From the NCBI RefSeq assembly GCF_000244895.1, contig NZ_CM001441.1, forward strand, positions 4,926,198 to 4,990,197: a stretch of 64,000 nt of DNA, written 5' to 3'. Made by a program: the position numbers and the translations under genes. This DNA comes from Desulfosporosinus youngiae DSM 17734. Its GTDB lineage: Bacteria; Bacillota; Desulfitobacteriia; Desulfitobacteriales; Desulfitobacteriaceae. This document shows positions 1-64,000 of the stretch, piece after piece; positions within the stretch are counted from its first letter, which is position 1, and every line of letters begins with the position of its first letter. The notes under the pieces are model-generated. The model saw nothing but the letters and a program-made list of their open reading frames with translations, had not been told where the DNA came from and ran no database searches.

Positions 1-51
1 ACTCCCGTTTCTCCTCGGGAATTCCCAGGAGGATAATCGCCTGGATGTAAC

Positions 52-79
52 TCAAATTCGGAATCGATTCCGAATTTGA
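52..79. repeat. 28-bp perfect palindrome, copy 1
   Basis: The half-site TCAAATTCGGAATC is followed directly by its reverse complement, giving a 28-bp perfect palindrome. An identical copy lies at 513-540. Function unknown; an insertion-element end, a dimeric-protein site or a methylation-rich site are all possible. Confidence 0.8.
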
Positions 80-253
80 ACCGCCCTGGGCGGCGGTCAG
101 CTTGGCTCATCCTCTGCAAGAGGCCTATCAGTTATTCCGTTCGCCATGATTTTCGAGCTCCTCTTCCTATTCATAGCTTTTCTGGAGGAGAAGCCCCTAT
201 AAGACAAGACGGATTTGAACAATCTTACTCATAGTCTATGGGTTCAAGCCCTC

Positions 254-327
254 ATTTGTGACAAAAATAAGGACAAGCCGTAAAGAGCATAGGCACTTTG
301 CGGCTTGTCCTTATTTTTGTCACAAAT
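254..327. repeat. long perfect hairpin (32-bp stem, 10-nt loop)
   Basis: Bases 254-280 pair perfectly with 301-327, and the stem continues through a T-G wobble and four more pairs to a 10-base loop (286-295). The stem contains AAAAATAAGGACAAG. It is far longer than a normal intrinsic terminator and looks like two inverted element ends brought together, or a folded element remnant. Confidence 0.75.
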
Positions 328-510
328 ATCCAGACAAGGGTAACCCCTGCCGGACAAGGTGCATAAGATAATAAAGGCCGACCAAGGCCTGGCCGGGCAA
401 ATCCAAAACATGAGGAAATAATGAAGCAGCAACCACATTATTCAATTTGCTGGAATATCTGTTGGTATCCGTGACCCGGAATAACCGCTTTGACCTGACC
501 AACCATGGCA

Positions 511-542
511 GCTCAAATTCGGAATCGATTCCGAATTTGAGC
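511..542. repeat. 32-bp perfect palindrome, copy 2
   Basis: Same 28-bp core as at 52-79 but extended by a GC pair on each side (GC ... GC) so that 32 bases are perfectly self-complementary. The two copies lie about 460 bp apart and flank the large hairpin at 254-327. Confidence 0.8.
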
Positions 543-762
543 AGAAACCAGACAACGATCCTCCCCTTAAGATAATGCTCAAACTAATCTAATGCTTTTT
601 CCCAGATGGATATCAATTGACAGCTAAGCCAATTCGACTTTATGTAAAATACTTCAATAACTCATTATCTAAGGTAAAACCACCTGGCCCGTTTGTTATT
701 GAAAACCAATCGCCGTGTTTTCGCATTTACAGAACACTTCTTAAATAACGCTTGTCCTCTAA

Positions 763-990
763 TTATTTACTGTCAAATGTCATATTCTCGTATATTGTTA
801 TACCAAGTATCTTAATTTCGATTCCCGTGTCGTATCCATCAGCTTCTCCGAGCGCATGATAATTTGTTATGCTGTATAAGACTGCCCGAAATTTAACAGT
901 TCCACCGTCTTTATAGCTCAGTGGAATTGGAATCATCAAAATCAGAGCAATAATAATAATGGCGATTCTGATTACCTTTTTCTTCATCAT
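763..990 (-). CDS. small membrane-anchored conserved hypothetical protein
   Basis: A 75-residue protein with a lysine-rich start (MMKKKVIR), one hydrophobic segment at about residues 6-25, then an extracytoplasmic tail with the recognisable block YKDGGTVKFRAVLYSIT and YDTGIEIKILGITIYEN. Proteins of this design are common hypothetical genes in Clostridia and Bacilli; the function is unknown. A purine-rich site (GGGGGAGG) sits against the first ATG, so translation probably starts at the second ATG (987). It stands alone and faces the palindrome-rich left edge. Confidence 0.6.
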   Translation of the reverse strand: MMKKKVIRIAIIIIALILMIPIPLSYKDGGTVKFRAVLYSITNYHALGEADGYDTGIEIKILGITIYENMTFDSK

Positions 991-1152
991 CCTCCCCCTT
1001 CACATAATATAATCATCTATGCTTCGCTTTTCTCTACTGTATTATATAACACATTTTTTAAGTACCCTAAGTGGCGTTCAAGCCATATCTATTAATTCAG
1101 AACAATTGTAGCGTCCCGCCCATCAATTCTTTAATTCTTCAATATCTTTCAC

Positions 1153-1665
1153 TTATAGTATACGGCTATAAAGAAGATGAGGCATGTCTTTGTTTTTATA
1201 ATGTTTAATAAACTGCTTCTTTATGGACATACCAAGTCTTTCAGCCACTTTTCTTGAAGCCTTATTCTCCGGACGAATTTGTGCCGTAATTTCATTTAGA
1301 TGTAAACTATTAAAAGCATAATCAACACAAGCAGAAGCAGCTTCAAAGGCATACCCATTTCCCCAATATGATTTTCTGTAAATATAACCAACTCCGACAT
1401 AGTTTTCATCATCTGCTTGTTCAGAAATTAACCCAGTGACGCCAACTAACTTATTAGACACTTTTTCTATCACTGCCCAGTAACTATAGCGGTCCCTATT
1501 ATACCTCATAATATTTTTGTCAATCCACTGCACTACTTCCTCATTAGAAAAGGCATGTTCCCAAGCATACATAACCTCAATGTCCTGCAAAATTGCGCAA
1601 ACAGAACTATAATCATCTGTCTTTATTTTCCGCATGTACAAACGGGGAGTTTGCAAAATAACCAT
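1153..1665 (-). CDS. GNAT acetyltransferase, RimJ/RimL type
   Basis: A 170-residue protein of the GNAT family that alters ribosomal-protein or other N-termini or small molecules using acetyl-CoA. It begins with the typical strand LQTPRLYMRKI and has the acetyl-CoA loop region VGVGYIYRKSYWGNGYAFEAA, followed by LNEITAQIRPENKASRKVAERLGM, which is the usual Ala-Ser-x-x-Val-x-E-x-x-Gly block of the RimJ-like subgroup. AGGAG lies 9 bases before the ATG. The substrate cannot be told from sequence. It is a single gene, with a hairpin downstream of its start side at 1733-1771. Confidence 0.85.
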   Translation of the reverse strand: MVILQTPRLYMRKIKTDDYSSVCAILQDIEVMYAWEHAFSNEEVVQWIDKNIMRYNRDRYSYWAVIEKVSNKLVGVTGLISEQADDENYVGVGYIYRKSYWGNGYAFEAASACVDYAFNSLHLNEITAQIRPENKASRKVAERLGMSIKKQFIKHYKNKDMPHLLYSRIL

Positions 1666-1732
1666 GCTAAAATTTCTCCTATCAAATATTTAAGTTTTCT
1701 CAATTATAAACCAAAACTTGTAATTACTAAAC

Positions 1733-1771
1733 AACAGGGTATAGCACTAACACATAGCGCGATACCCTGTT
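1733..1771. terminator. hairpin with 'aacagggta' arm (copy 1)
   Basis: AACAGGGTA at 1733-1741 pairs with TACCCTGTT at 1763-1771, followed by T-rich sequence. It can act as an intrinsic terminator. The same arm sequence recurs in hairpins near 6423, 9244 and 11997. Confidence 0.55.
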
Positions 1772-1932
1772 TCATTTTGAGTTAAAGTTAATCTAATTAC
1801 AAATCCTCCGAAAATTTACCCGTCTTGACACATTACTACACCTGTAATAAAATTCTTACAGGTGTTATATTTTTATTTAATCCTCTTCTAAAATCTAAAC
1901 CTATTTGACTGTTTGGAAAGGAGGAACAAGAA

Positions 1933-2316
1933 ATAAATGATAAAAATGATTTAAAACCAACCTCCCCTTCCGGAGATGAATTACTCACGATTTTGGAAGC
2001 AATAGCAAACCCACATCGACTAAAAATTATTGCATTGCTAAGAGGAAGGCGTATCCACGTAAGTCAACTTGCCCGTGAGGTTATGATCAGCCGGCCATTG
2101 CTCTATATGCATTTAAAACGTTTGGAAAATGCCGGATTAGTAACGAACAAAATAGAATTATCAGAAGATGGAAAAGCAATGAATTATTACGAATTAATAC
2201 CCTTTGCATTTAATATAAGTTCCGAGAGCATTGCAGAAGCGGTTAAAACGCTTACTACTAAAAATACCGGCGGCACCACCTTGGAGGTTACTGATGAAAG
2301 GGGAAATAATAAATGA
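1933..2316 (+). CDS. ArsR/winged-helix transcriptional regulator, apparent AUA start
   Basis: A winged-helix DNA-binding protein. The segment LLTILEAIANPHRLKIIALL leads into HVSQLAREVMISRPLLYMHLKRLENAGLVT, the usual ArsR helix-turn-helix, and the C-terminus carries a hydrophobic patch (FAFNISSESIAEAV). The only clear ribosome site, AAAGGAGG at 1917-1924, sits 8 bases before an in-frame ATA (1933), not before any ATG; the first conventional in-frame start is TTG at 1993, which would leave out the segment before LEAIANP and has no well-spaced site. The gene overlaps the next by 4 bases and probably controls this three-gene operon. Confidence 0.75.
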   Translation: MNDKNDLKPTSPSGDELLTILEAIANPHRLKIIALLRGRRIHVSQLAREVMISRPLLYMHLKRLENAGLVTNKIELSEDGKAMNYYELIPFAFNISSESIAEAVKTLTTKNTGGTTLEVTDERGNNK

Positions 2317-2600
2317 ATGAACAAATTATTGGCATTGGCGAAATGGGATTTGTGCTGTTTATTCTAACGCTAATTACCATAGTTATTGTAGTTCTTATAT
2401 CACAAATATTTAAAAGCTTGCGGGCTAGGGCTTCAAGTATGGCCGAAATTGCCCGGGACGAGGCTTATCGTAAACTAGCCGAAGAGTCTATTTTAGTTCA
2501 GCGTAAAATGGCCGAAGGTCAACAGACGATTGTTAACGATTTATCCGAAATGAAGGCCCGTATTAATGCTATAGAAAAAATTCTTCGCGAGGTTGGTTAA
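2313..2600 (+). CDS. small membrane protein with coiled coil
   Basis: A 95-residue protein: one hydrophobic segment at residues 10-32 (VLFILTLITIVIVVLIS) followed by a charged helix rich in Ala, Glu and Arg (about residues 35-93) that should form a coiled coil inside the cell. The start ATGA overlaps the stop of the regulator gene, so the two are translationally coupled. No family is recognised. It is likely part of a regulator-membrane-protein operon with the next gene. Confidence 0.65.
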   Translation: MNEQIIGIGEMGFVLFILTLITIVIVVLISQIFKSLRARASSMAEIARDEAYRKLAEESILVQRKMAEGQQTIVNDLSEMKARINAIEKILREVG

Positions 2601-2645
2601 ATGAAGTGAGTAGAACAATAAATGCCGAAAGGAGCTCGGTGAAAG

Positions 2646-3143
2646 ATGATAGGTAATGGTATGAAATGGTTGCGTACTTTACATATTATATCTGCAAGCG
2701 TATGGTTCGGGGCAACGGTATGTATAGGCGTTCTCGCTGTTATAATTTTTTTCAATCTAGGTGAATCCGATTTTCTAAAAGCTGCTCCTTTAATACCGAA
2801 TCTATATCAAAAAATTATCTTACCCATAGCTATTTTTACAATGATCCAAGGGTTAGTATACGGATTTTTTACAAGATGGGGATTCTTTAAATACGGATGG
2901 GTACTTTTAAAATGGATTTTTACGTTTTTACTTATACCATGTATTGGTGTTGGAACTATTGGTCAACTATTTTCAGTAATAGATAAGGTAAACACATCCG
3001 GCTTTAATGGCGGCTTTTCTGATGGAGGACTTGTTCTTCTATTTATATCCTTGCAGATATTAACTATGCTAATTATGATTGGTATATCGGTTTTCAAGCC
3101 GAAGAGTAATTATACGACCAAGCAGAATTCGAAAACTGCATAA
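2646..3143 (+). CDS. four-helix integral membrane protein (DUF2269-like)
   Basis: A 165-residue membrane protein with four hydrophobic segments (about residues 10-32, 50-70, 80-103 and 124-148). The start has WLRTLHIISASVWFGATV, with a histidine in the first helix, which resembles DUF2269/CopD-like membrane proteins; those often bind haem or metals, but this is only a resemblance. AAAGGAGCTCGGTGAAAG precedes the ATG. It is the third gene of the operon starting at 1933. Confidence 0.6.
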   Translation: MIGNGMKWLRTLHIISASVWFGATVCIGVLAVIIFFNLGESDFLKAAPLIPNLYQKIILPIAIFTMIQGLVYGFFTRWGFFKYGWVLLKWIFTFLLIPCIGVGTIGQLFSVIDKVNTSGFNGGFSDGGLVLLFISLQILTMLIMIGISVFKPKSNYTTKQNSKTA

Positions 3144-3310
3144 TGCTTCATATAGGGCAAACACCGAAGGTTAATAATTCCCTATCCATAAAATCGCTCA
3201 GTTTCATAGGCTGAGTAATTTTAATTGTTTCTCATGAGAATTCATATCGTCTGCCATACAAACACTGTCCCTATCAAGAATCATCTCTGCTTTTTACATT
3301 ATGGAATACT

Positions 3311-3799
3311 TTAATTTCTTTTAGCCTTGATATATTCAATAGCTTCCTTGCCGGTTATGTGCTCAATGTCAATTGCAATCATATAAGCTTGCGTACATCC
3401 GGATACTTCCTTATGTTTAACTTCTTCAGGCTGGTCTGCCGAATACTTTTCAACTAAGGCTTTCATGGCTTCCAACCATTCATCACCTTCGACAAATCTT
3501 GCTTTACCAAAAGCAATAACGCTACGGAAATAAGAAGTGAATTTTTCACTTACGATTGTATCTTCATCTATTACTGAAAAAGATACCTTTGGGTTCTGCG
3601 TAATAGCATCGATTTTATGACCAGCTTTTGCTGAATGAAAATAGATTTTGCCATTGAAGTAGACATAGCTGAGTGGAACTGCATAAGGATAATCTTCATC
3701 ACCCGAACATGCCAAGACACCATTTGTGCATCTGTTCATAACAGCCATAGTGTCTTCCATTGATAACAATTGCTTACCTCTTCTCATCTCTCTAAACAT
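3311..3799 (-). CDS. pyridoxamine 5'-phosphate oxidase family protein (NimA-like)
   Basis: A 162-residue flavin-binding split-barrel protein. It opens MFREMRRGKQLLS followed by CTNGVLACSGDEDYPYAVPLSYVYFNGKIYFHSA, the FMN-binding fold of the 5-nitroimidazole antibiotic-resistance (NimA) branch, and has VIAFGKARFVE further on. Members reduce nitro compounds or have unknown substrates. GAGGA lies before the ATG. It is a single gene. Confidence 0.8.
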   Translation of the reverse strand: MFREMRRGKQLLSMEDTMAVMNRCTNGVLACSGDEDYPYAVPLSYVYFNGKIYFHSAKAGHKIDAITQNPKVSFSVIDEDTIVSEKFTSYFRSVIAFGKARFVEGDEWLEAMKALVEKYSADQPEEVKHKEVSGCTQAYMIAIDIEHITGKEAIEYIKAKRN

Positions 3800-3846
3800 T
3801 AATTATTTCCTCGCTTTCATCGCCTAATCATTCATTTTTTATTTCA

Positions 3847-4034
3847 TTATACAGCAGATACAATTTTCAATCCTATAATTCCCAAACGATAAATCTGATA
3901 AAGATTAACTTTATAAGATCGACAAGTTCTTTGAATCGTATTATTCTCAAAATTACAGCACCAACTGTACCAATACCTGTCTAAATTGCGTAAGCCGTCC
4001 CCAAAGAAGCCCTGCCATAGCTAACAATGCCCAT
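3847..4034 (-). pseudogene. SMR-family multidrug transporter remnant
   Basis: On the minus strand an ATG (4034-4032) after GAAAGGAG opens MGIVSYGRASLGTAYAI, then an in-frame stop, then TGIGTVGAVILRIIRFKEL and, after a +1 shift, IGLKIVSAV and a stop at 3847. This is the order of the second half of small multidrug resistance (SugE/EmrE-like) proteins (GTAYAxWTGIG...GIIxFKE...IxGLK). The first 40 or so residues are gone, the Trp codon is now a stop, and the C-terminal frame is broken, so it is a clear pseudogene. Confidence 0.75.
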
Positions 4035-4070
4035 TTTATATCTTTCACTCCTTTCTTAGCCAAAAATATA

Positions 4071-4106
4071 AAACCCGGAAGATACTTATAATATCTCCCG
4101 GGTTTT
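4071..4106. terminator. hairpin between SMR remnant and XRE gene
   Basis: AAACCCGG at 4071-4078 pairs with CCGGGTTT followed by T residues, with GATA/TATC pairing inside. It would stop transcripts coming from the left before the XRE promoter. Confidence 0.6.
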
Positions 4107-4125
4107 TATTCAATATGATGAAATT

Positions 4126-4170
4126 ACAAGTTAACTTGTCGTTATGCAAAGTGCACTTTACATCTATGAT
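4126..4170 (+). promoter_or_regulatory. probable XRE operator region
   Basis: Two short perfect palindromes lie in front of the XRE gene: ACAAGTTAACTTGT (4126-4139) and AAAGTGCACTTT (4148-4159). The second lies just upstream of a -10-like TATGAT (4165-4170), where a bound repressor would block polymerase. Autorepression by the downstream regulator is inferred. Confidence 0.5.
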
Positions 4171-4207
4171 ATTACATGTTATAGTTCATTTAAAGGAGGG
4201 CGATAGT

Positions 4208-4432
4208 TTGGATGAAACTATACAACTAAAGAACCGTTTAAAAATTGCACGTGCTGAAAAAAATCTGTCACAGGAACAACTTGCTATACTTGCAAGAGTA
4301 ACACGACAAACTATTAGTTCTATTGAAACTGGTCAATATTGCCCTACTGCAAAGTTGGCGTTAATACTTTCAAAGGTGCTTGATAAAAAATTCGAAGATT
4401 TATTTTACTTTGAGGAGGATAAAAAACTATGA
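4208..4432 (+). CDS. XRE-family small helix-turn-helix regulator
   Basis: A 74-residue protein that is nearly all Cro/CI-type DNA-binding domain: LKNRLKIARAEKNLSQEQLA, then ARVTRQTISSIETGQYCPTA and LALILSKVLDKKFEDLFYFEE. The frame is open further upstream, but AAAGGAGGGCGATAG fits the TTG at 4208, which gives the usual length for this family. Its stop overlaps the start of the next gene by 4 bases. Pairs of such a regulator and a small membrane protein are frequent in Firmicutes; the regulator normally represses its own operon. Confidence 0.85.
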   Translation: MDETIQLKNRLKIARAEKNLSQEQLAILARVTRQTISSIETGQYCPTAKLALILSKVLDKKFEDLFYFEEDKKL

Positions 4433-4722
4433 TTAAGAAGATGGTTGAAAAAGATGAACGAACAGCTTTTATTGAAAATACAAGTTTCTCATACGGATAT
4501 AAGTTCCTTGCATTTGCGTTACTTCTTGATATTATGTTCAGGTCTTTCCGGTTAAATGAAGCACCATGGGACTTATTTACAATAATTATTATGAGTGGTT
4601 TCGCTATGGTAGTATATCAGTATAAACAAAAGATATTAGGAAAAAGTTGGATTAAGACTGTTGGTTCAACAATTATAATTAGCATTATCTCTGCTATAAT
4701 CTTAGCATTAATCTTAGTTTAA
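4429..4722 (+). CDS. small three-helix membrane protein paired with XRE regulator
   Basis: A 97-residue protein with an acidic/basic N-terminus (VEKDERTAFIE) and three hydrophobic segments (about residues 26-38, 50-62 and 77-97). It is translationally coupled to the XRE gene (ATGA overlap after GAGGAGG). The VEKDERT opening is typical of small membrane proteins co-encoded with XRE regulators in Clostridia; function unknown. Confidence 0.7.
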   Translation: MIKKMVEKDERTAFIENTSFSYGYKFLAFALLLDIMFRSFRLNEAPWDLFTIIIMSGFAMVVYQYKQKILGKSWIKTVGSTIIISIISAIILALILV

Positions 4723-4773
4723 GAGACTTAATTAGGATTCCGTATAAAATCCCTTATCCCTTTTCTACTGCAA

Positions 4774-4799
4774 AAGCCAAGGAGAACTCTCCTTGGCTT
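4774..4799 (+). terminator. intrinsic terminator after XRE pair
   Basis: GCCAAGGAGA and CTCCTTGGC form a near-perfect stem with a tiny loop, 50 bases past the stop of the membrane-protein gene. Confidence 0.65.
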
Positions 4800-4911
4800 A
4801 AATATTCAATAAATATATACTTCAATTCAATACCATCTCGCCACTGGTTTTGAAGAAATTCTATCCGTTCAGGGTCTATCCATGTAACGGTTTATACCGA
4901 CTGCTTCGCGA

Positions 4912-6129
4912 CTATTTTTCACACGGGTCTGCCGTCTCCGCGCTTCCACAAGCTATTTCAACTCTATTTTTACCGCATTGTTTGGCCAAATAAAGTGCTT
5001 TATCCGCAAGGGAATAGTAATCCTCTAAATTTTTAATATCACGCAGTAAAGATACACCGAAGCTGGAAGTAATTCTTAATGTAATCGACCCTATGGTAAA
5101 TCTTTTTTCCATAATTAATTTTCTTAGTCTTTCGGCAAAAGCATATCCTCCTTCCAAAGAAGTTTCGGGCATAAGGATAACAAATTCTTCTCCACCAAAC
5201 CTGGATACAGTATCTGATTCTCTAACGTTGTTTTCTAAAAGAGCGGCCAGTTGCCTAAGTATATTGTCACCTACCGGATGACCGTATGTATCATTAACGT
5301 TTTTAAAGTTATCAATGTCTAAAATTATAATAACCGATTCATGACCCTGGCGTTGCATTGAAGAAAATTCTTGTTTAATCAATTTGTCAAAAAAGCGCCT
5401 ATTAGGTAAGCCAGTAAGTGGGTCATAATATGCCATTTGTTCTAATTGTTTTTGTTGAATTTCAATGCGCCACTTTTGGGTTATATTGGTGTAATTATAA
5501 TGCCACAGAATAATGCTAAGCAAGAAACCAATTCCAATGGCAGTAATTCCGTTGACTCTATTCGAAAGCAGCACCTGCTGGTTGGTTATAGTTAACGCTA
5601 TTAAATAATAATACGCCACATACGAGGTTAAATATATTACAAAGGAAATTAATGGTCTAATTAAAAAAACAGATCCACTGACAATGCAAATTAATAAAAA
5701 AGGTGTGATATTAGTCGTTACCAGTTGATCAAACGTGACTATTGCAATACCAGAAGCCATAATAACAATCACAGCAATGTATTGCAATACGAACATGGTT
5801 GTATTTGGTTCTATTTTATTTTTCAGTTTATAAGTTGTTAAAAAAAATCCAATCATAAAAATAAGCAATATAAAATGGGAGGCAATAATCCCTTGGCTCC
5901 ACGTCTTCAAAACCAGTGTGTCATAGGATACGGTTAAAGTAAATAAAAAAATATTGATAATACGTAGCGGGATGGCAATAATTGATAAATAATAAATCCT
6001 TTGGATATTAATAAGTGCACATTCACCTAAGACGCTATTATTAGCCTGAAGAATTTTTGCAATTTTTTCCTTTAAGACTGCAAATGACCAGGGGTTTTTT
6101 GAAGTGTTTTTTATATATTTCACCCCCAT
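4912..6129 (-). CDS. membrane-bound diguanylate cyclase (GGDEF)
   Basis: A 405-residue protein that should make cyclic di-GMP from two GTP. Residues about 50-220 hold six to seven hydrophobic segments; a short linker leads to YYDPLTGLPNRRFFDKLI and then the active site FGGEEFVILMPE near residue 312. The allosteric inhibition site RxxD (RESD) is present exactly five residues before GGEEF, so product feedback is expected. The helix DKALYLAKQCGKNRV ends the domain. The start is uncertain: the ATG at 6129 has no good ribosome site, and GTG at 6123 is possible. It is a single gene. Confidence 0.9.
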   Translation of the reverse strand: MGVKYIKNTSKNPWSFAVLKEKIAKILQANNSVLGECALINIQRIYYLSIIAIPLRIINIFLFTLTVSYDTLVLKTWSQGIIASHFILLIFMIGFFLTTYKLKNKIEPNTTMFVLQYIAVIVIMASGIAIVTFDQLVTTNITPFLLICIVSGSVFLIRPLISFVIYLTSYVAYYYLIALTITNQQVLLSNRVNGITAIGIGFLLSIILWHYNYTNITQKWRIEIQQKQLEQMAYYDPLTGLPNRRFFDKLIKQEFSSMQRQGHESVIIILDIDNFKNVNDTYGHPVGDNILRQLAALLENNVRESDTVSRFGGEEFVILMPETSLEGGYAFAERLRKLIMEKRFTIGSITLRITSSFGVSLLRDIKNLEDYYSLADKALYLAKQCGKNRVEIACGSAETADPCEK

Positions 6130-6608
6130 TCTAATATTTCAATAGCGTATAGTGTGCCCTGCGGTGTTTGAGAATAATTCTTCGTTTTTGTTTCTATGTT
6201 ATGACTTCCTTTAGGTCTAATCTCAGTTTAGACTATCATAAACACCTTGTTATGTCATCCAGGATTATCTCAGATCAGCTCAAAGTCTATAACCTTTGCA
6301 ACGTCTTTTAGACTAAACAAAATTGTTATTAATAAAACTATGTTTCAAAAGTCCTAAGCAAAACCGAGTCCTCCCAAAGGATATCATAAAAAATCTCCAA
6401 AAACTTGATAATCAGGAAAAACAGGGTACTGTCTCTTTGAAAAGTGACAATACCCTTTGCTTTAGTTTTTATAATATCTTTTTAAATCAGTATACTATCT
6501 CTGGAATCTCAATCTTACTATTCAGCTTACTTCGATTGGTCTTTGTTGAAAAAGAGGATTTGATCTGATTTACCGCTCTTCGGCTCAAATTACCCCCACC
6601 TGAAGTCT
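6130..6608. other. gene-free stretch with repeat fragments
   Basis: No supported gene. It contains an 'agggta' hairpin (6423-6456) and, at 6525-6560, a fragment of the dispersed repeat (ACTTCGATTGGTCTTTGTTG) also found near 9364 and 10138. The plus-strand frame at 6323-6568 has no family features and reads through these repeats. Confidence 0.5.
6423..6456. terminator. hairpin with 'agggta' arm (copy 2)
   Basis: AGGGTACTGTC pairs with GACAATACCCT across a short A/T-rich loop. Related arms occur near 1733, 9244 and 11997. Confidence 0.5.
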
Positions 6609-6933
6609 TCATGAATCACGTAAACGCTTGGCTATATCGCTGGCACTGTACAAAACGTTTGTAATGATTACCCGCTCTTCTCTGATATGGAAGAATACAG
6701 AATACAGAAAAGTTGTCAACAGGCATTTGCCTGAGTCCCAGCGCATGTTCTTCTTCTGTCTCCATTAACTTCACACGTTCCGGGAACGTATCAAGAGTTT
6801 CGATTGCGTCAGCTATTCTGTTATACTGTCCCATGGCCGCTTCCGGTGCCTGTAGCTTCTCTACGATATAATTATAAATCTCCTCCATATCGGAAAGCGC
6901 CATATCAGTTATCTGAATCTTATACTGCTTCAC
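6609..6933 (-). pseudogene. RelE/ParE-type toxin, frameshifted at the C-terminus
   Basis: The gene starts with GTG (6933) in a GTGA overlap with the antitoxin stop. It reads YKIQITDMALSDMEEIYNYI and VDNFSVFCILPYQRR, typical of RelE/ParE mRNA-cleaving or gyrase-poisoning toxins. After that the frame gives a nonsense tail ending at 6616; shifting by one base restores VIITNVLYSASDIAKRLRDS with a stop at 6609. A single extra C in the CCC run at 6671-6673 explains this. The toxin would lack its last strand and active-site residues, so it is probably dead. Confidence 0.75.
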
Positions 6934-7235
6934 GCGTGTGTCTTCCGAAATCTCTGAAAGGCAGCAGATGCATCCTGCACATTACCTTTTTCGATATCGT
7001 TGTACCCTTCCTTTAACTTCGCATGAATTTCATCCGTTGTCATTAAATCGGCGTTTACTGAAACCGGTGCTTTCGGCAGCGTTACAGCGAAAGGTATTCC
7101 GCCAGTCATTGAAATCTGCTTCAGATAGATATCTATCGCTGTGGACATAGGTATGCCGAGTTGTGAAAGGACTTCCTCAGCCCTTCTTTTTACGTCAGGA
7201 TTAACTCTTAAATTTAAAGTCGTAGTTTTTTCCAG
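6930..7235 (-). CDS. RelB/DinJ-family antitoxin, non-ATG start
   Basis: The frame from CTG at 7235 reads EKTTTLNLRVNPDVKRRAEE, then VLSQLGIPMSTAIDIYLKQI and GGIPFAVTLPKAP, a full ribbon-helix-helix DinJ antitoxin of about 101 residues. The first ATG (7148) lies inside the conserved domain and would remove the ribbon-helix-helix strand. AAGGAG lies 10 bases before the CTG; an in-frame ATT at 7241 is the only other choice before a stop. The family normally opens M-x-K-T, so CTG probably replaces an ATG. It neutralises the RelE-type toxin encoded 4 bases into its 3' end. Confidence 0.75.
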   Translation of the reverse strand: MEKTTTLNLRVNPDVKRRAEEVLSQLGIPMSTAIDIYLKQISMTGGIPFAVTLPKAPVSVNADLMTTDEIHAKLKEGYNDIEKGNVQDASAAFQRFRKTHA

Positions 7236-7461
7236 GTTAATTCATCTCCTTCTGATAGTATTAACGCTTTTGTCGTTACTTCTCAACTGGACTTCAACCA
7301 TAAGTACCCCCAAAATTCCACAAACCCAGTAATCAAGCCATATCCAACACGCGTTGTAGTATAGACTTTTACAATATTTATCCTTGAAAGTGGTCGGAAT
7401 AGATTGATTTTTAAGGATGACCCCTTATAATTGTAGTGTAGACCTATGAGGAGGGATCACC

Positions 7462-9144
7462 TTGTTTGTAAAAGTTACGCCACGTACCAAGGGCGGGAAA
7501 ACTTATTATTTTGCCGAATTAGTTGAGGCTTACCGCGAAGGCGGCAAGGTAAAACATAAACGAATTTTATACTTTGGTAGTGTAGACCTAGAGATTGCTG
7601 AAAAACTTAAAATTGTATTCTCTAAGGATTTTGATTCGTTTACCAACATTAATAAAGTGGATTTTTTGAGTGCAGTACCCTATGGTTCCTTTTTCTTGAT
7701 TCACTCTATCTTTGAAAGACTTAAGATGTTCCCTCTTTTTAAGAAACACTTTGTTTCAAAGGATAAACATATTACGATTGACACGGCATTAACCTGCCTG
7801 ATGACCATGATTTTTCAGCGTATTATTCAACCCGATAGTAAATTGGCTTTGACGGAGTGGCTCGATGCTACTCCCGTTCGCCATTTTCTTCTCGATGGTG
7901 AGAAGGTCCCTGATCTACAAACGATTTACCGTTCTCTTGAGGTTTTAAACGATAATTATCCTGTCGTAGAGCAGTGTCTTTATGATTTTGCCAAATTAGT
8001 TTTCCACCAGAACATGCAGGAGCTTTACTACGATATTACCAGTTCTTATTTTGAAGGTCATCAATGTATCATCTCAGACTACGGGTATTCTCGTGACCAC
8101 AGAGGTGATCGGGAACAACTTGTTATCGGCCTAGTTACTACCCCGGACGGGTTTCCAATTAAATGTAACATCTACTCGGGTAATACTTCCGATAAAACGA
8201 CTGTGCCAAGAATTGTGGAGGAACTAAAGAATACCTACCAGATCAAAGAATTCATTTTTGTCGGGGATAGAGGAATGTTAAGCGACAAAAATATTAAAGC
8301 GATTATCGGCCTGGAACAGAAATACGTTATGGCGATTCCGAGGGCCTGGAGCAAGAAATACCTCATAGATATTGCTATCGATGAAACTCAGATGCAGGAG
8401 ATTCAGGACAATCTCTTTGTTCGGTTTTTGCCTCCCATTGATGGTCAAAGGTTCCTGTTATGTCTAAATACTCAGAAGAGAACTGATGATACAGAGTACC
8501 GAAATCATTGTATAGAGGCTATTAAAGAAGGGCTCAATACCTTAAACAAGACCTTAATTGAGGATAAAAAAAGCCGTATTAAGACACGCGATGAAGCGAT
8601 GAAAAAGGTCGGCGCGATCTTAAAGCAAAACAAAACAGGCAAATATTTTGATGTTCAAGGCAAAGAAGACACTAACAGCCCCTTAGGATTTGTTTTGGAG
8701 TACAGTCTAAAATCGGATAAAGTAGAATCGGATCAACGTCTGGACGGTACGTTTGTCATTCAAACGAATGAACAGGGTTACGAGGGCGAGAAGCTTGTCA
8801 AAATATACAAAAACCTAAATAAGGTTGAGACGGCTTTTCGCATCATTAAGAATGACTTAGATATTCGACCGATGTATCATAGGAAAGAAGCGAGGGTCAA
8901 AGGACATATCTATGTCTGTGTATTAGCTTATTTTACAATTATTGCGCTTGAAACCATTGCCCATCGGAAGAATGTGAAGAAATCGGCACGTAAGATCTTA
9001 AGCGAATTAAATAAGATTGGCTTGATAGAAATTCTTCTTCCCACTGGAGAAAAAAGATATTCCTTGACGACGATTGGTAAAGACCAACGACGATTACTTA
9101 ATACCTATGACATTAAAAAGATCGGACTGCCAGATGTAGTCTAG
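7462..9144 (+). CDS. IS1634-family transposase
   Basis: A 560-residue DDE transposase. The start MFVKVTPRTKGGKTYYFAEL and RILYFGSVDLEIAEKL are typical of the IS1634 branch of IS4-like elements. The catalytic acids appear as YYDITSSYF (about residue 195), FVGDRGMLS (about 272) and KVETAFRIIKNDLDIRP (about 457), followed by HIYVCVLAYF. GAGGAGGG precedes a TTG start. The frame is intact, so the element may still be mobile. Clear terminal repeats and target duplications were not found; TGTAGTATAGAC at 7355 and TGTAGTGTAGAC at 7434 are related motifs upstream. Confidence 0.9.
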   Translation: MFVKVTPRTKGGKTYYFAELVEAYREGGKVKHKRILYFGSVDLEIAEKLKIVFSKDFDSFTNINKVDFLSAVPYGSFFLIHSIFERLKMFPLFKKHFVSKDKHITIDTALTCLMTMIFQRIIQPDSKLALTEWLDATPVRHFLLDGEKVPDLQTIYRSLEVLNDNYPVVEQCLYDFAKLVFHQNMQELYYDITSSYFEGHQCIISDYGYSRDHRGDREQLVIGLVTTPDGFPIKCNIYSGNTSDKTTVPRIVEELKNTYQIKEFIFVGDRGMLSDKNIKAIIGLEQKYVMAIPRAWSKKYLIDIAIDETQMQEIQDNLFVRFLPPIDGQRFLLCLNTQKRTDDTEYRNHCIEAIKEGLNTLNKTLIEDKKSRIKTRDEAMKKVGAILKQNKTGKYFDVQGKEDTNSPLGFVLEYSLKSDKVESDQRLDGTFVIQTNEQGYEGEKLVKIYKNLNKVETAFRIIKNDLDIRPMYHRKEARVKGHIYVCVLAYFTIIALETIAHRKNVKKSARKILSELNKIGLIEILLPTGEKRYSLTTIGKDQRRLLNTYDIKKIGLPDVV

Positions 9145-9243
9145 AAATTTTTTCGGAAATCCGCATCGTGTGGGCTTTTAGCTTAATTTATGGTTGAATC
9201 CCAGTCTCAATAAAAATCTTAACTATTGTAAGCTTTCCTACAA

Positions 9244-9289
9244 AACAGGGTACTGACCCTTAAAAATATGAAGTGTCAGTACCCTTGTT
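9244..9289. terminator. hairpin with 'aacagggta' arm (copy 3), after transposase
   Basis: AACAGGGTACTGAC (9244-9257) pairs with GTCAGTACCCTTGTT (9275-9289), followed by CTATTTTT. It is 100 bases past the transposase stop. Confidence 0.65.
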
Positions 9290-9360
9290 CTATTTTTATA
9301 GACGCTTCTCAAAGCCTTAGCACATAAGGTTTGATGAGCTTACTTGTATCATTTTAAGCC

Positions 9361-9450
9361 TTACTTCGATTGCACCTTGTTGATAACAGCGGCCTGAGCC
9401 GCAGCTATCAAAAAGGACCTATCTCTACTTTTTCACATTATGGCACACTC
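9361..9450. repeat. dispersed hairpin repeat, copy A
   Basis: TTACTTCGATTG, then an imperfect hairpin around GCGGCCTGAGCCGC, then TTTTTCACATTATGG. The same order is found at 10130-10225 and, shortened, at 12041-12113. Confidence 0.6.
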
Positions 9451-9818
9451 CCTGCAAATGCAGCAATATCAGCACTTTCAGGCATTTTTTTAGTTTTCAT
9501 CAATATCACTCAACGCATCCGCAAATTGCAAATGGTTGAAATATCCAGTCATATCAGCAGTTAACCTTTTTTATAGCGCTCTTCTGTATCAGAAAGGCTC
9601 TTTCTGATAATGGACGAAAGCTCGGCCGCAAGCTTCTCTTTCTGACTATCCGCATAAGGTTATGTGAATAATAAATAATCGAAGTCTTCATATATGCTCC
9701 AGTATGGACGGTTATTTAAAATACGTAAAAGCCCGTTTTTGGATTAACTTAAGTCAATGCGAACCGTTTAGAATGGATATATAATTTTGTTATCCGACCA
9801 TAAGGGGAGGTTAAAATT

Positions 9819-10127
9819 ATGGACAATCATTTATATTTTAAATCGCAAAATAAACTTGCCAGAATCGCGGGGCTCTTATACACGCTGATGATTCCCCTTG
9901 CCGCGTTCGGCATCATGTATGTCCCCGCGGCTCTTGTCACCGAGGGAAACGCGGAAGCGACGATAGCCAATGTGCTTGCAAACGGCAGTCTTTTTCAGCT
10001 CAGCGCGCTGAGCGCTTTGGTCGTGCAGGTCAGTCATATATTCATTGTCCTGTTATTGTATAAGCTCCTGAAGCCAGAAGCCATTACTAATAAGGCTTTG
10101 AGAGCTTCACCCATCTATTTATTTTAA
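9819..10127 (+). pseudogene. truncated DUF4386 membrane protein
   Basis: The first 80-90 residues (NKLARIAGLLYTLMIPLAAF, then YVPAALV and HIFIVLLLYKLLKP) match the start of DUF4386 integral membrane proteins, which are usually around 220-240 residues. A good site (AAGGGGAGG) precedes the ATG. After KLLKP the frame runs into the dispersed repeat and stops at 10127, so four or more of the expected membrane helices are missing. It is a broken gene, cut by copy B of the repeat. Confidence 0.75.
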
Positions 10128-10129
10128 AC

Positions 10130-10225
10130 CTTACTTACTTCGATTGGTCTGTGTTGATCACGGCTGCCGGGGCAGCTGCTAGCAAAATAGACCAATCAAC
10201 CTTTTTTTCACATTATGGAACACTT
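10130..10225. repeat. dispersed hairpin repeat, copy B
   Basis: GATTGGTCT (10142-10150) and AGACCAATC (10189-10197) form outer arms, GCTGCC/GGCAGC (10163-10176) the tip, followed by CTTTTTTTCACATTATGG. It joins directly to the cut end of the DUF4386 gene. Confidence 0.7.
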
Positions 10226-10504
10226 TTAGCAATAAAATCTGATTTCAGTTTCTTTAAAATGATTCTTCCACTCCGCACAAATCATGAAATATTGTGCAGC
10301 TATAATATTCAATAGCTCATTCAGCTCTTTTTGATGTATTCTGCTTCCGTTATTAGCAACAATACACCCGCCAGATGCCGTCAGCCATACCTTCGTCGCA
10401 TTAGCATTCGGCTTACCTTTTCCTATATGCACGTGAATCGGTTCGTTATTTTCATTCGACCAAAAATACACGAGATATTCACCAATCCGAAACAGGCTAG
10501 GCAA
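10226..10504 (-). CDS. DUF4160 family protein (toxin-antitoxin-like pair)
   Basis: From TTG at 10504 the protein reads LPSLFRIGEYLVYFWSNENN then EPIHVHIGKGKPNANATKVW and ends in WKNHFKETEIRFYC, a typical DUF4160 protein of about 92 residues. AGGAGG lies 8 bases before this TTG; the longer frame from 10549 overlaps the previous gene too far. The start overlaps the preceding gene's stop by 8 bases. DUF4160 genes usually travel with a DUF2442-like partner and have been listed as possible toxin-antitoxin pairs; the role is unproven. Confidence 0.75.
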   Translation of the reverse strand: MPSLFRIGEYLVYFWSNENNEPIHVHIGKGKPNANATKVWLTASGGCIVANNGSRIHQKELNELLNIIAAQYFMICAEWKNHFKETEIRFYC

Positions 10505-10766
10505 TTTGGATACCTCCTGCAGCAGCATATTTATATAGCAAGTGAGCATTGCTGTGTAAAAATTTATCGAAGTTCTCGATTTCTTTATCCGAAAATCCGC
10601 TTCGCTTTATCCATGTGTAAGCAGGCAAAGAACATCTGGCTGCGTCAAATCCGCCTTCTCTGGGGCGCTCGAAATGAACCTCCACACATTGCATACCATT
10701 TTCATCAATGATATGGGAATGTGTAATTTCGGTTTCGTCAGCTAAAGTCATATATGGATACATCAT
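10497..10766 (-). CDS. partner protein of DUF4160 gene (DUF2442-like position)
   Basis: An 89-residue soluble protein with TEITHSHIIDENGMQCVEVH, an FDAARCSLPAYTW block and a helical end (FDKFLHSNAHLLYKYAAAGG). AGGAGG precedes the ATG. It is translationally coupled to the DUF4160 gene. In other genomes the upstream partner of DUF4160 is a small DUF2442-type protein; the position fits but I cannot confirm the family from the sequence. Confidence 0.6.
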   Translation of the reverse strand: MMYPYMTLADETEITHSHIIDENGMQCVEVHFERPREGGFDAARCSLPAYTWIKRSGFSDKEIENFDKFLHSNAHLLYKYAAAGGIQIA

Positions 10767-10886
10767 GGCTCATGACCTCCTATGCTTTTATGCCTATAGT
10801 ATACCACAAATTGGATTTCTTTGTTCCCCTATCTCCGTTTTTCACATTGTGGAACACTTTCCGATAATACTTATAGGCAAAGAATA

Positions 10887-11132
10887 TCAAAACCAATATT
10901 TCTTCATCTTAGATAGGAACTCTACCGTAATAGAGTAGCCTGAACTCTCACCAATCACAGAATCAATTCCACAATACGGACATATCGCTGTTCCATTTAT
11001 ATCTTTTATCCATTCTTCAATCTCATTGGGATTATAGATCTTTAGACAATAGAAACATCCACAGATTTTATCCTTTGACAATTGTTCTTTATGATTAGAT
11101 GAAAATTCATGAGCATCAATATAATCCGGCAT
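10887..11132 (-). CDS. small zinc-ribbon cytoplasmic protein
   Basis: An 81-residue protein with two cysteine pairs, ICGCFYCLKIYNPNEIEEW and AICPYCGIDSVIGESSGY, which should bind one zinc ion, and the ending FLSKMKKYWF. This is a recurrent family in Firmicutes of unknown function, often near polymorphic-toxin or immunity gene arrays. ATG at 11132 is preferred over 11147 because AAGGA lies 7 bases before it. It follows three other short minus-strand genes. Confidence 0.75.
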   Translation of the reverse strand: MPDYIDAHEFSSNHKEQLSKDKICGCFYCLKIYNPNEIEEWIKDINGTAICPYCGIDSVIGESSGYSITVEFLSKMKKYWF

Positions 11133-11183
11133 GACATTATCCTTCATACAAATTACTATTTTGCAAGAAAATCTTCATGTGCG

Positions 11184-11336
11184 TCAATTATCTTCATCGC
11201 CGTCAAGTCTCTGTTGCATCTCATCTATGCCGTGACTAAAATGATAGAACTCATTTTTTGTTGGAATTGTCTTGAAGTCTTTTGCAGGGATTCTATCAGA
11301 AAGTGTTCCATAATTCAACCCAAAGAACTGTCCCAT
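11184..11336 (-). CDS. 50-residue hypothetical protein, possibly repeat-derived start
   Basis: ATG at 11336 opens a 50-codon frame: MGQFFGLNYGTLSDRIP, then DFKTIPTKNEFYHFSHGIDE and MQQRLDGDEDN. It begins 12 bases after the stop of the 101-residue gene. The first 15 codons coincide with an ATTATGGGACAG/ATTATGGAACAC repeat like those near 14160, so the gene may be a fusion of repeat sequence to the 3' part of an older gene. A 13-codon frame (MKIIDAHEDFLAK) starts inside its 3' end. No family recognised. Confidence 0.45.
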   Translation of the reverse strand: MGQFFGLNYGTLSDRIPAKDFKTIPTKNEFYHFSHGIDEMQQRLDGDEDN

Positions 11337-11348
11337 AATACCTTGTTT

Positions 11349-11654
11349 TTAAAACTTATTGGTAAACAAACCACACCAATTGCTGATCTCTTCCTCACTC
11401 GCATCTGTTGATAAGAAAGATTGGATACATTGCTTCATTTCATCATACTTACCCAATGCCTCTTGCTCGCTGCCGGCAAATGTCGTATGCATCATTAAGC
11501 CGTATATACTGCAGGTAATAGCAAATGGTATGTCATGAGCATCTTTTTCCAAAGTAATTCGAGCTCCTTCACAGTGCTCTTCATCTTTTAGGATAATTCC
11601 ACTTTCGCTTCCTTCTGTTCCTATGGTAAGACCATTATTAATTATATTCCACAC
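11349..11654 (-). CDS. hypothetical protein, immunity-like
   Basis: A 101-residue soluble acidic protein: WNIINNGLTIGTEGSESGII, CEGARITLEKDAHDIPFAIT, then SIYGLMMHTTFAGSEQEALG. The start is GTG and shares one base with the stop of the preceding (frameshifted) gene. Similar small proteins are common hypothetical genes in Clostridia arrays of immunity-type genes. Function not known. Confidence 0.65.
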   Translation of the reverse strand: MWNIINNGLTIGTEGSESGIILKDEEHCEGARITLEKDAHDIPFAITCSIYGLMMHTTFAGSEQEALGKYDEMKQCIQSFLSTDASEEEISNWCGLFTNKF

Positions 11655-11936
11655 TATTTGCTCCTGCTTTCTCTAAAACTTCCATTTCCATGATATGTAT
11701 TAGCAAAACATAAAATTTGCTTTCCACAGTGTATGCATCGGATTATGTGCTCAATAATATCATCGTACCCGTGTCCACTTTCATCTTTTATTTTATCTTT
11801 AATTAGAATAAACCGTCTGTTCTACTAATTCCTGAATATATTCCCCACAATTCAAGTAATCAGTCGGATTATAAAATAAATCTCTTAATATAATGACCTT
11901 GCAGTTTTCACATATTATCTCAGATACTTCTGACAT
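11654..11936 (-). pseudogene. frameshifted small zinc-binding protein
   Basis: ATG at 11936 reads MSEVSEIICENCKVIILRDL, FYNPTDYLNCGEYIQELVEQ and TVYSN, then a stop at 11799. A one-base shift at about 11801-11808 continues as IKDKIKDESGHGYDDIIEHI, then IRCIHCGKQILCFANTYHGN and ends at 11654. The two halves carry matching CxxC pairs, so this was one protein of about 93 residues. No ribosome site precedes the ATG, and the frame stays open upstream into the hairpin at 11997, so the 5' end is probably lost too. Confidence 0.7.
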
Positions 11937-11996
11937 AGCAAACTCACATTTTTTATACAGCAATTGGCAATAACCCAATAGGACTAAAATAAGAAA

Positions 11997-12028
11997 ACAG
12001 GGTAATGTATTATTTTGCATTACCCTGT
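11997..12028. terminator. hairpin with 'acagggtaatg' arm (copy 4)
   Basis: ACAGGGTAATG (11997-12007) pairs perfectly with CATTACCCTGT (12018-12028). Confidence 0.6.
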
Positions 12029-12040
12029 AAACTATTAACG

Positions 12041-12113
12041 TCTATTTATTTTTCAATTAGTCTATTTGGCTGCAGCTATCAAAATAGACCTATCGCATTA
12101 TGGGACACTTTTA
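12041..12113. repeat. dispersed hairpin repeat, copy C
   Basis: A shorter version of copies A and B: AGTCTATTTGGCTGCAGC, CTATCAAAATAGACCTATC, then GCATTATGGGACACTTTT. It abuts the stop of the HicB-like remnant. Confidence 0.55.
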
Positions 12114-12329
12114 TTTTGCCAGCTTATAAAGTATAAACTGGTTCAGGGAAATACCCTCTTTTTTCGCATTCTCAATAAGCTCTTTATGCAGAGTTTTCGA
12201 AACGCAGGGATATCTTTCCGTTGTATTCTGTACGTCCAGCTATTTTTAAAAGTTCTGAATCTTCGGCATACGGTTCGACTTCGGGAATAGCTTTCAGCTT
12301 TTTTTCATATTCACGACCTCATTACTCAT
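12111..12329 (-). pseudogene. HicB-type antitoxin remnant with frameshifts
   Basis: From ATG at 12329 (MSNE) a one-base loss near 12316 shifts into REYEKKLKAIPEVEPYAEDS, ELLKIAGRTEYNGKISLRF; a second one-base loss near 12200 shifts into LHKELIENAKKEGISLNQFI, LYKLAK and a stop at 12111. The RF-x-x-x-LH-x-x-L...EGISLNQ block is the ribbon-helix-helix end of HicB-type antitoxins. The start overlaps the toxin stop as ATGA. Two single-base deletions make it a pseudogene. Confidence 0.75.
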
Positions 12330-12450
12330 ATATGCTTATAAAATTCTCCGCGTGGATGTATTGCTTCAATAAGTAATGATATTAGTTTTGATATCAATTG
12401 AGAATTCTATGCGGTAATGTTCAATTTTGAACCTGTATAAATCTGTCCCT
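12326..12450 (-). pseudogene. RelE-type toxin fragment (C-terminal part)
   Basis: The minus strand from about 12450 reads PPKGTDLYRFKIEHYRIEFS, IDIKTNIIT and, after a one-base shift, IEAIHPRGEFYKHI with a stop at 12326. KG-x-x-L-x-R-x-K-I-x-x-Y-R-I-x-F and the ending HPRGEFYK are the last strands of RelE-type toxins. The N-terminal half is absent: the preceding 210-residue gene runs straight into it. The stop overlaps the antitoxin start. Confidence 0.7.
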
Positions 12451-13083
12451 TTAGGCGGCGTTTTCAAAAATTTGTTTTTGGATTTCCAAGTAACACTGTA
12501 AGTCAACAATTGCATTTTCGGAGGAAACAGGTTCACGGGAGATATTGAATTCGACCGAGTTTGCTTCTGCTAGTTTCCTTGTGTAATCAAAGACGAGATT
12601 TACAAGTGTATCAAATTGTTCAATTGAAAATTGAATGGTTACATTCCTGCTGTCGCTATTGATCTTCATTTCATCCAGTTCAGCCATTAGTCGCGCGATT
12701 ATGTCTATGCTCATATTTCCGTTCCGAATAGCATCCAAATAGGCACAAAGGGATGCATTGTAAGTTTCTACCCATTTTGGTGCTTGAATTTCTGTTCCAT
12801 GCTCGCTTCTTTTTTGTTTGCTCTTGCTATGAGCATACAAGGCAATACCCACTCCAACAGCAACTGCACCTAATCCGATTAGTATGGTCTGTGGTTTCTT
12901 AAGTATCTTTACCGCTTTTACTAATGCGCCAGATTCAGTTTCTGGTAATGAAACGTCTTTTAGATGCTCAAATATCCCGCCCGTCGCATTGTAAATAACG
13001 CCGCCATGCCTAACAAGGTCACCTGACAACAGTCCAGCCATTGCTTGTTCCGAAATCTCAAAAGCGGGTTGTATAATAGCCAT
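12451..13083 (-). CDS. membrane-anchored protein next to TIR gene
   Basis: From ATG 13083 (AGGAGG 7 bases before it) a 210-residue protein: MAIIQPAFEISEQAMAGLLS, GDLVRHGGVIYNATGGIFEH, then one hydrophobic segment at about residues 66-83 (ILIGLGAVAVGVGIALYAHS), a basic stop-transfer (KSKQKR), and a 110-residue helical soluble domain ending QCYLEIQKQIFENAA. No family recognised. It follows the DUF1883-TIR gene by about 120 bases, across a hairpin, and may be the membrane effector or partner of that protein. Its stop joins the RelE fragment, so the 3' end may be a junction. Confidence 0.6.
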   Translation of the reverse strand: MAIIQPAFEISEQAMAGLLSGDLVRHGGVIYNATGGIFEHLKDVSLPETESGALVKAVKILKKPQTILIGLGAVAVGVGIALYAHSKSKQKRSEHGTEIQAPKWVETYNASLCAYLDAIRNGNMSIDIIARLMAELDEMKINSDSRNVTIQFSIEQFDTLVNLVFDYTRKLAEANSVEFNISREPVSSENAIVDLQCYLEIQKQIFENAA

Positions 13084-13129
13084 TGAATTGCCTCCTATTT
13101 CAGCAGTTGCCATTTGAAGAGCACAGAGG

Positions 13130-13184
13130 AACGGTTCTGCTGTGCAAACTGAATCTTCTTTCTAACACAACAGAACCGTCCATT
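13130..13184 (-). terminator. hairpin between TIR gene and membrane gene
   Basis: GACGGTTCTGTTGTG and CACAGCAGAACCGTTC (minus strand) can pair across about 24 bases. There is no strong T run, so it may set relative expression of the two genes rather than stop transcription fully. Confidence 0.4.
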
Positions 13185-13200
13185 TGTGTTGTTATATTTA

Positions 13201-13977
13201 TTAGGTATGAGAATTTATTAAGTCAGCTATTTCTTGAGCAATTTCATCCACTGTATTGATAGCTGTATTACGAGCAAGTTTATCTGCCAAAGAAGGACTA
13301 TAATCAATCACTTCTTTTTTAGTAATATTGTGCCAGATAGGGAGAATTACTTGCTCTCCAGATACCGCCCTTGTAATAATTCCGTCAAGCTCATAATTAG
13401 CCCAACCTTTGCCAATAAAATTACGGGAAAGAACGACAATACCAAACCTGCTATTAGCAAGCCCTTTGTCAATTTTTCTACGCAGACTATCCCCAATCTT
13501 TAGTTCAAATTCGTCATACCATACTTTTAAACCATAATCTTTTAGGGAATGAGCCAATGGCCTGACTATATCGTCTTTGTCCTCCGAAGCGTGGGATATA
13601 AAAACATCATATTCAGGAGTAAAATCATCATCTCTGTCAATCTGATTCCGCACCAGTGATGGAATTGATGAAAGTGGTCTCTCTGTTAATGTTGGTAACG
13701 GGTTTGGCAATACCCTAATAGATGAGCGCACTGTACCTACTAGACCACGCATATCAACTGCGACATGCCAGTGTCCGTTATTAGGAATCTGCAATCTGAC
13801 AGGTGATTTTTTTGCTAAGCCGCCTATGTATCTGTAATTTCTACCATTTTTATAATTACTTAGATTGCTACTATCTAAAAGCTGTACGTTTGCAGCACTT
13901 CCAGATAGAGTTATTTCAACAATCTGTCCTCTTTCCATTTGCCCCAAATCATAATGAGTAAATTGCATTCCTGCCAT
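13201..13977 (-). CDS. DUF1883-TIR domain protein
   Basis: A 258-residue two-domain protein. Residues about 5-92 (MQFTHYDLGQMERGQIVEIT, YIGGLAKKSPVRLQIPNNGH, then WHVAVDMRG) form a DUF1883 beta-sandwich domain; residues about 122-255 form a TIR domain (YDVFISHASEDKDDIVRPLA, VWYDEFELKIGDSL, RFGIVVLSRNFIGKGWANYE). The likely catalytic glutamate of NAD-cleaving TIRs is E196 in WANYEL. GGGGAGG precedes the ATG. Bacterial TIR proteins commonly act in phage defence by NAD depletion or signalling; the ligand of DUF1883 is unknown. It sits in a region rich in mobile and toxin remnants, which fits a defence role. Confidence 0.85.
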   Translation of the reverse strand: MAGMQFTHYDLGQMERGQIVEITLSGSAANVQLLDSSNLSNYKNGRNYRYIGGLAKKSPVRLQIPNNGHWHVAVDMRGLVGTVRSSIRVLPNPLPTLTERPLSSIPSLVRNQIDRDDDFTPEYDVFISHASEDKDDIVRPLAHSLKDYGLKVWYDEFELKIGDSLRRKIDKGLANSRFGIVVLSRNFIGKGWANYELDGIITRAVSGEQVILPIWHNITKKEVIDYSPSLADKLARNTAINTVDEIAQEIADLINSHT

Positions 13978-14351
13978 ACTGAACGAACCTCCCCTTTATT
14001 CGTTACCAATTTTTGCTTAATGTATATAATTATACACGATTCCTCAGAAATTGTAGCCTTTTTCTTTCTTGAATGTTTTAACCTAAAAATTGTTTCACAA
14101 AACGTGGTATCGAAGTTATTATCTGTGAAATAGGCAAATTATTTTTTACGCACCAAAAACTGTCCCATAATTCAAACCTAAAAAATGTCCCATAATGCAT
14201 GTTTTTTTGATTTTGAATCACTAAAAAGGATTGTTTTTATCAAAAAACAAGGTGCTGAAAGCCAAAAATTCGCTTGTCAGCACCCTGTTTATTATTCTTG
14301 TAAAATCATCTCAAGTCCTCATGTTACGAGGCTTTTACTCTGCGTTCATTT
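13978..14351. other. gene-free stretch before TIR gene
   Basis: No gene. It has two tandem minus-strand motifs, ATTATGGGACA, at about 14162-14200, the hairpin at 14247-14290 that serves ppdK transcripts, and an A/T-rich zone at 13990-14100 in which the TIR promoter must lie. Confidence 0.5.
14247..14290. terminator. intrinsic terminator downstream of ppdK
   Basis: AACAAGGTGCTGA pairs with TCAGCACCCTGTT across a 18-base loop, about 60 bases past the ppdK stop on the minus strand. Confidence 0.6.
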
Positions 14352-17009
14352 TTATTTTTGCCCCAGATTGCCCGTCCCTATTGCTGCCTGAGCGGCGGCC
14401 AAGCGCGCTATGGGTACACGGAAGGGGGAACAAGAGACATAATCGAGTCCAACGATATGGCAGAATTCGACAGAGTTAGGTTCCCCACCGTGCTCGCCAC
14501 AAATACCTAGGCCGAGATTAGAGTTGGCGTTTCTGCCCAAATTGACACCAATATTGATCAGCTTCCCTACCCCATCCCGATCAAGCACAACGAAAGGATC
14601 TGTTTTCAAGAGATTCTTATCCAGATAAGTCGGCAGGAACTTTCCTTGAGCATCATCACGGGACAAGCCCATGGTCATCTGAGTGAGATCATTCGTGCCA
14701 AAGGAGAAGAAGTCTGCAACTTTTCCGATCTCATCCGCCAGGAGAGCCGCCCGCGGTACCTCAATCATGGTTCCAACGTGATATTGAATTTGAACATTTT
14801 GTTCTTTCATTACTTCAGCCGCGGTGTCATCCACCAGCTTACGCATCATCAGGAATTCTTCTTTTCCCATAACGAGCGGGATCATGACTTCCGGATGAAT
14901 GTCATACCCTTCCTTTACCAAGCGAGCGCTGGCCTGGAAGATGGCCCGGGCTTGCATAACTGTGATTTCCGGGAAGGAGACCCCCAGACGGCAACCCCTG
15001 TGGCCAAGCATGGGATTTAGTTCGGATAAAGCCCTAACCTTGCGCAGTAAGGACTCTTTGGCCTGTAAAGCATCCGGATTATCTTTGCTCATTCTGAGTT
15101 TCGTGATCTCTACAACCAATTCCTCAGAATGGGGGAGAAACTCATGGAGGGGAGGATCAAGCAAGCGAATAGTCACAGGGAAGCCCTGCATAGCTTTCAA
15201 AATACCATAGAAGTCTTCTTCCTGCATCGGTAAGAGCTTCGCTAAAGCATTTTCCCGCTCTTCCAAGGTTTGTGCCAGGATCATCTCCTGCACGATCGGT
15301 ATCCGTTCGGGGTCCATAAACATATGCTCCGTCCGAGTCAATCCGATCCCAACTGCTCCGAAATCCCGAGCGTTCTTCGCTTCCGTCGGACTATCTGCAT
15401 TTGCCATGACCTTGAGCCGGGAAATTTCATCAGCCCAGCTTAGGAACTCTTTAAATCCTTCGCTCAGCTCCGGATCGACCATGGATACTTCTCCCTTGAT
15501 GACTCGCCCGGTGGCTCCATCAATGGACATAATCGTTCCTTGAGGATACTCTGCCCCATCAATAGCAACTAAACCTTGAGTATAGTCAATCTTCAAGGCG
15601 TCGCATCCGCAGACAGCAGGCTTACCCATATGACGGGAAACGACCGCCGCATGACTCGTCATACCGCCGCGACTGGTTAATATACCTTGGGCAGCCAAAA
15701 TGCCACGGATATCATCGGGGGTGGTTTCCGTCCGAACCAGAATCACTTTCTCCCCTAAATTACCTAAGCGTTCCGCTTCCTCTGCGCTTAGGACAATTCT
15801 GCCGGATGCGGCCCCCGGAGAAGCCGGAAGCCCTTTAGCCACCACTTGCAGCTTGGCATCCGTATCCATGCGGCGATGTAATAAGTGGTCTAACTGGTCC
15901 GGTTCAATCCTCATTACTGCTTCCTCTTTGGTGATCACGCCTTCATGGAAAAGTTCCACCGCTACACGGATCGCCGCTGAAGCTGTTCGTTTGCCGTTTC
16001 GGGTTTGGAGCATATAGAGTTTGCCCCGTTCAATGGTAAATTCTATATCCTGCATATCCCGATAATGAGCCTCTAAGCGCTTGGAGATATCGACAAACTG
16101 CTGATAGATTTCCGGATTTTCCTGAGCCAAGGTGGCAATCGGGTTTGGCGTCCGTATACCGGCTACCACGTCTTCCCCTTGGGCATTCATCAGATATTCA
16201 CCATACAATACACTTTCCCCAGTGGATGGGTTGCGGGTAAAGGCCACGCCTGTTCCTGAATCGGAGCCCATGTTTCCGAAAACCATGGATTGAACATTAA
16301 CGGCCGTTCCGATATCATGAGGGATATTGTTAATTTTACGATACACATTGGCACGATCATTATTCCACGAACGAAAAACGGCGATAACAGCTTGCTTTAG
16401 CTGTTCCCTGGGATCCATGGGAAAGGGGGCACCGGTTTTACGTTCGATTTTTTTCTTATATTCACTGACCATCCATTTGAGACTCTCGGCGGAGAGTTCG
16501 GAGTCATAGCGAACTCCTTGTTTCTCTTTGGCAGTTTCTAAAATCTGTTCAAAGTTATAATGTTCTACTTCTAAGACCACATCTCCAAACATTTGGATAA
16601 AGCGGCGGTAACAATCCCAAGCGAAACGCTCGTTTTGCGTGTTAGCAGTCAAGGCTTCTACAGTATCATCATTCAGTCCCAAATTAAGAACGGTATCCAT
16701 CATACCCGGCATCGAGAACTTCGCCCCGGACCTGACTGATACAAGGAGCGGGTTTTTCTTATCCCCAAAAAGTTTATCTGAAACTTTCTCAACTTCAGCC
16801 AAAGCCGGCCAGACTTGCTCCCAAATACCTTCCGGGAACTTCTCCCCATTGTTGTAATACTCATTACACGCTTCGGTTGTAATCGTAAATCCCGGAGGAA
16901 CCGGCAGACCGATTTGGGTCATCTCTGCTAAATTAGCTCCTTTTCCTCCCAACAAGTCGCGCATAGAAGCTTTACCTTCTTGAAATAAGTATACATACTT
17001 CTTATTCAT
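14352..17009 (-). CDS. ppdK: pyruvate, phosphate dikinase
   Basis: An 885-residue full-length PPDK, cytoplasmic, interconverting pyruvate + ATP + phosphate and phosphoenolpyruvate + AMP + pyrophosphate. The ATP-grasp region has [21 protein letters not shown] and [15 protein letters not shown]; the phosphohistidine site is [22 protein letters not shown]; the PEP/pyruvate barrel ends with IGFG-type motifs [18 protein letters not shown] and [11 protein letters not shown] (catalytic Cys). The start overlaps the stop of ppsR, so both are co-transcribed, matching the ccpN-ppsR-ppdK order known in Firmicutes. Confidence 0.97.
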
Positions 17010-17823
17010 TTCTGTCCCCCTTAAATAATATCTCTAATACAATACTCGCGGTTTCTTCAACCGCTTTCCCGGTAGCGTCAATAATTGGGCAGCCGATACG
17101 TTTCATGATGCCCCGGGCATATTCCAACTCTCGCATAATTCGATCCAGGTTAGCGTAATCCGCAGTCGCACCCAAGCCAAGGGTTTTTAAGCGCTCTGTT
17201 CGAATTTGGTTGAGTAATTCTGGACGTAAGGTTAACCCGATTATTTTCCGCGACGAAATACTAAACAGTTCATCGGGGGGGTTAACTTCGGGAACTAAAG
17301 GAATGTTTGCGGCCTTGAGACCTTTATGTGCCAAATACATGCTAAGCGGGGTTTTTGAGGTTCTTGAGACACCGATCAGAACAACGTCTGCAAAAAGAAC
17401 CCCGCGGGGATCTTTGCCGTCATCATATTTGACAGCGAATTCGATAGCCTCCACCTTCCGGAAATACTGTTCATCTAAACGATGGATAATGTTCGGAGTA
17501 TGGGTAGGATCCATACCGGTTTGACTGGCAATGACTCCAATAAGCGGCCCTAATATATCGACGGTTTTGAGCCCTCTCTCTGACGCCCTTTTCTCCAAGT
17601 ATTCCCGAAGGTCCTTTAGTACAAGGGTATAAACCAAGATAGCTTGCTCAGCCGCAGCTTCTTCCATAATATCTTCTAAATGCACCTGATCCCGTACATA
17701 GGGAACCCGGCGAATCCGAGTTTTTACACCAATAAATTGTGCCGCTGCCGCCCGACTTACAAACTCAGCCGTCTCTCCAAGTGCATCAGAAATGACATAA
17801 ATTACAGACGTTTGAGTGGCCAC
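17002..17823 (-). CDS. ppsR: PPDK regulatory protein (bifunctional kinase/pyrophosphorylase)
   Basis: A 273-residue DUF299 protein that inactivates PPDK by ADP-dependent phosphorylation of the active-site threonine and reactivates it by phosphorolysis. It starts [20 protein letters not shown] and has the P-loop [18 protein letters not shown] plus the ending [18 protein letters not shown]. It overlaps ppdK by 8 bases and follows ccpN, which supports PPDK as its target. Confidence 0.95.
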
Positions 17824-17829
17824 ATTTAC

Positions 17830-17990
17830 ACCTCCGAATTATTCGAAGTCCTCCGACCTCCAACTTTGACTCTGTCCTAAAACTTCAGCTTCCGATTTCA
17901 GCCCTCCGGCTTCAGTCTCGTCCATTAACTCAAACCATGAGCCACGATCCGGCCTCCGGCTTTCCGATCTCTGATTTCTGTCTAAATTGA
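17830..17990. repeat. pyrimidine-rich degenerate repeat spacer
   Basis: The ccpN-ppsR spacer is built of variants of CCTCCGGCTTC and CTTCCGATTTC (for example at 17853, 17891, 17902, 17951, 17961). There is no frame or hairpin of note. Similar C/T-rich variants occur at 54780-54835. Confidence 0.5.
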
Positions 17991-18629
17991 TTACTCAGCT
18001 TCCGATATCTCTACAAAGAGCTTAGTGACATTTGTCTTTGTAAACCGGCCCACGACCTCATAACACTCGTTCCCGTTCTCATCCACATACTCTTCTACCA
18101 CCGGTAAGCTGTCAACCTGATGTTGGACCAATTTTTTTGCAGCACTCAAAACAGGTTCATCTAGAGTAGCCATGTATATGTTTGGCATGCGTGTCATTAT
18201 GACCCCGACCGGAACTTGCTGAAGATCCATTTTTCCGATAGAAGCTTTTAAAATATCTTTTCGTGAGATCATTCCTAAAAGAACCCTGTCTTCCCGAACC
18301 ACTGTCAGACTCCCTACATTTTGCGTAAACATCGTAACCGCCGCTTCATAGATACTGGCATCTTCCAGTACAGTAACCGGCATTGACTTAAATGCGCAGA
18401 CTCGGAGCTGAAGCATGCGTTCCATAATAGGAGAAGGCCCGAGATCTTCACGATAAGAATACCCGACGCGCGGTCTGGCTACTAAGACTCCTGACATCGT
18501 TAAAATGGTTAAATCCGGGCGGAGAGTAGCTCTCGTCAAATTCAACATTGCTGCAATCTTTTCACCCGTAATGGAACCTGATGCTTTCACGATCTCCACA
18601 ATTCGCTGTTGCCGTTCCGTCCATTCCAA
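17991..18629 (-). CDS. ccpN: CcpN-type gluconeogenesis repressor (HTH-CBS)
   Basis: A 212-residue protein: residues 1-60 are a winged helix (TERQQRIVEIVKASGSITGE, KIAAMLNLTRATLRPDLTIL), residues about 75-205 hold two CBS domains (VTVLEDASIYEAAVTMFTQN; MATLDEPVLSAAKKLVQHQV). In Bacillus this protein senses ATP/ADP balance and represses gluconeogenic genes; here it heads the ppsR-ppdK group and likely controls it. The assignment to CcpN rests on domain order and neighbours. Confidence 0.9.
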   Translation of the reverse strand: MEWTERQQRIVEIVKASGSITGEKIAAMLNLTRATLRPDLTILTMSGVLVARPRVGYSYREDLGPSPIMERMLQLRVCAFKSMPVTVLEDASIYEAAVTMFTQNVGSLTVVREDRVLLGMISRKDILKASIGKMDLQQVPVGVIMTRMPNIYMATLDEPVLSAAKKLVQHQVDSLPVVEEYVDENGNECYEVVGRFTKTNVTKLFVEISEAE

Positions 18630-18765
18630 CCAATTTCACCTCTTATGTTCTTGCTCTGGCTTTAATGTGACATACTAATAAAGTTCGATTCGATCGATTA
18701 TACCATATAATATTGTTCATTGAATAGATAGTGTTACCTGTAAAACCTATAAATTTTTATCAATA

Positions 18766-18799
18766 TAAAAACACTCCTGTCAAAAACAAGAGTGTTTTT
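18766..18799 (-). terminator. terminator after glyS
   Basis: AAAAACACTC and GAGTGTTTTT flank a short loop; the hairpin with A and T runs on both sides lies 60 bases past the glyS stop and can work in both directions. Confidence 0.75.
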
Positions 18800-18861
18800 A
18801 TTAATATAGCGGCTTGGTTTTGTATGACAAGTGGCTATCAACGAATACTCAGGTATCAGTT

Positions 18862-20937
18862 TTAAGCCAAAACACTTAACTCACCCAAGCATCCCAGCAT
18901 CTTCACACATTGCCCAAGTAAAGCCAGGCGTGCCTTTTTCAAGTCCTCATCGTCAACCATAATCATGACCGCCTGGAAAAGAGCTTCGATTTGCGGGACT
19001 ATTTCCCACGCCAAATCATAGGCCTCCTCATAATTTCCCAGTTCAATCATTTCATCAAATCCTTGTTTACGAGCAGAAATCCCCTTGGCTAAGGCTATTT
19101 CTGTCTCGTCGACCAAATGAGCCGGATTCAACTCCTGTGCCGCTTCTTTTTTGGTAAGGTTAAAGCAGCGGGTATACGCTTGGGCATATAGACTAAAGGC
19201 TTCTTCCACTCGTTTTTCGGAAAGCACCCGAGCCCTTTTCACAACACGGTTAATATTGTCACTGCCGAGCACCAAAACTGCATCAACCGTATCATAGCGC
19301 AAACCTTGTTCCAGCAGCACGAAACGCACCCTCTGCTGGAAAAAATCCTGCAGCAAGGGCAAGATGTTCCCCGCCGGCAAAAGAACCGTTCCCTGCTTCT
19401 CCAGAAGGCTGTAGGACTCCCGTATAAGCTCAGTTAAGGAAAGCTCCCAGCCCGAATCTAACAGAATGGCAACAATCCCTTGAGCCTGCCGTCTCAGGGC
19501 GTAGGGATCTTGAGATCCCGTAGGCTGAATCCCGATACTGAAGGCTCCGACAATCGCATCCAGCTTATCTGCCAGACTGACCACGCGTCCTGAATCAGAG
19601 GCAGGTGCCGCATCCCCTGCGAAGCGAGGTTGATAGTGCTCAAGTATCCCTTGACAAACCTCAGCTTTCTCTCCGCTCGCTTTGGCATAGTCTGCCCCCA
19701 TGATCCCTTGCAGTTCGGGGAAATCACTGACCATTAGGGTTACCAGATCCGCCTTTGCCAAATAAGCCGTTCGATCGATCTGTTCCTGTTTAGCCCCTTC
19801 AAAGCCCTGCCGCTCTGCCATGAAGCGTGATAAGCCGCGTAAGCGTTCAACCCGTTGTTCGACCGTACCCAGTTTCTCGTGATAAACAATTTTCCCCAGT
19901 TTAGGAACTAAATCTGCCAGAGAAACCTTTTGATCTTCTCTATAATAGAAAGCGGCATCTTCCAAGCGGGCTTTCAGCACTTTCTCATTTCCGGCTTTTA
20001 CTGTGTCCAACGCAAAATCACTCCCGTTGCGCACCGTAATAAAATAGGGCAGAAGTGTTCCGTCCTTGGCACGGACAGGGAAATAACGTTGATGTTCCCG
20101 CATCGGAGTTGTAATTACAGCCTCCGGCAAATGCATATACTGAGAAGCCACTTCCCCTAATAGGGCTGTCGGGTATTCCACAAGGTGAATGACTTCACCC
20201 AGAAGTTCTTCATCGGAAGGCACCTCACCACCGACGTTCTCAGCAAGGATTTTTAATTGAGCCAGGATGACAGCCTTTCTCTCTTCAGGATCAATGATTA
20301 CATAAGCTTGGCGTAAAGCTTCCCGATACTCAGAGGGCCGGCCGATCAGCACTTCCTCCGTCGCCAGGGTACGATGTCCGCGCGAAACCCGTCCCGATTT
20401 CAGACCTACGAACTCAAAGGGAACAACCTCCGATCCATAAAGTGCAACAATCCAACGGATAGGCCGGGCAAAACGAAAATCAAGTTCTCCCCAACGCATT
20501 GGCTTCGGAAAATGCAATGAGTTAATAAGGTCAACAGCAAGCTGAGGCAGGAGCGCTTTGGTCTCAAGCCCAATTTCTGATTTCCGCGCAAAGACATAGG
20601 GTATCCCATTGACTTCTTGTACAAAAAGAGTTTCTACCGAGACCCCTTGTCCTCTGGCAAAACCTTGAGCCGCTTTTGTCGGGGCCCCGCCGGCATCATA
20701 GGCCGCTTTGACGGCAGGTCCTTTAACCTCCAGGGATAAATCCTCTTGGCTTTCCGCAAGATCTATGACCCAAAGTGCCAGACGACGCGGAGTGGCGAAA
20801 ACCTTTATTTCCTTAAATGTTAAGCGGAGTTCCGTCAAACGTTTGCGTGCCTGTTCTTCCAGTTGGGTCAAAGCCCCCGGAGAGAATTTTGCGGGGATTT
20901 CTTCTGTTCCGATTTCAAGCAAAAAATCCTTGGCCAT
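18862..20937 (-). CDS. glyS: glycyl-tRNA synthetase beta subunit
   Basis: A 691-residue beta chain of the tetrameric bacterial glycyl-tRNA synthetase, which charges tRNA-Gly together with GlyQ. It starts DFLLEIGTEEIPAKFSPGAL, contains GHRTLA and HLVEYPTALLGEV, and the HD-like region SLADKLDAIVGAFSIGIQPT, followed by an anticodon-binding C-terminus. It follows glyQ with a one-base gap and shares its T-box control. Confidence 0.97.
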   Translation of the reverse strand: MAKDFLLEIGTEEIPAKFSPGALTQLEEQARKRLTELRLTFKEIKVFATPRRLALWVIDLAESQEDLSLEVKGPAVKAAYDAGGAPTKAAQGFARGQGVSVETLFVQEVNGIPYVFARKSEIGLETKALLPQLAVDLINSLHFPKPMRWGELDFRFARPIRWIVALYGSEVVPFEFVGLKSGRVSRGHRTLATEEVLIGRPSEYREALRQAYVIIDPEERKAVILAQLKILAENVGGEVPSDEELLGEVIHLVEYPTALLGEVASQYMHLPEAVITTPMREHQRYFPVRAKDGTLLPYFITVRNGSDFALDTVKAGNEKVLKARLEDAAFYYREDQKVSLADLVPKLGKIVYHEKLGTVEQRVERLRGLSRFMAERQGFEGAKQEQIDRTAYLAKADLVTLMVSDFPELQGIMGADYAKASGEKAEVCQGILEHYQPRFAGDAAPASDSGRVVSLADKLDAIVGAFSIGIQPTGSQDPYALRRQAQGIVAILLDSGWELSLTELIRESYSLLEKQGTVLLPAGNILPLLQDFFQQRVRFVLLEQGLRYDTVDAVLVLGSDNINRVVKRARVLSEKRVEEAFSLYAQAYTRCFNLTKKEAAQELNPAHLVDETEIALAKGISARKQGFDEMIELGNYEEAYDLAWEIVPQIEALFQAVMIMVDDEDLKKARLALLGQCVKMLGCLGELSVLA

Positions 20938-20938
20938 C

Positions 20939-21829
20939 TTACTTCACCCCTTTCAAAGAGTTCGTCTTCAGCAAAGGGAAACCCAGCTTCTCCCGCTGCT
21001 CAACATAAGCCTGAGCACAAAGACGAGCCAGCGCCCGTACACGAGCAATGTAGCTTGTACGTTCTGTGACACTGATAGCTCCGCGAGCGTCCAAAAGGTT
21101 AAAGGTATGGGAGCACTTAAGCACGTAATCATAGGCGGGAAGTACCAAACCCTTCTCCACAACCCGCTTGGCCTCTTTCTCATACATATCAAACCAGGTT
21201 TGCAAAGCCTCAATATCTGCCACTTCAAAATTATAATGAGAGTAATCAATTTCGTTCTGAAGATAAATATCACCATAAGTGACATCTCCAACCCATTCTA
21301 TATCATAGACATTATCTTTGTTTTGAATATAGGTCGTCAGACGCTCCAAGCCATAAGTGATCTCTGCACAGACTGGTTTACAGTCAATTCCGCCGCACTG
21401 TTGGAAATACGTAAATTGAGTCACTTCCATGCCATCGAGCCAGACTTCCCAGCCTAACCCCCACGCACCTAACGTTGGAGACTCCCAATTATCTTCGACA
21501 AAACGGATATCATGCTCCTGCGGATTAATTCCTAACCGCTCCAAACTCTGCAAGTATAGTTCCTGAACATTGTCCGGAGAGGGCTTGAGAATAACTTGGT
21601 ATTGGAAATAGTGCTGCAAGCGATTGGGATTTTCCCCATATCGTCCATCGGTCGGTCTGCGGGACGGCTCGACATAGGCCACATTCCATGGTTCAGGCCC
21701 CAGAGCCCTTAGAAAGGTTGCGGGATTCATCGTGCCGGCCCCTTTTTCTACATCATACGGCTGCGCAATAATGCACCCTTGTTCTCCCCAAAACTGGTTA
21801 AGAGACAGGATAATATCTTGAAACTTCAT
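20939..21829 (-). CDS. glyQ: glycyl-tRNA synthetase alpha subunit
   Basis: A 296-residue class II synthetase alpha chain: [39 protein letters not shown] (motif 2 region with [20 protein letters not shown]), and [19 protein letters not shown]. It carries the catalytic site for glycyl-adenylate. It is preceded by a T-box leader and followed immediately by glyS. Confidence 0.97.
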
Positions 21830-21977
21830 AGTTAAGCCTCCTTATATAATGGAATCGGTCTGATATACTACACTAATACCTTCAGCATCCAACGAGCAAG
21901 TGAACGGGAACGTGTGTGAACGTGCAATGACCCCTTACTTTCACAGACCCCAATGACCTTGCTCTCCAAAGGAACCA

Positions 21978-22190
21978 ATTAAAAAACTCTCACCCCCGTA
22001 GCATTTTTATGCTACAGGGACGAGAGTTTGTTCCCGCGGTTCCACCCTGTTTGACCCCATAGGGTCCCCTTCGTTTCCTATGCTCAGAGCTGCCCCATTC
22101 ACTGCTCCCGTTCGGCTTCCACCCGCCCGAACTCGCTGATAGAGAGAATTCGCGAACTTTTTTCTCGTCATCACATCAAAGGTATTAATT
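21978..22190 (-). promoter_or_regulatory. T-box riboswitch, glycine type, upstream of glyQS
   Basis: On the minus strand the leader contains GGTGGAACCGCGGGAAC, the T-box sequence, followed by a terminator stem (AACTCTCGTCCC ... GGGGTGAGAGTT and T run near 21982). The bulge UGGA can pair with UCCA, the 3' end of uncharged tRNA-Gly with its U discriminator base, which agrees with the downstream glyQ. Uncharged tRNA-Gly should favour the antiterminator and switch on glyQS. I did not assign the specifier codon with certainty. Confidence 0.9.
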
Positions 22191-22244
22191 TTTACTATTA
22201 TATGCCGAGGAAAATGCACTGTCAAATAAAAGAGTAAAAAGATC

Positions 22245-23471
22245 TTATAAAATTTCGTTGATCGTTTGCCAGGCAGCTTCCATGGTTGCCGTATCAAGTC
22301 TGGCATTTGCCGTCTCAGGTTTAAACATGAGCGAAAACTCTTCGCCGGCCTTGGTTTTCTTTGCGGAATAAAAATCGCTATCGATAGGAATAGCCCCCAG
22401 ATCCAGGAAGAAAGGTTTCCTGTCATCGAGATGTTCCATATTCTTCCTGACCTCAAGGAGAATCCCTTCGATCTCAGGATGTTTCTTTTCAAGGAACGTC
22501 CTGACCCTATGGAATAGAAAGCCTCCGATACCCCTGGCTTTATATTCAGGAGTAATCCCAAGGTGCTCTAAATAGCCCATTTTCACGTTTGGCATCCAAT
22601 AGAAACAGGCGATTCCGAAGACTTTTTCATTTTCTTGAGCGGTCAGCAGATAATATTTGTTGGGGGCGATAGACTTAGGATTCAGTAGTTTATCCCGGAT
22701 TTCTTCTTGTACAGATTCAGGGTATTCAAACACTGATCCCATTAGTTTAATGCCCGCTTGAGTATAGTAACCGTTGGGGTCCTTGCCTTCAACAAATTTA
22801 ATATTATCGGTATCAATTTCCAGAACATTACCACAATCATCCCGGATAATTATCTCCTTATGGATGATCATGGCCATATCTCCCGTGTCTGCAAAGGCAG
22901 CATTAGCCTCATCCGTATCTATATGGAATTCAGTAACTCCATCATCTACCAGACGAACTGTAACATCATGATAGGAAACTATTTTTTCCCCTTTGAGTAA
23001 AATGCTGACTTTATCTGAATCAGTAAGGTCCAAGCGTTTTGCAGTCTTAGACAGCATATGTACATGTGCTTTAGCAATAATACAGCCGTGATCCAGTACT
23101 ACGACCCCTTTAGGTCCGATAAGTACTGCTCCTGGGGTACCAACTAAATCGCCGGAATCCCGCAGAGGTGCATCAATCCCTAAAGGATATGTCTCTGTGC
23201 GCGACAATTCGATTTGACTTTCAGTACGATTTGGTCCGATAATTCTGACCTTTTCCAAAACTCCTTTTGTCCCTACGACATTGACAGTTTCTTTAGCAGC
23301 AAATTGACCTGCCTGCCCTAGATCCCGCAGCACGGTCAGCTCACTGCCCTGTCCGAATAATATTTCCATATGTTCACGAGTAAGATGGACATGTGCCCTG
23401 GAAACTCCCACCATAACAAGCCATTTCGCTTCTTGCTTAAAGTCTACTTTTTTAGGATCACTCATTTCCAT
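22245..23471 (-). CDS. PduL-like phosphate acyltransferase fused to GNAT domain
   Basis: A 408-residue fusion. Residues about 15-210 are PduL-like: VGVSRAHVHLTREHMEILFG with the first metal-binding His motif, GPNRTESQIELSRTE, and the second motif AKAHVHMLSKTAKRLDL. PduL moves acyl groups between phosphate and CoA, giving acetyl- or propanoyl-phosphate for ATP. Residues about 260-400 are a GNAT fold (MGYLEHLGITPEYKARGIGG, FLFHRVRTFL), which may modify a protein using the acyl-CoA. The partner of the acetyltransferase part is unknown. It is a single gene. Confidence 0.85.
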   Translation of the reverse strand: MEMSDPKKVDFKQEAKWLVMVGVSRAHVHLTREHMEILFGQGSELTVLRDLGQAGQFAAKETVNVVGTKGVLEKVRIIGPNRTESQIELSRTETYPLGIDAPLRDSGDLVGTPGAVLIGPKGVVVLDHGCIIAKAHVHMLSKTAKRLDLTDSDKVSILLKGEKIVSYHDVTVRLVDDGVTEFHIDTDEANAAFADTGDMAMIIHKEIIIRDDCGNVLEIDTDNIKFVEGKDPNGYYTQAGIKLMGSVFEYPESVQEEIRDKLLNPKSIAPNKYYLLTAQENEKVFGIACFYWMPNVKMGYLEHLGITPEYKARGIGGFLFHRVRTFLEKKHPEIEGILLEVRKNMEHLDDRKPFFLDLGAIPIDSDFYSAKKTKAGEEFSLMFKPETANARLDTATMEAAWQTINEIL

Positions 23472-23862
23472 TCTCTTGCCCTCCTTGAATTCAGACTAGT
23501 ACCACTATTTTATATTAAAGTAGTATTATTTGAAACATCTTCCCCAAACTATAAAGTATAATTTTTTTAAATCACAAATACAATCTAAAATATTGCGATA
23601 ATTATAAGTATTTGCTAAATCTCCTTATTTTTATCCACCGAAACCTTCTTCAATTGCCGCCGTTTTTTGTCATGGAATACTTTCCGGAGGGTATGCTGAT
23701 ATAAAAAACGCCCCTAGACCATTGGTCAATGGTCAGAGGATTTTCAATTAAACTGAGTATATCAACCTTCGGTCCTAATTCAACAGGCTATGGAAACCAT
23801 TTTAATCTTTGTAAGGCTCTTTTAGTTGTCTATAATAACAAACATTCTTACGGAAACGATTC
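23472..23862. other. gene-free stretch between Nudix and PduL genes
   Basis: Only a hairpin (23711-23745; CTAGACCATTG/CAATGGTC) and a partial copy of the dispersed motif (TCATGGAATACTTTCC at 23671) are seen. The promoter of the PduL-GNAT gene should lie in the A/T-rich part at 23500-23640. Confidence 0.5.
23711..23745. terminator. hairpin terminator near 23.7 kb
   Basis: CCTAGACCATTG pairs with CAATGGTCAGAGG followed by ATTTTC; it lies downstream of the Nudix gene on the minus strand. Confidence 0.5.
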
Positions 23863-24426
23863 TTATAGGCTCAATTCTTTAATTTTACATATAAATTTAT
23901 CATACACTTTATGCATATGAGGTTCATTGCTATAGACATTTAACTCTTCTATAGGTATCCATTTGACGCCGCTATTTTCGTCTTTTTTAATGTTTAGGAC
24001 GTCATTCTCATCCGCTTCCATTAAAAATGCGACGGATAAATGCAGGTGAGGAGACACGTATTCCCCTCTTTTTATGTGCCCTATCACTGGAAGTATGTCC
24101 AAAGAAAAGATCCCCGGGGTAAGCAAATGGATATGATTGACTCCGGTTTCTTCCTTCAATTCTTTAATAGCAACGGCTTGTAAATCCTCGTCACCATCCG
24201 CATGCCCGCCGGTCCACGACCAAGAGTTATAGATATTATGGTGAATAACAAGTACCCTATCTCTTCTTTTGTTGACTACAAAAGCCGAGCTGGTTAAATG
24301 AGCAATTACATTCTTTCTGGTTAAGACATCCTCAAATATCTCCAGGCATTTCAGAAATACGGCCTTATCCTTTTCTTCCTGCTCATTGTATGGAGCATAT
24401 CGTTTAATTGCATCAATAAATTGCAT
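23863..24426 (-). CDS. Nudix hydrolase
   Basis: A 187-residue Nudix protein that cleaves nucleoside diphosphates linked to another group. The Nudix box is GHADGDEDLQAVAIKELKEE followed by TGV, which keeps the REUxEExGU glutamates as KELKEETGV. The region VVNKRRDRVLVIHHNIYNSW before it is the usual strand. Substrate unknown. It stands between DUF4342 and PduL genes. Confidence 0.88.
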   Translation of the reverse strand: MQFIDAIKRYAPYNEQEEKDKAVFLKCLEIFEDVLTRKNVIAHLTSSAFVVNKRRDRVLVIHHNIYNSWSWTGGHADGDEDLQAVAIKELKEETGVNHIHLLTPGIFSLDILPVIGHIKRGEYVSPHLHLSVAFLMEADENDVLNIKKDENSGVKWIPIEELNVYSNEPHMHKVYDKFICKIKELSL

Positions 24427-24482
24427 ACTCTCTCTCTTTCACATTAAGGATAGCTCGTGACGTATCTATACTAAAACAAAGA

Positions 24483-24917
24483 CTAAAATTCGCCCGTTTC
24501 CCTATCATAAAGATACTCCTGATTCGAGGCAACTTCTAATTCAAAGTGATTCATAGCTGCTCCTACAGCTCCGACAAGAGCCAGCAATCTCAAGCCTGGT
24601 TTCCTCCATATGGTATAGGCCAGAGCCAGGCCCAAAGGAGCAGAAACGCTGATAATCGTGTTATCATGCCGTTTAAGACTGATTGTAGAGTGACTGATAT
24701 TCGACAACGTAGACTTCACACTCTCCAAAATTCCCTGGCCGCACTCTTCAAACTTCCGATCGTTTCCTAAACCGTTTCGAATCCTCTCCAGATCATCCAA
24801 GGCTTTCAGCACGTCACCCTGAGCCAGATTTAAGGCTGTACGCGCTTCTTCATATCCGATCCCCATACGCTCACGCAGAAGATCTATCTTTTCAAGTTCA
24901 GTCCAAGATTCATTCAT
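24483..24917 (-). CDS. DUF4342 protein with UBA-like N-terminus
   Basis: From ATG 24917 the protein has 144 residues: a UBA/EF-Ts-like three-helix start (DLLRERMGIGYEEARTALNL, AQGDVLKALDDLER), and a DUF4342 part (STISLKRHDNTIISVSAPLG, LALAYTIWRKPGLRLLALVG) with a membrane-like segment. The chosen start overlaps the recO stop by 8 bases (ATGAATGA), indicating translational coupling. Function unknown. Confidence 0.8.
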   Translation of the reverse strand: MNESWTELEKIDLLRERMGIGYEEARTALNLAQGDVLKALDDLERIRNGLGNDRKFEECGQGILESVKSTLSNISHSTISLKRHDNTIISVSAPLGLALAYTIWRKPGLRLLALVGAVGAAMNHFELEVASNQEYLYDRETGEF

Positions 24918-25701
24918 GGTCTTTCCCTTCCTTTCCGTCAAAGCCCCGCTCCGAGTCATCCCGCGTCAGACTTCCCATTCTCCAAGCTTTAAGGGGTCGC
25001 TCAAACTTATGTTCGAGATAAATCCTCAATATCTCCAAAATTTCCTGCTGCATCCAAGCACTCCAACGCAAGCGATCTAATTTGGTAATATCCTGACGAA
25101 GAAGCTGACGCATAAAGGCAATACTGCCGGCCCGAATCCATCGTCCGGAATAGTTCTCCCAACAGTTCCCACATAAGATCCCCCCAGCCTCTGCACTAAA
25201 AAACAAACGATCCCCCTTCGCCTTGCCCCCGCACTCTGCGCATTCCCCTAAACCCGGACGATACCCTAACACTTCCATTAACCGTAAAGCATAGGCACTA
25301 AGCACAAGAGACGAGTCAAATTGTTCCAGCAGAAATAAACTAGTCAAAGTAAGTGTAAACAGCTCCGCATTAGGCTGCCCGGAAATCGTTGAGATATCTA
25401 AGAGCTCGGCAACCCCAGCAGCAGCAAAGGAACGATCCAGATCATTCCATAGATAAGGGAAACTTTCCTTAGGACTGCACTGGCTTACAGTATCGAGAGA
25501 TTTCCCCCGGTGAATCAAAAAATCTCCATACGTAAATAACTGAGCCCCCGCCCTTTGACGACTCTTCGGTTTGCGCACTCCTTTTGCCACAGCTTGAAGC
25601 TTCCCCAACTCACGGGAAAAAAGAGTGAGCACCCGATCCGACTCACCAAATTGCCTGCTGCGGATCACCAACGCGTCCGCATGATAAACGGCCACGTCCA
25701 C
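24910..25701 (-). CDS. recO: DNA repair protein RecO
   Basis: A 263-residue RecO: an OB-fold start (DALVIRSRQFGESDRVLTLF, ELGKLQAVAKGVRKPKSR) and a zinc finger CAECGGK...CGNCW. RecO loads RecA at gaps with RecR. It keeps its usual place downstream of era, but deoC lies between them here. Confidence 0.95.
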   Translation of the reverse strand: MDVAVYHADALVIRSRQFGESDRVLTLFSRELGKLQAVAKGVRKPKSRQRAGAQLFTYGDFLIHRGKSLDTVSQCSPKESFPYLWNDLDRSFAAAGVAELLDISTISGQPNAELFTLTLTSLFLLEQFDSSLVLSAYALRLMEVLGYRPGLGECAECGGKAKGDRLFFSAEAGGILCGNCWENYSGRWIRAGSIAFMRQLLRQDITKLDRLRWSAWMQQEILEILRIYLEHKFERPLKAWRMGSLTRDDSERGFDGKEGKDHE

Positions 25702-25782
25702 TCACCCTTTCTATTCTTTGTATTCTATGATCTTAGTATGCATGACAGTCAGGCGCTTGAACGGCAGTTTGCTCTGCATCCT

Positions 25783-26418
25783 TCACACAAGAACGGCGCT
25801 TGTCCCCAGCCTATCCGCCCCGGCCTCCACAAGCTCAAGCGCAAATTCCCTGCTCCTTATGCCGCCCGATGCTTTAACCTTTACCTTTTCCCCAACCCAT
25901 GTTTTCAGATTACGCACATCCTCAACAGTGGCTCCCCCTCCGGCAAAGCCGGTCGAAGTCTTGATAAAATCCGCTCCCGAACGTTTGACGATCTCGGCTG
26001 CTGATTTCTTCTCCTCTTCAGTGAGGAGACAGGTTTCAATAATAACTTTTACGATTAATCCGCACTCATGAGCCGCATCAACCACTCTGCTGATATCCCG
26101 CTCAACCGCTTCCCAATTCCCGGACTTTGCCCAGCCGATATTCATAACCATATCGACTTCTTTGCCGCCATGAGCTTTAACCATGAATACTTCTTGAACC
26201 TTAATTTCTGTAAATGTCGCCCCTAGCGGAAAACCTACAACAGCAGCAACACAGATCCCAGTACCGTGCAGTAGTTTAGACACCGTTTGCACGTGAATCG
26301 GATTAACACAAACCGCAGCAAATCTGTGCTGCTGAGCTTCATGACAAAATGCTACAATATCCTTTTCACAGGCCTCCGGTTTTAACAAGGTATGATCCGT
26401 TATTCCAGTAAGATTCAT
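25783..26418 (-). CDS. deoC: deoxyribose-phosphate aldolase
   Basis: From ATG 26418 (just after the era stop) a 211-residue class I aldolase that splits 2-deoxyribose 5-phosphate into glyceraldehyde 3-phosphate and acetaldehyde. ITDHTLLKPEA opens the barrel; the Schiff-base lysine is in ADFIKTSTGFAGGGAT, and VKASGGIRS carries the second lysine. The longer frame from 26448 overlaps era and lacks support. Confidence 0.95.
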   Translation of the reverse strand: MNLTGITDHTLLKPEACEKDIVAFCHEAQQHRFAAVCVNPIHVQTVSKLLHGTGICVAAVVGFPLGATFTEIKVQEVFMVKAHGGKEVDMVMNIGWAKSGNWEAVERDISRVVDAAHECGLIVKVIIETCLLTEEEKKSAAEIVKRSGADFIKTSTGFAGGGATVEDVRNLKTWVGEKVKVKASGGIRSREFALELVEAGADRLGTSAVLV

Positions 26419-26422
26419 TGAC

Positions 26423-27358
26423 TTATCCCTTTTCCTTTCCATAGCCATAATTACGCAAGCTGTCCGGCCGGTTGCGCCAGTCCTTCTTGACTTTGACCCA
26501 CAGTTCTAAAAACACCTTGCTGCCCAGCAAAGCTTCTATATCTTGCCGGGCCAAACGACCGATCTCTTTAAGCTGAGCGCCCCCTGACCCGATGATAATT
26601 CCTTTCTGAGATTCCCGCTCAACGATAACCAGAGCGCGCACCTTAACTAACGTTTTCTTTTCTTGAACCTCTTCAATCACCACAGCAATCGAATGAGGAA
26701 CCTCATCCCGGGTCAGCTGAAGTACCTTTTCGCGCACCAATTCAGCCATAATGAAACGCTCAGGCTGGTCGGTCACTTCATCCTCCGGATAATACATCGG
26801 ACCCTTGGGGAGTTGAGCAAAGATCACCTTCAGCAGCTCATTGGTATTTTCCCCCGTTTTTGCAGAAATAGGCACAATAGCCTTAAAATCTGCCAGCTTG
26901 GAAAACTGCTGAATTTTAATCATTAACTGCTCTTTCGTTAATAAGTCGACTTTATTCAAAGCCAATACACAGGGAGTCTTCGTTTGCTTGAGCATCTCAA
27001 TGATAAACTCTTCCCCCGGACCAAAGTCAGAAGACAGATCCACCATATAGAGGATCACATCCACCTCCCGCATGGATTCCTTGGCCGTCCCAACCATGAA
27101 TTCGCCAAGCTTATGCTTTGGCTTATGTATGCCGGGGGTATCCAGAAAAATGATTTGTCCCCGTTCCTCCGTCAGGATACACTGGATTCGATTACGCGTG
27201 GTCTGAGGCTTATCGGACATGATCAACACTTTCTGTCCTAATAAATGATTAAGCAAGGTCGATTTCCCTGCATTCGGTCTGCCAATCACAGACACAAAGC
27301 CTGAACGAAATTCACTTTTCGAAACCAACGATGAAGTCACTTCCCTATCTTTCAGCAT
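26423..27358 (-). CDS. era: GTPase Era
   Basis: A 311-residue GTPase needed for 16S rRNA maturation and 30S assembly. G1 GRPNAGKSTLLNHL, G2/G3 IIFLDTPGIHKPKHKLGEFM, G4 LNKVDLLT, and the KH RNA-binding domain with IIIGSGGAQLKEIGRLARQD. It heads an operon with deoC and recO. A degenerate glycine-type T-box lies 100 bases upstream. Confidence 0.97.
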   Translation of the reverse strand: MLKDREVTSSLVSKSEFRSGFVSVIGRPNAGKSTLLNHLLGQKVLIMSDKPQTTRNRIQCILTEERGQIIFLDTPGIHKPKHKLGEFMVGTAKESMREVDVILYMVDLSSDFGPGEEFIIEMLKQTKTPCVLALNKVDLLTKEQLMIKIQQFSKLADFKAIVPISAKTGENTNELLKVIFAQLPKGPMYYPEDEVTDQPERFIMAELVREKVLQLTRDEVPHSIAVVIEEVQEKKTLVKVRALVIVERESQKGIIIGSGGAQLKEIGRLARQDIEALLGSKVFLELWVKVKKDWRNRPDSLRNYGYGKEKG

Positions 27359-27940
27359 TAATTTTTTATGTAGTCTATATTACCTTATCCTTAACTAATA
27401 ACGTCTATTCAGCACCCATTATGGAACCCTCATTCTTAACCGCCTCTAGGCCTCTAATTCAAAAAGCCCTCACCCCTGTAGCATTTTTAAGCTACTGAAG
27501 CGGAGCTTATTCCAGCAGTTCCACCTTTTTAATCCCTGAGGATCCACTTCGTTTATGTGCTCAGAACTACCCATCCACTTCTCATTCGGCTTCCACTCAT
27601 CCAAAATCATATAGAGAAGATTCACAAAACTCTCCCATCATATATTATAAGGCATTTATTGCAATAATTATATGCTGAGGGAGAAATCGTGTCAAATTTT
27701 AACCCCCCACCTTAAGGAGATTTAACTGCATGATTTGAATGGGTAAATACTATTGGGTTGTAATTGGAAGTTATAGTATAAAATTCAGAGTTATCAATAG
27801 CTAAAGTTGAATAATTGAAAGATTTCCGATCATTTTGCCTTTGCACCGTTATTATAAGACGTGATAAACTACAGGCAACTTTACAAAATCGACAAAGTTG
27901 TAAGATAGTGTAATTAATATGAGGGCATTCATAAAAGGAG
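27359..27940. other. divergent spacer between era and opuC operon
   Basis: It holds the second T-box-like leader (27461-27655, minus strand), a copy of the short motif ATTATGGAACC at 27419, and an A/T-rich part (27660-27935) in which the plus-strand opuC promoter must lie. No gene is supported. Confidence 0.5.
27461..27655 (-). promoter_or_regulatory. degenerate glycine-type T-box leader upstream of era
   Basis: On the minus strand this sequence aligns along its length with the glyQS leader: shared GTGGAAGCCGAA, GTGGATGGG, AACGAAG, GTTTTT-type end and ATGCTACAGGGGTGAG terminator arm. The T-box itself reads GGTGGAACTGCTGGAAT instead of GGTGGAACCGCGGGAAC: the UGGA bulge that pairs with tRNA is kept, but the antiterminator helix has changed. 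The first gene downstream is era, which is not a usual T-box target. It is probably a copy in decay. Confidence 0.7.
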
Positions 27941-29080
27941 GTGTTTAAAATCATAAGATTTGACAAAGTCTCTAAAATATTCTCAGACGGGTTTCAAGCT
28001 TTAGATAACATATCTTTTCACATTGATAAAGGGGAACTGTTTGTAATAATCGGGCCCAGCGGCTGTGGTAAAACGACCACCATGAAGATGATTAACCGAT
28101 TAAACGAACCGACAACAGGTACAATATGGATAGACGGCAAGGATATTAGCAAGGAAAACCCTGTCGAATTGCGGCGTAATATCGGGTATGTTATCCAGCA
28201 CATTGGACTCCTGCCCCATATGACAATTGGCGAGAATGTCGCCTTAGTACCGAAACTTAAAAAAATGAATGCTTCAAGCTATCTGAAAAGAGTCGATGAT
28301 CTTTTATCTATGGTCGGCTTAGATCCGGATACATATCGTGACCGTTATCCCGCAGAATTAAGTGGCGGCCAACAACAAAGGGTAGGGGTTATTCGAGCAC
28401 TGGCCGCCGAACCGCCAGTTATTTTAATGGATGAGCCATTTAGTGCCTTAGATCCGATCAGCCGCGAACAACTGCAGGACGAGCTTATCAGGCTGCAACA
28501 GGAAATAAAGAAAACTATTGTCTTTGTCACTCATGATATGGATGAAGCCCTTAAAATTGCAGATCGTATTTGTATTATGAAAGACGGCAAGATAGTTCAG
28601 TTAGCTAGTCCAGAACATATCTTGCGTCATCCGGCCAATGATTTTGTACACTCGTTTATCGGAGAAGACAGACTAAATGCCGCAGGTATCCTTCCTGATG
28701 TTGAAGATGTAATGGTTAAGCCAGTAACAGCCGGTCCTAACCGTGGCTTGGCAGAGGCTATCAAACTAATGCATAAATATAAAGTTGACAGCTTGATCAT
28801 AACTAAATCAGGAAATAAATATCTGGGTATTGCCAAAGCATGGGACATCCAGCAACACTACCGTGACGAAACTTTAACTCTCCAGGATATTATGCTGAAG
28901 GATTTTCCAACCATTCAGAGAGACCGGCCCTTAAGCGAGGCCTTAGAAGTCATCAGTGAAAATAAAGTGTCCAGCCTGCCCGTGCTCAGCGCTGCAGGGG
29001 AGCTGGCAGGTGTTATTACCAGAGCGAGTTTAGTCGATGTCATGGCAGATAAATACCGAAATGGAACAACGGATTCCTAG
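27941..29080 (+). CDS. opuCA: osmoprotectant ABC transporter ATP-binding protein (OpuCA type)
   Basis: A 379-residue ATPase for glycine betaine/choline-type uptake. Walker A GPSGCGKTT, signature LSGGQQQRVGVIRALA, Walker B VILMDEPFSALDP, and two C-terminal CBS domains (residues about 250-370) that sense ionic strength in this family. The in-frame GTG at 27941 lies within the ribosome site AAAGGAGG; the family's normal start (M-I-R-F) falls on ATC at 27950, 8 bases after that site. First gene of a three-gene plus-strand operon. Confidence 0.93.
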   Translation: MFKIIRFDKVSKIFSDGFQALDNISFHIDKGELFVIIGPSGCGKTTTMKMINRLNEPTTGTIWIDGKDISKENPVELRRNIGYVIQHIGLLPHMTIGENVALVPKLKKMNASSYLKRVDDLLSMVGLDPDTYRDRYPAELSGGQQQRVGVIRALAAEPPVILMDEPFSALDPISREQLQDELIRLQQEIKKTIVFVTHDMDEALKIADRICIMKDGKIVQLASPEHILRHPANDFVHSFIGEDRLNAAGILPDVEDVMVKPVTAGPNRGLAEAIKLMHKYKVDSLIITKSGNKYLGIAKAWDIQQHYRDETLTLQDIMLKDFPTIQRDRPLSEALEVISENKVSSLPVLSAAGELAGVITRASLVDVMADKYRNGTTDS

Positions 29081-29091
29081 AAAGGAGAGCC

Positions 29092-29724
29092 ATGGAAATA
29101 TTCAAAATTTTCCAAGAACGATGGCCGGCTATCGTTACAGCTTTCGGTGAGCATATTCAGTTAACATTTGTCGCCCTCTTTTTTGCGATTAGCATTGCTG
29201 TTCCGTTAGGAATTGTATTAACCCGTTATCGCAAATTAGCCGAGACAATCATCGGTGTGACAGCAGTAGCACAAACAATCCCCAGCCTTGCTCTGCTTGG
29301 TTTGATGATTCCCCTACTGGGCATTGGATTTGTTCCTGCTATTGTGGCATTAACAATTTACGGATTATTGCCTATCGTACGTAACACATATACAGGTATA
29401 GTAGGAGTAAATCCGGCTGCTATTGAAGCAGGAATCGGCATGGGAATGACTTCAACTCAGGTATTATTTATGGTGGAAATGCCTCTGTCTCTCTCTGTTA
29501 TTATGGCAGGCATAAGAACCTCAACTGTTCTTATCGTAGGGGTTGGCACTCTTGCCGCTTTAATTGGAGCCGGAGGTTTGGGAGATCTGATTTTTAGAGG
29601 GATTTCGATGTCAAGCAATGAACTGATTCTGGCAGGGGCCCTCCCAGCCGCACTGTTGGCTGTAATTTTCGATTATTTGATCAAACGGATTGAGATTAGG
29701 GTAACTCCTAAAGGCAGCAGGTAA
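29092..29724 (+). CDS. opuCB: osmoprotectant ABC transporter permease (OpuCB type)
   Basis: A 210-residue inner-membrane permease with five to six helices and the coupling loop EAGIGMGMTSTQVLFMVEMP that contacts the ATPase. AAAGGAGAGCC precedes the ATG, 11 bases after opuCA. Only one permease gene is present; systems of this type often have two (opuCB and opuCD), so this one would work as a homodimer. Confidence 0.93.
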   Translation: MEIFKIFQERWPAIVTAFGEHIQLTFVALFFAISIAVPLGIVLTRYRKLAETIIGVTAVAQTIPSLALLGLMIPLLGIGFVPAIVALTIYGLLPIVRNTYTGIVGVNPAAIEAGIGMGMTSTQVLFMVEMPLSLSVIMAGIRTSTVLIVGVGTLAALIGAGGLGDLIFRGISMSSNELILAGALPAALLAVIFDYLIKRIEIRVTPKGSR

Positions 29725-29777
29725 ACTGGTCTAAAAAATATTATTGAGATAATTATAAGTTTGGAGGAGGATAACTC

Positions 29778-30677
29778 ATGAAAAAGGCAAAAAAATATGG
29801 CATTTTAGCATTTGTGTTATTATTGGCTCTTAGTTTAGTAGGTTGCTCAGCCAAAACCGAAGCAGGGGACACCATAAAAATTGGCGGAAAGAACTTTACG
29901 GAGCAAGACATTTTGGTTCACTTAATGGCTGGAGTAGTTGAGGCTAAAACTGATCTTACAGTCGAAACTAAACCCTGGCTTGGAGGAACAATGGTTGCGT
30001 CAAAGGCATTAGATAATGGGGATATTGACATTTATGCAGAATATACCGGTACAGCTTTGATGGTTCAACTTGAACAAGAGCCAATGACCGACCCGGTTGC
30101 CGTTTATGATAAGGTAAGCAAAATGTACAATGAGAATAAGAACATTACCTGGCTGGAACCTTTTGGTTTTAATAATACTTACACAATGAGCATGCGTAAA
30201 GCAGATGCAGAAAAGCTGGGTATTGAAACTTTCAGTGATCTTGCTAAGCAATCAACTAATTTATCATTGGTGGTTGAGGGCGAATTCTTTGAACGGGAAG
30301 ACGGATATAAAGGACTTCAGAAAATGTATGGCATGAACTTTAAGGCTACGAGTGCAATGGATGCGGGCTTAATGTACGGTGCCGTCAAAGACGGTAAAGC
30401 AGACGTGTTGGATGCTTTTGCTACCGATGGAAGAATTGTGGCGTTTGATCTGAAAGTTCTAAAGGATGATAAGCAGTTTTTCCCACCCTATTACGCCGCT
30501 CCGCTCGTGCGTAATGATACATTAGCCAAACACCCTGAGCTTGCAGATGCTCTCAACTCTTTGGCAGGCAAACTCGATGATGCAGCAATGCAGCAGCTTA
30601 ACGCTAAGGTCGACCTGGACAAGCAATCATCTAAAGATGTTGCCAACGAGTGGCTAAAAGCCCAAGGTTTGATTTAG
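29778..30677 (+). CDS. opuCC: glycine betaine/choline-type substrate-binding lipoprotein
   Basis: A 299-residue lipoprotein: a signal peptide ending LALSLVGC with the lipid-bearing Cys at residue 23, then the OpuAC fold (IKIGGKNFTEQDILVHLMAG, TVETKPWLGGTMVASKALDN, GDIDIYAEYTGTAL). Tyr and Trp residues in these strands form the aromatic cage for quaternary amines. GGAGGAGG precedes the ATG. A strong terminator follows at 30700. Confidence 0.93.
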   Translation: MKKAKKYGILAFVLLLALSLVGCSAKTEAGDTIKIGGKNFTEQDILVHLMAGVVEAKTDLTVETKPWLGGTMVASKALDNGDIDIYAEYTGTALMVQLEQEPMTDPVAVYDKVSKMYNENKNITWLEPFGFNNTYTMSMRKADAEKLGIETFSDLAKQSTNLSLVVEGEFFEREDGYKGLQKMYGMNFKATSAMDAGLMYGAVKDGKADVLDAFATDGRIVAFDLKVLKDDKQFFPPYYAAPLVRNDTLAKHPELADALNSLAGKLDDAAMQQLNAKVDLDKQSSKDVANEWLKAQGLI

Positions 30678-30699
30678 TAAACCTTAAAGTTTAACCTTG

Positions 30700-30737
30700 T
30701 AAAAAGGACCAAGGCTAAGGCGCCTCGGTCCTTTTTG
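30700..30737 (+). terminator. terminator of the opuC operon
   Basis: AAAAAGGACCAAGGC and GCCTCGGTCCTTTTT form a stem with a T run, 25 bases past the opuCC stop. Confidence 0.85.
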
Positions 30738-30811
30738 TGTCTAAACCATGCACATCAAATGTGCCTTCTCCCGAGTAACATTATCCTCCGTCACAAGCCC
30801 CGGGCGCTGTG

Positions 30812-31276
30812 TCATGCCAGTCCTAGAAACTCCGGACCAAACGCCTCCGGCAGCAACCGTTTTAGGCTAGTCCACCGCACTTGTCCTTGACCATTTACTA
30901 GGATGACCGGACAATCCACGGCAAACTCACGAATCACTTGCCGACAAGCGCCACAAGGAGACGGAAAAACATCACTTGGAACCGCGATAGCAATTCCCTT
31001 TAATTCTCGTTCTCCACGAGCTATAGCTTTAAAAATTGCATTTCGTTCTGCACAAATGGTTAAGCCATAACTAGAATTCTCAACATTACACCCACTATAA
31101 ATCGTTCCCGAGGAAAAGACTGCTGCTGACCCAACCGGGTAATGAGAATACGGAACATAAGCATGCTCATAAGCTGCCTTAGCCTGATGAATAAGCTCAT
31201 CCAGGAGCTCTGGTGCAATCGTTCCCCGAATCTCTGCCTCTATTACTCCCATTGTTTGAGATTGATTCTGCCGCAC
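30812..31276 (-). CDS. cdd: cytidine deaminase
   Basis: A 154-residue zinc enzyme converting (deoxy)cytidine to (deoxy)uridine. YSHYPVGSAAVFSSGTIYSG opens the fold; zinc ligands are in GCNVENSSYGLTICAERNAI (Cys with the proton-shuttling Glu) and SPCGACRQ. AAGGAG lies 8 bases before GTG 31276; an inner ATG at 31252 is also possible. Usually cdd is directly followed by era; here the opuC operon lies between. Confidence 0.95.
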   Translation of the reverse strand: MRQNQSQTMGVIEAEIRGTIAPELLDELIHQAKAAYEHAYVPYSHYPVGSAAVFSSGTIYSGCNVENSSYGLTICAERNAIFKAIARGERELKGIAIAVPSDVFPSPCGACRQVIREFAVDCPVILVNGQGQVRWTSLKRLLPEAFGPEFLGLA

Positions 31277-31331
31277 GCAAACAACTCCTTCGAACCATTT
31301 CCTTGGAAGACCGGGTTAATCACCCTCACTC

Positions 31332-31715
31332 CTAAAACATCCTGCTCGCCAAGCGATACAGTACAGGAACAAAAACGATCATTCCTATCACTGCTGCTTG
31401 AATCGCCGCCACTAATACAGCCCCTGCTGCAATATCTTTGGCCATTCCTGCTAAAGGGTGAAAATTTGGCTGTACCATATCGACCACTGTTTCAACCGCT
31501 GAATTCATGACTTCCGCGCTAATGACACTGCCGATTGCAAAAATAAGACTCAACCATTCAAACCGTGTAACCTCACTCCACCAAGCAAAGAGCAAGACGC
31601 TAACCCCTGCCACGATATGAAACTGTACGTGTTTTTGAGTCTTAACAGTATACAGCATTCCTCGCCATGCCTGATTTAAACTGCGTAAAAAGCCTGGTTT
31701 ATGATATATCCCCAT
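31332..31715 (-). CDS. dgkA: diacylglycerol/undecaprenol kinase family membrane protein
   Basis: A 127-residue protein with three membrane helices. LNQAWRGMLYTVKTQKHVQF is the amphipathic start and VISAEVMNSAVETVVDMVQP the ATP- and metal-binding helix. In Gram-positive bacteria this family phosphorylates undecaprenol rather than diacylglycerol. It lies in the ybeY-dgkA-cdd order of Firmicutes. Confidence 0.93.
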   Translation of the reverse strand: MGIYHKPGFLRSLNQAWRGMLYTVKTQKHVQFHIVAGVSVLLFAWWSEVTRFEWLSLIFAIGSVISAEVMNSAVETVVDMVQPNFHPLAGMAKDIAAGAVLVAAIQAAVIGMIVFVPVLYRLASRMF

Positions 31716-31749
31716 TTTACCTCCATTTGAAGTTAGAAGCTCTTAGCCT

Positions 31750-32274
31750 CTATACTCGCTCCAGCTTCAATTTTGCCATTACTGCTTCTTCTTTCACGCG
31801 CATTTCTTGTTTATCAATCTCTTCTTCATGATCAAAGCCTAACAAATGGAGCGTCCCATGGACAGCAAGGTAAATAATCTCCCGTTCGAAGGAATGCCCA
31901 TATTCCACCGCCTGATCTCTTGCCCGCTCAACCGAGATTACAATATCCCCAAGCATCTCATCCTCTTCCTCTATTTCAGGTTCTTCTTCCATTTCTTCTT
32001 GTAAGGCAAAGGAAAGAACATCCGTTGGGCGGTCTACTCCCCGATATTCAAGATTTAAGGCATGGATGCGCTGATCATCAACTAACATTAGGCTTACTTC
32101 TGCTTCTTCCGGGCCTTCTGACATGCGAATGGCCTCATTGATCGCTTGATTTAATAAAGCAGCCAATGGTTCACGTTGTTCCATCAGGATTGAGTCTTCT
32201 TCCCAAGAGATATCTATGATCACATAATCCAGAGCAAACCTCATCCGATAAACCAATAACTTAGATGCGGTCAC
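31750..32274 (-). CDS. ybeY: rRNA maturation endoribonuclease YbeY
   Basis: A 174-residue single-zinc RNase with the family motif [14 protein letters not shown] (three His) and [20 protein letters not shown]. An acidic insert ([14 protein letters not shown]) is unusual in length. The GTG at 32274 follows a G-rich site; an ATG at 32244 is an alternative start. It acts in 16S rRNA 3'-end processing and ribosome quality control. Confidence 0.93.
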
Positions 32275-32406
32275 TCTTTCCCCCCTTCGATTTCGACGCT
32301 GTTGTATTACCTGGTTATTATGTAGTATGCCAACTGAACCTTATTTTCGGAGTAGTAAGGTGCTGCACAGCAACATGACAGGCTATTCTGCAAATATTGA
32401 AGCAAT

Positions 32407-34677
32407 CTAACTTTCTTGTCTGACCTTGGCTTCCGCTGCTGTCTCCTCAAGACTTTCCAACGGCTTTTCCGTTTGAGAGCTTTCATCATCCTCTTTAAGC
32501 ACTTCACCCGGGAGTCTTTTCGGTATGGAATCGTTACTATTACCCCGAATACTTGGCATTTCCGGATATTCAACCCGCGAGTGGAAAATTCCGCTTAAGA
32601 CACGAACAAAGGCCATTGCAATACGGTCCAAGTCTTGAAAGGTCAGATCACTCTGATCCAATTGTTCATCATTCAGCTTGTCCTTAATTATTTTCCGGAC
32701 AAATCCCTCGACCCGCCCTGGAGTTGGCTGTTTCATTGACCTGACTGCCGCTTCTACTGTATCAGCCAAAGCGACCAGGGCGGCCTCTTTGGTCTGAGGT
32801 TTTGGGCCTTCATAATGAAACGCTTCCTCAGGAACATTTTCAGATTCCTCAATAGCCTTATGATAAAAGAAACTGACCAGGCTATCTCCATGATGCTGGG
32901 CGATAATATCCTGGATCTGCTGCGGAAGTTTATATTCCTTAGCCAGTTCCAGCCCATCCTTGACGTGAGACGTAATAATCAATGCGCTAAGAGTGGGGGC
33001 AATTTTATCATGGGGGTTATCCTGGGTAAATTGATTTTCAATGAAAAAGTAAGGGCGTTTTAACTTGCCAATGTCGTGATACATAGCGCCTACCCTAACT
33101 AAAGTGGCATCAGCCCCAACAGCTTCTGCAGCGGCTTCAGCCAGGTTGCCTACCAAAATGCTATGATGGTAGGTCCCAGGTGCCTCCATTAACAAGCGCT
33201 TTAGCAAGGGACGATTGGGGTCGGATATTTCTAACAGGCGAACGGATGACGTTATATGAAATCCGGATTCAAACCAATGCAAGGCTCCTACCGTCAAAAA
33301 CGAAGACGCTAAGCCATTGACAATCCCCAGGATCACGCCGACTACCCAAACTGCTAAGCGCATGTCTGAGGTTAAGGCAATTCCGCTGATGACCAAAATA
33401 TTAATACCTGACACAAAAATCCCTGCACGCGCCAAATCAGAACGCTGACTTAAACGAGATACACTATATACACCGACAATCCCGCCAAAGAGAGCCACAA
33501 CACCCGAGTGCAGACTGAATGAGGTGGAAAGAGCCGGGTCCACTAAGACTGTCACAAAGATCCCTAAGACCACAGAAACCATAATAGCAACATCCACGCC
33601 GACTAAAATTGCCACTGTCATGGTCGCCCAAGCTACCGGAATCAGCATGCCTGACAAAGTATTAAAGTCAGGGCCCAGATTTAAGGCAATCACTCCACGT
33701 CCGATGGCCATAATCATACTCATAACCAGCCCAAGCAGGATAAGGCGATTCGTCGAGTTAAAAATATCCCGCTTATATTGAAATAGATACGCTAAAATCG
33801 AGCCCATACCAATAAGTACAATCACGGCAATTCCGAAGACAGACTTCCATGTATTGTGGCTATTGATCAATCCATAAGCGACCAAGACCTGGTAAATTGT
33901 CTCATCAACGATTTCGCCGGCCCCTATGATTTTTTGGTTAGCCTTGTAGTGCAGGCTGTCCTGTTTTATTAAAGCCCTTGCTGCTGCCCGTAAGGCTTCT
34001 GTTGTCGGCTCGTCCACAATCAAAGTTGGCCGGTTCACCTCTTGATCCAAAAAAACCTTAAATAGGGTTTTAGCATCTTGAGTTAGCTCAGCTTGATCAA
34101 GTTCGGCTTTAATCCGATCACGAAACGCTGCCACATTCTCGCTCGTACGAGGCCCTGTATCCAAACTACGCGCTCTGCTTAAAATAATTTCCCGGCCAAC
34201 TTGTTCGGACTTCGTTAGTTCTTCAGGCAATGTTTCAATGAGAGAAACCAACACATCCTCCGGCAAACCCGCAAAAAGCTGATTTTTTTTAAGTTCGCTG
34301 AGGATTTCATCGTTTTCTGATGTCGAAGCCTCACGCAAGGAGATAAAAGCGTTTCCGATAGTTTTGGTCAATAAGATCAAATACTCCTCATCCGCCTTAT
34401 ACACCGGCTGAACAGCTCTTGCAGCCGCCTCCTTATCGCGCTCATACTTCACCTGATCCTCGATATCCCTATTCCACGGTGCAGTGATGAGCTGAGGGCT
34501 GGGCTCTCCTATCTCTATATGCAGTGTCGAAACAAAAATGTTCGAGGATAACAAAATCGTTAACAACAGAAAATACATCACCCCAACTATGGCACGCAGC
34601 CAGGCGGTGTGATGTTTAAGCCAATCAAGACGGCTGGATAGCTCACCCCAGATCCTTCTGAGCATTTTGTTCTTCAA
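32407..34677 (-). CDS. pgpH: 7TM-HD domain phosphodiesterase PgpH
   Basis: A 756-residue membrane protein that degrades cyclic di-AMP. One helix near residue 30 precedes an extracellular 7TMR-HDED domain (about residues 55-285), seven membrane helices (about 290-480), and a cytoplasmic HD domain with GTYHHSILVGNLAEAA, GAMYHDIGKLKRPYFFIENQ and ITSHVKDGLELA. In most Firmicutes phoH lies between yqfD and pgpH; here the gap is only 75 bases and phoH is absent. Confidence 0.95.
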   Translation of the reverse strand: MKNKMLRRIWGELSSRLDWLKHHTAWLRAIVGVMYFLLLTILLSSNIFVSTLHIEIGEPSPQLITAPWNRDIEDQVKYERDKEAAARAVQPVYKADEEYLILLTKTIGNAFISLREASTSENDEILSELKKNQLFAGLPEDVLVSLIETLPEELTKSEQVGREIILSRARSLDTGPRTSENVAAFRDRIKAELDQAELTQDAKTLFKVFLDQEVNRPTLIVDEPTTEALRAAARALIKQDSLHYKANQKIIGAGEIVDETIYQVLVAYGLINSHNTWKSVFGIAVIVLIGMGSILAYLFQYKRDIFNSTNRLILLGLVMSMIMAIGRGVIALNLGPDFNTLSGMLIPVAWATMTVAILVGVDVAIMVSVVLGIFVTVLVDPALSTSFSLHSGVVALFGGIVGVYSVSRLSQRSDLARAGIFVSGINILVISGIALTSDMRLAVWVVGVILGIVNGLASSFLTVGALHWFESGFHITSSVRLLEISDPNRPLLKRLLMEAPGTYHHSILVGNLAEAAAEAVGADATLVRVGAMYHDIGKLKRPYFFIENQFTQDNPHDKIAPTLSALIITSHVKDGLELAKEYKLPQQIQDIIAQHHGDSLVSFFYHKAIEESENVPEEAFHYEGPKPQTKEAALVALADTVEAAVRSMKQPTPGRVEGFVRKIIKDKLNDEQLDQSDLTFQDLDRIAMAFVRVLSGIFHSRVEYPEMPSIRGNSNDSIPKRLPGEVLKEDDESSQTEKPLESLEETAAEAKVRQES

Positions 34678-34752
34678 ATACCATCATCCTTACTTCCCAG
34701 TGCCCTGCTTAGGACTCACATGCTTCTGAGGGCTGAATAATATCGCCAAACT

Positions 34753-35943
34753 CTATGGATTGGCATATACGGCCAAATCTTCGTAAGTTTCTACCTCAAC
34801 TCTAACCCGCTCCGAACCCGAATTGCCGGGAAGAACCCTGACTATCTCTTCTACAATCGGGACTCCCTGGGTAATTTTCTTCTGAACCTCAAGCCGGGCT
34901 GCTTGTTCCGCCAATTTGCGGGCTTCAGCAACGGAGCGTTCAATATGCACATTACGTAATTCTATATGATTTACCTTAATACCTTCGACAGGAAAACGCC
35001 AATTCCTCCAAAGTTTTGCGGATTGAATGATCTCTTCTTTACAAGATTGGTCAAAGGGAGAATTCTGTGCTGTTAGCATTATAACGCGGGAACCAAATTT
35101 TATACCCCTTCCCACAGCAATTTTTCCACTTTCCTCCATTTTATCCTCAACCAAGGGAACTTGTGCCTCGGCACTATACCACACCCGCGCCCGCACAAAC
35201 CCACGGGCAACGGCTGCCGGGGGCGTAGGTTTTGATTTGTCTTGTGCGCTCTGACTATAATTGGCTGGAGGGCTCGATATCAGTACTTGCCCCGCCCGCA
35301 CGGTTTCCCCCTCATGAATTTGAGGCGTCCCTTCAATCACCATAATTTCCTTGACGATTCCGGCACGGCTGGCGACCAGGTTCCCCGCTTCCTCAGGAAT
35401 AGTCGGGCGGATTTTCTCTGAAACTCTGATTTCTATGTTTGTTCCGTGACGCTCTATGCCTATCCAGGCTGCATCCGGCAGTTGTTCCTGAAGCGCTTTA
35501 GCAATCCCGTTCAGATCTAAATCTTTGGAATGAACATAGGTTTTAAGTCCGAGCTTCTCAGCCCGTTCCAACACCTCAGCCGTCATAAGATTTTTATTTC
35601 CCAGCACTGAAATTGAAAGCACAAGTTGGGACAAAAACGTCAGAACAGAAGCTATGATAATAATACCTATCAATAGCCCTTTTCTGCGCCACCAGCGTGC
35701 TGCAACAAAAGGCCAGCCATACTTAGCCACAATATGTATTCTTGTATGCGTGAGGCGCGCGGAGCGGCGCAGCCGCCGAAAATCTGCCAGCTTAATCTGG
35801 GCACGCATTCCATGCTCAGATCGTTGGGTATGATAAAGAATGACACCGTCTTTGGAAACCAGATTAACGAAGCGCGCCAATTGCTCTCCCCGTGCGAGGA
35901 AAAGAATCCGCCCATACCAAAAGGTTCTCAGCCATTCAAACAT
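34753..35943 (-). CDS. yqfD: sporulation protein YqfD
   Basis: A 396-residue membrane-anchored protein of the stage IV/engulfment YqfD family. One helix at about residues 90-112 (LLIGIIIIASVLTFLSQLVL) follows a basic N-terminal region, and the rest is extracytoplasmic (GIERHGTNIEIRVSEKIRP, GIVKEIMVIEGTPQIHEGET, VRAGQVLISS). It overlaps yqfC by one base. Both are sigma-E genes in Bacillus, so an endospore former is indicated. Confidence 0.93.
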   Translation of the reverse strand: MFEWLRTFWYGRILFLARGEQLARFVNLVSKDGVILYHTQRSEHGMRAQIKLADFRRLRRSARLTHTRIHIVAKYGWPFVAARWWRRKGLLIGIIIIASVLTFLSQLVLSISVLGNKNLMTAEVLERAEKLGLKTYVHSKDLDLNGIAKALQEQLPDAAWIGIERHGTNIEIRVSEKIRPTIPEEAGNLVASRAGIVKEIMVIEGTPQIHEGETVRAGQVLISSPPANYSQSAQDKSKPTPPAAVARGFVRARVWYSAEAQVPLVEDKMEESGKIAVGRGIKFGSRVIMLTAQNSPFDQSCKEEIIQSAKLWRNWRFPVEGIKVNHIELRNVHIERSVAEARKLAEQAARLEVQKKITQGVPIVEEIVRVLPGNSGSERVRVEVETYEDLAVYANP

Positions 35944-36224
35944 TATTTTATCTCCCCTCCTCCAAACGAAAAGGAAGACAATTCCCCTTCAATCTGCAGT
36001 TCCGAAGACAAAATTACTCTAAGCATTAACCCTTTTCCCCTAAAATAGATATCCCCCTCCGCGGTTTCTATCCTTATTTCTTCCTCTGAAAAATTAATAA
36101 TACTTATATAATTCTCAACCATTATTTCTCTTCGACCAATTATCGTAATTTTAGGACCTTCTCCTACAACATCCGGCGGAAAATCTAAAACTTCTCCGAC
36201 GCTTGTCTGTATTTTTTTGAACAA
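35943..36224 (-). CDS. yqfC: sporulation protein YqfC
   Basis: A 93-residue protein: LDFPPDVVGEGPKITIIGRR, EIMVENYISIINFSEEEIRI, then GKGLMLRVILSSELQIEGEL. It is a typical YabP/YqfC-family protein made of strands. It directly precedes yqfD. Confidence 0.92.
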   Translation of the reverse strand: MFKKIQTSVGEVLDFPPDVVGEGPKITIIGRREIMVENYISIINFSEEEIRIETAEGDIYFRGKGLMLRVILSSELQIEGELSSFSFGGGEIK

Positions 36225-36304
36225 AGAAATCCCTCCCCTTCACTGAATATTTATGAAGGGAAAAACCATAATAGTCCAAGCTTGCTATTAAATTATTTTA
36301 GATA

Positions 36305-36343
36305 TGAAAAAGACCCGGTTACTTATGTAACCAGGCCTCTTTT
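36305..36343 (-). terminator. terminator between yqeY and yqfC
   Basis: AAAAGACCCGGTTAC and GTAACCAGGCCTCTTTT form a good hairpin about 20 bases past the yqeY stop, separating the yqeY unit from the sporulation pair. Confidence 0.8.
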
Positions 36344-36359
36344 ACAAATCCTAATCTTG

Positions 36360-36812
36360 CTATGCCTCAAGAATTTCTCGTACAATCTGATTGACAAGTT
36401 TACCATCAGCACGACCTTTCGTCTTAGGAGTTACTGCCCCCATGACTTTTCCCAAGTCTTTAAGGCTTTGAGCCCCAACTGCGGTAACGGTCTCCTGAAC
36501 GAGTTGGCGAATATCCCCTTCGGAAAGCTGTTGAGGAAGGTAATCTTTAAGAACTTCCATTTCCTCTTTCAAAGCTTTAACCTTATCGGGGCGATCCGCT
36601 TGCCCGAAAACTTCAAGCGCATCCCGACGCAACTTCATTTCCCGTGCTAAAACTTCGACGACTTGCTCATCGTTAAACTCAATCTTCTTATCAATCTCAG
36701 CATTTTTTATGGCAGCCCGGGCCATTCGAATGACGGAAAGTCTTACCTTCCCCTCCTCTTTGGCCTTCATGGCAAGCTTCATATCCTCAACCAAGCGATC
36801 TTTCAGGGTCAA
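36360..36812 (-). CDS. yqeY: GatB/YqeY domain protein
   Basis: A 150-residue protein of the YqeY family, all-helical and related to the tail domain of GatB (tRNA-binding). LSVIRMARAAIKNAEIDK and LKDYLPQQLSEGDIRQLVQE, then DLGKVMGAVTPKTKGRADGK are family blocks. It follows rpsU, the standard pairing in Firmicutes. Confidence 0.93.
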   Translation of the reverse strand: MTLKDRLVEDMKLAMKAKEEGKVRLSVIRMARAAIKNAEIDKKIEFNDEQVVEVLAREMKLRRDALEVFGQADRPDKVKALKEEMEVLKDYLPQQLSEGDIRQLVQETVTAVGAQSLKDLGKVMGAVTPKTKGRADGKLVNQIVREILEA

Positions 36813-36825
36813 TTCGAGACACTCC

Positions 36826-37002
36826 TTACTTGAACTTGCGTTTACGTGCAGCTTCAGACTTCTTCTTTCTCCTCACACTTGGTTTCTCATACGCCTCGTG
36901 CTTACGAGCTTCTGCGCTGACACCTGCCTTTTGACAAGAACGCTTGAACCGGCGGAGTGCGGCATCAAGGGATTCATTTTTACCAACTTTGACTTCACTC
37001 AT
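36826..37002 (-). CDS. rpsU: 30S ribosomal protein S21
   Basis: A 58-residue, very basic protein: [40 protein letters not shown], then [18 protein letters not shown]. It is a complete bacterial S21, which takes part in initiation on the 30S subunit. AGGGAGGG precedes the ATG. It lies between hinT and yqeY as in related genomes. Confidence 0.97.
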
Positions 37003-37113
37003 TGTCTATCCCTCCCTCCACTGGATCATCACAAATATACTTTATTATTATACTGGATGAATTAGGTTGAGTCAAGTTCACTTTGAGGTCATGACTCAAG
37101 TCTATCACCAAAA

Positions 37114-37464
37114 TCATCCAATTCTAGCGTTTAGGGCCTGCCCGCCCAGCAAATGAAAATGCAGGTGACCCACGACTTGCCCTCCGTCTGTACCTGTGTT
37201 GGTGACCACTCTATAGCCGGACTCTGCCACCCCAAGCTCCTCAGCTAACCGACGGATAACCCCCAAAAGATGCCCAATTAACGGTTCATTTTCGGGCGTC
37301 ACATCATTAAGACTACGCAAATGAATTTTGGGAATAACCACCAAATGTACTGGGGCCAATGGGTTAATGTCCTTAAACGCAATTAATCCATCGTCTTCAT
37401 AGACGGTTTCACTGGGAATTTTCCCTTGGGCAATTTGACAAAAGATACAATCTGAGATCTGCAT
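37114..37464 (-). CDS. hinT: HIT family purine nucleoside phosphoramidase (HinT)
   Basis: A 116-residue histidine-triad protein. CIFCQIAQGKIPSETVYEDD starts the fold and the triad is GQVVGHLHFHLLGGQ. It hydrolyses adenosine phosphoramidates. It lies between mtaB and rpsU. Confidence 0.95.
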   Translation of the reverse strand: MQISDCIFCQIAQGKIPSETVYEDDGLIAFKDINPLAPVHLVVIPKIHLRSLNDVTPENEPLIGHLLGVIRRLAEELGVAESGYRVVTNTGTDGGQVVGHLHFHLLGGQALNARIG

Positions 37465-37515
37465 TCTTTTTCCCTGCCTTCCCTTATCTTATTCCAGTCA
37501 ATAGAGTTTTGCGAC

Positions 37516-38847
37516 TTAGGATAACTTAATATGATGCTCTTCTAAAACAACGGTTGCGAACTCCCCGGCTGTCCACAGCTTACCATCCTCACGAGCCGGA
37601 ATCTCAACCTGAATATAATGAGGCGTATGCCCTACCGCACATCCCTCCGGATCAACCCTTTCGATCAGCACTTCCAGAGAATCTCCAATAAAGCGACGAC
37701 TAAACCTTGCCTGACTTTCCCGAGCAACCGCCAAAAGTTCCTTGACCCGTTGATCCTTCACTTTTTTCAAAACTTGATCAGGATAATCCGCAGCAGGGGT
37801 TCCCTGCCGCTTAGAATACGGAAACACGTGAATTCCGGAAAAGTCACAGGCTTTCGCGAATCGAATCGTTGAGGCATGGTCTTCATCCGTTTCGCCGGGA
37901 AAACCAACAATGATGTCCGTTGTAACTGCAAGATTGGGAATCCGCCTGCGGATTTTTCCCAGCAATGCCTTATACTCTGATAAATCGTAGGGTCGGTTCA
38001 TGCGTGCCAACACATGATCACTGCCGCTTTGTAAGGGTATATGCAGGTGAGGGCAAACTTTATCTGACGCAACAATGCTCTCAAGCAACTCATCCGTATA
38101 TTCCATGGGTTCAATCGAACTCAGTCTCAAACGCCGAAGTCCGGGAATTTTATCGAACTCCCGTACTAAACGGGCCAGATTCCATTCTTCTCCTAAATCC
38201 TGTCCGTAAAACCCTGTATGGATCCCAGTCAGGACAATTTCCGGATAACCCTCTTCAACCAGCCGCCGGGCCTCAGCAATCGCCTTCTCCGGACGCCGGC
38301 TGCGCAAAGGACCCCTGGCATAAGGAATAATGCAGTACGTACAAAATTGATTGCACCCTTCCTGAATTTTCAGCATCGCCCTCGTCCGGTGCTCCTCACT
38401 AAGTTGAGGAAGTTCTTCAAACTCCTCAGCATCCCAGATCCCGCGCACAGCATTCTGAGGCACCCTCTCAGCCTCCACACGCTTAATCCACTCCAGGATT
38501 TTCGAGCGATCCTGAGTTCCAAGAACCAGATCAACCCCCTCAATCCCCAGAACCTCTCCCGGCGCTGTTTGAGCATAACAACCCATGACCACCACAACAC
38601 TCTCCGGGTGAGCCTTAATCATCCGGCGAATAACCTGACGGGATTTACTATCCCCCGTATTCGTCACAGTGCAGGTATTAACGACAACCACATCTGCTTC
38701 CTCTTGGGCACTCACCACCTGATACTCCGCCTCTCGAAACAGCTGGGCCATCGCTTCACTTTCAGTTTGATTCACTTTACAGCCCAACGTAACGAAACAA
38801 ACCGCTTTTCGTGGTTCGGTCCTAGAACCTTGACTAGCAAATGGCAT
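37516..38847 (-). CDS. mtaB: tRNA (t6A37) methylthiotransferase MtaB
   Basis: A 443-residue radical-SAM enzyme that adds methylthio to t6A at tRNA position 37. N-terminal cluster domain with VTLGCKVNQTES, NTCTVTNTGDSKSRQ and VMGCYAQ; radical-SAM cluster IQEGCNQFCTYCIIPYARGP; C-terminal TRAM domain (SRRFIGDSLEVLIE). It lies downstream of rsmE. Confidence 0.95.
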   Translation of the reverse strand: MPFASQGSRTEPRKAVCFVTLGCKVNQTESEAMAQLFREAEYQVVSAQEEADVVVVNTCTVTNTGDSKSRQVIRRMIKAHPESVVVVMGCYAQTAPGEVLGIEGVDLVLGTQDRSKILEWIKRVEAERVPQNAVRGIWDAEEFEELPQLSEEHRTRAMLKIQEGCNQFCTYCIIPYARGPLRSRRPEKAIAEARRLVEEGYPEIVLTGIHTGFYGQDLGEEWNLARLVREFDKIPGLRRLRLSSIEPMEYTDELLESIVASDKVCPHLHIPLQSGSDHVLARMNRPYDLSEYKALLGKIRRRIPNLAVTTDIIVGFPGETDEDHASTIRFAKACDFSGIHVFPYSKRQGTPAADYPDQVLKKVKDQRVKELLAVARESQARFSRRFIGDSLEVLIERVDPEGCAVGHTPHYIQVEIPAREDGKLWTAGEFATVVLEEHHIKLS

Positions 38848-38873
38848 AAAAATAATTCCACCTTTTCCGTGGT

Positions 38874-39611
38874 TTACCCTAAATCCCCAAAATACCCCAG
38901 CACCATCGTCAACGCCGCCAAAGCCGCCGTTTCCGTTCTAAGTATCCTCGGTCCCAAAGAAACACTTTGAGCACCAAGATTTTCTCGGGCCCAAGCGACC
39001 TCAGTTTCCTCAAACCCTCCCTCAGGGCCGATAATGACAGCAATCGGGTGTTTCCCATTCATCATTCCTAGCACCGTGCTCAAACGCTGACTCTTCTCCT
39101 CTTCATAGGGAATCAGCCATTGAGTATCCTCCGGCAGGAGCGCCTTCAAGTCCTTCCAATCACAGACCTCCGATATTTCAGGTTCTTGTACTCTATGAGA
39201 TTGTTTAGAAGCCTCCGAGGAGATCTTTTGCCAGCGAACAACTCTATCCCGGGCCTTTTTTCCTTCAATATGTACAATAGAACGTTTAGCGCGCAAAGGA
39301 ATGAGACCGGCCATGCCCAATTCGGTTCCTTTCTGAATCACCCAATCCATTTTCTCTCCTTTGGAGAGCCCTGCCACCATAAATACCGAAGTATGGGCCT
39401 CTACATCAGGCTGGTCCGTACTTAGAATCCGGCATGTAACACTTTTGTCCTCGATCTTTACAATAACACTGGTATACTCCTTCCCAGTATTATCATAACC
39501 CACCACCAAGTCTCCCGGCGAAAGTCGGAGCACCCGGACAAGATGCTCTCGTTCCGCGTCGCGCAGCCAAAAAACATCCTTGCCAAGCTCAGTAATTTTA
39601 AACCGGTTCAT
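38874..39611 (-). CDS. rsmE: 16S rRNA m3U1498 methyltransferase RsmE
   Basis: From ATG 39611 a 245-residue SPOUT methyltransferase. A PUA-like start (LRLSPGDLVVGYDNTGKEYT), KGEKMDWVIQKGTELGMAGL, and the knot IGPEGGFEETEVAWARENLG with LGPRILRTETAALAAL. AAGGTGGG precedes the start, 2 bases after the prmA stop. The longer frame to 39656 overlaps prmA. Confidence 0.95.
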   Translation of the reverse strand: MNRFKITELGKDVFWLRDAEREHLVRVLRLSPGDLVVGYDNTGKEYTSVIVKIEDKSVTCRILSTDQPDVEAHTSVFMVAGLSKGEKMDWVIQKGTELGMAGLIPLRAKRSIVHIEGKKARDRVVRWQKISSEASKQSHRVQEPEISEVCDWKDLKALLPEDTQWLIPYEEEKSQRLSTVLGMMNGKHPIAVIIGPEGGFEETEVAWARENLGAQSVSLGPRILRTETAALAALTMVLGYFGDLG

Positions 39612-39612
39612 G

Positions 39613-40539
39613 CTAAGCCCACCTTGCTCTAAATAGAATCCAGCCGGAATCCTCAACTCGTTCTACAATCTCCAACCCAGCCGCCTTCAGCGCAGTTTCC
39701 ACCTCATCAGCTCGGTTATCAATAATTCCCGAAGCCAAAAATTCGCCGTCAAAGCGTAATATGCGTTTTAAATCCGAAAGTAATACTAAAATCACATCGG
39801 CAATAATATTAGCGATGACTAAATCTGCCTGTCCTACCAGCACGGTCCCTAAATCACCTCGTAATACACGCACTTGGTCATTCACTTTATTTAAAGCGAC
39901 ATTTTCCTGAGCCACCTTGATGGCCACCGAATCAAGATCCACAGCATCCACCTTAGCACCGAGTTTCGCGGCCGCAATGGCTAGAATTCCGGAACCCGTT
40001 CCTAAGTCAAAAACCCTTTGACCTGGTTTTACCAGGTCCTCTAAGGCCTTCAAACATAAGGTCGTCGTAGGATGAGTTCCCGTGCCGAAAGCCATCCCCG
40101 GATCCAGTTCGAGTACCACATCCCCTGGTCTCAGATCAGCCTGCTCCCAGGTTGGTTTAATGAGGAAATGCCGGCCAATATGAATCGGTTTAAAATAAGC
40201 CTTCCAAGCCGTTTCCCAATCCTCTTCCTTCAATGAGAGCCCTTTACTCTGTACGACCCAACCGGGATAGCGTTCCAGGAGATTACGAATACCCAGATCA
40301 AGCCTCTCAAGCTTATCTGAAAGCTCTTCATCTTCGGGAAAATACCCTTTCACTACGGAGGTTCCAGTAGATTCTACCTCTCCAAAAGCATGGTAATCCC
40401 ACTCTCCTGATTCCATGTACTTTAACAATAGTTCCGGGTCTTCCACACTGACGCCGGGACAACCTAATTCATAAAAAAGATCGGCAACAGTTTCCTCACC
40501 TTCAGATGAAACTGTTACCGCCACTTCACGCCACTTCAT
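39613..40539 (-). CDS. prmA: ribosomal protein L11 methyltransferase
   Basis: A 308-residue SAM-dependent enzyme that trimethylates L11. The SAM site is [20 protein letters not shown] and the catalytic region [20 protein letters not shown]. It lies directly downstream of dnaJ, as in many Firmicutes. Confidence 0.95.
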
Positions 40540-40554
40540 TGTTGATACTCCTTT

Positions 40555-41661
40555 TTACCCCATCGCATCGCGAAGGTTTTCTTTAAACTTTTCAAACAAC
40601 GACTTTTTTCCCATCTGCTGTTGTTCTGAAGTGACTTCTCCAAATTCACGCAAGAGTTTCTTTTGTTTTTCATTCAGCTTTGTCGGCGTCGTCAAAACCA
40701 CTCGAACATGCTGATCCCCGCGGCCCGTTCCCCGGCGGCGCGGTATACCGTGCCCTTTAAGCCTGAAGATCGTAGAGGTTTGTGTTCCTTCCGGAACTTT
40801 CATACTAACAACCCCATCCAGAGTCGGAACCTCGATCTCAGCGCCCAGAGCCGCTTGAACAAAGGTGATTGGAACCTCACAATACACATCATTTCCGTCC
40901 CGTTCAAAGAACTTGTGAGGTTTAACCTGCAAAACGATATAAAGATCTCCGGGAGGCCCGCCTTTAGATCCGGCTTCACCATCCCCGCTAAGCCTTAAGT
41001 TCAAACCGTCCTCAGAACCTTGGGGAACAGTAATCTTAATCGTTTTAACCTTACGAACCTTTCCCTGACCATGACAAGCAGAGCACGGACTGCTGACAGT
41101 ACGACCTTCTCCATGACAGTTTGGACAAGTTCTTGCCGTTTGAATCTGACCAAAAGGAGTCCGCTGAGTAACCTTGACCTGCCCTGTGCCATGACATTGG
41201 GAACAGGTCGTAGGATGCGTTCCAGGTGCTGCCCCGGAACCCTGACAATCCATACAAGTCTCGTCCCGCGGAACCTGTATCTCTTTCTCAACGCCAAACG
41301 CCGCCTCTTCAAAGGTCAACGTCATTGCATAGCGCAAATCAGAACCACGCTGCGGACCGCCACGCCGCTGGCCACCGCCGCCGCCGAAAAACATATCAAA
41401 AATGTCACCGAAGCCTCCGGCATCTCCAAATCCGCCCATACCAGGATCTGCATGCCCAAATTGGTCATAACGCGCTCTCTTCTCCGGATCACTTAAAACA
41501 TCATAGGCCTCTGCAACTTCTTTAAATTTCTCTTCCGCTTCTTTATTTCCCGGGTTTGCATCCGGATGATATTGACGGGCCAACTTTCTGTAGGCCTTCT
41601 TAATCTCCTGTTCACTAGCATTGCGCTCGACTCCGAGCACCTCATAGTTATCGCGTTTCAT
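40555..41661 (-). CDS. dnaJ: chaperone protein DnaJ
   Basis: From ATG 41661 a 368-residue type I DnaJ: J domain with YHPDANPGN (HPD), Gly/Phe region ([20 protein letters not shown]), four zinc repeats [24 protein letters not shown] and CSACHGQG, and the C-terminal substrate domains. GGAGG lies before this ATG. It delivers clients to DnaK. Confidence 0.97.
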
Positions 41662-41854
41662 TATTTTCCTCCACACTCCTGCTTACCCATCCAATTCAGA
41701 CAGCAAAGTCCTATAGTATTATATGACCCTTCAGCCTGAAGCACAAGGAAATATCCATTTAAATGGTATTTTTAATAATTTTCTACAAACAAATGCGGGC
41801 ACAAGGCTTAAAAGCTTTGTACCCCTCAAAATTCCTCCCATAGCGACGGCGCCG

Positions 41855-41886
41855 TGGTGAGCGGAGCAAGTTCGCTCCAGCCCACC
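41855..41886. repeat. short hairpin repeat between dnaK and dnaJ
   Basis: GTGAGCGGAGCAAG and CGCTCC form a stem with outer GGTG/CACC pairing. A related sequence, GTGAGCGGAGCAATTTCACTCC, lies between hrcA and grpE at 44462. It could end transcripts or protect the dnaK mRNA. Confidence 0.5.
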
Positions 41887-41909
41887 CCGTCGACCCGACC
41901 TACGCCCTT

Positions 41910-43751
41910 TTATTGATCCTTCTTAACTTCAGTGAACTCCGCATCCACTACATCATCATCTTTTTTAGCCTGCTCGGCTCCAGGTTGTGCTCCAGCCCCT
42001 GCATTCGGGTCTTGAGCCGCTTGCTGCTGATACATTTTTTCAATATAAGGATGGAGCACTTTATTCAAGGCCTCAGTTTTAGCATTGATCTCCTCGACAT
42101 TATCACCGGCAGCTGCTGTTTTTAATTCTTCCACTGCCTTCTTAATGCTTTCCACTTCGGCAGCGTCGCCCTTACCTTCAAATTCCTTCAAGGTTTTCTC
42201 AGTTTGATAGCTTATCGAATCCGCTGCGTTCTTAGCATCAATCAGCTCTCTATGCTTCTTGTCTTCTTCTGCATGCGCTTCAGCGTCTTGCTTCATTTTC
42301 TCAATATCTTCTTTAGAGAGACCGGTCGATGACGTAATCGTCACTTTTTGTTCATTTCCAGTTGCTACATCCTTAGCGGAGACGTGAACAATACCATTGG
42401 CATCAATATCAAATTTAACTTCGATTTGTGGAACGCCGCGTGGTGCAGGAGGAATTCCAGTGAGCTGGAAACGTCCTAAGGTCTTGTTGTAGCTGGCCAT
42501 TTCACGCTCCCCTTGGAGAACATGAATGTCAACAGAGGTCTGATTGTCCGCAGCCGTTGAGAACGTCTGAGATTTAGTCGTTGGAATCGTCGTGTTGCGA
42601 TCAATGATCCTGGTAAATACGCCGCCAAGGGTTTCAATCCCTAAGGAAAGCGGAGTTACATCCAACAAGATCATATCCTTAACTTCACCACTGAGCACGC
42701 CCCCTTGGATTGCGGCACCCATGGCGACCACTTCGTCCGGATTAACCCCTTTGTGAGGGTCTTTACCACTAATTTTCTTAATAGCTTCTACGACGGCAGG
42801 AATACGGGTTGATCCACCTACCAAAATGATTTGATCAATTTGGTTCCAGGATAGTTTTGCATCTTCAATCGCTTGACGTGTCGGCCCAATGGTAGAATCC
42901 ACCAAATCAGAGGTGATTTCCTCAAATTTAGCTCTGGAAATATTCATATCCAAGTGTTGAGGTCCTTCTTCCGTCATCGTGATGAAGGGGAGGTTAACAT
43001 TAGAATTCGTAACACCGGAAAGCTCGATCTTAGCTTTTTCAGCGGCTTCTTTTAAACGCTGCAGGGCAACTCTGTCTTTAGAAAGATCCGCACCATGGCT
43101 TTTCTTGTATTCCGCAACCATATAATCGATTAAGCGCTGGTCAAAATCGTCGCCGCCCAGGTTGTTATTGCCGCTGGTCGCTTTAACTTCCACCATACCT
43201 TGACTTAATTCGAGAATGGATACGTCAAACGTACCGCCTCCCAGGTCAAAGACTAAAACAGTCGAATCGTCTTTTTTGTCAAGACCATAAGCAAGGGCCG
43301 CAGCTGTGGGCTCGTTGATAATCCGCAGAACTTCCAGGCCGGCAATGGCTCCGGCATCTTTGGTTGCTTGACGCTGGGCATCTGTAAAATAGGCCGGGAC
43401 AGTAATAACCGCTTGGGTAACCGGCTGCCCGATATAAGCCTCTGCATCTGTTTTGAGCTTCTGGAGAACCATCGCAGAAATCTCTTGAGGGCTATACGTT
43501 TTATCGTCAATTTTCACTTTGTGATCTGAACCCATATGACGTTTAATGGAGCTTACAGTTTTATCCGGATTCGATACGGATTGACGCTTAGCGACCTGTC
43601 CGACTAATCTCTCACCGGTTTTAGAAAAGCCTACGACGGATGGAGTTGTGCGATTTCCTTCCGCATTAGGGATGACAACAGCTTCTCCACCTTCCATAAC
43701 TGACACACAAGAGTTGGTAGTACCTAAGTCAATACCGATAATTTTACCCAT
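41910..43751 (-). CDS. dnaK: chaperone protein DnaK
   Basis: From ATG 43751 (AAGGAGG upstream) a 613-residue Hsp70. ATPase domain: [40 protein letters not shown] and [17 protein letters not shown]; substrate domain: [16 protein letters not shown]; the lid ends in a glycine/alanine tail and EFTEVKKD. It is second in the grpE-dnaK-dnaJ series. Confidence 0.98.
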
Positions 43752-43772
43752 TATAATCATCCTCCTTTATAA

Positions 43773-44375
43773 CTAGTTCGAAACCTTAACCATGCTAGGA
43801 CGCAAAACTTTTTCTTTGAGGTAATATCCCTTTTGAAGTTCTTCCACTACTGTATTTTCCGGATGTTCATCCGATTCGACTCGAAGAACCGCATCATGCA
43901 GATTCGGATCAAAAGGCTGCCCAAGGGCTTCGATTGCCGTAAGTCCTTCTTTATTAAGCACCGTCTGCAATTGACGGAAAATCATGTCCACACCTTGTGC
44001 AAAAGCATTGATATCCGGGTTTGATTGAGCTGAGCTGGCAGCCCGTTCAAAATTATCCAAAACCGGAAGCAGCTCTGCAACAAGACGCTCAGACGCGTGT
44101 TTAATAATCTCTGCCTTCTCCTTCTGGGTCCGTTTTCGGTAGTTGTCAAATTCCGCCTGTAATCGCAACGCATGATTGTAATGCTCATCCGCTTTAGCTT
44201 TAGCCTGGATAAGCTCCGCCTCCAGTGTCATAACTTTTTCTAAAGGACTCATATCATTGCTGTCAAGAGTATCTTCACCAGGAGGATTCTCTAGGTCACG
44301 CTCTTGCGTATCCTCCACTTGACCTTCATCTTTAAGCTCCCGGCCTCTGAGAGTTTCTTCTCTCATTCGCGCCAT
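43773..44375 (-). CDS. grpE: nucleotide exchange factor GrpE
   Basis: A 200-residue protein: acidic N-terminus, long coiled coil (about residues 50-105, HALRLQAEFDNYRKRTQKEK), and the beta domain FDPNLHDAVLRVE with VVEELQKGYYLKEKVLRPSM. It releases ADP from DnaK. Confidence 0.97.
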   Translation of the reverse strand: MARMREETLRGRELKDEGQVEDTQERDLENPPGEDTLDSNDMSPLEKVMTLEAELIQAKAKADEHYNHALRLQAEFDNYRKRTQKEKAEIIKHASERLVAELLPVLDNFERAASSAQSNPDINAFAQGVDMIFRQLQTVLNKEGLTAIEALGQPFDPNLHDAVLRVESDEHPENTVVEELQKGYYLKEKVLRPSMVKVSN

Positions 44376-44461
44376 GTATAATCACCTCTCGCAACTTAAT
44401 CACTATTAATTATTTATATAGAATGAACCAAAAGGCTCAGTCACCGCATCTCTAAGTCTTC

Positions 44462-44488
44462 GTGAGCGGAGCAATTTCACTCCGGCCC
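44462..44488. repeat. short hairpin repeat between hrcA and grpE
   Basis: GTGAGCGGAGCAATTTCACTCC, related to the hairpin at 41855. Confidence 0.45.
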
Positions 44489-44499
44489 TCGTTAAATCG

Positions 44500-45531
44500 T
44501 CACAACCTACGCTTCGTAAGAACCTCCGTCAAACTTCGCGTCATAAAATCAACGATAGCAATAACCTTGGCGTAATCCATACGGGTCGGCCCAAGTACGC
44601 CCACCGCCCCGATTGTTAATCCGTTAACTTTATAAGTCGCGGATATCAAGCTGCAATCACGAAATTCCTTCAATGTATTTTCTCCACCGATCGTGACATT
44701 TAGTCCTTCCTGGCGGGGGGTTAATAGTTTTTTCAATGGTTCATTTTGTTCGAATACTTTGAACAAGGTTTTAACCTTACCTAAATCACGAAATTCCGGT
44801 TGATTGAGCATATTCAGAGTTCCGCCAAGGTGGATACGTTCATCTTCCTCGCCGTTATCCAATATAGCTCTTAACATATCCAGCGCATTATCTATCAAAA
44901 GTCTCTGCCGGGACAGTTCGCTGTAAATCTCATGCAGCAGACTGCGTTTGACTTGACTTATGGAATATCCACGCATTTTCTGGTTAAAGACATCGGCTAC
45001 ATGCTGCAATTCTTCCGCTGTGAGATTTTCACCGACATCAACAATATGATTCTCTACCACACCGTTTTCTTTAACGATCACCATTATAACCTGCCCGGGC
45101 TGATAGGGCAGAAAATGCATTTTCCCAAACGTGCTTTTCCCTTTATGCGGACCAAGCACAAGACTGGTCAGATTGGTAAGTTCAGATAATAATTTGCTGG
45201 TATGTGCTACGATTTCCTGAAGCTCATTGATTTTTTTGGTGCTCTCTCGTTCAATAATTTCCATATCCTCGGCATTCAGTACTTGGGGATCCATCAGACA
45301 ATCTACAAAATAACGATACCCCGCATCCGAAGGCACTCGTCCCGCAGATGTATACGGTTGTTCAATAAATCCTAACTCTTCCAAGTCGGCCATTTCATTG
45401 CGAATCGTCGCTGAAGATACTCCTAAATCAAACTTACGTGCAATCGTTCGAGAACCAACCGGTTCAGCGGTAGCAATATAATCTTGAACTATCGCTCGTA
45501 ATATTTTGCGTTTGCGTTCATCCATTTGCAT
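44500..45531 (-). CDS. hrcA: heat-inducible transcription repressor HrcA
   Basis: From ATG 45531 (GGGGGA before it) a 343-residue repressor: winged helix DERKRKILRAIVQDYIATAE with FDLGVSSATIRNEMADLEEL, then the GAF-like and dimer domains (FLPYQPGQVIMVIVKENGVV; GVLGPTRMDYAKVIAIVDFM). It binds the CIRCE site upstream and is stabilised by GroEL in other species. Confidence 0.96.
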   Translation of the reverse strand: MQMDERKRKILRAIVQDYIATAEPVGSRTIARKFDLGVSSATIRNEMADLEELGFIEQPYTSAGRVPSDAGYRYFVDCLMDPQVLNAEDMEIIERESTKKINELQEIVAHTSKLLSELTNLTSLVLGPHKGKSTFGKMHFLPYQPGQVIMVIVKENGVVENHIVDVGENLTAEELQHVADVFNQKMRGYSISQVKRSLLHEIYSELSRQRLLIDNALDMLRAILDNGEEDERIHLGGTLNMLNQPEFRDLGKVKTLFKVFEQNEPLKKLLTPRQEGLNVTIGGENTLKEFRDCSLISATYKVNGLTIGAVGVLGPTRMDYAKVIAIVDFMTRSLTEVLTKRRL

Positions 45532-45610
45532 ACATGCTTCCCCCGCTTTCAAAACAGATCCCCACGCCAAGTACAACATCAAAACATATCAACGTCTCTT
45601 TTTGTCTTTC

Positions 45611-45645
45611 GTTGTTAGCACTCTATCTCGATGAGTGCTAACAAC
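45611..45645 (-). promoter_or_regulatory. CIRCE operator upstream of hrcA
   Basis: TTAGCACTC (45615-45623), nine bases, GAGTGCTAA (45633-45641), the exact HrcA operator; GTTG and CAAC extend both arms by four pairs. It lies 80 bases before the hrcA start and should make the hrcA-grpE-dnaK-dnaJ unit heat inducible. Confidence 0.97.
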
Positions 45646-45795
45646 TGATGTCTTCACATTACCACGTCATTTTCACTTTGTCAAGAATCAATTAGGTGAT
45701 TCTTGCTTAAAGATTGCTGCTTAAAAACTGCTCACTTTCTACCAAAAAGTGTATATCCAAAGCTTATCCGCGAACTGGTTCGACCCGCGAGTCAT

Positions 45796-46992
45796 TTAGA
45801 CAAATTCTTGTAAGATAGCATTTGCTACAAAAGCATATTTCCGATTTAAGCAAAGATAATCCTCTTTGAGCACAAAAACGTCCTGATGATTATATCGTTC
45901 CAAAACAGTTCCATAAATATCCCTGAGATCCGCGCCAAAATCATTTTCAAACCCCTTAAGATGAACCCCTTCCTCAAGACGCAATCCCAAAATCATGCGC
46001 TCAGCCATACGCTCACGCAAAGATAATACCTCCAGCCCGGACTCATCGAGGGGAGTTTCCCCCTTATACAGGAGATTTACATAGGCAGTTACATCTTCAA
46101 TGTTCTTCCAGCGCGCCCCATTCAAACAAGATACCCCTCCCGGGCCAAGACCTATATAATCACCGCCCCGCCAATATCCCAAGTTATGTTGACATTCATA
46201 CCCGGGACGCGCAAAATTGGAGGTTTCGTACTGCCTATATCCGGCTTGCCTTAAACGTTTCACTGCCCATTCATACATCTCGGCCTGAAGATCTTCATCC
46301 GGAAGTAAATCAACCTGCTCTGTGTCAGCGGCAAGCGCGGAACCAAAACCCGTTCCTCGCGCCTCCCCCGGCACCTCAGCATATCGCTCAAAAAGCGGCG
46401 TCCCTTCTTCCATCATCAATCCATAGAGGGAAAGATGTTCAGGTGAATAGGAAAGGGCTTCTTCCAGGGACGCCTGCCATATCAACATGTTCTGTGCCGG
46501 AAGCCCAAACATCAAATCCAGGTTAAGGTTTTTAAAACCGGCCTGTCTTAATCGTCCAATGGCTTCGCGGGCTTGCTGGGCAGTGTGAATACGCCCCACA
46601 GCGCCCAGCAACTGATCATCGAACGACTGAACTCCTAAAGAAAATCGATTGATCCCAAAACTGCGGATTAGTTCAATCTTTCTATCCGTCAGAGTCCCCG
46701 GATTTCCCTCCATGGTTTGCTCAACGCTTGAACTCATGGGGAAATACCTGTGAATCATGGTCAGCAGTCCTTCTAAATCCGTTTCCTTTAGTACAGTAGG
46801 AGTTCCGCCCCCTATAAAAAGAGAAGACACCCCCTCTAGGGCATCTTGCTGCTTCTTAGCTACCTCAATTTCCAGGCCTTCCAGATACATAGCGCTAAGA
46901 TCCTCGGCGGAATCCGCCAGTGAGTGGGAATAAAAAGCACAGTAATCGCATTTCTTCAGACAAAATGGGACATGAACGTAGAGGGATGGCAT
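45796..46992 (-). CDS. hemW: radical SAM protein HemW (haem chaperone-like)
   Basis: From ATG 46992 a 398-residue protein related to oxygen-independent coproporphyrinogen oxidase. LYVHVPFCLKKCDYCAFYSH gives the CxxxCxxC cluster site, FIGGGTPTVL the SAM site, and RFSLGVQSFDDQLLGAVGRI follows. The family is now regarded as a haem-delivery protein, not HemN itself. It lies between lepA and hrcA as in most Firmicutes. Confidence 0.93.
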   Translation of the reverse strand: MPSLYVHVPFCLKKCDYCAFYSHSLADSAEDLSAMYLEGLEIEVAKKQQDALEGVSSLFIGGGTPTVLKETDLEGLLTMIHRYFPMSSSVEQTMEGNPGTLTDRKIELIRSFGINRFSLGVQSFDDQLLGAVGRIHTAQQAREAIGRLRQAGFKNLNLDLMFGLPAQNMLIWQASLEEALSYSPEHLSLYGLMMEEGTPLFERYAEVPGEARGTGFGSALAADTEQVDLLPDEDLQAEMYEWAVKRLRQAGYRQYETSNFARPGYECQHNLGYWRGGDYIGLGPGGVSCLNGARWKNIEDVTAYVNLLYKGETPLDESGLEVLSLRERMAERMILGLRLEEGVHLKGFENDFGADLRDIYGTVLERYNHQDVFVLKEDYLCLNRKYAFVANAILQEFV

Positions 46993-47110
46993 ACGCTTGC
47001 TCACCTTTTCCTGGTTAATAAAGATACTCTGCCTTATGATCACTTAATCACTTAGCCACTTACAATCCAATTCTTAAGCCACTAAGATCATTTAAGCAGT
47101 GTTCTATGGT

Positions 47111-48916
47111 TTAATCCTCGATCTTCAATACCGCCATGAAAGCATCCTGCGGGATTTCCACACTGCCTACTTGCTTCATCCGCTTTTTCCCTGCTTTCTG
47201 CTTCTCAAGAAGTTTGCGTTTACGGGAAATATCTCCGCCGTAGCATTTGGATAAGACGTCTTTTCTCATGGCGCTAACCGTTTCACGGGCAATAACCTTA
47301 TTGCCAATCACTGACTGAATTGGAATTTCAAACATATGTCTGGGAATAATGCCGCGGAGCTTTTCCACCATCTTCCTTGCCCGGCTATAAGCCTTGTCCC
47401 GGTGAACAATGAACGAAAGGGCATCAACCATTTCCCCATTCAAAAGGATATCGATTTTAACGAGATTCGTTTCTTTATAGCCCGTCAGCTCATAGTCCAA
47501 TGACGCATACCCTTTGGTCCTTGACTTTAATTGATCGAAGTAATCAAAGACAATCTCACTCAAAGGAAGTTCATAAACCAACTTCACCCGATTGGTGGAC
47601 ACGTAATCCATATTACAATAGGTTCCGCGTTTTTCCTGATTAAGTTCCATGATTGCGCCCACAAATTCAGAGGGAACTAAAATAGTCGCTTTAACGATGG
47701 GCTCTTCTATGCTAACAATTTGATCGACTTTAGGAAGATTGGATGGATTATCAATACTTAAAACTTCCCCTTTTATAGTGTTTACCTTATAAATAACGCT
47801 CGGTGCCGTTGTGATCAAATTCAGGTCATATTCCCGTTCTAACCGTTCCTGGATAATCTCCATGTGGAGTAAGCCGAGAAAACCGCACCGAAATCCGAAA
47901 CCTAAGGCAACCGAGGTTTCGGGTTCGAAGATCAGACTTGCATCATTAAGATGAAGCTTTTCCAACGAATCGCGCAGCCGATTGTAATCACTGGCCTCCA
48001 CAGTATAGAGTCCGCAAAACACCATAGGAGTGGACTTCCTATACCCCGGAAGTGCTTCAGCCGCCGGATTGTCCGCATCCGTGATCGTATCCCCAACCTG
48101 AGTATCCTTAACATTTTTGATGCTGGCAGCAATAAACCCGACTTGACCCGCTTTAAGCTCATCAACAAGGCGCATCGCAGGAGAAAATACCCCTACTTCA
48201 GTTACTTCAAAGGTTTTTCCAGTCGACATCATTTTCATGGTCGTACCTTTAGCAACCCGGCCCTCCACAACTCGAATATAAGAAATAGCACCTTTATAGG
48301 CATCAAATTTAGAGTCGAAAATCAACGCTTTCAAGGGCGCTTGATCATCCCCTTGGGGAGGCGGGACCATGGTTACAATCCTTTCCAGGATCTCTTCGAT
48401 TCCAGCCCCTGTCTTCGCTGAAGCCAGAACAGCCTCACTTGCATCCAGGCCAATCACATCTTCAATTTCTTGTTTGACCCGCTCAGGGTCGGCACTAGGG
48501 AGGTCGATTTTATTTATAACCGAAATCAGCTCCAGATCATTCTCTAAAGCAAGATAAACATTAGCCAGAGTTTGAGCCTCAATACCTTGCGCTGCATCAA
48601 CCACCAACAGGGCCCCTTCACAGGCCGCTAAACTGCGGGATACCTCATAAGTAAAATCTACATGCCCGGGAGTATCAATGAGATTAAGCTCATAGATCTC
48701 ACCATCCTTAGATTTGTAACTTAAGCGCACTGTCTGAAGCTTAATCGTAATTCCACGCTCACGTTCCAAATCCATGTTATCAAGGACTTGCTCTTCCATT
48801 TCCCGTTTACTCAAGGCCCCGGTATATTCTATCAACCGGTCAGCTAGCGTTGATTTGCCATGATCGATATGTGCGATAATCGAAAAATTCCGGATACGTT
48901 GTGAAGCCTGTGCCAA
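47111..48916 (-). CDS. lepA: elongation factor 4 (LepA)
   Basis: A 601-residue translational GTPase. G1 [21 protein letters not shown]3 [21 protein letters not shown]4 [10 protein letters not shown], and the LepA-specific C-terminus ([40 protein letters not shown]). It acts on stalled or mistranslocated ribosomes. Confidence 0.97.
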
Positions 48917-49064
48917 GGTCCTGCCCTCATTTCTATAACAAGTTTTAATTAAGCAAATTTAGATATTCTAAATACTTAGTATAACAGCTTAAGGGGGAAT
49001 TCCGCAAGAATTCATCCTGGCAATGTAATTGCTGCACTGCTCCCGGCAGCGAAGGAGGACGCCA

Positions 49065-49127
49065 GTGACAAGGGGACGGAGGTATCGACACAATTCTGTT
49101 GTGTCAATAACCCCGTCCCCCTGTCAC
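49065..49127. repeat. long imperfect hairpin with GGGGACGG/CCGTCCCC arms
   Basis: Bases 49065-49095 pair with 49097-49127 with only a few mismatches (GTGACAAGGGGACGGAGG against CCCCGTCCCCCTGTCAC). This is the look of REP-type palindromes moved by IS200-like transposases; it lies between lepA and the AraC gene and may also stop transcription from both sides. Confidence 0.7.
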
Positions 49128-49138
49128 TCCCTGCTAAA

Positions 49139-50014
49139 CTATTTCCGTTTCTTAATCGGTATCCAGATTTCACTCTTAAACATTGGTGAAGTTACATCTT
49201 TGTGCTCGTTCCATAAAATTTCCGGTCCTTCTGTTGCTTCATAATTTGAGGAGGGAAACCACTCCGAGTAGATACGTCCCCAAACATTTTGCAGAGTATC
49301 AGGAAATGGCCCGACAGCTTCGAACACTCCCCATGTTAAAGCGGGCACTTCAAGCTGAGTCAGATCATCCGGACACTCTTTATTTGTGGCCACACCGATA
49401 TAGTGATCAAGCTCTCCTTTCTCTTCCATCCGGCCTTCTGAAAAGTTTGCTGATGCACTAAGCAGCCCCACCGGTTCAACATTTGACAATTTCTTAAGGA
49501 CATCGATCCTCTCTAAGGTTAAACTTTGCCACATAGACGCAATCTCCGGATTAACTCCCTTAAAAATTATAGGAACTCGTTTCTTAATACCTACGATGCG
49601 AAATGCCTCTTTTTCTACAATTCGATAATTCATTTCATTGCCTCCTTTAATTGATAGCTGAAAGGTCATCGGTGGATAGGCTTTTAAGGTTTGGCCATTA
49701 GTTCTGGCTTCTGACGGAGTAACACCATGCAAGCTTTGAAAGGCTCTTGTAAACGAGTCGGGAGAGCTGTATCCATATTTAAGAGCAATATCAATGATTT
49801 TTAAGTTGCTATTATTAAGTTCAAAAGCTGCAAGGGTAAGCCGTCTGCGGCGAATATACTCCGACAGAGTTACACCTGCAAGGAACGAAAACATCCGTTT
49901 AAAATGATATTCAGAGCAAAAAGCCAGCCTCGCGACTTCTTTAGCTTCAATAGTATCCGTAATGTTTTCTTCAATATAGTTTAAGGCTCCATTTAACCTT
50001 TCAAGCAAATCCAT
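49139..50014 (-). CDS. AraC-family regulator with GyrI-like effector domain
   Basis: A 291-residue protein. Residues 1-110 hold two helix-turn-helix units ([40 protein letters not shown]). Residues about 125-290 are a GyrI-like ligand-binding fold ([50 protein letters not shown]). Such proteins often bind drugs or small organic ligands and turn on efflux. No target gene is adjacent. Confidence 0.9.
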
Positions 50015-50124
50015 TGATCTGACCTCCTTTCACCAATAGAATAGCAAACTTCGAATAGAGCTGTCCGACACTTCGTGCACAATTATGTAGGGTTAATCGC
50101 TGAGCTGGACCCCTCTTCACTTTG

Positions 50125-50165
50125 AATGGATAAGAGAGCCTCCGTCGAAGGCTCTCTTATCCATT
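50125..50165 (-). terminator. terminator downstream of cyclodeaminase gene
   Basis: ATGGATAAGAGAGCC and GGCTCTCTTATCCAT form a long perfect stem just past the stop at 50172. Confidence 0.85.
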
Positions 50166-50171
50166 CTATCT

Positions 50172-50798
50172 TTAACCAATGACCTCCCGGGCTCGATCTA
50201 AAATTAATTGGTTCGTTTTATCCGCCTCGTCTTGCAACACTAGGATCTTATCCCGGACATTTTGAAGAAATGTCTCATCCTTAATTGAACTCAAATTAAT
50301 CTTCACGTTGAAAATTGCCCCTTGAAAACCTGCATAAGCCGTAACTCCGGAAACTGCTGCATCGCAGGCCGTATTTGGATTACCAATGGTTAAGACCCTC
50401 AGGGAAAGCTTTAAGACTTCAACGCAAGACTCAGCTACTTTAAGGGGCGGAAGGCTCGCTCCTATGGTTGCCTCCTGAATCTTTTCAGACCTTAAGGTTT
50501 TTTCGGCATCCGTATCCTTAGGCAATTTATAAGCCTTCATGACTTCGTCAAAAGCATTCGTATCCGCGTCAATATAGTCTGTCAGATCATTTTTTAAGGC
50601 CAGCCCTTTTTGTTTTATCTGACTAATCTCATCTTGTACACCACTAAACTTAGGCTTACCTTCTGTAAAATTACAAACCATGATACTCAGTGCAGCTCCT
50701 AAGGATCCAGCAAGAGCCGCCGCACTCCCACCACCTGGAGCTGGGGAATTACTGGCTAACTCCTCAATAAATCCACTCACTGTTTTTTCAATTAACAC
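50172..50798 (-). CDS. fchA: formimino-THF cyclodeaminase / methenyl-THF cyclohydrolase family
   Basis: A 208-residue helical protein of the FTCD C-terminal family, with LASNSPAPGGGSAAALAGSL as the folate-binding glycine region. It releases ammonia from 5-formimino-THF or hydrolyses methenyl-THF; which of the two cannot be told. The ftcD gene lies just upstream (42 bases), so the two split the functions fused in animal FTCD and feed one-carbon units into folate. Confidence 0.88.
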   Translation of the reverse strand: MLIEKTVSGFIEELASNSPAPGGGSAAALAGSLGAALSIMVCNFTEGKPKFSGVQDEISQIKQKGLALKNDLTDYIDADTNAFDEVMKAYKLPKDTDAEKTLRSEKIQEATIGASLPPLKVAESCVEVLKLSLRVLTIGNPNTACDAAVSGVTAYAGFQGAIFNVKINLSSIKDETFLQNVRDKILVLQDEADKTNQLILDRAREVIG

Positions 50799-50839
50799 TT
50801 CATCTACCCCCTAATCATTGGTTTGATCGAACCTCGAAT

Positions 50840-51739
50840 TTAGTCCTCACCCAAATTCTCTTCAAAAACCTGTTTGCGGTCAAAATCCTCCAAGCGTAAA
50901 TAGAACTCAGCAACATCAAGCAGTGCCTGCAGCGGAGTTACCCCTATCAATTCACTGCCAATAACATTTACGCCATACCGGGCTGCCTCAGATTTTACAG
51001 TCTCAAAAACCCGATATAATGGGGTCCCGGTGTAATTAACCATGTTGATAGATACTTGAGCCACATCCCGCTCCTCCAGCATTACTCCCATCGCCCGCAC
51101 ATACTTGAATCCCCCTTTGACCTCACGGATGGAATCAGCAATTTTTTTCGCGATGCTGAGATCGTTGGTGCCAAGGTTAATATTGTAAGCCACTAAAAAC
51201 TGACGGGCCCCGACTACAGTGGCTCCCGCTGTAGGATGCATCTTAGGCTGGCCGTAATCTGGATGACGTTCAGGCTTATTGATCTCTTCTTTCAGCCCTT
51301 CGTATTCTCCTTTTCTTACGTCAGGAAGCCTCCTGCGGCCCGGCACTTTAGCCGCTTCCTCGTATAGATAAACCGGGATGCCCAGTTTACCAGCGATCTC
51401 GGCACCGAGCTCGTTGGCCAGTTGAACACATTCTTCCATGCTTACCTCTTTAACAGGGATGAACGGAACCACATCTGTCGCTCCAACCCGAGGATGTCCA
51501 CCCTGATGTACTTCCATATCGATTAATTCACACGCCCTAGCACAAGCATTAAAAGCCGCAAGTTTGACACTTTGCGGTTCACCGACAAAGGTCACCACCG
51601 TTCTGTTATGACTGGCATCAGGCTTGACATCAAGCAGCTTAACCCCCCTGACCTTTTTAACCTCCGCTACAATAGCCTCAATAACCTCCGGGCGACGGCC
51701 CTCACTAAAATTTGGTACACATTCTACGAGTTTTCCCAT
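50840..51739 (-). CDS. ftcD: glutamate formimidoyltransferase
   Basis: A 299-residue protein equal to the N-terminal part of FTCD. VECVPNFSEGRRPEVIEAIV, DASHNRTVVTFVGEP and MEVHQGGHPRVGATDVVPFI are family blocks, with the catalytic His in HNRTV/GGHPR. It transfers the formimino group from formiminoglutamate to THF. No hut genes are present nearby except the HutP-like gene at 63.2 kb. Confidence 0.94.
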   Translation of the reverse strand: MGKLVECVPNFSEGRRPEVIEAIVAEVKKVRGVKLLDVKPDASHNRTVVTFVGEPQSVKLAAFNACARACELIDMEVHQGGHPRVGATDVVPFIPVKEVSMEECVQLANELGAEIAGKLGIPVYLYEEAAKVPGRRRLPDVRKGEYEGLKEEINKPERHPDYGQPKMHPTAGATVVGARQFLVAYNINLGTNDLSIAKKIADSIREVKGGFKYVRAMGVMLEERDVAQVSINMVNYTGTPLYRVFETVKSEAARYGVNVIGSELIGVTPLQALLDVAEFYLRLEDFDRKQVFEENLGED

Positions 51740-51846
51740 TTTATACTGACCCCTCTCTAACGTTTAAGGACTATATCAAAAACTGATCCTGCAAATGTTG
51801 TCCTTAGTTAACCCAGCGAACTACCCAATCCGTCCAATTCTACACT

Positions 51847-51893
51847 AAATGGCAAAAACCTTCTTTCTAAGCCCTATACTTAAAGAAGGTTTG
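51847..51893 (-). terminator. terminator downstream of GNAT gene at 52 kb
   Basis: AAAAACCTTCTTT and AAAGAAGGTTT form a stem. A related hairpin (CCCTTCTTT/AAAGAAGGG) is found after nifV. Confidence 0.65.
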
Positions 51894-52012
51894 TAGTAGT
51901 ATTCTAGATTGTTTCTATAAATATTATCCTGGATCAGACTATTCTTTCTAACTTTAATTTAGGCAGCTTCAATTTGCTTGTTTGCCGGCGCACTTCAGCT
52001 AACGACAAATTG

Positions 52013-52459
52013 CTATTTTTTCTGCAAACATATTAGCTGAGTAAACTTCCAGCCCATCTTCTTATAGAATCCTAACCCCCGGGTATTATTACGATCCGCT
52101 AATAACTGTAAACGTTTAGCCCCCCGGACAATCGCCCAACTTTCAACGGCTAACACCAATTCCTTTCCTATTCCCTGCCCTCTATAGGCTTCTTCAACAA
52201 CCAAATCTTCGATTAAGGCAGCGATTCCGCCCTCCGCAGTGGAAACCAAAATCTGTGCCGTACACATTCCTATGATCCTTTGCTCCAGCTCCGCTACCAT
52301 TAGACAACGATTGCTGCAGTCCTCCAGCATCAGCTCCAGCCCCCTTTGCTGCTTGTCTTCATCGGCCTTAAAATCCTTTTCTATGGAAAATAAAACCCTT
52401 AGCAGCAGAATCATACTTTTCAGGTCAGAACATTCGGCCTCCCTGATGATGTGTCCCAC
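52013..52459 (-). CDS. GNAT acetyltransferase
   Basis: A 148-residue GNAT protein: REAECSDLKSMILLLRVLFS start, IEDLVVEEAYRGQGIGKELV with the acetyl-CoA loop RGQGIG, and NNTRGLGFYKKMGW. Substrate unknown. It is placed between ftcD and nifV with terminators on both sides. Confidence 0.85.
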   Translation of the reverse strand: MGHIIREAECSDLKSMILLLRVLFSIEKDFKADEDKQQRGLELMLEDCSNRCLMVAELEQRIIGMCTAQILVSTAEGGIAALIEDLVVEEAYRGQGIGKELVLAVESWAIVRGAKRLQLLADRNNTRGLGFYKKMGWKFTQLICLQKK

Positions 52460-52582
52460 AGATAGTCACTCTCTTTCCCCTTATTTTAGATACGTCTTAA
52501 ATCAACGTCAATAAACGTTCTTTTAAGTACTTGGCAGTACCTGGACGGCAACCTTTTCCGAACTTTCTAAAGCAGCAAGTTT

Positions 52583-52643
52583 AAAAGCCAAACCCTTCTT
52601 TCAAAGCACAATCGCTTAAAGAAGGGCTTGGGCTTTCTTTTTT
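52583..52643 (-). terminator. terminator of the nif operon (after nifV)
   Basis: AAAGCCCAAGCCCTTCTTT and AAAGAAGGGTTTGGCTTT form a long stem 15 bases past the nifV stop, with A/T runs on both sides. Confidence 0.8.
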
Positions 52644-52653
52644 GACTCCGGTT

Positions 52654-53793
52654 TTAGCATGTTCTTGCCACAATTCCTAAGACCTCTTCTTCCGCCAAGG
52701 GCCTTTTAAGCCGATTGGTTTTTCGTAATATCTTGATTAAAATATCCTCCACAGTTTCTTGGTTTAGTTCAATCCCCTTGGCATTTAATAACCTTAAGAT
52801 CGTCTTGCGGCCGGAATATTTACCGATAGAGGTAGAGTGCTGCCTTCCCACACTTTCAGGCGGAAAAGAGTGGTAGTTCGCCAAGTCTTTTTCTACACCG
52901 TCAATGTGGATCGAAGATGTATGAGTAAAAACGTCTTCTCCAATGATAGGTTTAGCCCGGGGAACTTTACGCTCTGTCGCCCAGCTCACCATCATGCCAA
53001 TAGAATATAATCGTGTTAAGTCAAGTCTCACGGCTTGATTAAGACTATAGTTCAGCGCAACAGCAACTTCCTCAAGAGCAGCATTACCGGCCCTTTCTCC
53101 GATTCCTCCGACGGTAACACTAATGGCTTTAAAACCCGCTTGAACCGCTGCCAGCGAATTCGCTGTTGCCATCCCTAAATCGTTGTGCCCATGAAATTCC
53201 AAAGGAATCTTAGTCCCATTTACTAATTCCTGCAGAGTAAAAAACACGTTCAGCGGCTCAAGGAGTCCCGTCGTATCCGCAAACCGCACCCGGTCCACCC
53301 CCAGCTTCTCAGCCTCTGCTAATATCTCTTTGAGAAACCCAAGCTCCGCCCGACTGGCATCTTCCAGACCGAGAACAATATAGCCAACTTCCTTTTTGGC
53401 ATTAAGGATACACTGCCCCATTTGCTCCAGAACCCAGGCCCGGTTTTTTCTCAGCTTGTTCTTGATTTGTTGGTCCGAGGCAGGAATGGAAATGGCCACT
53501 CCCTCAACCCCTGTTTTGTAACTCGCCTGAAGATCTGACAGAACCGCACGATTCCAAGTAATCAGCCGAACGGGGAGGTGCAATGCAACTAATTGAGAAA
53601 TCATTTTAGTTTCTGACCCGCTCATGGCAGGCACTCCCACTTCCAGCTCATCAATCCCAGCCTCTGCCAAGGCCCGGGCAATCATTTCCTTCTGATGGAA
53701 GCTGAATGCCGCACCGGGAGCCTGCTCCCCATCTCTTAAGGTTGTATCGCACAACCAAACCCTTTGTTCATTCTCAGCTAATCCTTTTTTCAT
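52654..53793 (-). CDS. nifV: homocitrate synthase NifV
   Basis: From ATG 53793 (3 bases clear of the nifB stop) a 379-residue enzyme condensing acetyl-CoA with 2-oxoglutarate to homocitrate, the organic ligand of FeMo-co. LCDTTLRDGEQAPGAAFSFH and the metal site LEFHGHNDLGMATANSLAAV, then GGIGERAGNAALEEVAVAL are visible. It is last in the nif operon; a longer frame to 53826 overlaps nifB. Confidence 0.95.
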   Translation of the reverse strand: MKKGLAENEQRVWLCDTTLRDGEQAPGAAFSFHQKEMIARALAEAGIDELEVGVPAMSGSETKMISQLVALHLPVRLITWNRAVLSDLQASYKTGVEGVAISIPASDQQIKNKLRKNRAWVLEQMGQCILNAKKEVGYIVLGLEDASRAELGFLKEILAEAEKLGVDRVRFADTTGLLEPLNVFFTLQELVNGTKIPLEFHGHNDLGMATANSLAAVQAGFKAISVTVGGIGERAGNAALEEVAVALNYSLNQAVRLDLTRLYSIGMMVSWATERKVPRAKPIIGEDVFTHTSSIHIDGVEKDLANYHSFPPESVGRQHSTSIGKYSGRKTILRLLNAKGIELNQETVEDILIKILRKTNRLKRPLAEEEVLGIVARTC

Positions 53794-53795
53794 AG

Positions 53796-54632
53796 TTACA
53801 GCACCCCGATTGCATCTGCACGGCATTGTTGGCAGTGCTTCATTTGAGGAAGAATTAAGCCCAGAATACTGCGGTAGTTTCTAATCGTCTCTTTTCTGGG
53901 AGCCATTCTATCCGCGAATTTTGCTTGAGGGATTAGGGGCAGCAAATTGTGAATCTGTGCTCCTCGTTTCTTAACCTCTAAGGCCAGGCTATATAAAAGG
54001 TGCTCATTGATCCCCGGAATAACCACCGTATTGACTTTCACGGTCATTCCGGCCTTTGACGCCTGCTCAAGTCCCTCTAGTTGATTCTTGATCAGTATTT
54101 TTGCCCCATCAGGACCGATCATGGTTTTCCCTTCCCAATGAATGTAGCTATAAATCTTAGCACCCACTTGCTCATCAAGGGTATTGATGGTTACCGTAAG
54201 GTGAGAAACTCCAATCTCCGCCAATTCGGCCAGTTTCTCCGGCAAGAGAAGTCCGTTGGTACTTAAACAAAAAATCATGTCTGGAAAGCGCCGTTTTACC
54301 TTTCTCAAGGTTTGAAAGGTCTCTTCATTAGCTAAAGGCTCCCCCGGCCCGGCAATCCCCACAACTGTAAGTTTGGATCCTATGGGAGAGGCTTTAGCCT
54401 TGCTGACGGTTTCAATCCCTTCTTCCGGATTAATAACTTTACTGGTGACTCCCGGACGGGACTCGTTGGCACAATCAAATTTGCGCACGCAATAATTGCA
54501 GGATATATTACACTCCGGCGCCACCGCTAAGTGTATCCGCCCGGTTTTACCGTGTCCTGAGGTTGAAAAACAGGGATGCCCTTGATTTAAATTCGGGCTG
54601 CTTATTCTCGTGTGATTACATTCTCTATGCAT
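53796..54632 (-). CDS. nifB: FeMo-cofactor core synthase NifB (short form)
   Basis: From ATG 54632 (GGAGAG upstream) a 278-residue radical-SAM protein that builds NifB-co, the 8Fe-9S-C core. ECNISCNYCVRKFDCANESR carries the CxxxCxxC site; GIAGPGEPLANEETF is the SAM site; ending with CQQCRADAIG. It lacks the NifX-like C-terminal domain found in proteobacterial NifB (about 500 residues), as in other Clostridia and archaea. Confidence 0.95.
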   Translation of the reverse strand: MHRECNHTRISSPNLNQGHPCFSTSGHGKTGRIHLAVAPECNISCNYCVRKFDCANESRPGVTSKVINPEEGIETVSKAKASPIGSKLTVVGIAGPGEPLANEETFQTLRKVKRRFPDMIFCLSTNGLLLPEKLAELAEIGVSHLTVTINTLDEQVGAKIYSYIHWEGKTMIGPDGAKILIKNQLEGLEQASKAGMTVKVNTVVIPGINEHLLYSLALEVKKRGAQIHNLLPLIPQAKFADRMAPRKETIRNYRSILGLILPQMKHCQQCRADAIGVL

Positions 54633-54831
54633 CGTTATCTCTCCCATCGTTCATCGTTTGATTAATCCACTTCCATTGCCCCTGCCGGAATAAGCATGCC
54701 CTCCATGACCGTAGGAGTTTACACTCTCTTTCACTGTAAATACAAACAGACAATCACCCCTTACGAAGCCCTTCAAGACCCGGAAGCACACATACACTCG
54801 AATCTCTAACTTCGAACCTCGTACCTCGCAT

Positions 54832-55095
54832 CTATTTTTCTTTAAACGTATAACAGTGACGTATGCAGATGCTGCCACAAGCCTGGCAGCCGATGCATTG
54901 CTCTTGATTAGTAATGATCGCTACATGCCGCTCTGTCCCCTCATCGTCTTCAAAACCTTCCAGACCCAGGCATTTTCGCACGCATAGTTTCACACACCGC
55001 CCGCACCCTAAGCACAGGGTTTTATCAATTGCTTCCACAAACTTCGGCGTCCAGGGCAATCCGCCAAAGGTTTTGTAAATTAGTCCTTCACTCAT
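54832..55095 (-). CDS. nif-associated 2[4Fe-4S] ferredoxin (ferredoxin III type)
   Basis: An 87-residue ferredoxin: a start IYKTFGGLPWTPKFVEAID typical of the nif-specific ferredoxin III group, then CLGCGRCVKLCVRKC and CIGCQACGSICIRHC, each with an additional Cys. It probably supplies electrons or clusters for cofactor assembly (NifB) rather than being the bulk donor. It lies between nifX and nifB. Confidence 0.92.
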   Translation of the reverse strand: MSEGLIYKTFGGLPWTPKFVEAIDKTLCLGCGRCVKLCVRKCLGLEGFEDDEGTERHVAIITNQEQCIGCQACGSICIRHCYTFKEK

Positions 55096-55164
55096 TTTTT
55101 CATCCTCCTAGTATAGGCTTCTCACAATATCCATTGACCGCAACTGTTAAAAACCCCTTAAACT

Positions 55165-55536
55165 TCAGACACCTATATTGCCCACTTTTTTATTTAGAAA
55201 AGGAGGCAGCTTTTTCGAAAGCAATAACGTATTCAGTTTGTTAAGTTCATCTGCAATCCGTGCTCCAACAGGTACTTTAATAGGATGAATGCCGCACTGA
55301 ACTAAACGAGCCGCCGCAGGCCCCCCAATCTGAGTGCAATAAACAATCGCGCATTCTCTAAGCATTTTAATGCGGACATCCACTTTATCCTTCGATTCCA
55401 TCATATCCTCAGCGGAAAGAGAGGTATGAATGATTCCTTGAGGCCCTCCTGTAAACTTATACATTTCAAACCCAGGGGCGGAAGCAAAATGCGAGTCAAT
55501 GGTTATTCCATCACTACTGGCAAAGGCTATAAGCAT
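55165..55536 (-). CDS. nifX: NifX/NafY-family cofactor carrier
   Basis: A 123-residue protein of the dinitrogenase iron-molybdenum cofactor biosynthesis fold: IAFASSDGITIDSHFASAPG, FEMYKFTGG, KIKMLRECAIVYCTQIGGPA, AARLVQCGIHPIKVPVGARI. It holds NifB-co or the VK-cluster during transfer to NifEN. It sits after nifN, where nifX is expected. Confidence 0.9.
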   Translation of the reverse strand: MLIAFASSDGITIDSHFASAPGFEMYKFTGGPQGIIHTSLSAEDMMESKDKVDVRIKMLRECAIVYCTQIGGPAAARLVQCGIHPIKVPVGARIADELNKLNTLLLSKKLPPFLNKKVGNIGV

Positions 55537-55646
55537 ACCTTACCCTCCTCTATTCCTAAAACCATCTTCCGGATATCTCTCATTTCTGTCAGTACACTTT
55601 TCCGGATTATTCAGTGCCTTTCAGTCTGACTAAGTGAACATTCTCT

Positions 55647-56954
55647 TTAACCTAATGAATTCAAGGTGTCAAAAAGAAATTGCTGAGTACCTTCGTAGCC
55701 AATCCAACGTTTTTGCGGATAACCGACCCGATCAAACACCGGCAAGCCCGCTCTTAAGTGGGGAAGCTTAAGCGCTCCTGCGGCTTGGCGTCCATTGGAA
55801 TTGGCGATAATCAACGAACTCTGACCCGCTCGTTCCTCAAGTGTTTCCAAATCTCCCACTTCGATGGGGATCGGCAGGGACAACTGATGGATACCCGCCT
55901 GAGATGCTGACAAAGCTACCGAAATCTCAGCACCTACTTCAACCAAACAAGAGGCCAGACTATACAGCAGATCCATCTCTAAAGCTATAGCTGCCTTCAG
56001 ACCGCCAAGCTGACCATGATAGTCAGCCAGTGTATCCAGCAAGCGGCTTCTTTGACGGAGGAGCTTCTCAGGAACCGGCTTGCCGGACAATTCAGCTAAG
56101 GTTAAGACAAGGGCGTCAGTCGCCGCAAGGCCAGTTAATGAAGGAAAATTGAGATGGGGAATTTGATGCGCTTGCCGGATTATCTCTCCCGCTTGTTCCA
56201 TGCTTAAACCAAAGGACAGACAGGCTTTACACTTTGGCAAACGCTGAAAATCTTCGAGTAAGGTACCGCCCTGAACCACCGGAGCCGCTTCCAGTTCGGC
56301 ATGCCCATCCAACGAAATCGAAAGATCAGGAATCGTGACCGGCCTAAATCCGAAGTCCATCACGACTTCTTTCAGTTCATCCACATCCCCTGGGGTCAGA
56401 TGACAACCGGGCAATAAAACGATGGATGGAGCTGAATCTTCAGGGGCAGAATGGATGTTTGAGTTTGAGTGTCCAGCCAATGTCATGAGCAAAGCCTCTA
56501 CCGTCCTCTGATAGCCTTCCTGCATTGAACCCATATAGTCCGGAGTACTGGCCAGCACAACCGGCATATTCTCTAAATCCGGCCTTTCCTTGCGCAGGCT
56601 GGACAATGCGCTCACCATATCGTCACCATAAGTTTCAGTTAATCCTGTGCTCATCACGCCGATAATTTGCGGTTTGTATTTATCAGCTGCCACAGCAATT
56701 CCTTTTTTAAGATGCTCCCAGCCGCCAAAAATAACGGAGTCTTCTAAAAGGGCTGTTGAATTCAGGGGAATCGGTTCTTTGTAGTGTCTGGAAAGCTGTA
56801 AGCGAATGAACGAGGAACACCCCTGCGAACCATGAAGTAAGGCCAAAAGTCCATTGACACCCAGGTAAGCCAGAGTTGCCCCCAAAGCCGGGCTGTTTTT
56901 CTGGGGATTCCCCTCATAATGTCTCGTATTAATTTCCTGAGTCGGATTAATCAT
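55647..56954 (-). CDS. nifN: FeMo-co scaffold protein NifN
   Basis: From ATG 56954 a 435-residue NifK paralogue: GATLAYLGVNGLLALLHGSQ, GCSSFIRLQLSRHYKEPIPL, then MSTGLTETYGDDM. With NifE it forms the heterotetramer on which FeMo-co matures. AAGGTG precedes the ATG; the GTG at 56963 is too near that site. Overlaps the nifE stop by 8 bases. Confidence 0.94.
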   Translation of the reverse strand: MINPTQEINTRHYEGNPQKNSPALGATLAYLGVNGLLALLHGSQGCSSFIRLQLSRHYKEPIPLNSTALLEDSVIFGGWEHLKKGIAVAADKYKPQIIGVMSTGLTETYGDDMVSALSSLRKERPDLENMPVVLASTPDYMGSMQEGYQRTVEALLMTLAGHSNSNIHSAPEDSAPSIVLLPGCHLTPGDVDELKEVVMDFGFRPVTIPDLSISLDGHAELEAAPVVQGGTLLEDFQRLPKCKACLSFGLSMEQAGEIIRQAHQIPHLNFPSLTGLAATDALVLTLAELSGKPVPEKLLRQRSRLLDTLADYHGQLGGLKAAIALEMDLLYSLASCLVEVGAEISVALSASQAGIHQLSLPIPIEVGDLETLEERAGQSSLIIANSNGRQAAGALKLPHLRAGLPVFDRVGYPQKRWIGYEGTQQFLFDTLNSLG

Positions 56955-58314
56955 CTTGTTCACCCACCTTCGGAGGAAATTCCCGTCTTAAATGCCCCCA
57001 AACAGGACTGAGCACTGTGCGTGTTAAGCTTTTTGCAAAGGTAACCATGCCCTGATAACCGGCATAAGGGAGTTTACGTCCATGGTTAATATCTAAAAAA
57101 GGTGTTCTTGTTTTATGGGCCAGATACTTTGTCTTTCCTCCAGCGACGATCAAGTCAGGTTTTTTCTCCGCAATCATCTTCAGAAAGCCCGCCGAGCTTG
57201 TATCTTCGATAATCTGAGCGGAGGGATCCATCAGTTCTTTCATCCGCTGAAAATCTTCCGGCGTCGAGTTTTGGGTTCCTCCCGCCAGGATGTTGATTCC
57301 TAACTCAGCCAAGGTGGACACCATCGACCAGGTTTTAACCCCGCCCGTAAACAAGATGGCCTGTTTATTCTCTAGTAAGGTTTTGTAGCCTGCAATGATC
57401 TGCCGTGTTTCGTCTTCTTTCTTACGAACATAAACTAAGGTTCGCTCCAGCAAATCCGGATCGCCAAGTGCTTTGGCAATCTTGATCAGGGTTTCTGACG
57501 TGTCATGAATTCCATAAAAGGATCCTTCCATAAAAGGAATACCATAGCGAATCTCCATTTTCCGAACCAAATTGGTCAGGCTTTTGGAGCAGATAAGCAC
57601 ATTCAGGCTTGCTCTGTGCGCTGAACGCAAGTCCTCAAATTTCGCATCTCCTGTTATAGCTGTTTGAAGCGTGATCCCTAAGTTTTTTAAATCGGGCAAT
57701 ACTCCCCAAAGATCTCCGGCAATGTTATACTCTCCGATCAGGTTAATGGAAAGAGGTATTTTCTCATCCGGCTCTTCCGCCGTTCCTATTACCCGGTCAA
57801 ATAAGACTTCTCCCGCAATACGATTTCCAATATTCTTGTCTCCCAAAAAGCCTGGGCAATTAACGGCAATCACCGACATTGTCAGTTCCGCTTCCGCCTC
57901 CTGACAAACCTTGTCGACATCATCTCCAATCAGCGAGGAGACACAGGTTGCGTAGACAAAGATGGCTTTTGGATTATGCCGGAGGGCAATTTCCAGGATC
58001 GACTCTTTTAGTTTCTTCTCTCCGCCGTAAACCACGTCATTTTCCATAATGTCGGTGGTCAGGCCCCGCCGGAAGAGCTGGGAGCCAGAGGAGCGCGCTC
58101 CCCGGTTATCCCAGGAGTTACCTGCACATGCAATCGGTCCGTGAACAAGATGAGCAACATCCGTAATGGGCATCAGCACAACTCGTGCCCCGTCATAAGC
58201 GCAGCTTCGCTCTGCGCCTTCCCCGGGCAGGGCCTTCATGCACAATTTAGGCGAACCGGCATCTGACATGCACTCTTTGTCTTTGAGATCCAATTTTGTA
58301 AGATTGGTAAACAT
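56947..58314 (-). CDS. nifE: FeMo-co scaffold protein NifE
   Basis: A 455-residue NifD paralogue: SCAYDGARVVLMPITDVAHL, VHGPIACAGNSWDNRGARSS, GSQLFRRGLTTDIMENDVVY and VYATCVSSLIGDDVD. CGGAGGGG precedes the ATG. It forms NifE2N2 with NifN. Confidence 0.95.
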   Translation of the reverse strand: MFTNLTKLDLKDKECMSDAGSPKLCMKALPGEGAERSCAYDGARVVLMPITDVAHLVHGPIACAGNSWDNRGARSSGSQLFRRGLTTDIMENDVVYGGEKKLKESILEIALRHNPKAIFVYATCVSSLIGDDVDKVCQEAEAELTMSVIAVNCPGFLGDKNIGNRIAGEVLFDRVIGTAEEPDEKIPLSINLIGEYNIAGDLWGVLPDLKNLGITLQTAITGDAKFEDLRSAHRASLNVLICSKSLTNLVRKMEIRYGIPFMEGSFYGIHDTSETLIKIAKALGDPDLLERTLVYVRKKEDETRQIIAGYKTLLENKQAILFTGGVKTWSMVSTLAELGINILAGGTQNSTPEDFQRMKELMDPSAQIIEDTSSAGFLKMIAEKKPDLIVAGGKTKYLAHKTRTPFLDINHGRKLPYAGYQGMVTFAKSLTRTVLSPVWGHLRREFPPKVGEQDD

Positions 58315-58332
58315 GAAGCACCCCTCCGTTCA

Positions 58333-59751
58333 CTAACGCATCATTTCAAAGTAAGTATCTGTCGATGTTCTATCTTTTTCCTCCAAAAATGTATTGACGA
58401 TCATCGTGATCAAGTTGATAACTCCGGAATACCCGATGATTGGATAGCGATGAAGATTTACCCGGTCCGTAATGGGGAAACCCACTCTGACATGGGGAAT
58501 ATCAGCATCTCGGGCAGCCCACTTGCCATGGGAATCGCCAATCAACATATCTACGGGTTCTGTAACTAAAAGAGATCTGAGATGCCAAAGGTCTTTGCCG
58601 GCATAGAGTGTACCACCTTGACCATAAGGGCTGGAGGCCAGCAAACCTTCCATAGCTTTCTTAAATAAGGGAGTGGAATTCGTGCAAAGGATATGGACCG
58701 GTTCCCCGCCCATTTCCAGCAGAAATGAGACAAGCCCCATCAGAATATCCGGGTCACCAAACAGGGCAAATTTCTTGCCATGAATATATTGATGGGCATC
58801 TGTCATGGCGTCGATCGAACGTCCCCGTTCATTGGTTATTTCCCCGGGCACCTCTTTTCCTGTAAATTGGGCGATGGCTTCTATGAATTTGTCCGTGCCC
58901 CCGATCCCGATGGGCATAGAGATCGCTTTAACCGGAATTTCCTTAGCGGCCAAATATTTTTGGGTTGTCGGAGTTGAATAGGTTTGGAGGCATAAGAAAC
59001 ACGGGGCGTTTAGGGCATCCTTCATTTCTGTGATGGTTGTTCCTCCGGGATACAATTCGTAGGTGCCTAAATTAGGAGCATCCAGAACCTCACTTTGATC
59101 AGGCAAAAGAGTATAAGGCGCATCCATCACCTGAAGAAGCCGTTTATATTCACGAAGATTGGCCGTATAAGGGTCAAAACCAGGGACAATATAAAGCCGG
59201 CCGTTCAGTTTATCCTCCTGTCTGGGCTCGGCTAAGCAGTCAATGAGCCCTTTAAGCATGGTGTCATACCCGGTTATATGAGATCCCTTAAAACTCGGAG
59301 TGTTCGCCAAGGCAACGGGCAGTTCTTGGGGAATCGCTCCCTGGTCTTTGGCATTGCCTAAATAAGCCTTAATATCGTCCCCAATCACTTCTGCCATACA
59401 GCTCGTAAACATAGAGATCACTTTGGGGCTATAAAGTGCATTAGCATTCTTCAAGCCTTCAATCAGATTCGACTGTCCGCCGAACACCGCGGAATCCTCT
59501 GTCATAGAATCAGAGACTGCTGCAACAGGTTCCCTGTAATGACGGGATAGGGTACTGCGAAAATAGGCGGCGCATCCTTGTGAACCATGAACAAACGGGA
59601 GACTTCCTTCAATTCCCAAGGAGCAAAACAAGGCGCCAAGAGGTTGGCAGGCTTTGGCTGGATTGATAACCAGCTTTTCACGGGCAAAATTCTTTACCCG
59701 GTATTCTTGAGTATTCAGCCATTCTTTTGTTACCTTCGTACAAGCTTCCAT
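58333..59751 (-). CDS. nifK: nitrogenase MoFe protein beta chain NifK
   Basis: From ATG 59751 a 472-residue protein. P-cluster cysteines lie in QPLGALFCSLGIEG (Cys), PFVHGSQGCAAYFRSTLSRH and FTSCMAEVIGDDIKAYL. It is shorter than the 523-residue Azotobacter chain, lacking its long N-terminal extension, as in Clostridium-type NifK. AAAGG lies 9 bases before this ATG. Confidence 0.96.
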   Translation of the reverse strand: MEACTKVTKEWLNTQEYRVKNFAREKLVINPAKACQPLGALFCSLGIEGSLPFVHGSQGCAAYFRSTLSRHYREPVAAVSDSMTEDSAVFGGQSNLIEGLKNANALYSPKVISMFTSCMAEVIGDDIKAYLGNAKDQGAIPQELPVALANTPSFKGSHITGYDTMLKGLIDCLAEPRQEDKLNGRLYIVPGFDPYTANLREYKRLLQVMDAPYTLLPDQSEVLDAPNLGTYELYPGGTTITEMKDALNAPCFLCLQTYSTPTTQKYLAAKEIPVKAISMPIGIGGTDKFIEAIAQFTGKEVPGEITNERGRSIDAMTDAHQYIHGKKFALFGDPDILMGLVSFLLEMGGEPVHILCTNSTPLFKKAMEGLLASSPYGQGGTLYAGKDLWHLRSLLVTEPVDMLIGDSHGKWAARDADIPHVRVGFPITDRVNLHRYPIIGYSGVINLITMIVNTFLEEKDRTSTDTYFEMMR

Positions 59752-59790
59752 AAGTGACATCCTTTCTGCCTAAATTAATATGAGCTCACT

Positions 59791-61218
59791 TTACCACGGT
59801 GCTTTAATGACTTTCCAGGTTGGGCTGTTGATGGCCATATCCATATCCCGGGCAAAGATGGGGAATCCTTCGTATCCGTGATACGGACCGGAATAATCCC
59901 AAGAATGCATTTGTCGGAAAGGAAGACCCATTTTTTCAAAGACATATTTTTCTTTAATGCCCGATCCTACCAAGTCAGGTTTTAGCTTCTTGACGAATTC
60001 TTCGAGTTCTAATGCGGTTACATCATCATAAATCAACGTTCCCTCTTTTAAGGCGGGAATGGTTTTCTCATAATCCTCCTTGTGGGCAAATTCGTAACCG
60101 GTTCCGATCACCTCCATGCCTAAATCTTCATAGGCACCGACAATGTGTCTTGGCCGAAGCCCGCCTACATACAGCATGACACTTTTCCCTTCCAGACGCG
60201 GGCGGTAGGTATCAATCACGTTTTGCATCAAAGGTTCATATTTCTCGATGACCTTTAAGGCTTTCTCCATAATACTGTTATCAAATTGAGCTGCAATTTT
60301 AAGAATGGATTCCCTGATTTTCGTCGGCCCGAAGAAATTGAATTCCAGCCAAGGGGTGCCATAGGTTTCCTCCATGTATTTAGCAATATAATTCATGCTT
60401 CTGAAGCAGTGGATTAAATTAAGCTTGACAAGATGGCCATTCTGAAGCATTTCCAGGGTAGAGTCCCCCGTCCAGATATTAACAACCTTCAGCCCTATTT
60501 CTTCCAGAATCTTTTTACTGGCCCAGGCATCACCACCGATATTGTAGTCTCCGATAATTCCAATGTCGTATGGTCCAACGTCTCTGGCTGAACCCTTCCC
60601 TAAAACGTGATCCCGAATAGCATCATTAGCAATATGATGGCCCAGGGACTGACTTATTCCCCTAAATCCCTCACAACGAACCGGGACAACCGGCAGCTCA
60701 AATTTTTCACTCATCCGGCGGGCGACACTTTCAATGTCATCCCCAATCAGTCCGACAGGGCACTCCGAAAGAACAGAAACCCCTTTGGCATTTGGGAAAA
60801 GATCAACAACCTCGTGGATGATTTTTTCCAGCTTTTTGTCGCCGCCATAAATTATATCGCTTTCCTGGAAGTCCGAGGTAAATAAAAAGGGCACAAAGTT
60901 GTCAACGCCGATTTCACCTTCTGCTAAGTTCCGGCGGTTCCCCCAGGAATAATAGCCGCAACCGACGGGTCCATGAGAAATATGCACCACATCCTTAACC
61001 GGACCCCAAACAACCCCTTTAGCCCCTGCGTAAGCACACCCCCGGGCAGTCATGATGCCAGGGACTGTTTTGGCATTGGATTTGACTGCGCAGCCTGCAC
61101 ACTCACTATCTTTAACCGCAATATGTTGTCTCCGATTCTTTTTGGCCTTTTCCGGATAAACCTCTAAAACGTCTTCCACGACCTGTTTCCGGAAATCGAC
61201 GATCTCCCGTGTGCTCAT
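59791..61218 (-). CDS. nifD: nitrogenase MoFe protein alpha chain NifD
   Basis: From ATG 61218 (GAGGAGGA before it) a 475-residue protein. P-cluster ligands: [29 protein letters not shown] and [16 protein letters not shown]. FeMo-co ligands: the Cys in [15 protein letters not shown] and the His in [16 protein letters not shown]. Substrate-pocket Gln and His are kept in [12 protein letters not shown]. These identify it as Mo-type (not V or Fe-only), catalysing N2 reduction with NifK. Confidence 0.97.
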
Positions 61219-61255
61219 AAAGCTGTCCTCCTCATATCTCAATCGCTGATCAACC

Positions 61256-62098
<843 letters not shown>

Positions 62099-62142
62099 TT
62101 ATTTAACGTAAATTGAATTCGGTACTTGCCGCCGGCTCTGCT

Positions 62143-62526
62143 CTATACAACCGCATCGTTTCCGACTTCCCCCGTACGAACCCGAACAACCTCCTGCAAA
62201 GGGCAGACAAAAATTTTGCCGTCCCCCATGTGCCCTGTCTGATTAGCCTTAATAATCACATCGGCCACCTCTTCCACTTGATCATCCTGAACTATAATGG
62301 TTAACAACCGTTTGGGAATCCAATCAAATTTGGGCTCATCGGCAGAATTGCTCTTCATCAGCGCATTCAATTCAGGATCAACCTCCCCTGCCCATCCGCC
62401 AATACCTCCCTGCTTGCCGCGCCCCTCAACACTTTGAATCGTCAAAGCAGGAAACCCGGCATCCTCAAGAGCCTTTTTCGTCGCGGGAACCTGATGACGC
62501 CGAATCACCATCATTACTTCTTTCAT
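62143..62526 (-). CDS. nifI2: nitrogenase-regulating PII-like protein NifI2
   Basis: A 127-residue PII homologue: VMMVIRRHQVPATKKALEDA, a long T-loop region (GRGKQGGIGGWAGEVDPELN), PKRLLTIIVQDDQVEEVADV and TGHMGDGKIFVCPLQEVVRV. In methanogens NifI1 and NifI2 bind NifDK and block it when 2-oxoglutarate is low (nitrogen excess). It lies 3 bases after nifI1 and before nifH. Confidence 0.94.
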   Translation of the reverse strand: MKEVMMVIRRHQVPATKKALEDAGFPALTIQSVEGRGKQGGIGGWAGEVDPELNALMKSNSADEPKFDWIPKRLLTIIVQDDQVEEVADVIIKANQTGHMGDGKIFVCPLQEVVRVRTGEVGNDAVV

Positions 62527-62529
62527 TCA

Positions 62530-62847
62530 TTACAACCCCTTTGTGCCATTACTTACGGTATAGGCTTCTAATACTTCACTGACAAAAACCTTCCCATCCC
62601 CCATAGTTCCAGTCTTGGCATTTCCGAGAATAATGGTGATAGCTTCATCAAGCTTCTCATCATCGACAACCATCATCAGCAAAGTCTTGGGAAACTCATC
62701 ATAAACCACATCCCCGATCCGAATTCCTTTCGTTCTGCCCCGCCCAAAGACGTGCATTTTTGTCAGGGAGGGCATTCCAGCCTTGGCCAAAGCTTCTGCC
62801 ACTCCCTCTGTTTTATCCGGTCTTACAATGGCTCTAATCATTTTCAT
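62530..62847 (-). CDS. nifI1: nitrogenase-regulating PII-like protein NifI1
   Basis: A 105-residue PII homologue: KMIRAIVRPDKTEGVAEALA, FGRGRTKGIRIGDVVYDEFP with a shortened T-loop, KTLLMMVVDDEKLDEAITII and GTMGDGKVFVSEVLEAYTV. It works together with NifI2. It is the first recognised gene of the operon. Confidence 0.94.
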   Translation of the reverse strand: MKMIRAIVRPDKTEGVAEALAKAGMPSLTKMHVFGRGRTKGIRIGDVVYDEFPKTLLMMVVDDEKLDEAITIILGNAKTGTMGDGKVFVSEVLEAYTVSNGTKGL

Positions 62848-62920
62848 ATACTTTGTCCTCCTTCAAATTCAGGTTGATTTCTTCATGGCGCTTAGTTTCG
62901 GATAACCTCGTAAATTCCAT
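62834..62920 (-). CDS. 28-residue ORF leading the nif operon
   Basis: ATG at 62920 follows AAAGGAGGTGATGCG, the strongest ribosome site in the nif region. It reads MEFTRLSETKRHEEINLNLK then EDKVYEND and ends inside the first codons of nifI1, so nifI1 (GAAGGAGG within this frame) would be translationally coupled. The peptide is charged and has no family I know. It may be a leader peptide or just a translated 5' leader. Confidence 0.5.
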   Translation of the reverse strand: MEFTRLSETKRHEEINLNLKEDKVYEND

Positions 62921-63032
62921 CGCATCACCTCCTTTGATAAGGAACTATGAACCTCTGTGAATTGCTTAAGCAGCTTATAAAATTGAAAACCCAAGAAATT
63001 AGCTTTTGGCTGGAGGCCAGGATAAAAAGACA

Positions 63033-63070
63033 AAGAGAGCCCCTAATTCTGATAAATTAAGGGCTCTCTA
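63033..63070. terminator. terminator between hutP-like gene and nif operon
   Basis: GAGAGCCCCTAATT and AATTAAGGGCTCTC form a stem with A/T on both sides; it ends hutP-like transcripts so the nif promoter must lie at about 62925-63030. Confidence 0.8.
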
Positions 63071-63203
63071 AAACACTATTCCGCTCCAAATCTTCGCTTT
63101 GATCTGGTGCCCGGTTTATGAAATTATGGTCAAATGGAGTTTGACTTACTTCTACACTTTTACACTAATTCGGTTAAGCTTTGATGAAAGCTATTTCGCT
63201 CTA

Positions 63204-63647
63204 TCAGAGGTGCATAACCCCCAATCCTACCCGTGCATGTTCCAAAAGGGGGTGGAGCGAAGAACGGCCATAAATAGCTACTGCAATCCATTCACTATCT
63301 GTGGTTAAGCCAATTTTCAGGGCAAGACTGGCATTACTGTTAGTATGAATAAAAATGCTGTTGCTAGCTTCCAATGTGGCATGGATCAGGGCGTGTATCT
63401 TTCGGTCCTCTTTGGGAATGACCCCGGTGTTAAAGGCTGTTGCCATCACTGAATTCGTAAGCTTACCCGTATGTTGGAGATTTGACACTGTTCCTCCAAG
63501 TTCCGTCACACCGCAGCGCAGATCAAACAATTCATTAAGAGCCTTTTTAAGTTTCTCCTCTTCCTCCCGTGTCTCCGTCATAGCTAACTTTAAGGCTAAG
63601 CGTTCTAAGGAAGGTTTCGCTTTTTCCTTGGGTAATGGTGCTTTCAA
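63204..63647 (-). CDS. HutP-like RNA-binding antiterminator protein
   Basis: A 147-residue protein. The C-terminal 110 residues match HutP: GGTVSNLQHTGKLTNSVMAT, DRKIHALIHATLEASNSIFI, EWIAVAIYGRSSLHPLLEHA and the ending RVGLGVMHL. The metal-binding histidines of Bacillus HutP are kept (H85 and H89 in HALIH, H146 at the end). HutP binds L-histidine and Mg2+ and opens a terminator in hut mRNA. No hut operon is here; AAGGAGGAGGGG precedes a TTG start, and a terminator precedes the gene. Confidence 0.85.
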   Translation of the reverse strand: MKAPLPKEKAKPSLERLALKLAMTETREEEEKLKKALNELFDLRCGVTELGGTVSNLQHTGKLTNSVMATAFNTGVIPKEDRKIHALIHATLEASNSIFIHTNSNASLALKIGLTTDSEWIAVAIYGRSSLHPLLEHARVGLGVMHL

Positions 63648-63675
63648 ACGATTGCCCCTCCTCCTTAGTCAGAAT

Positions 63676-63716
63676 AGAAAAAGCCGCCAGATATCTTTAA
63701 GATACCTTGACGGCTC
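63676..63716 (-). terminator. terminator in the leader of the hutP-like gene
   Basis: On the minus strand AGCCGTCAAGGTATCTT pairs with AAGATATCTGGCGGCTTTTT. It lies 30 bases before the start codon of the hutP-like gene, so it either ends the upstream transcript or works as an attenuator. Confidence 0.8.
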
Positions 63717-63844
63717 CATTGCCTAATCTTTAATTAAAGTAATGCAATTAATATAGCATATGATACTCGGTATTCTAAGCTTTGTCAATGAGTAGACAAG
63801 GGCATTTGCTAATAATACAGGTATACATAGGTTCCCGGTTTGTA

Positions 63845-64000
63845 CTATCTTTTCCCCATCTTCCTGTGCACCATTCCCATTACCAGATTAAACTCTTTCA
63901 TTCTCAGAAGCTTTGCCATCCCGGCAAAGACAAGCACCCCTATGGCCGTTCCAGTCACCAGCATGATCAACGAGGGGATCGTACTAACCCCTATCACAGG
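63845..64000 (-). CDS. 3' end of a flippase-like membrane protein (partial)
   Basis: The last 51 codons of a gene entering from the right: PVIGVSTIPSLIMLVTGTAI, GVLVFAGMAKLLRMKEFNLV, then MGMVHRKMGKR and a stop. One hydrophobic helix followed by a basic tail fits the end of a MurJ/SpoVB-type lipid or polysaccharide flippase, but the fragment is too short to be sure. Confidence 0.55.
   Translation of the reverse strand, partial: PVIGVSTIPSLIMLVTGTAIGVLVFAGMAKLLRMKEFNLVMGMVHRKMGKR

Follow-up and report, generated by a model that had tools for sequence, protein, structure and literature searches.

A putative glycine T-box leader upstream of era in Desulfosporosinus youngiae is very probably a stranded relic of a glyQS leader

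The closest described system to the leader reported here is the glycine T-box of glyQS (Rfam RF00230; B. subtilis and G. kaustophilus). The leader, which precedes era, resembles it in having a Stem I with a Gly specifier, no Stem II, a Stem III, the UGGA sequence and an overlapping terminator. Published work on T-boxes reports an invariable UGGN next to helix A1 and a Stem III that cannot be dispensed with (PMC7583486), and the published terminator-antiterminator difference of glycyl T-boxes is −20.1 ± 4.6 (PMC3375634). The copying of T-boxes and their insertion as a module is also already known, in cases that stand before amino-acid-related genes and were read as regulatory (Wels et al. 2008, PMC2494555). 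Among the results listed, literature searches gave no paper linking a T-box to the control of era, and nothing relevant on T-box decay.

The window analysed here is a stretch of 64,000 nucleotides from the genome of D. youngiae DSM 17734 (G000), a single-contig chromosome of 5.66 Mb. Its minus strand reads ybeY-dgkA-cdd, then an ABC cassette on the plus strand, then leader-era-deoC-recO-UBA/DUF4342-NUDIX-PTAC/GNAT, and finally the glyQS leader, glyQ and glyS. The gene era (minus strand, 26423..27358) encodes the Era GTPase (NCBIfam PRK00089.1, 401 bits); its true start is probably the TTG at 27328, behind AGGGAAGTG, since the upstream ATG at 27358 was not conserved in the genus alignment. The PTAC-GNAT fusion upstream of glyQS (22245-23471) joins a phosphate propanoyltransferase domain to a GNAT acetyltransferase; it was present in G000, G016 and G026, and the regions examined in other relatives lack it.

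On the minus strand, 27700 to 27461 proved paralogous to the T-box leader of glyQS, promoter included. The leader itself (27461..27655, ∼190 bases) aligned with the intact glyQS leader 5.5 kb downstream (minus strand, 22013..22180), as the original prediction had stated, and the similarity ran on upstream through the promoter. By blastn, it matched the glyQS leader of its own genome with 72% identity (100 bits, E = 1e-21) and those of congeners with up to 78% (178 bits, E = 4e-45), indicating that the resemblance is not due to chance. The era leader was thus more similar to the glyQS leaders of other species than to that of its own genome. The homology to the glyQS leaders of the genus included a sigma-A-type promoter, TTGACA-17-TATAAT (minus strand, 27667..27695), which matched the consensus at 12 of 12 positions and aligned with the glyQS promoters of relatives. 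This promoter was copied along with the T-box. The specifier GGU (Gly) was located at 27571-27569, at the position occupied by GGC in the own glyQS leader and by GGC, GGU, GGA or GGG in the glyQS leaders of relatives. In several glyQS leaders, L060 and L090 of G016 and L068 of G027, the distance from promoter to Stem I is ∼65–115 bases longer, their T-boxes being otherwise intact.

The cassette next to the leader is of the opuC/osmF type, consisting of an ATPase, a permease and a substrate-binding protein (plus strand, 27941..30677), and is divergent from the leader. A close form of it occurs in few congeners. In G001 and G017 it stands divergently and directly against a functional glyQS leader, and in G000 and G016 it stands against era. 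The N-terminus of proV, the intergenic DNA and the promoter could be aligned end to end between the era loci of G000 and G016 and the glyQS loci of G001 and G017, which demonstrated that cassette and leader form one block. A similar terminator followed opuAC in both G000 and G016. In the era block of G016, the sequence from the start region to the terminator loop is missing, and with it the whole tRNA sensor; the promoter remains, together with a hairpin (−18.2 kcal/mol) and its T-run. G012 (L102, 8675-9834) showed the cassette at a third position within this neighbourhood: a fragment of opuAC there is flanked on one side by recO and on the other by a second copy of the recO 3′ end, the flank being duplicated.

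The upstream region of era was then compared among relatives, as had been proposed with the original prediction. Where relatives lack the cassette, cdd is the immediate upstream neighbour of era, separated from it by repeat elements at most, and there is no T-box. No full T-box was found at era in the other Desulfosporosinus with an intact upstream region that were examined, G016 having the sensor-less remnant described above. When 49 other relatives were scanned upstream of era for the T-box core, the closest matches had three mismatches and stood outside any leader-like context; the core of the era leader in the window itself scores three mismatches because it has drifted. A GC-rich repeat element, GTCGCTTGAACGGAAGTTTGCT..CTGCTTACGTAAAGACGTCG, was observed at 30749-30804 and also upstream of era in relatives (e.g. 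L022 and L023), and many congeners carry it in intergenic regions of the same neighbourhood.

The homology, the block linkage, the absence in relatives, the lost constraint, the broken antiterminator and the deletion in G016, all read from sequence, point to one explanation that we hold with considerable confidence: the element upstream of era is a stranded, non-functional relic of a glyQS glycine T-box leader, and a bystander of module shuffling. An opuC-type cassette would have been inserted between cdd and era, bringing the adjoining glyQS promoter and T-box with it. The direction of this move, from the glyQS side to era, is suggested rather than observed. At era, the T-box would have had no reason to sense glycine, and its switching parts would have been lost, through mutation in the window and, in G016, with the deletion of the entire sensor. 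The imported promoter followed by a default terminator is probably still working; at any level of glycine, RNA polymerase from this promoter would usually be halted by the residual terminator, and most transcripts would end before era. It is most likely that the era leader has no tRNA response. Counting against a relic, the GGU specifier, UGGA, Stem III, distal Stem I and the terminator are still present, and the promoter is perfect.

It is most likely that era is transcribed from its own promoter-like block just downstream of the relic. This block, CTGAATAGACG..TTAAGG (minus strand, 27389..27412, reaching ∼27380), lies 3′ of the relic terminator and was identified by genus-wide conservation. 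In the form TTGAATAGACG...TTAAGGTTATGG it precedes era in most of the genus, also where cdd abuts era. Its conservation and place suggest that it is a promoter. In the window, the block survives at 27412-27380 with two substitutions, the presumed −10 changing from TTATGG to ATAAGG. Written as (T/C)TGAATAGACG..TTAAGGTTATGG, it is kept across most Desulfosporosinus whatever the upstream DNA, with an unusual −35/−10 spacing of ∼19.

The two changes in the native block of this species leave some room for a capture of the imported promoter. The cassette would have split era from its upstream operon, and the strong imported promoter would have been retained for the expression of era. The T-box would only be tolerated, and the weakened terminator would let some of the transcripts through. 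Such a capture is compatible with the relic reading and concerns only which promoter feeds era. A consensus promoter persists in both G000 (12/12) and G016, next to a sensor that is decaying in the one and deleted in the other, and the terminator of the era leader is ∼10 kcal/mol weaker than that of glyQS. However, both G000 and G016 still have a terminator with a T-run (−18 to −22 kcal/mol), G016 having even re-formed one, and the native block is otherwise conserved. We regard the capture as possible, though rather unlikely.

The leader could also have arisen by a simple local duplication of the own glyQS leader, independent of the cassette. The AU test did not reject a clade of the era leader and its own glyQS leader (p = 0.14), and AU tests on the leader tree rejected no alternative donor (p = 0.05–0.23). 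Nevertheless, the leaders of other species matched the era leader better (178 versus 100 bits), and the best leader tree placed it within a group of G001, G013, G017, G018 and G021, apart from the glyQS leaders of G000 and G026 (87/91 support). In addition, the intergenic DNA between cassette and leader is common to the window and to G001 and G017. In the cassette tree, built to see whether G000 and G016 share one insertion, G000 was placed outside G001, G016 and G017, so that the two era loci may go back to one move or to more. The linkage of the era leader to the cassette is evident from the aligned sequences, and a duplication independent of it seems improbable.

A third possibility is a functional, divergent glycine T-box, in which uncharged tRNA-Gly would bind GGU and UGGA, transcription would enter era, and ribosome assembly would be coupled to glycine supply, as suggested in the original prediction. 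In favor of it, the Gly specifier and UGGA are kept, the terminator and promoter are intact, and both distal Stem I and Stem III still pair, with one compensated change (C-G to U-A) in Stem III. The residual intrinsic terminator (minus strand, 27461..27508), a hairpin with a T-run, was missed by the terminator pattern scan and found by folding, with an energy of −21.8 kcal/mol versus −31.4 in glyQS. Yet the Rfam T-box model, a check proposed with the original prediction, gave no match to the era leader even at E ≤ 10 (1.2 kb searched), whereas the glyQS leader of the same genome was found with 58.2 bits and E = 6.9e-12. The T-box core (minus strand, 27514..27527) was changed from the canonical AGGGTGGAACCGCG to AAGGTGGAACTGCT. 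This change, the retained UGGA tetranucleotide and the GTAGC/GCTAC terminator arm were all as originally described. In the bulge, UGGA is kept but ACC is changed to ACU, and helix A1 is reduced to two G-U pairs; this essentially complete loss of A1 is in contrast to the published rule. Five nucleotides of the GCGATGATG strand were deleted at the base of Stem I and basal pairs were lost, so that the kink-turn (GA) motif is absent. By folding, the canonical antiterminator had an energy of +3.1 kcal/mol, compared with −7.6 kcal/mol in glyQS, and therefore no stable antiterminator opposes the terminator. A constrained fold of the era leader reached −5.8 kcal/mol, but without the flanking A1/A2 pairs, which is thus not a canonical antiterminator; the terminator energies obtained alongside it for some relatives were truncated by the interval folded and were left aside. 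The terminator-antiterminator difference, about −25, falls only a little outside the range published for glycyl T-boxes; it is the positive antiterminator energy and the lost constraint, not this difference, that carry the argument.

Among 113 columns invariant in the other leaders, 22 were changed in the era leader (19%), versus 0–3% in each glyQS leader; its differences from the nearest leaders affected 19.5% of the invariant columns and 26.8% of the variable ones. On the Rfam structure of the glyQS leader, 32 pairs were counted as universal because 26 or more of 27 glyQS leaders retain them. Nine of these were broken in the era leader, located in the K-turn strand, basal Stem I and helices A1 and A2, and glyQS leaders broke none or one. 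When the era leader's own 33 substitutions and 13 deleted columns were placed at random, 9.7 ± 2.5 universal pairs were broken (P(≤9) = 0.47). In the window, the terminator was retained no better than when the same changes were randomly placed (fraction 0.19); in G016, the result was borderline (fraction 0.05). These results agreed with the original description of a drifting, glycine-type copy, the core and pairs decaying as random mutation predicts, and no sign of conservation or purifying selection as a T-box was seen in the era leader. It appears from this one sequence that the leader is under no measurable constraint, and a recent or weak function may remain. The T-box at era is conserved in no relative, and the sensor is deleted in G016. 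With a broken antiterminator and no full T-box in relatives with an intact upstream region, the proposed coupling of era to glycine was not borne out, and a functional T-box is very unlikely here. Equally doubtful is the idea that, in this species alone, era is still weakly controlled through tRNA-Gly, which would be an otherwise unknown coupling between glycine charging and ribosome assembly.

The least probable explanation, also raised in the original prediction, is a remnant of an ancestral joint era-glyQS operon once starting with this T-box: all relatives examined for this region have era, recO and glyQS as neighbours, but relatives of the same gene order lack a leader at era and have their glyQS leader at glyQS, and the era leader is accompanied by the ABC cassette, which abuts the glyQS leader elsewhere, and by the intergenic DNA of that cassette.

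The relic reading offers a natural case of a riboswitch that was the passenger of a moving gene cassette and then decayed at an off-target gene. Three stages would be represented within one genus, namely the cassette beside a working glyQS leader (earlier), the drifting leader of the window and the deleted sensor of G016. An annotation of this leader as regulation of era should be avoided, and, as a caution, a T-box-like leader is not to be read as control of the next gene without a test of constraint.

Compared with the glyQS T-box, the element differs in that it precedes era, that A1/A2, the K-turn strand and several Stem I pairs are broken, and that it has no Rfam match. The cases of Wels et al. 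(2008, PMC2494555) and the era leader have in common that a T-box copy was inserted before another gene. In those cases the target is related to the specified amino acid, whereas era is an unrelated target and the copy is decaying. The era leader varies the known modularity of T-boxes in a modest but instructive way, as a copy that decays next to a moving cassette and in front of an unrelated gene.
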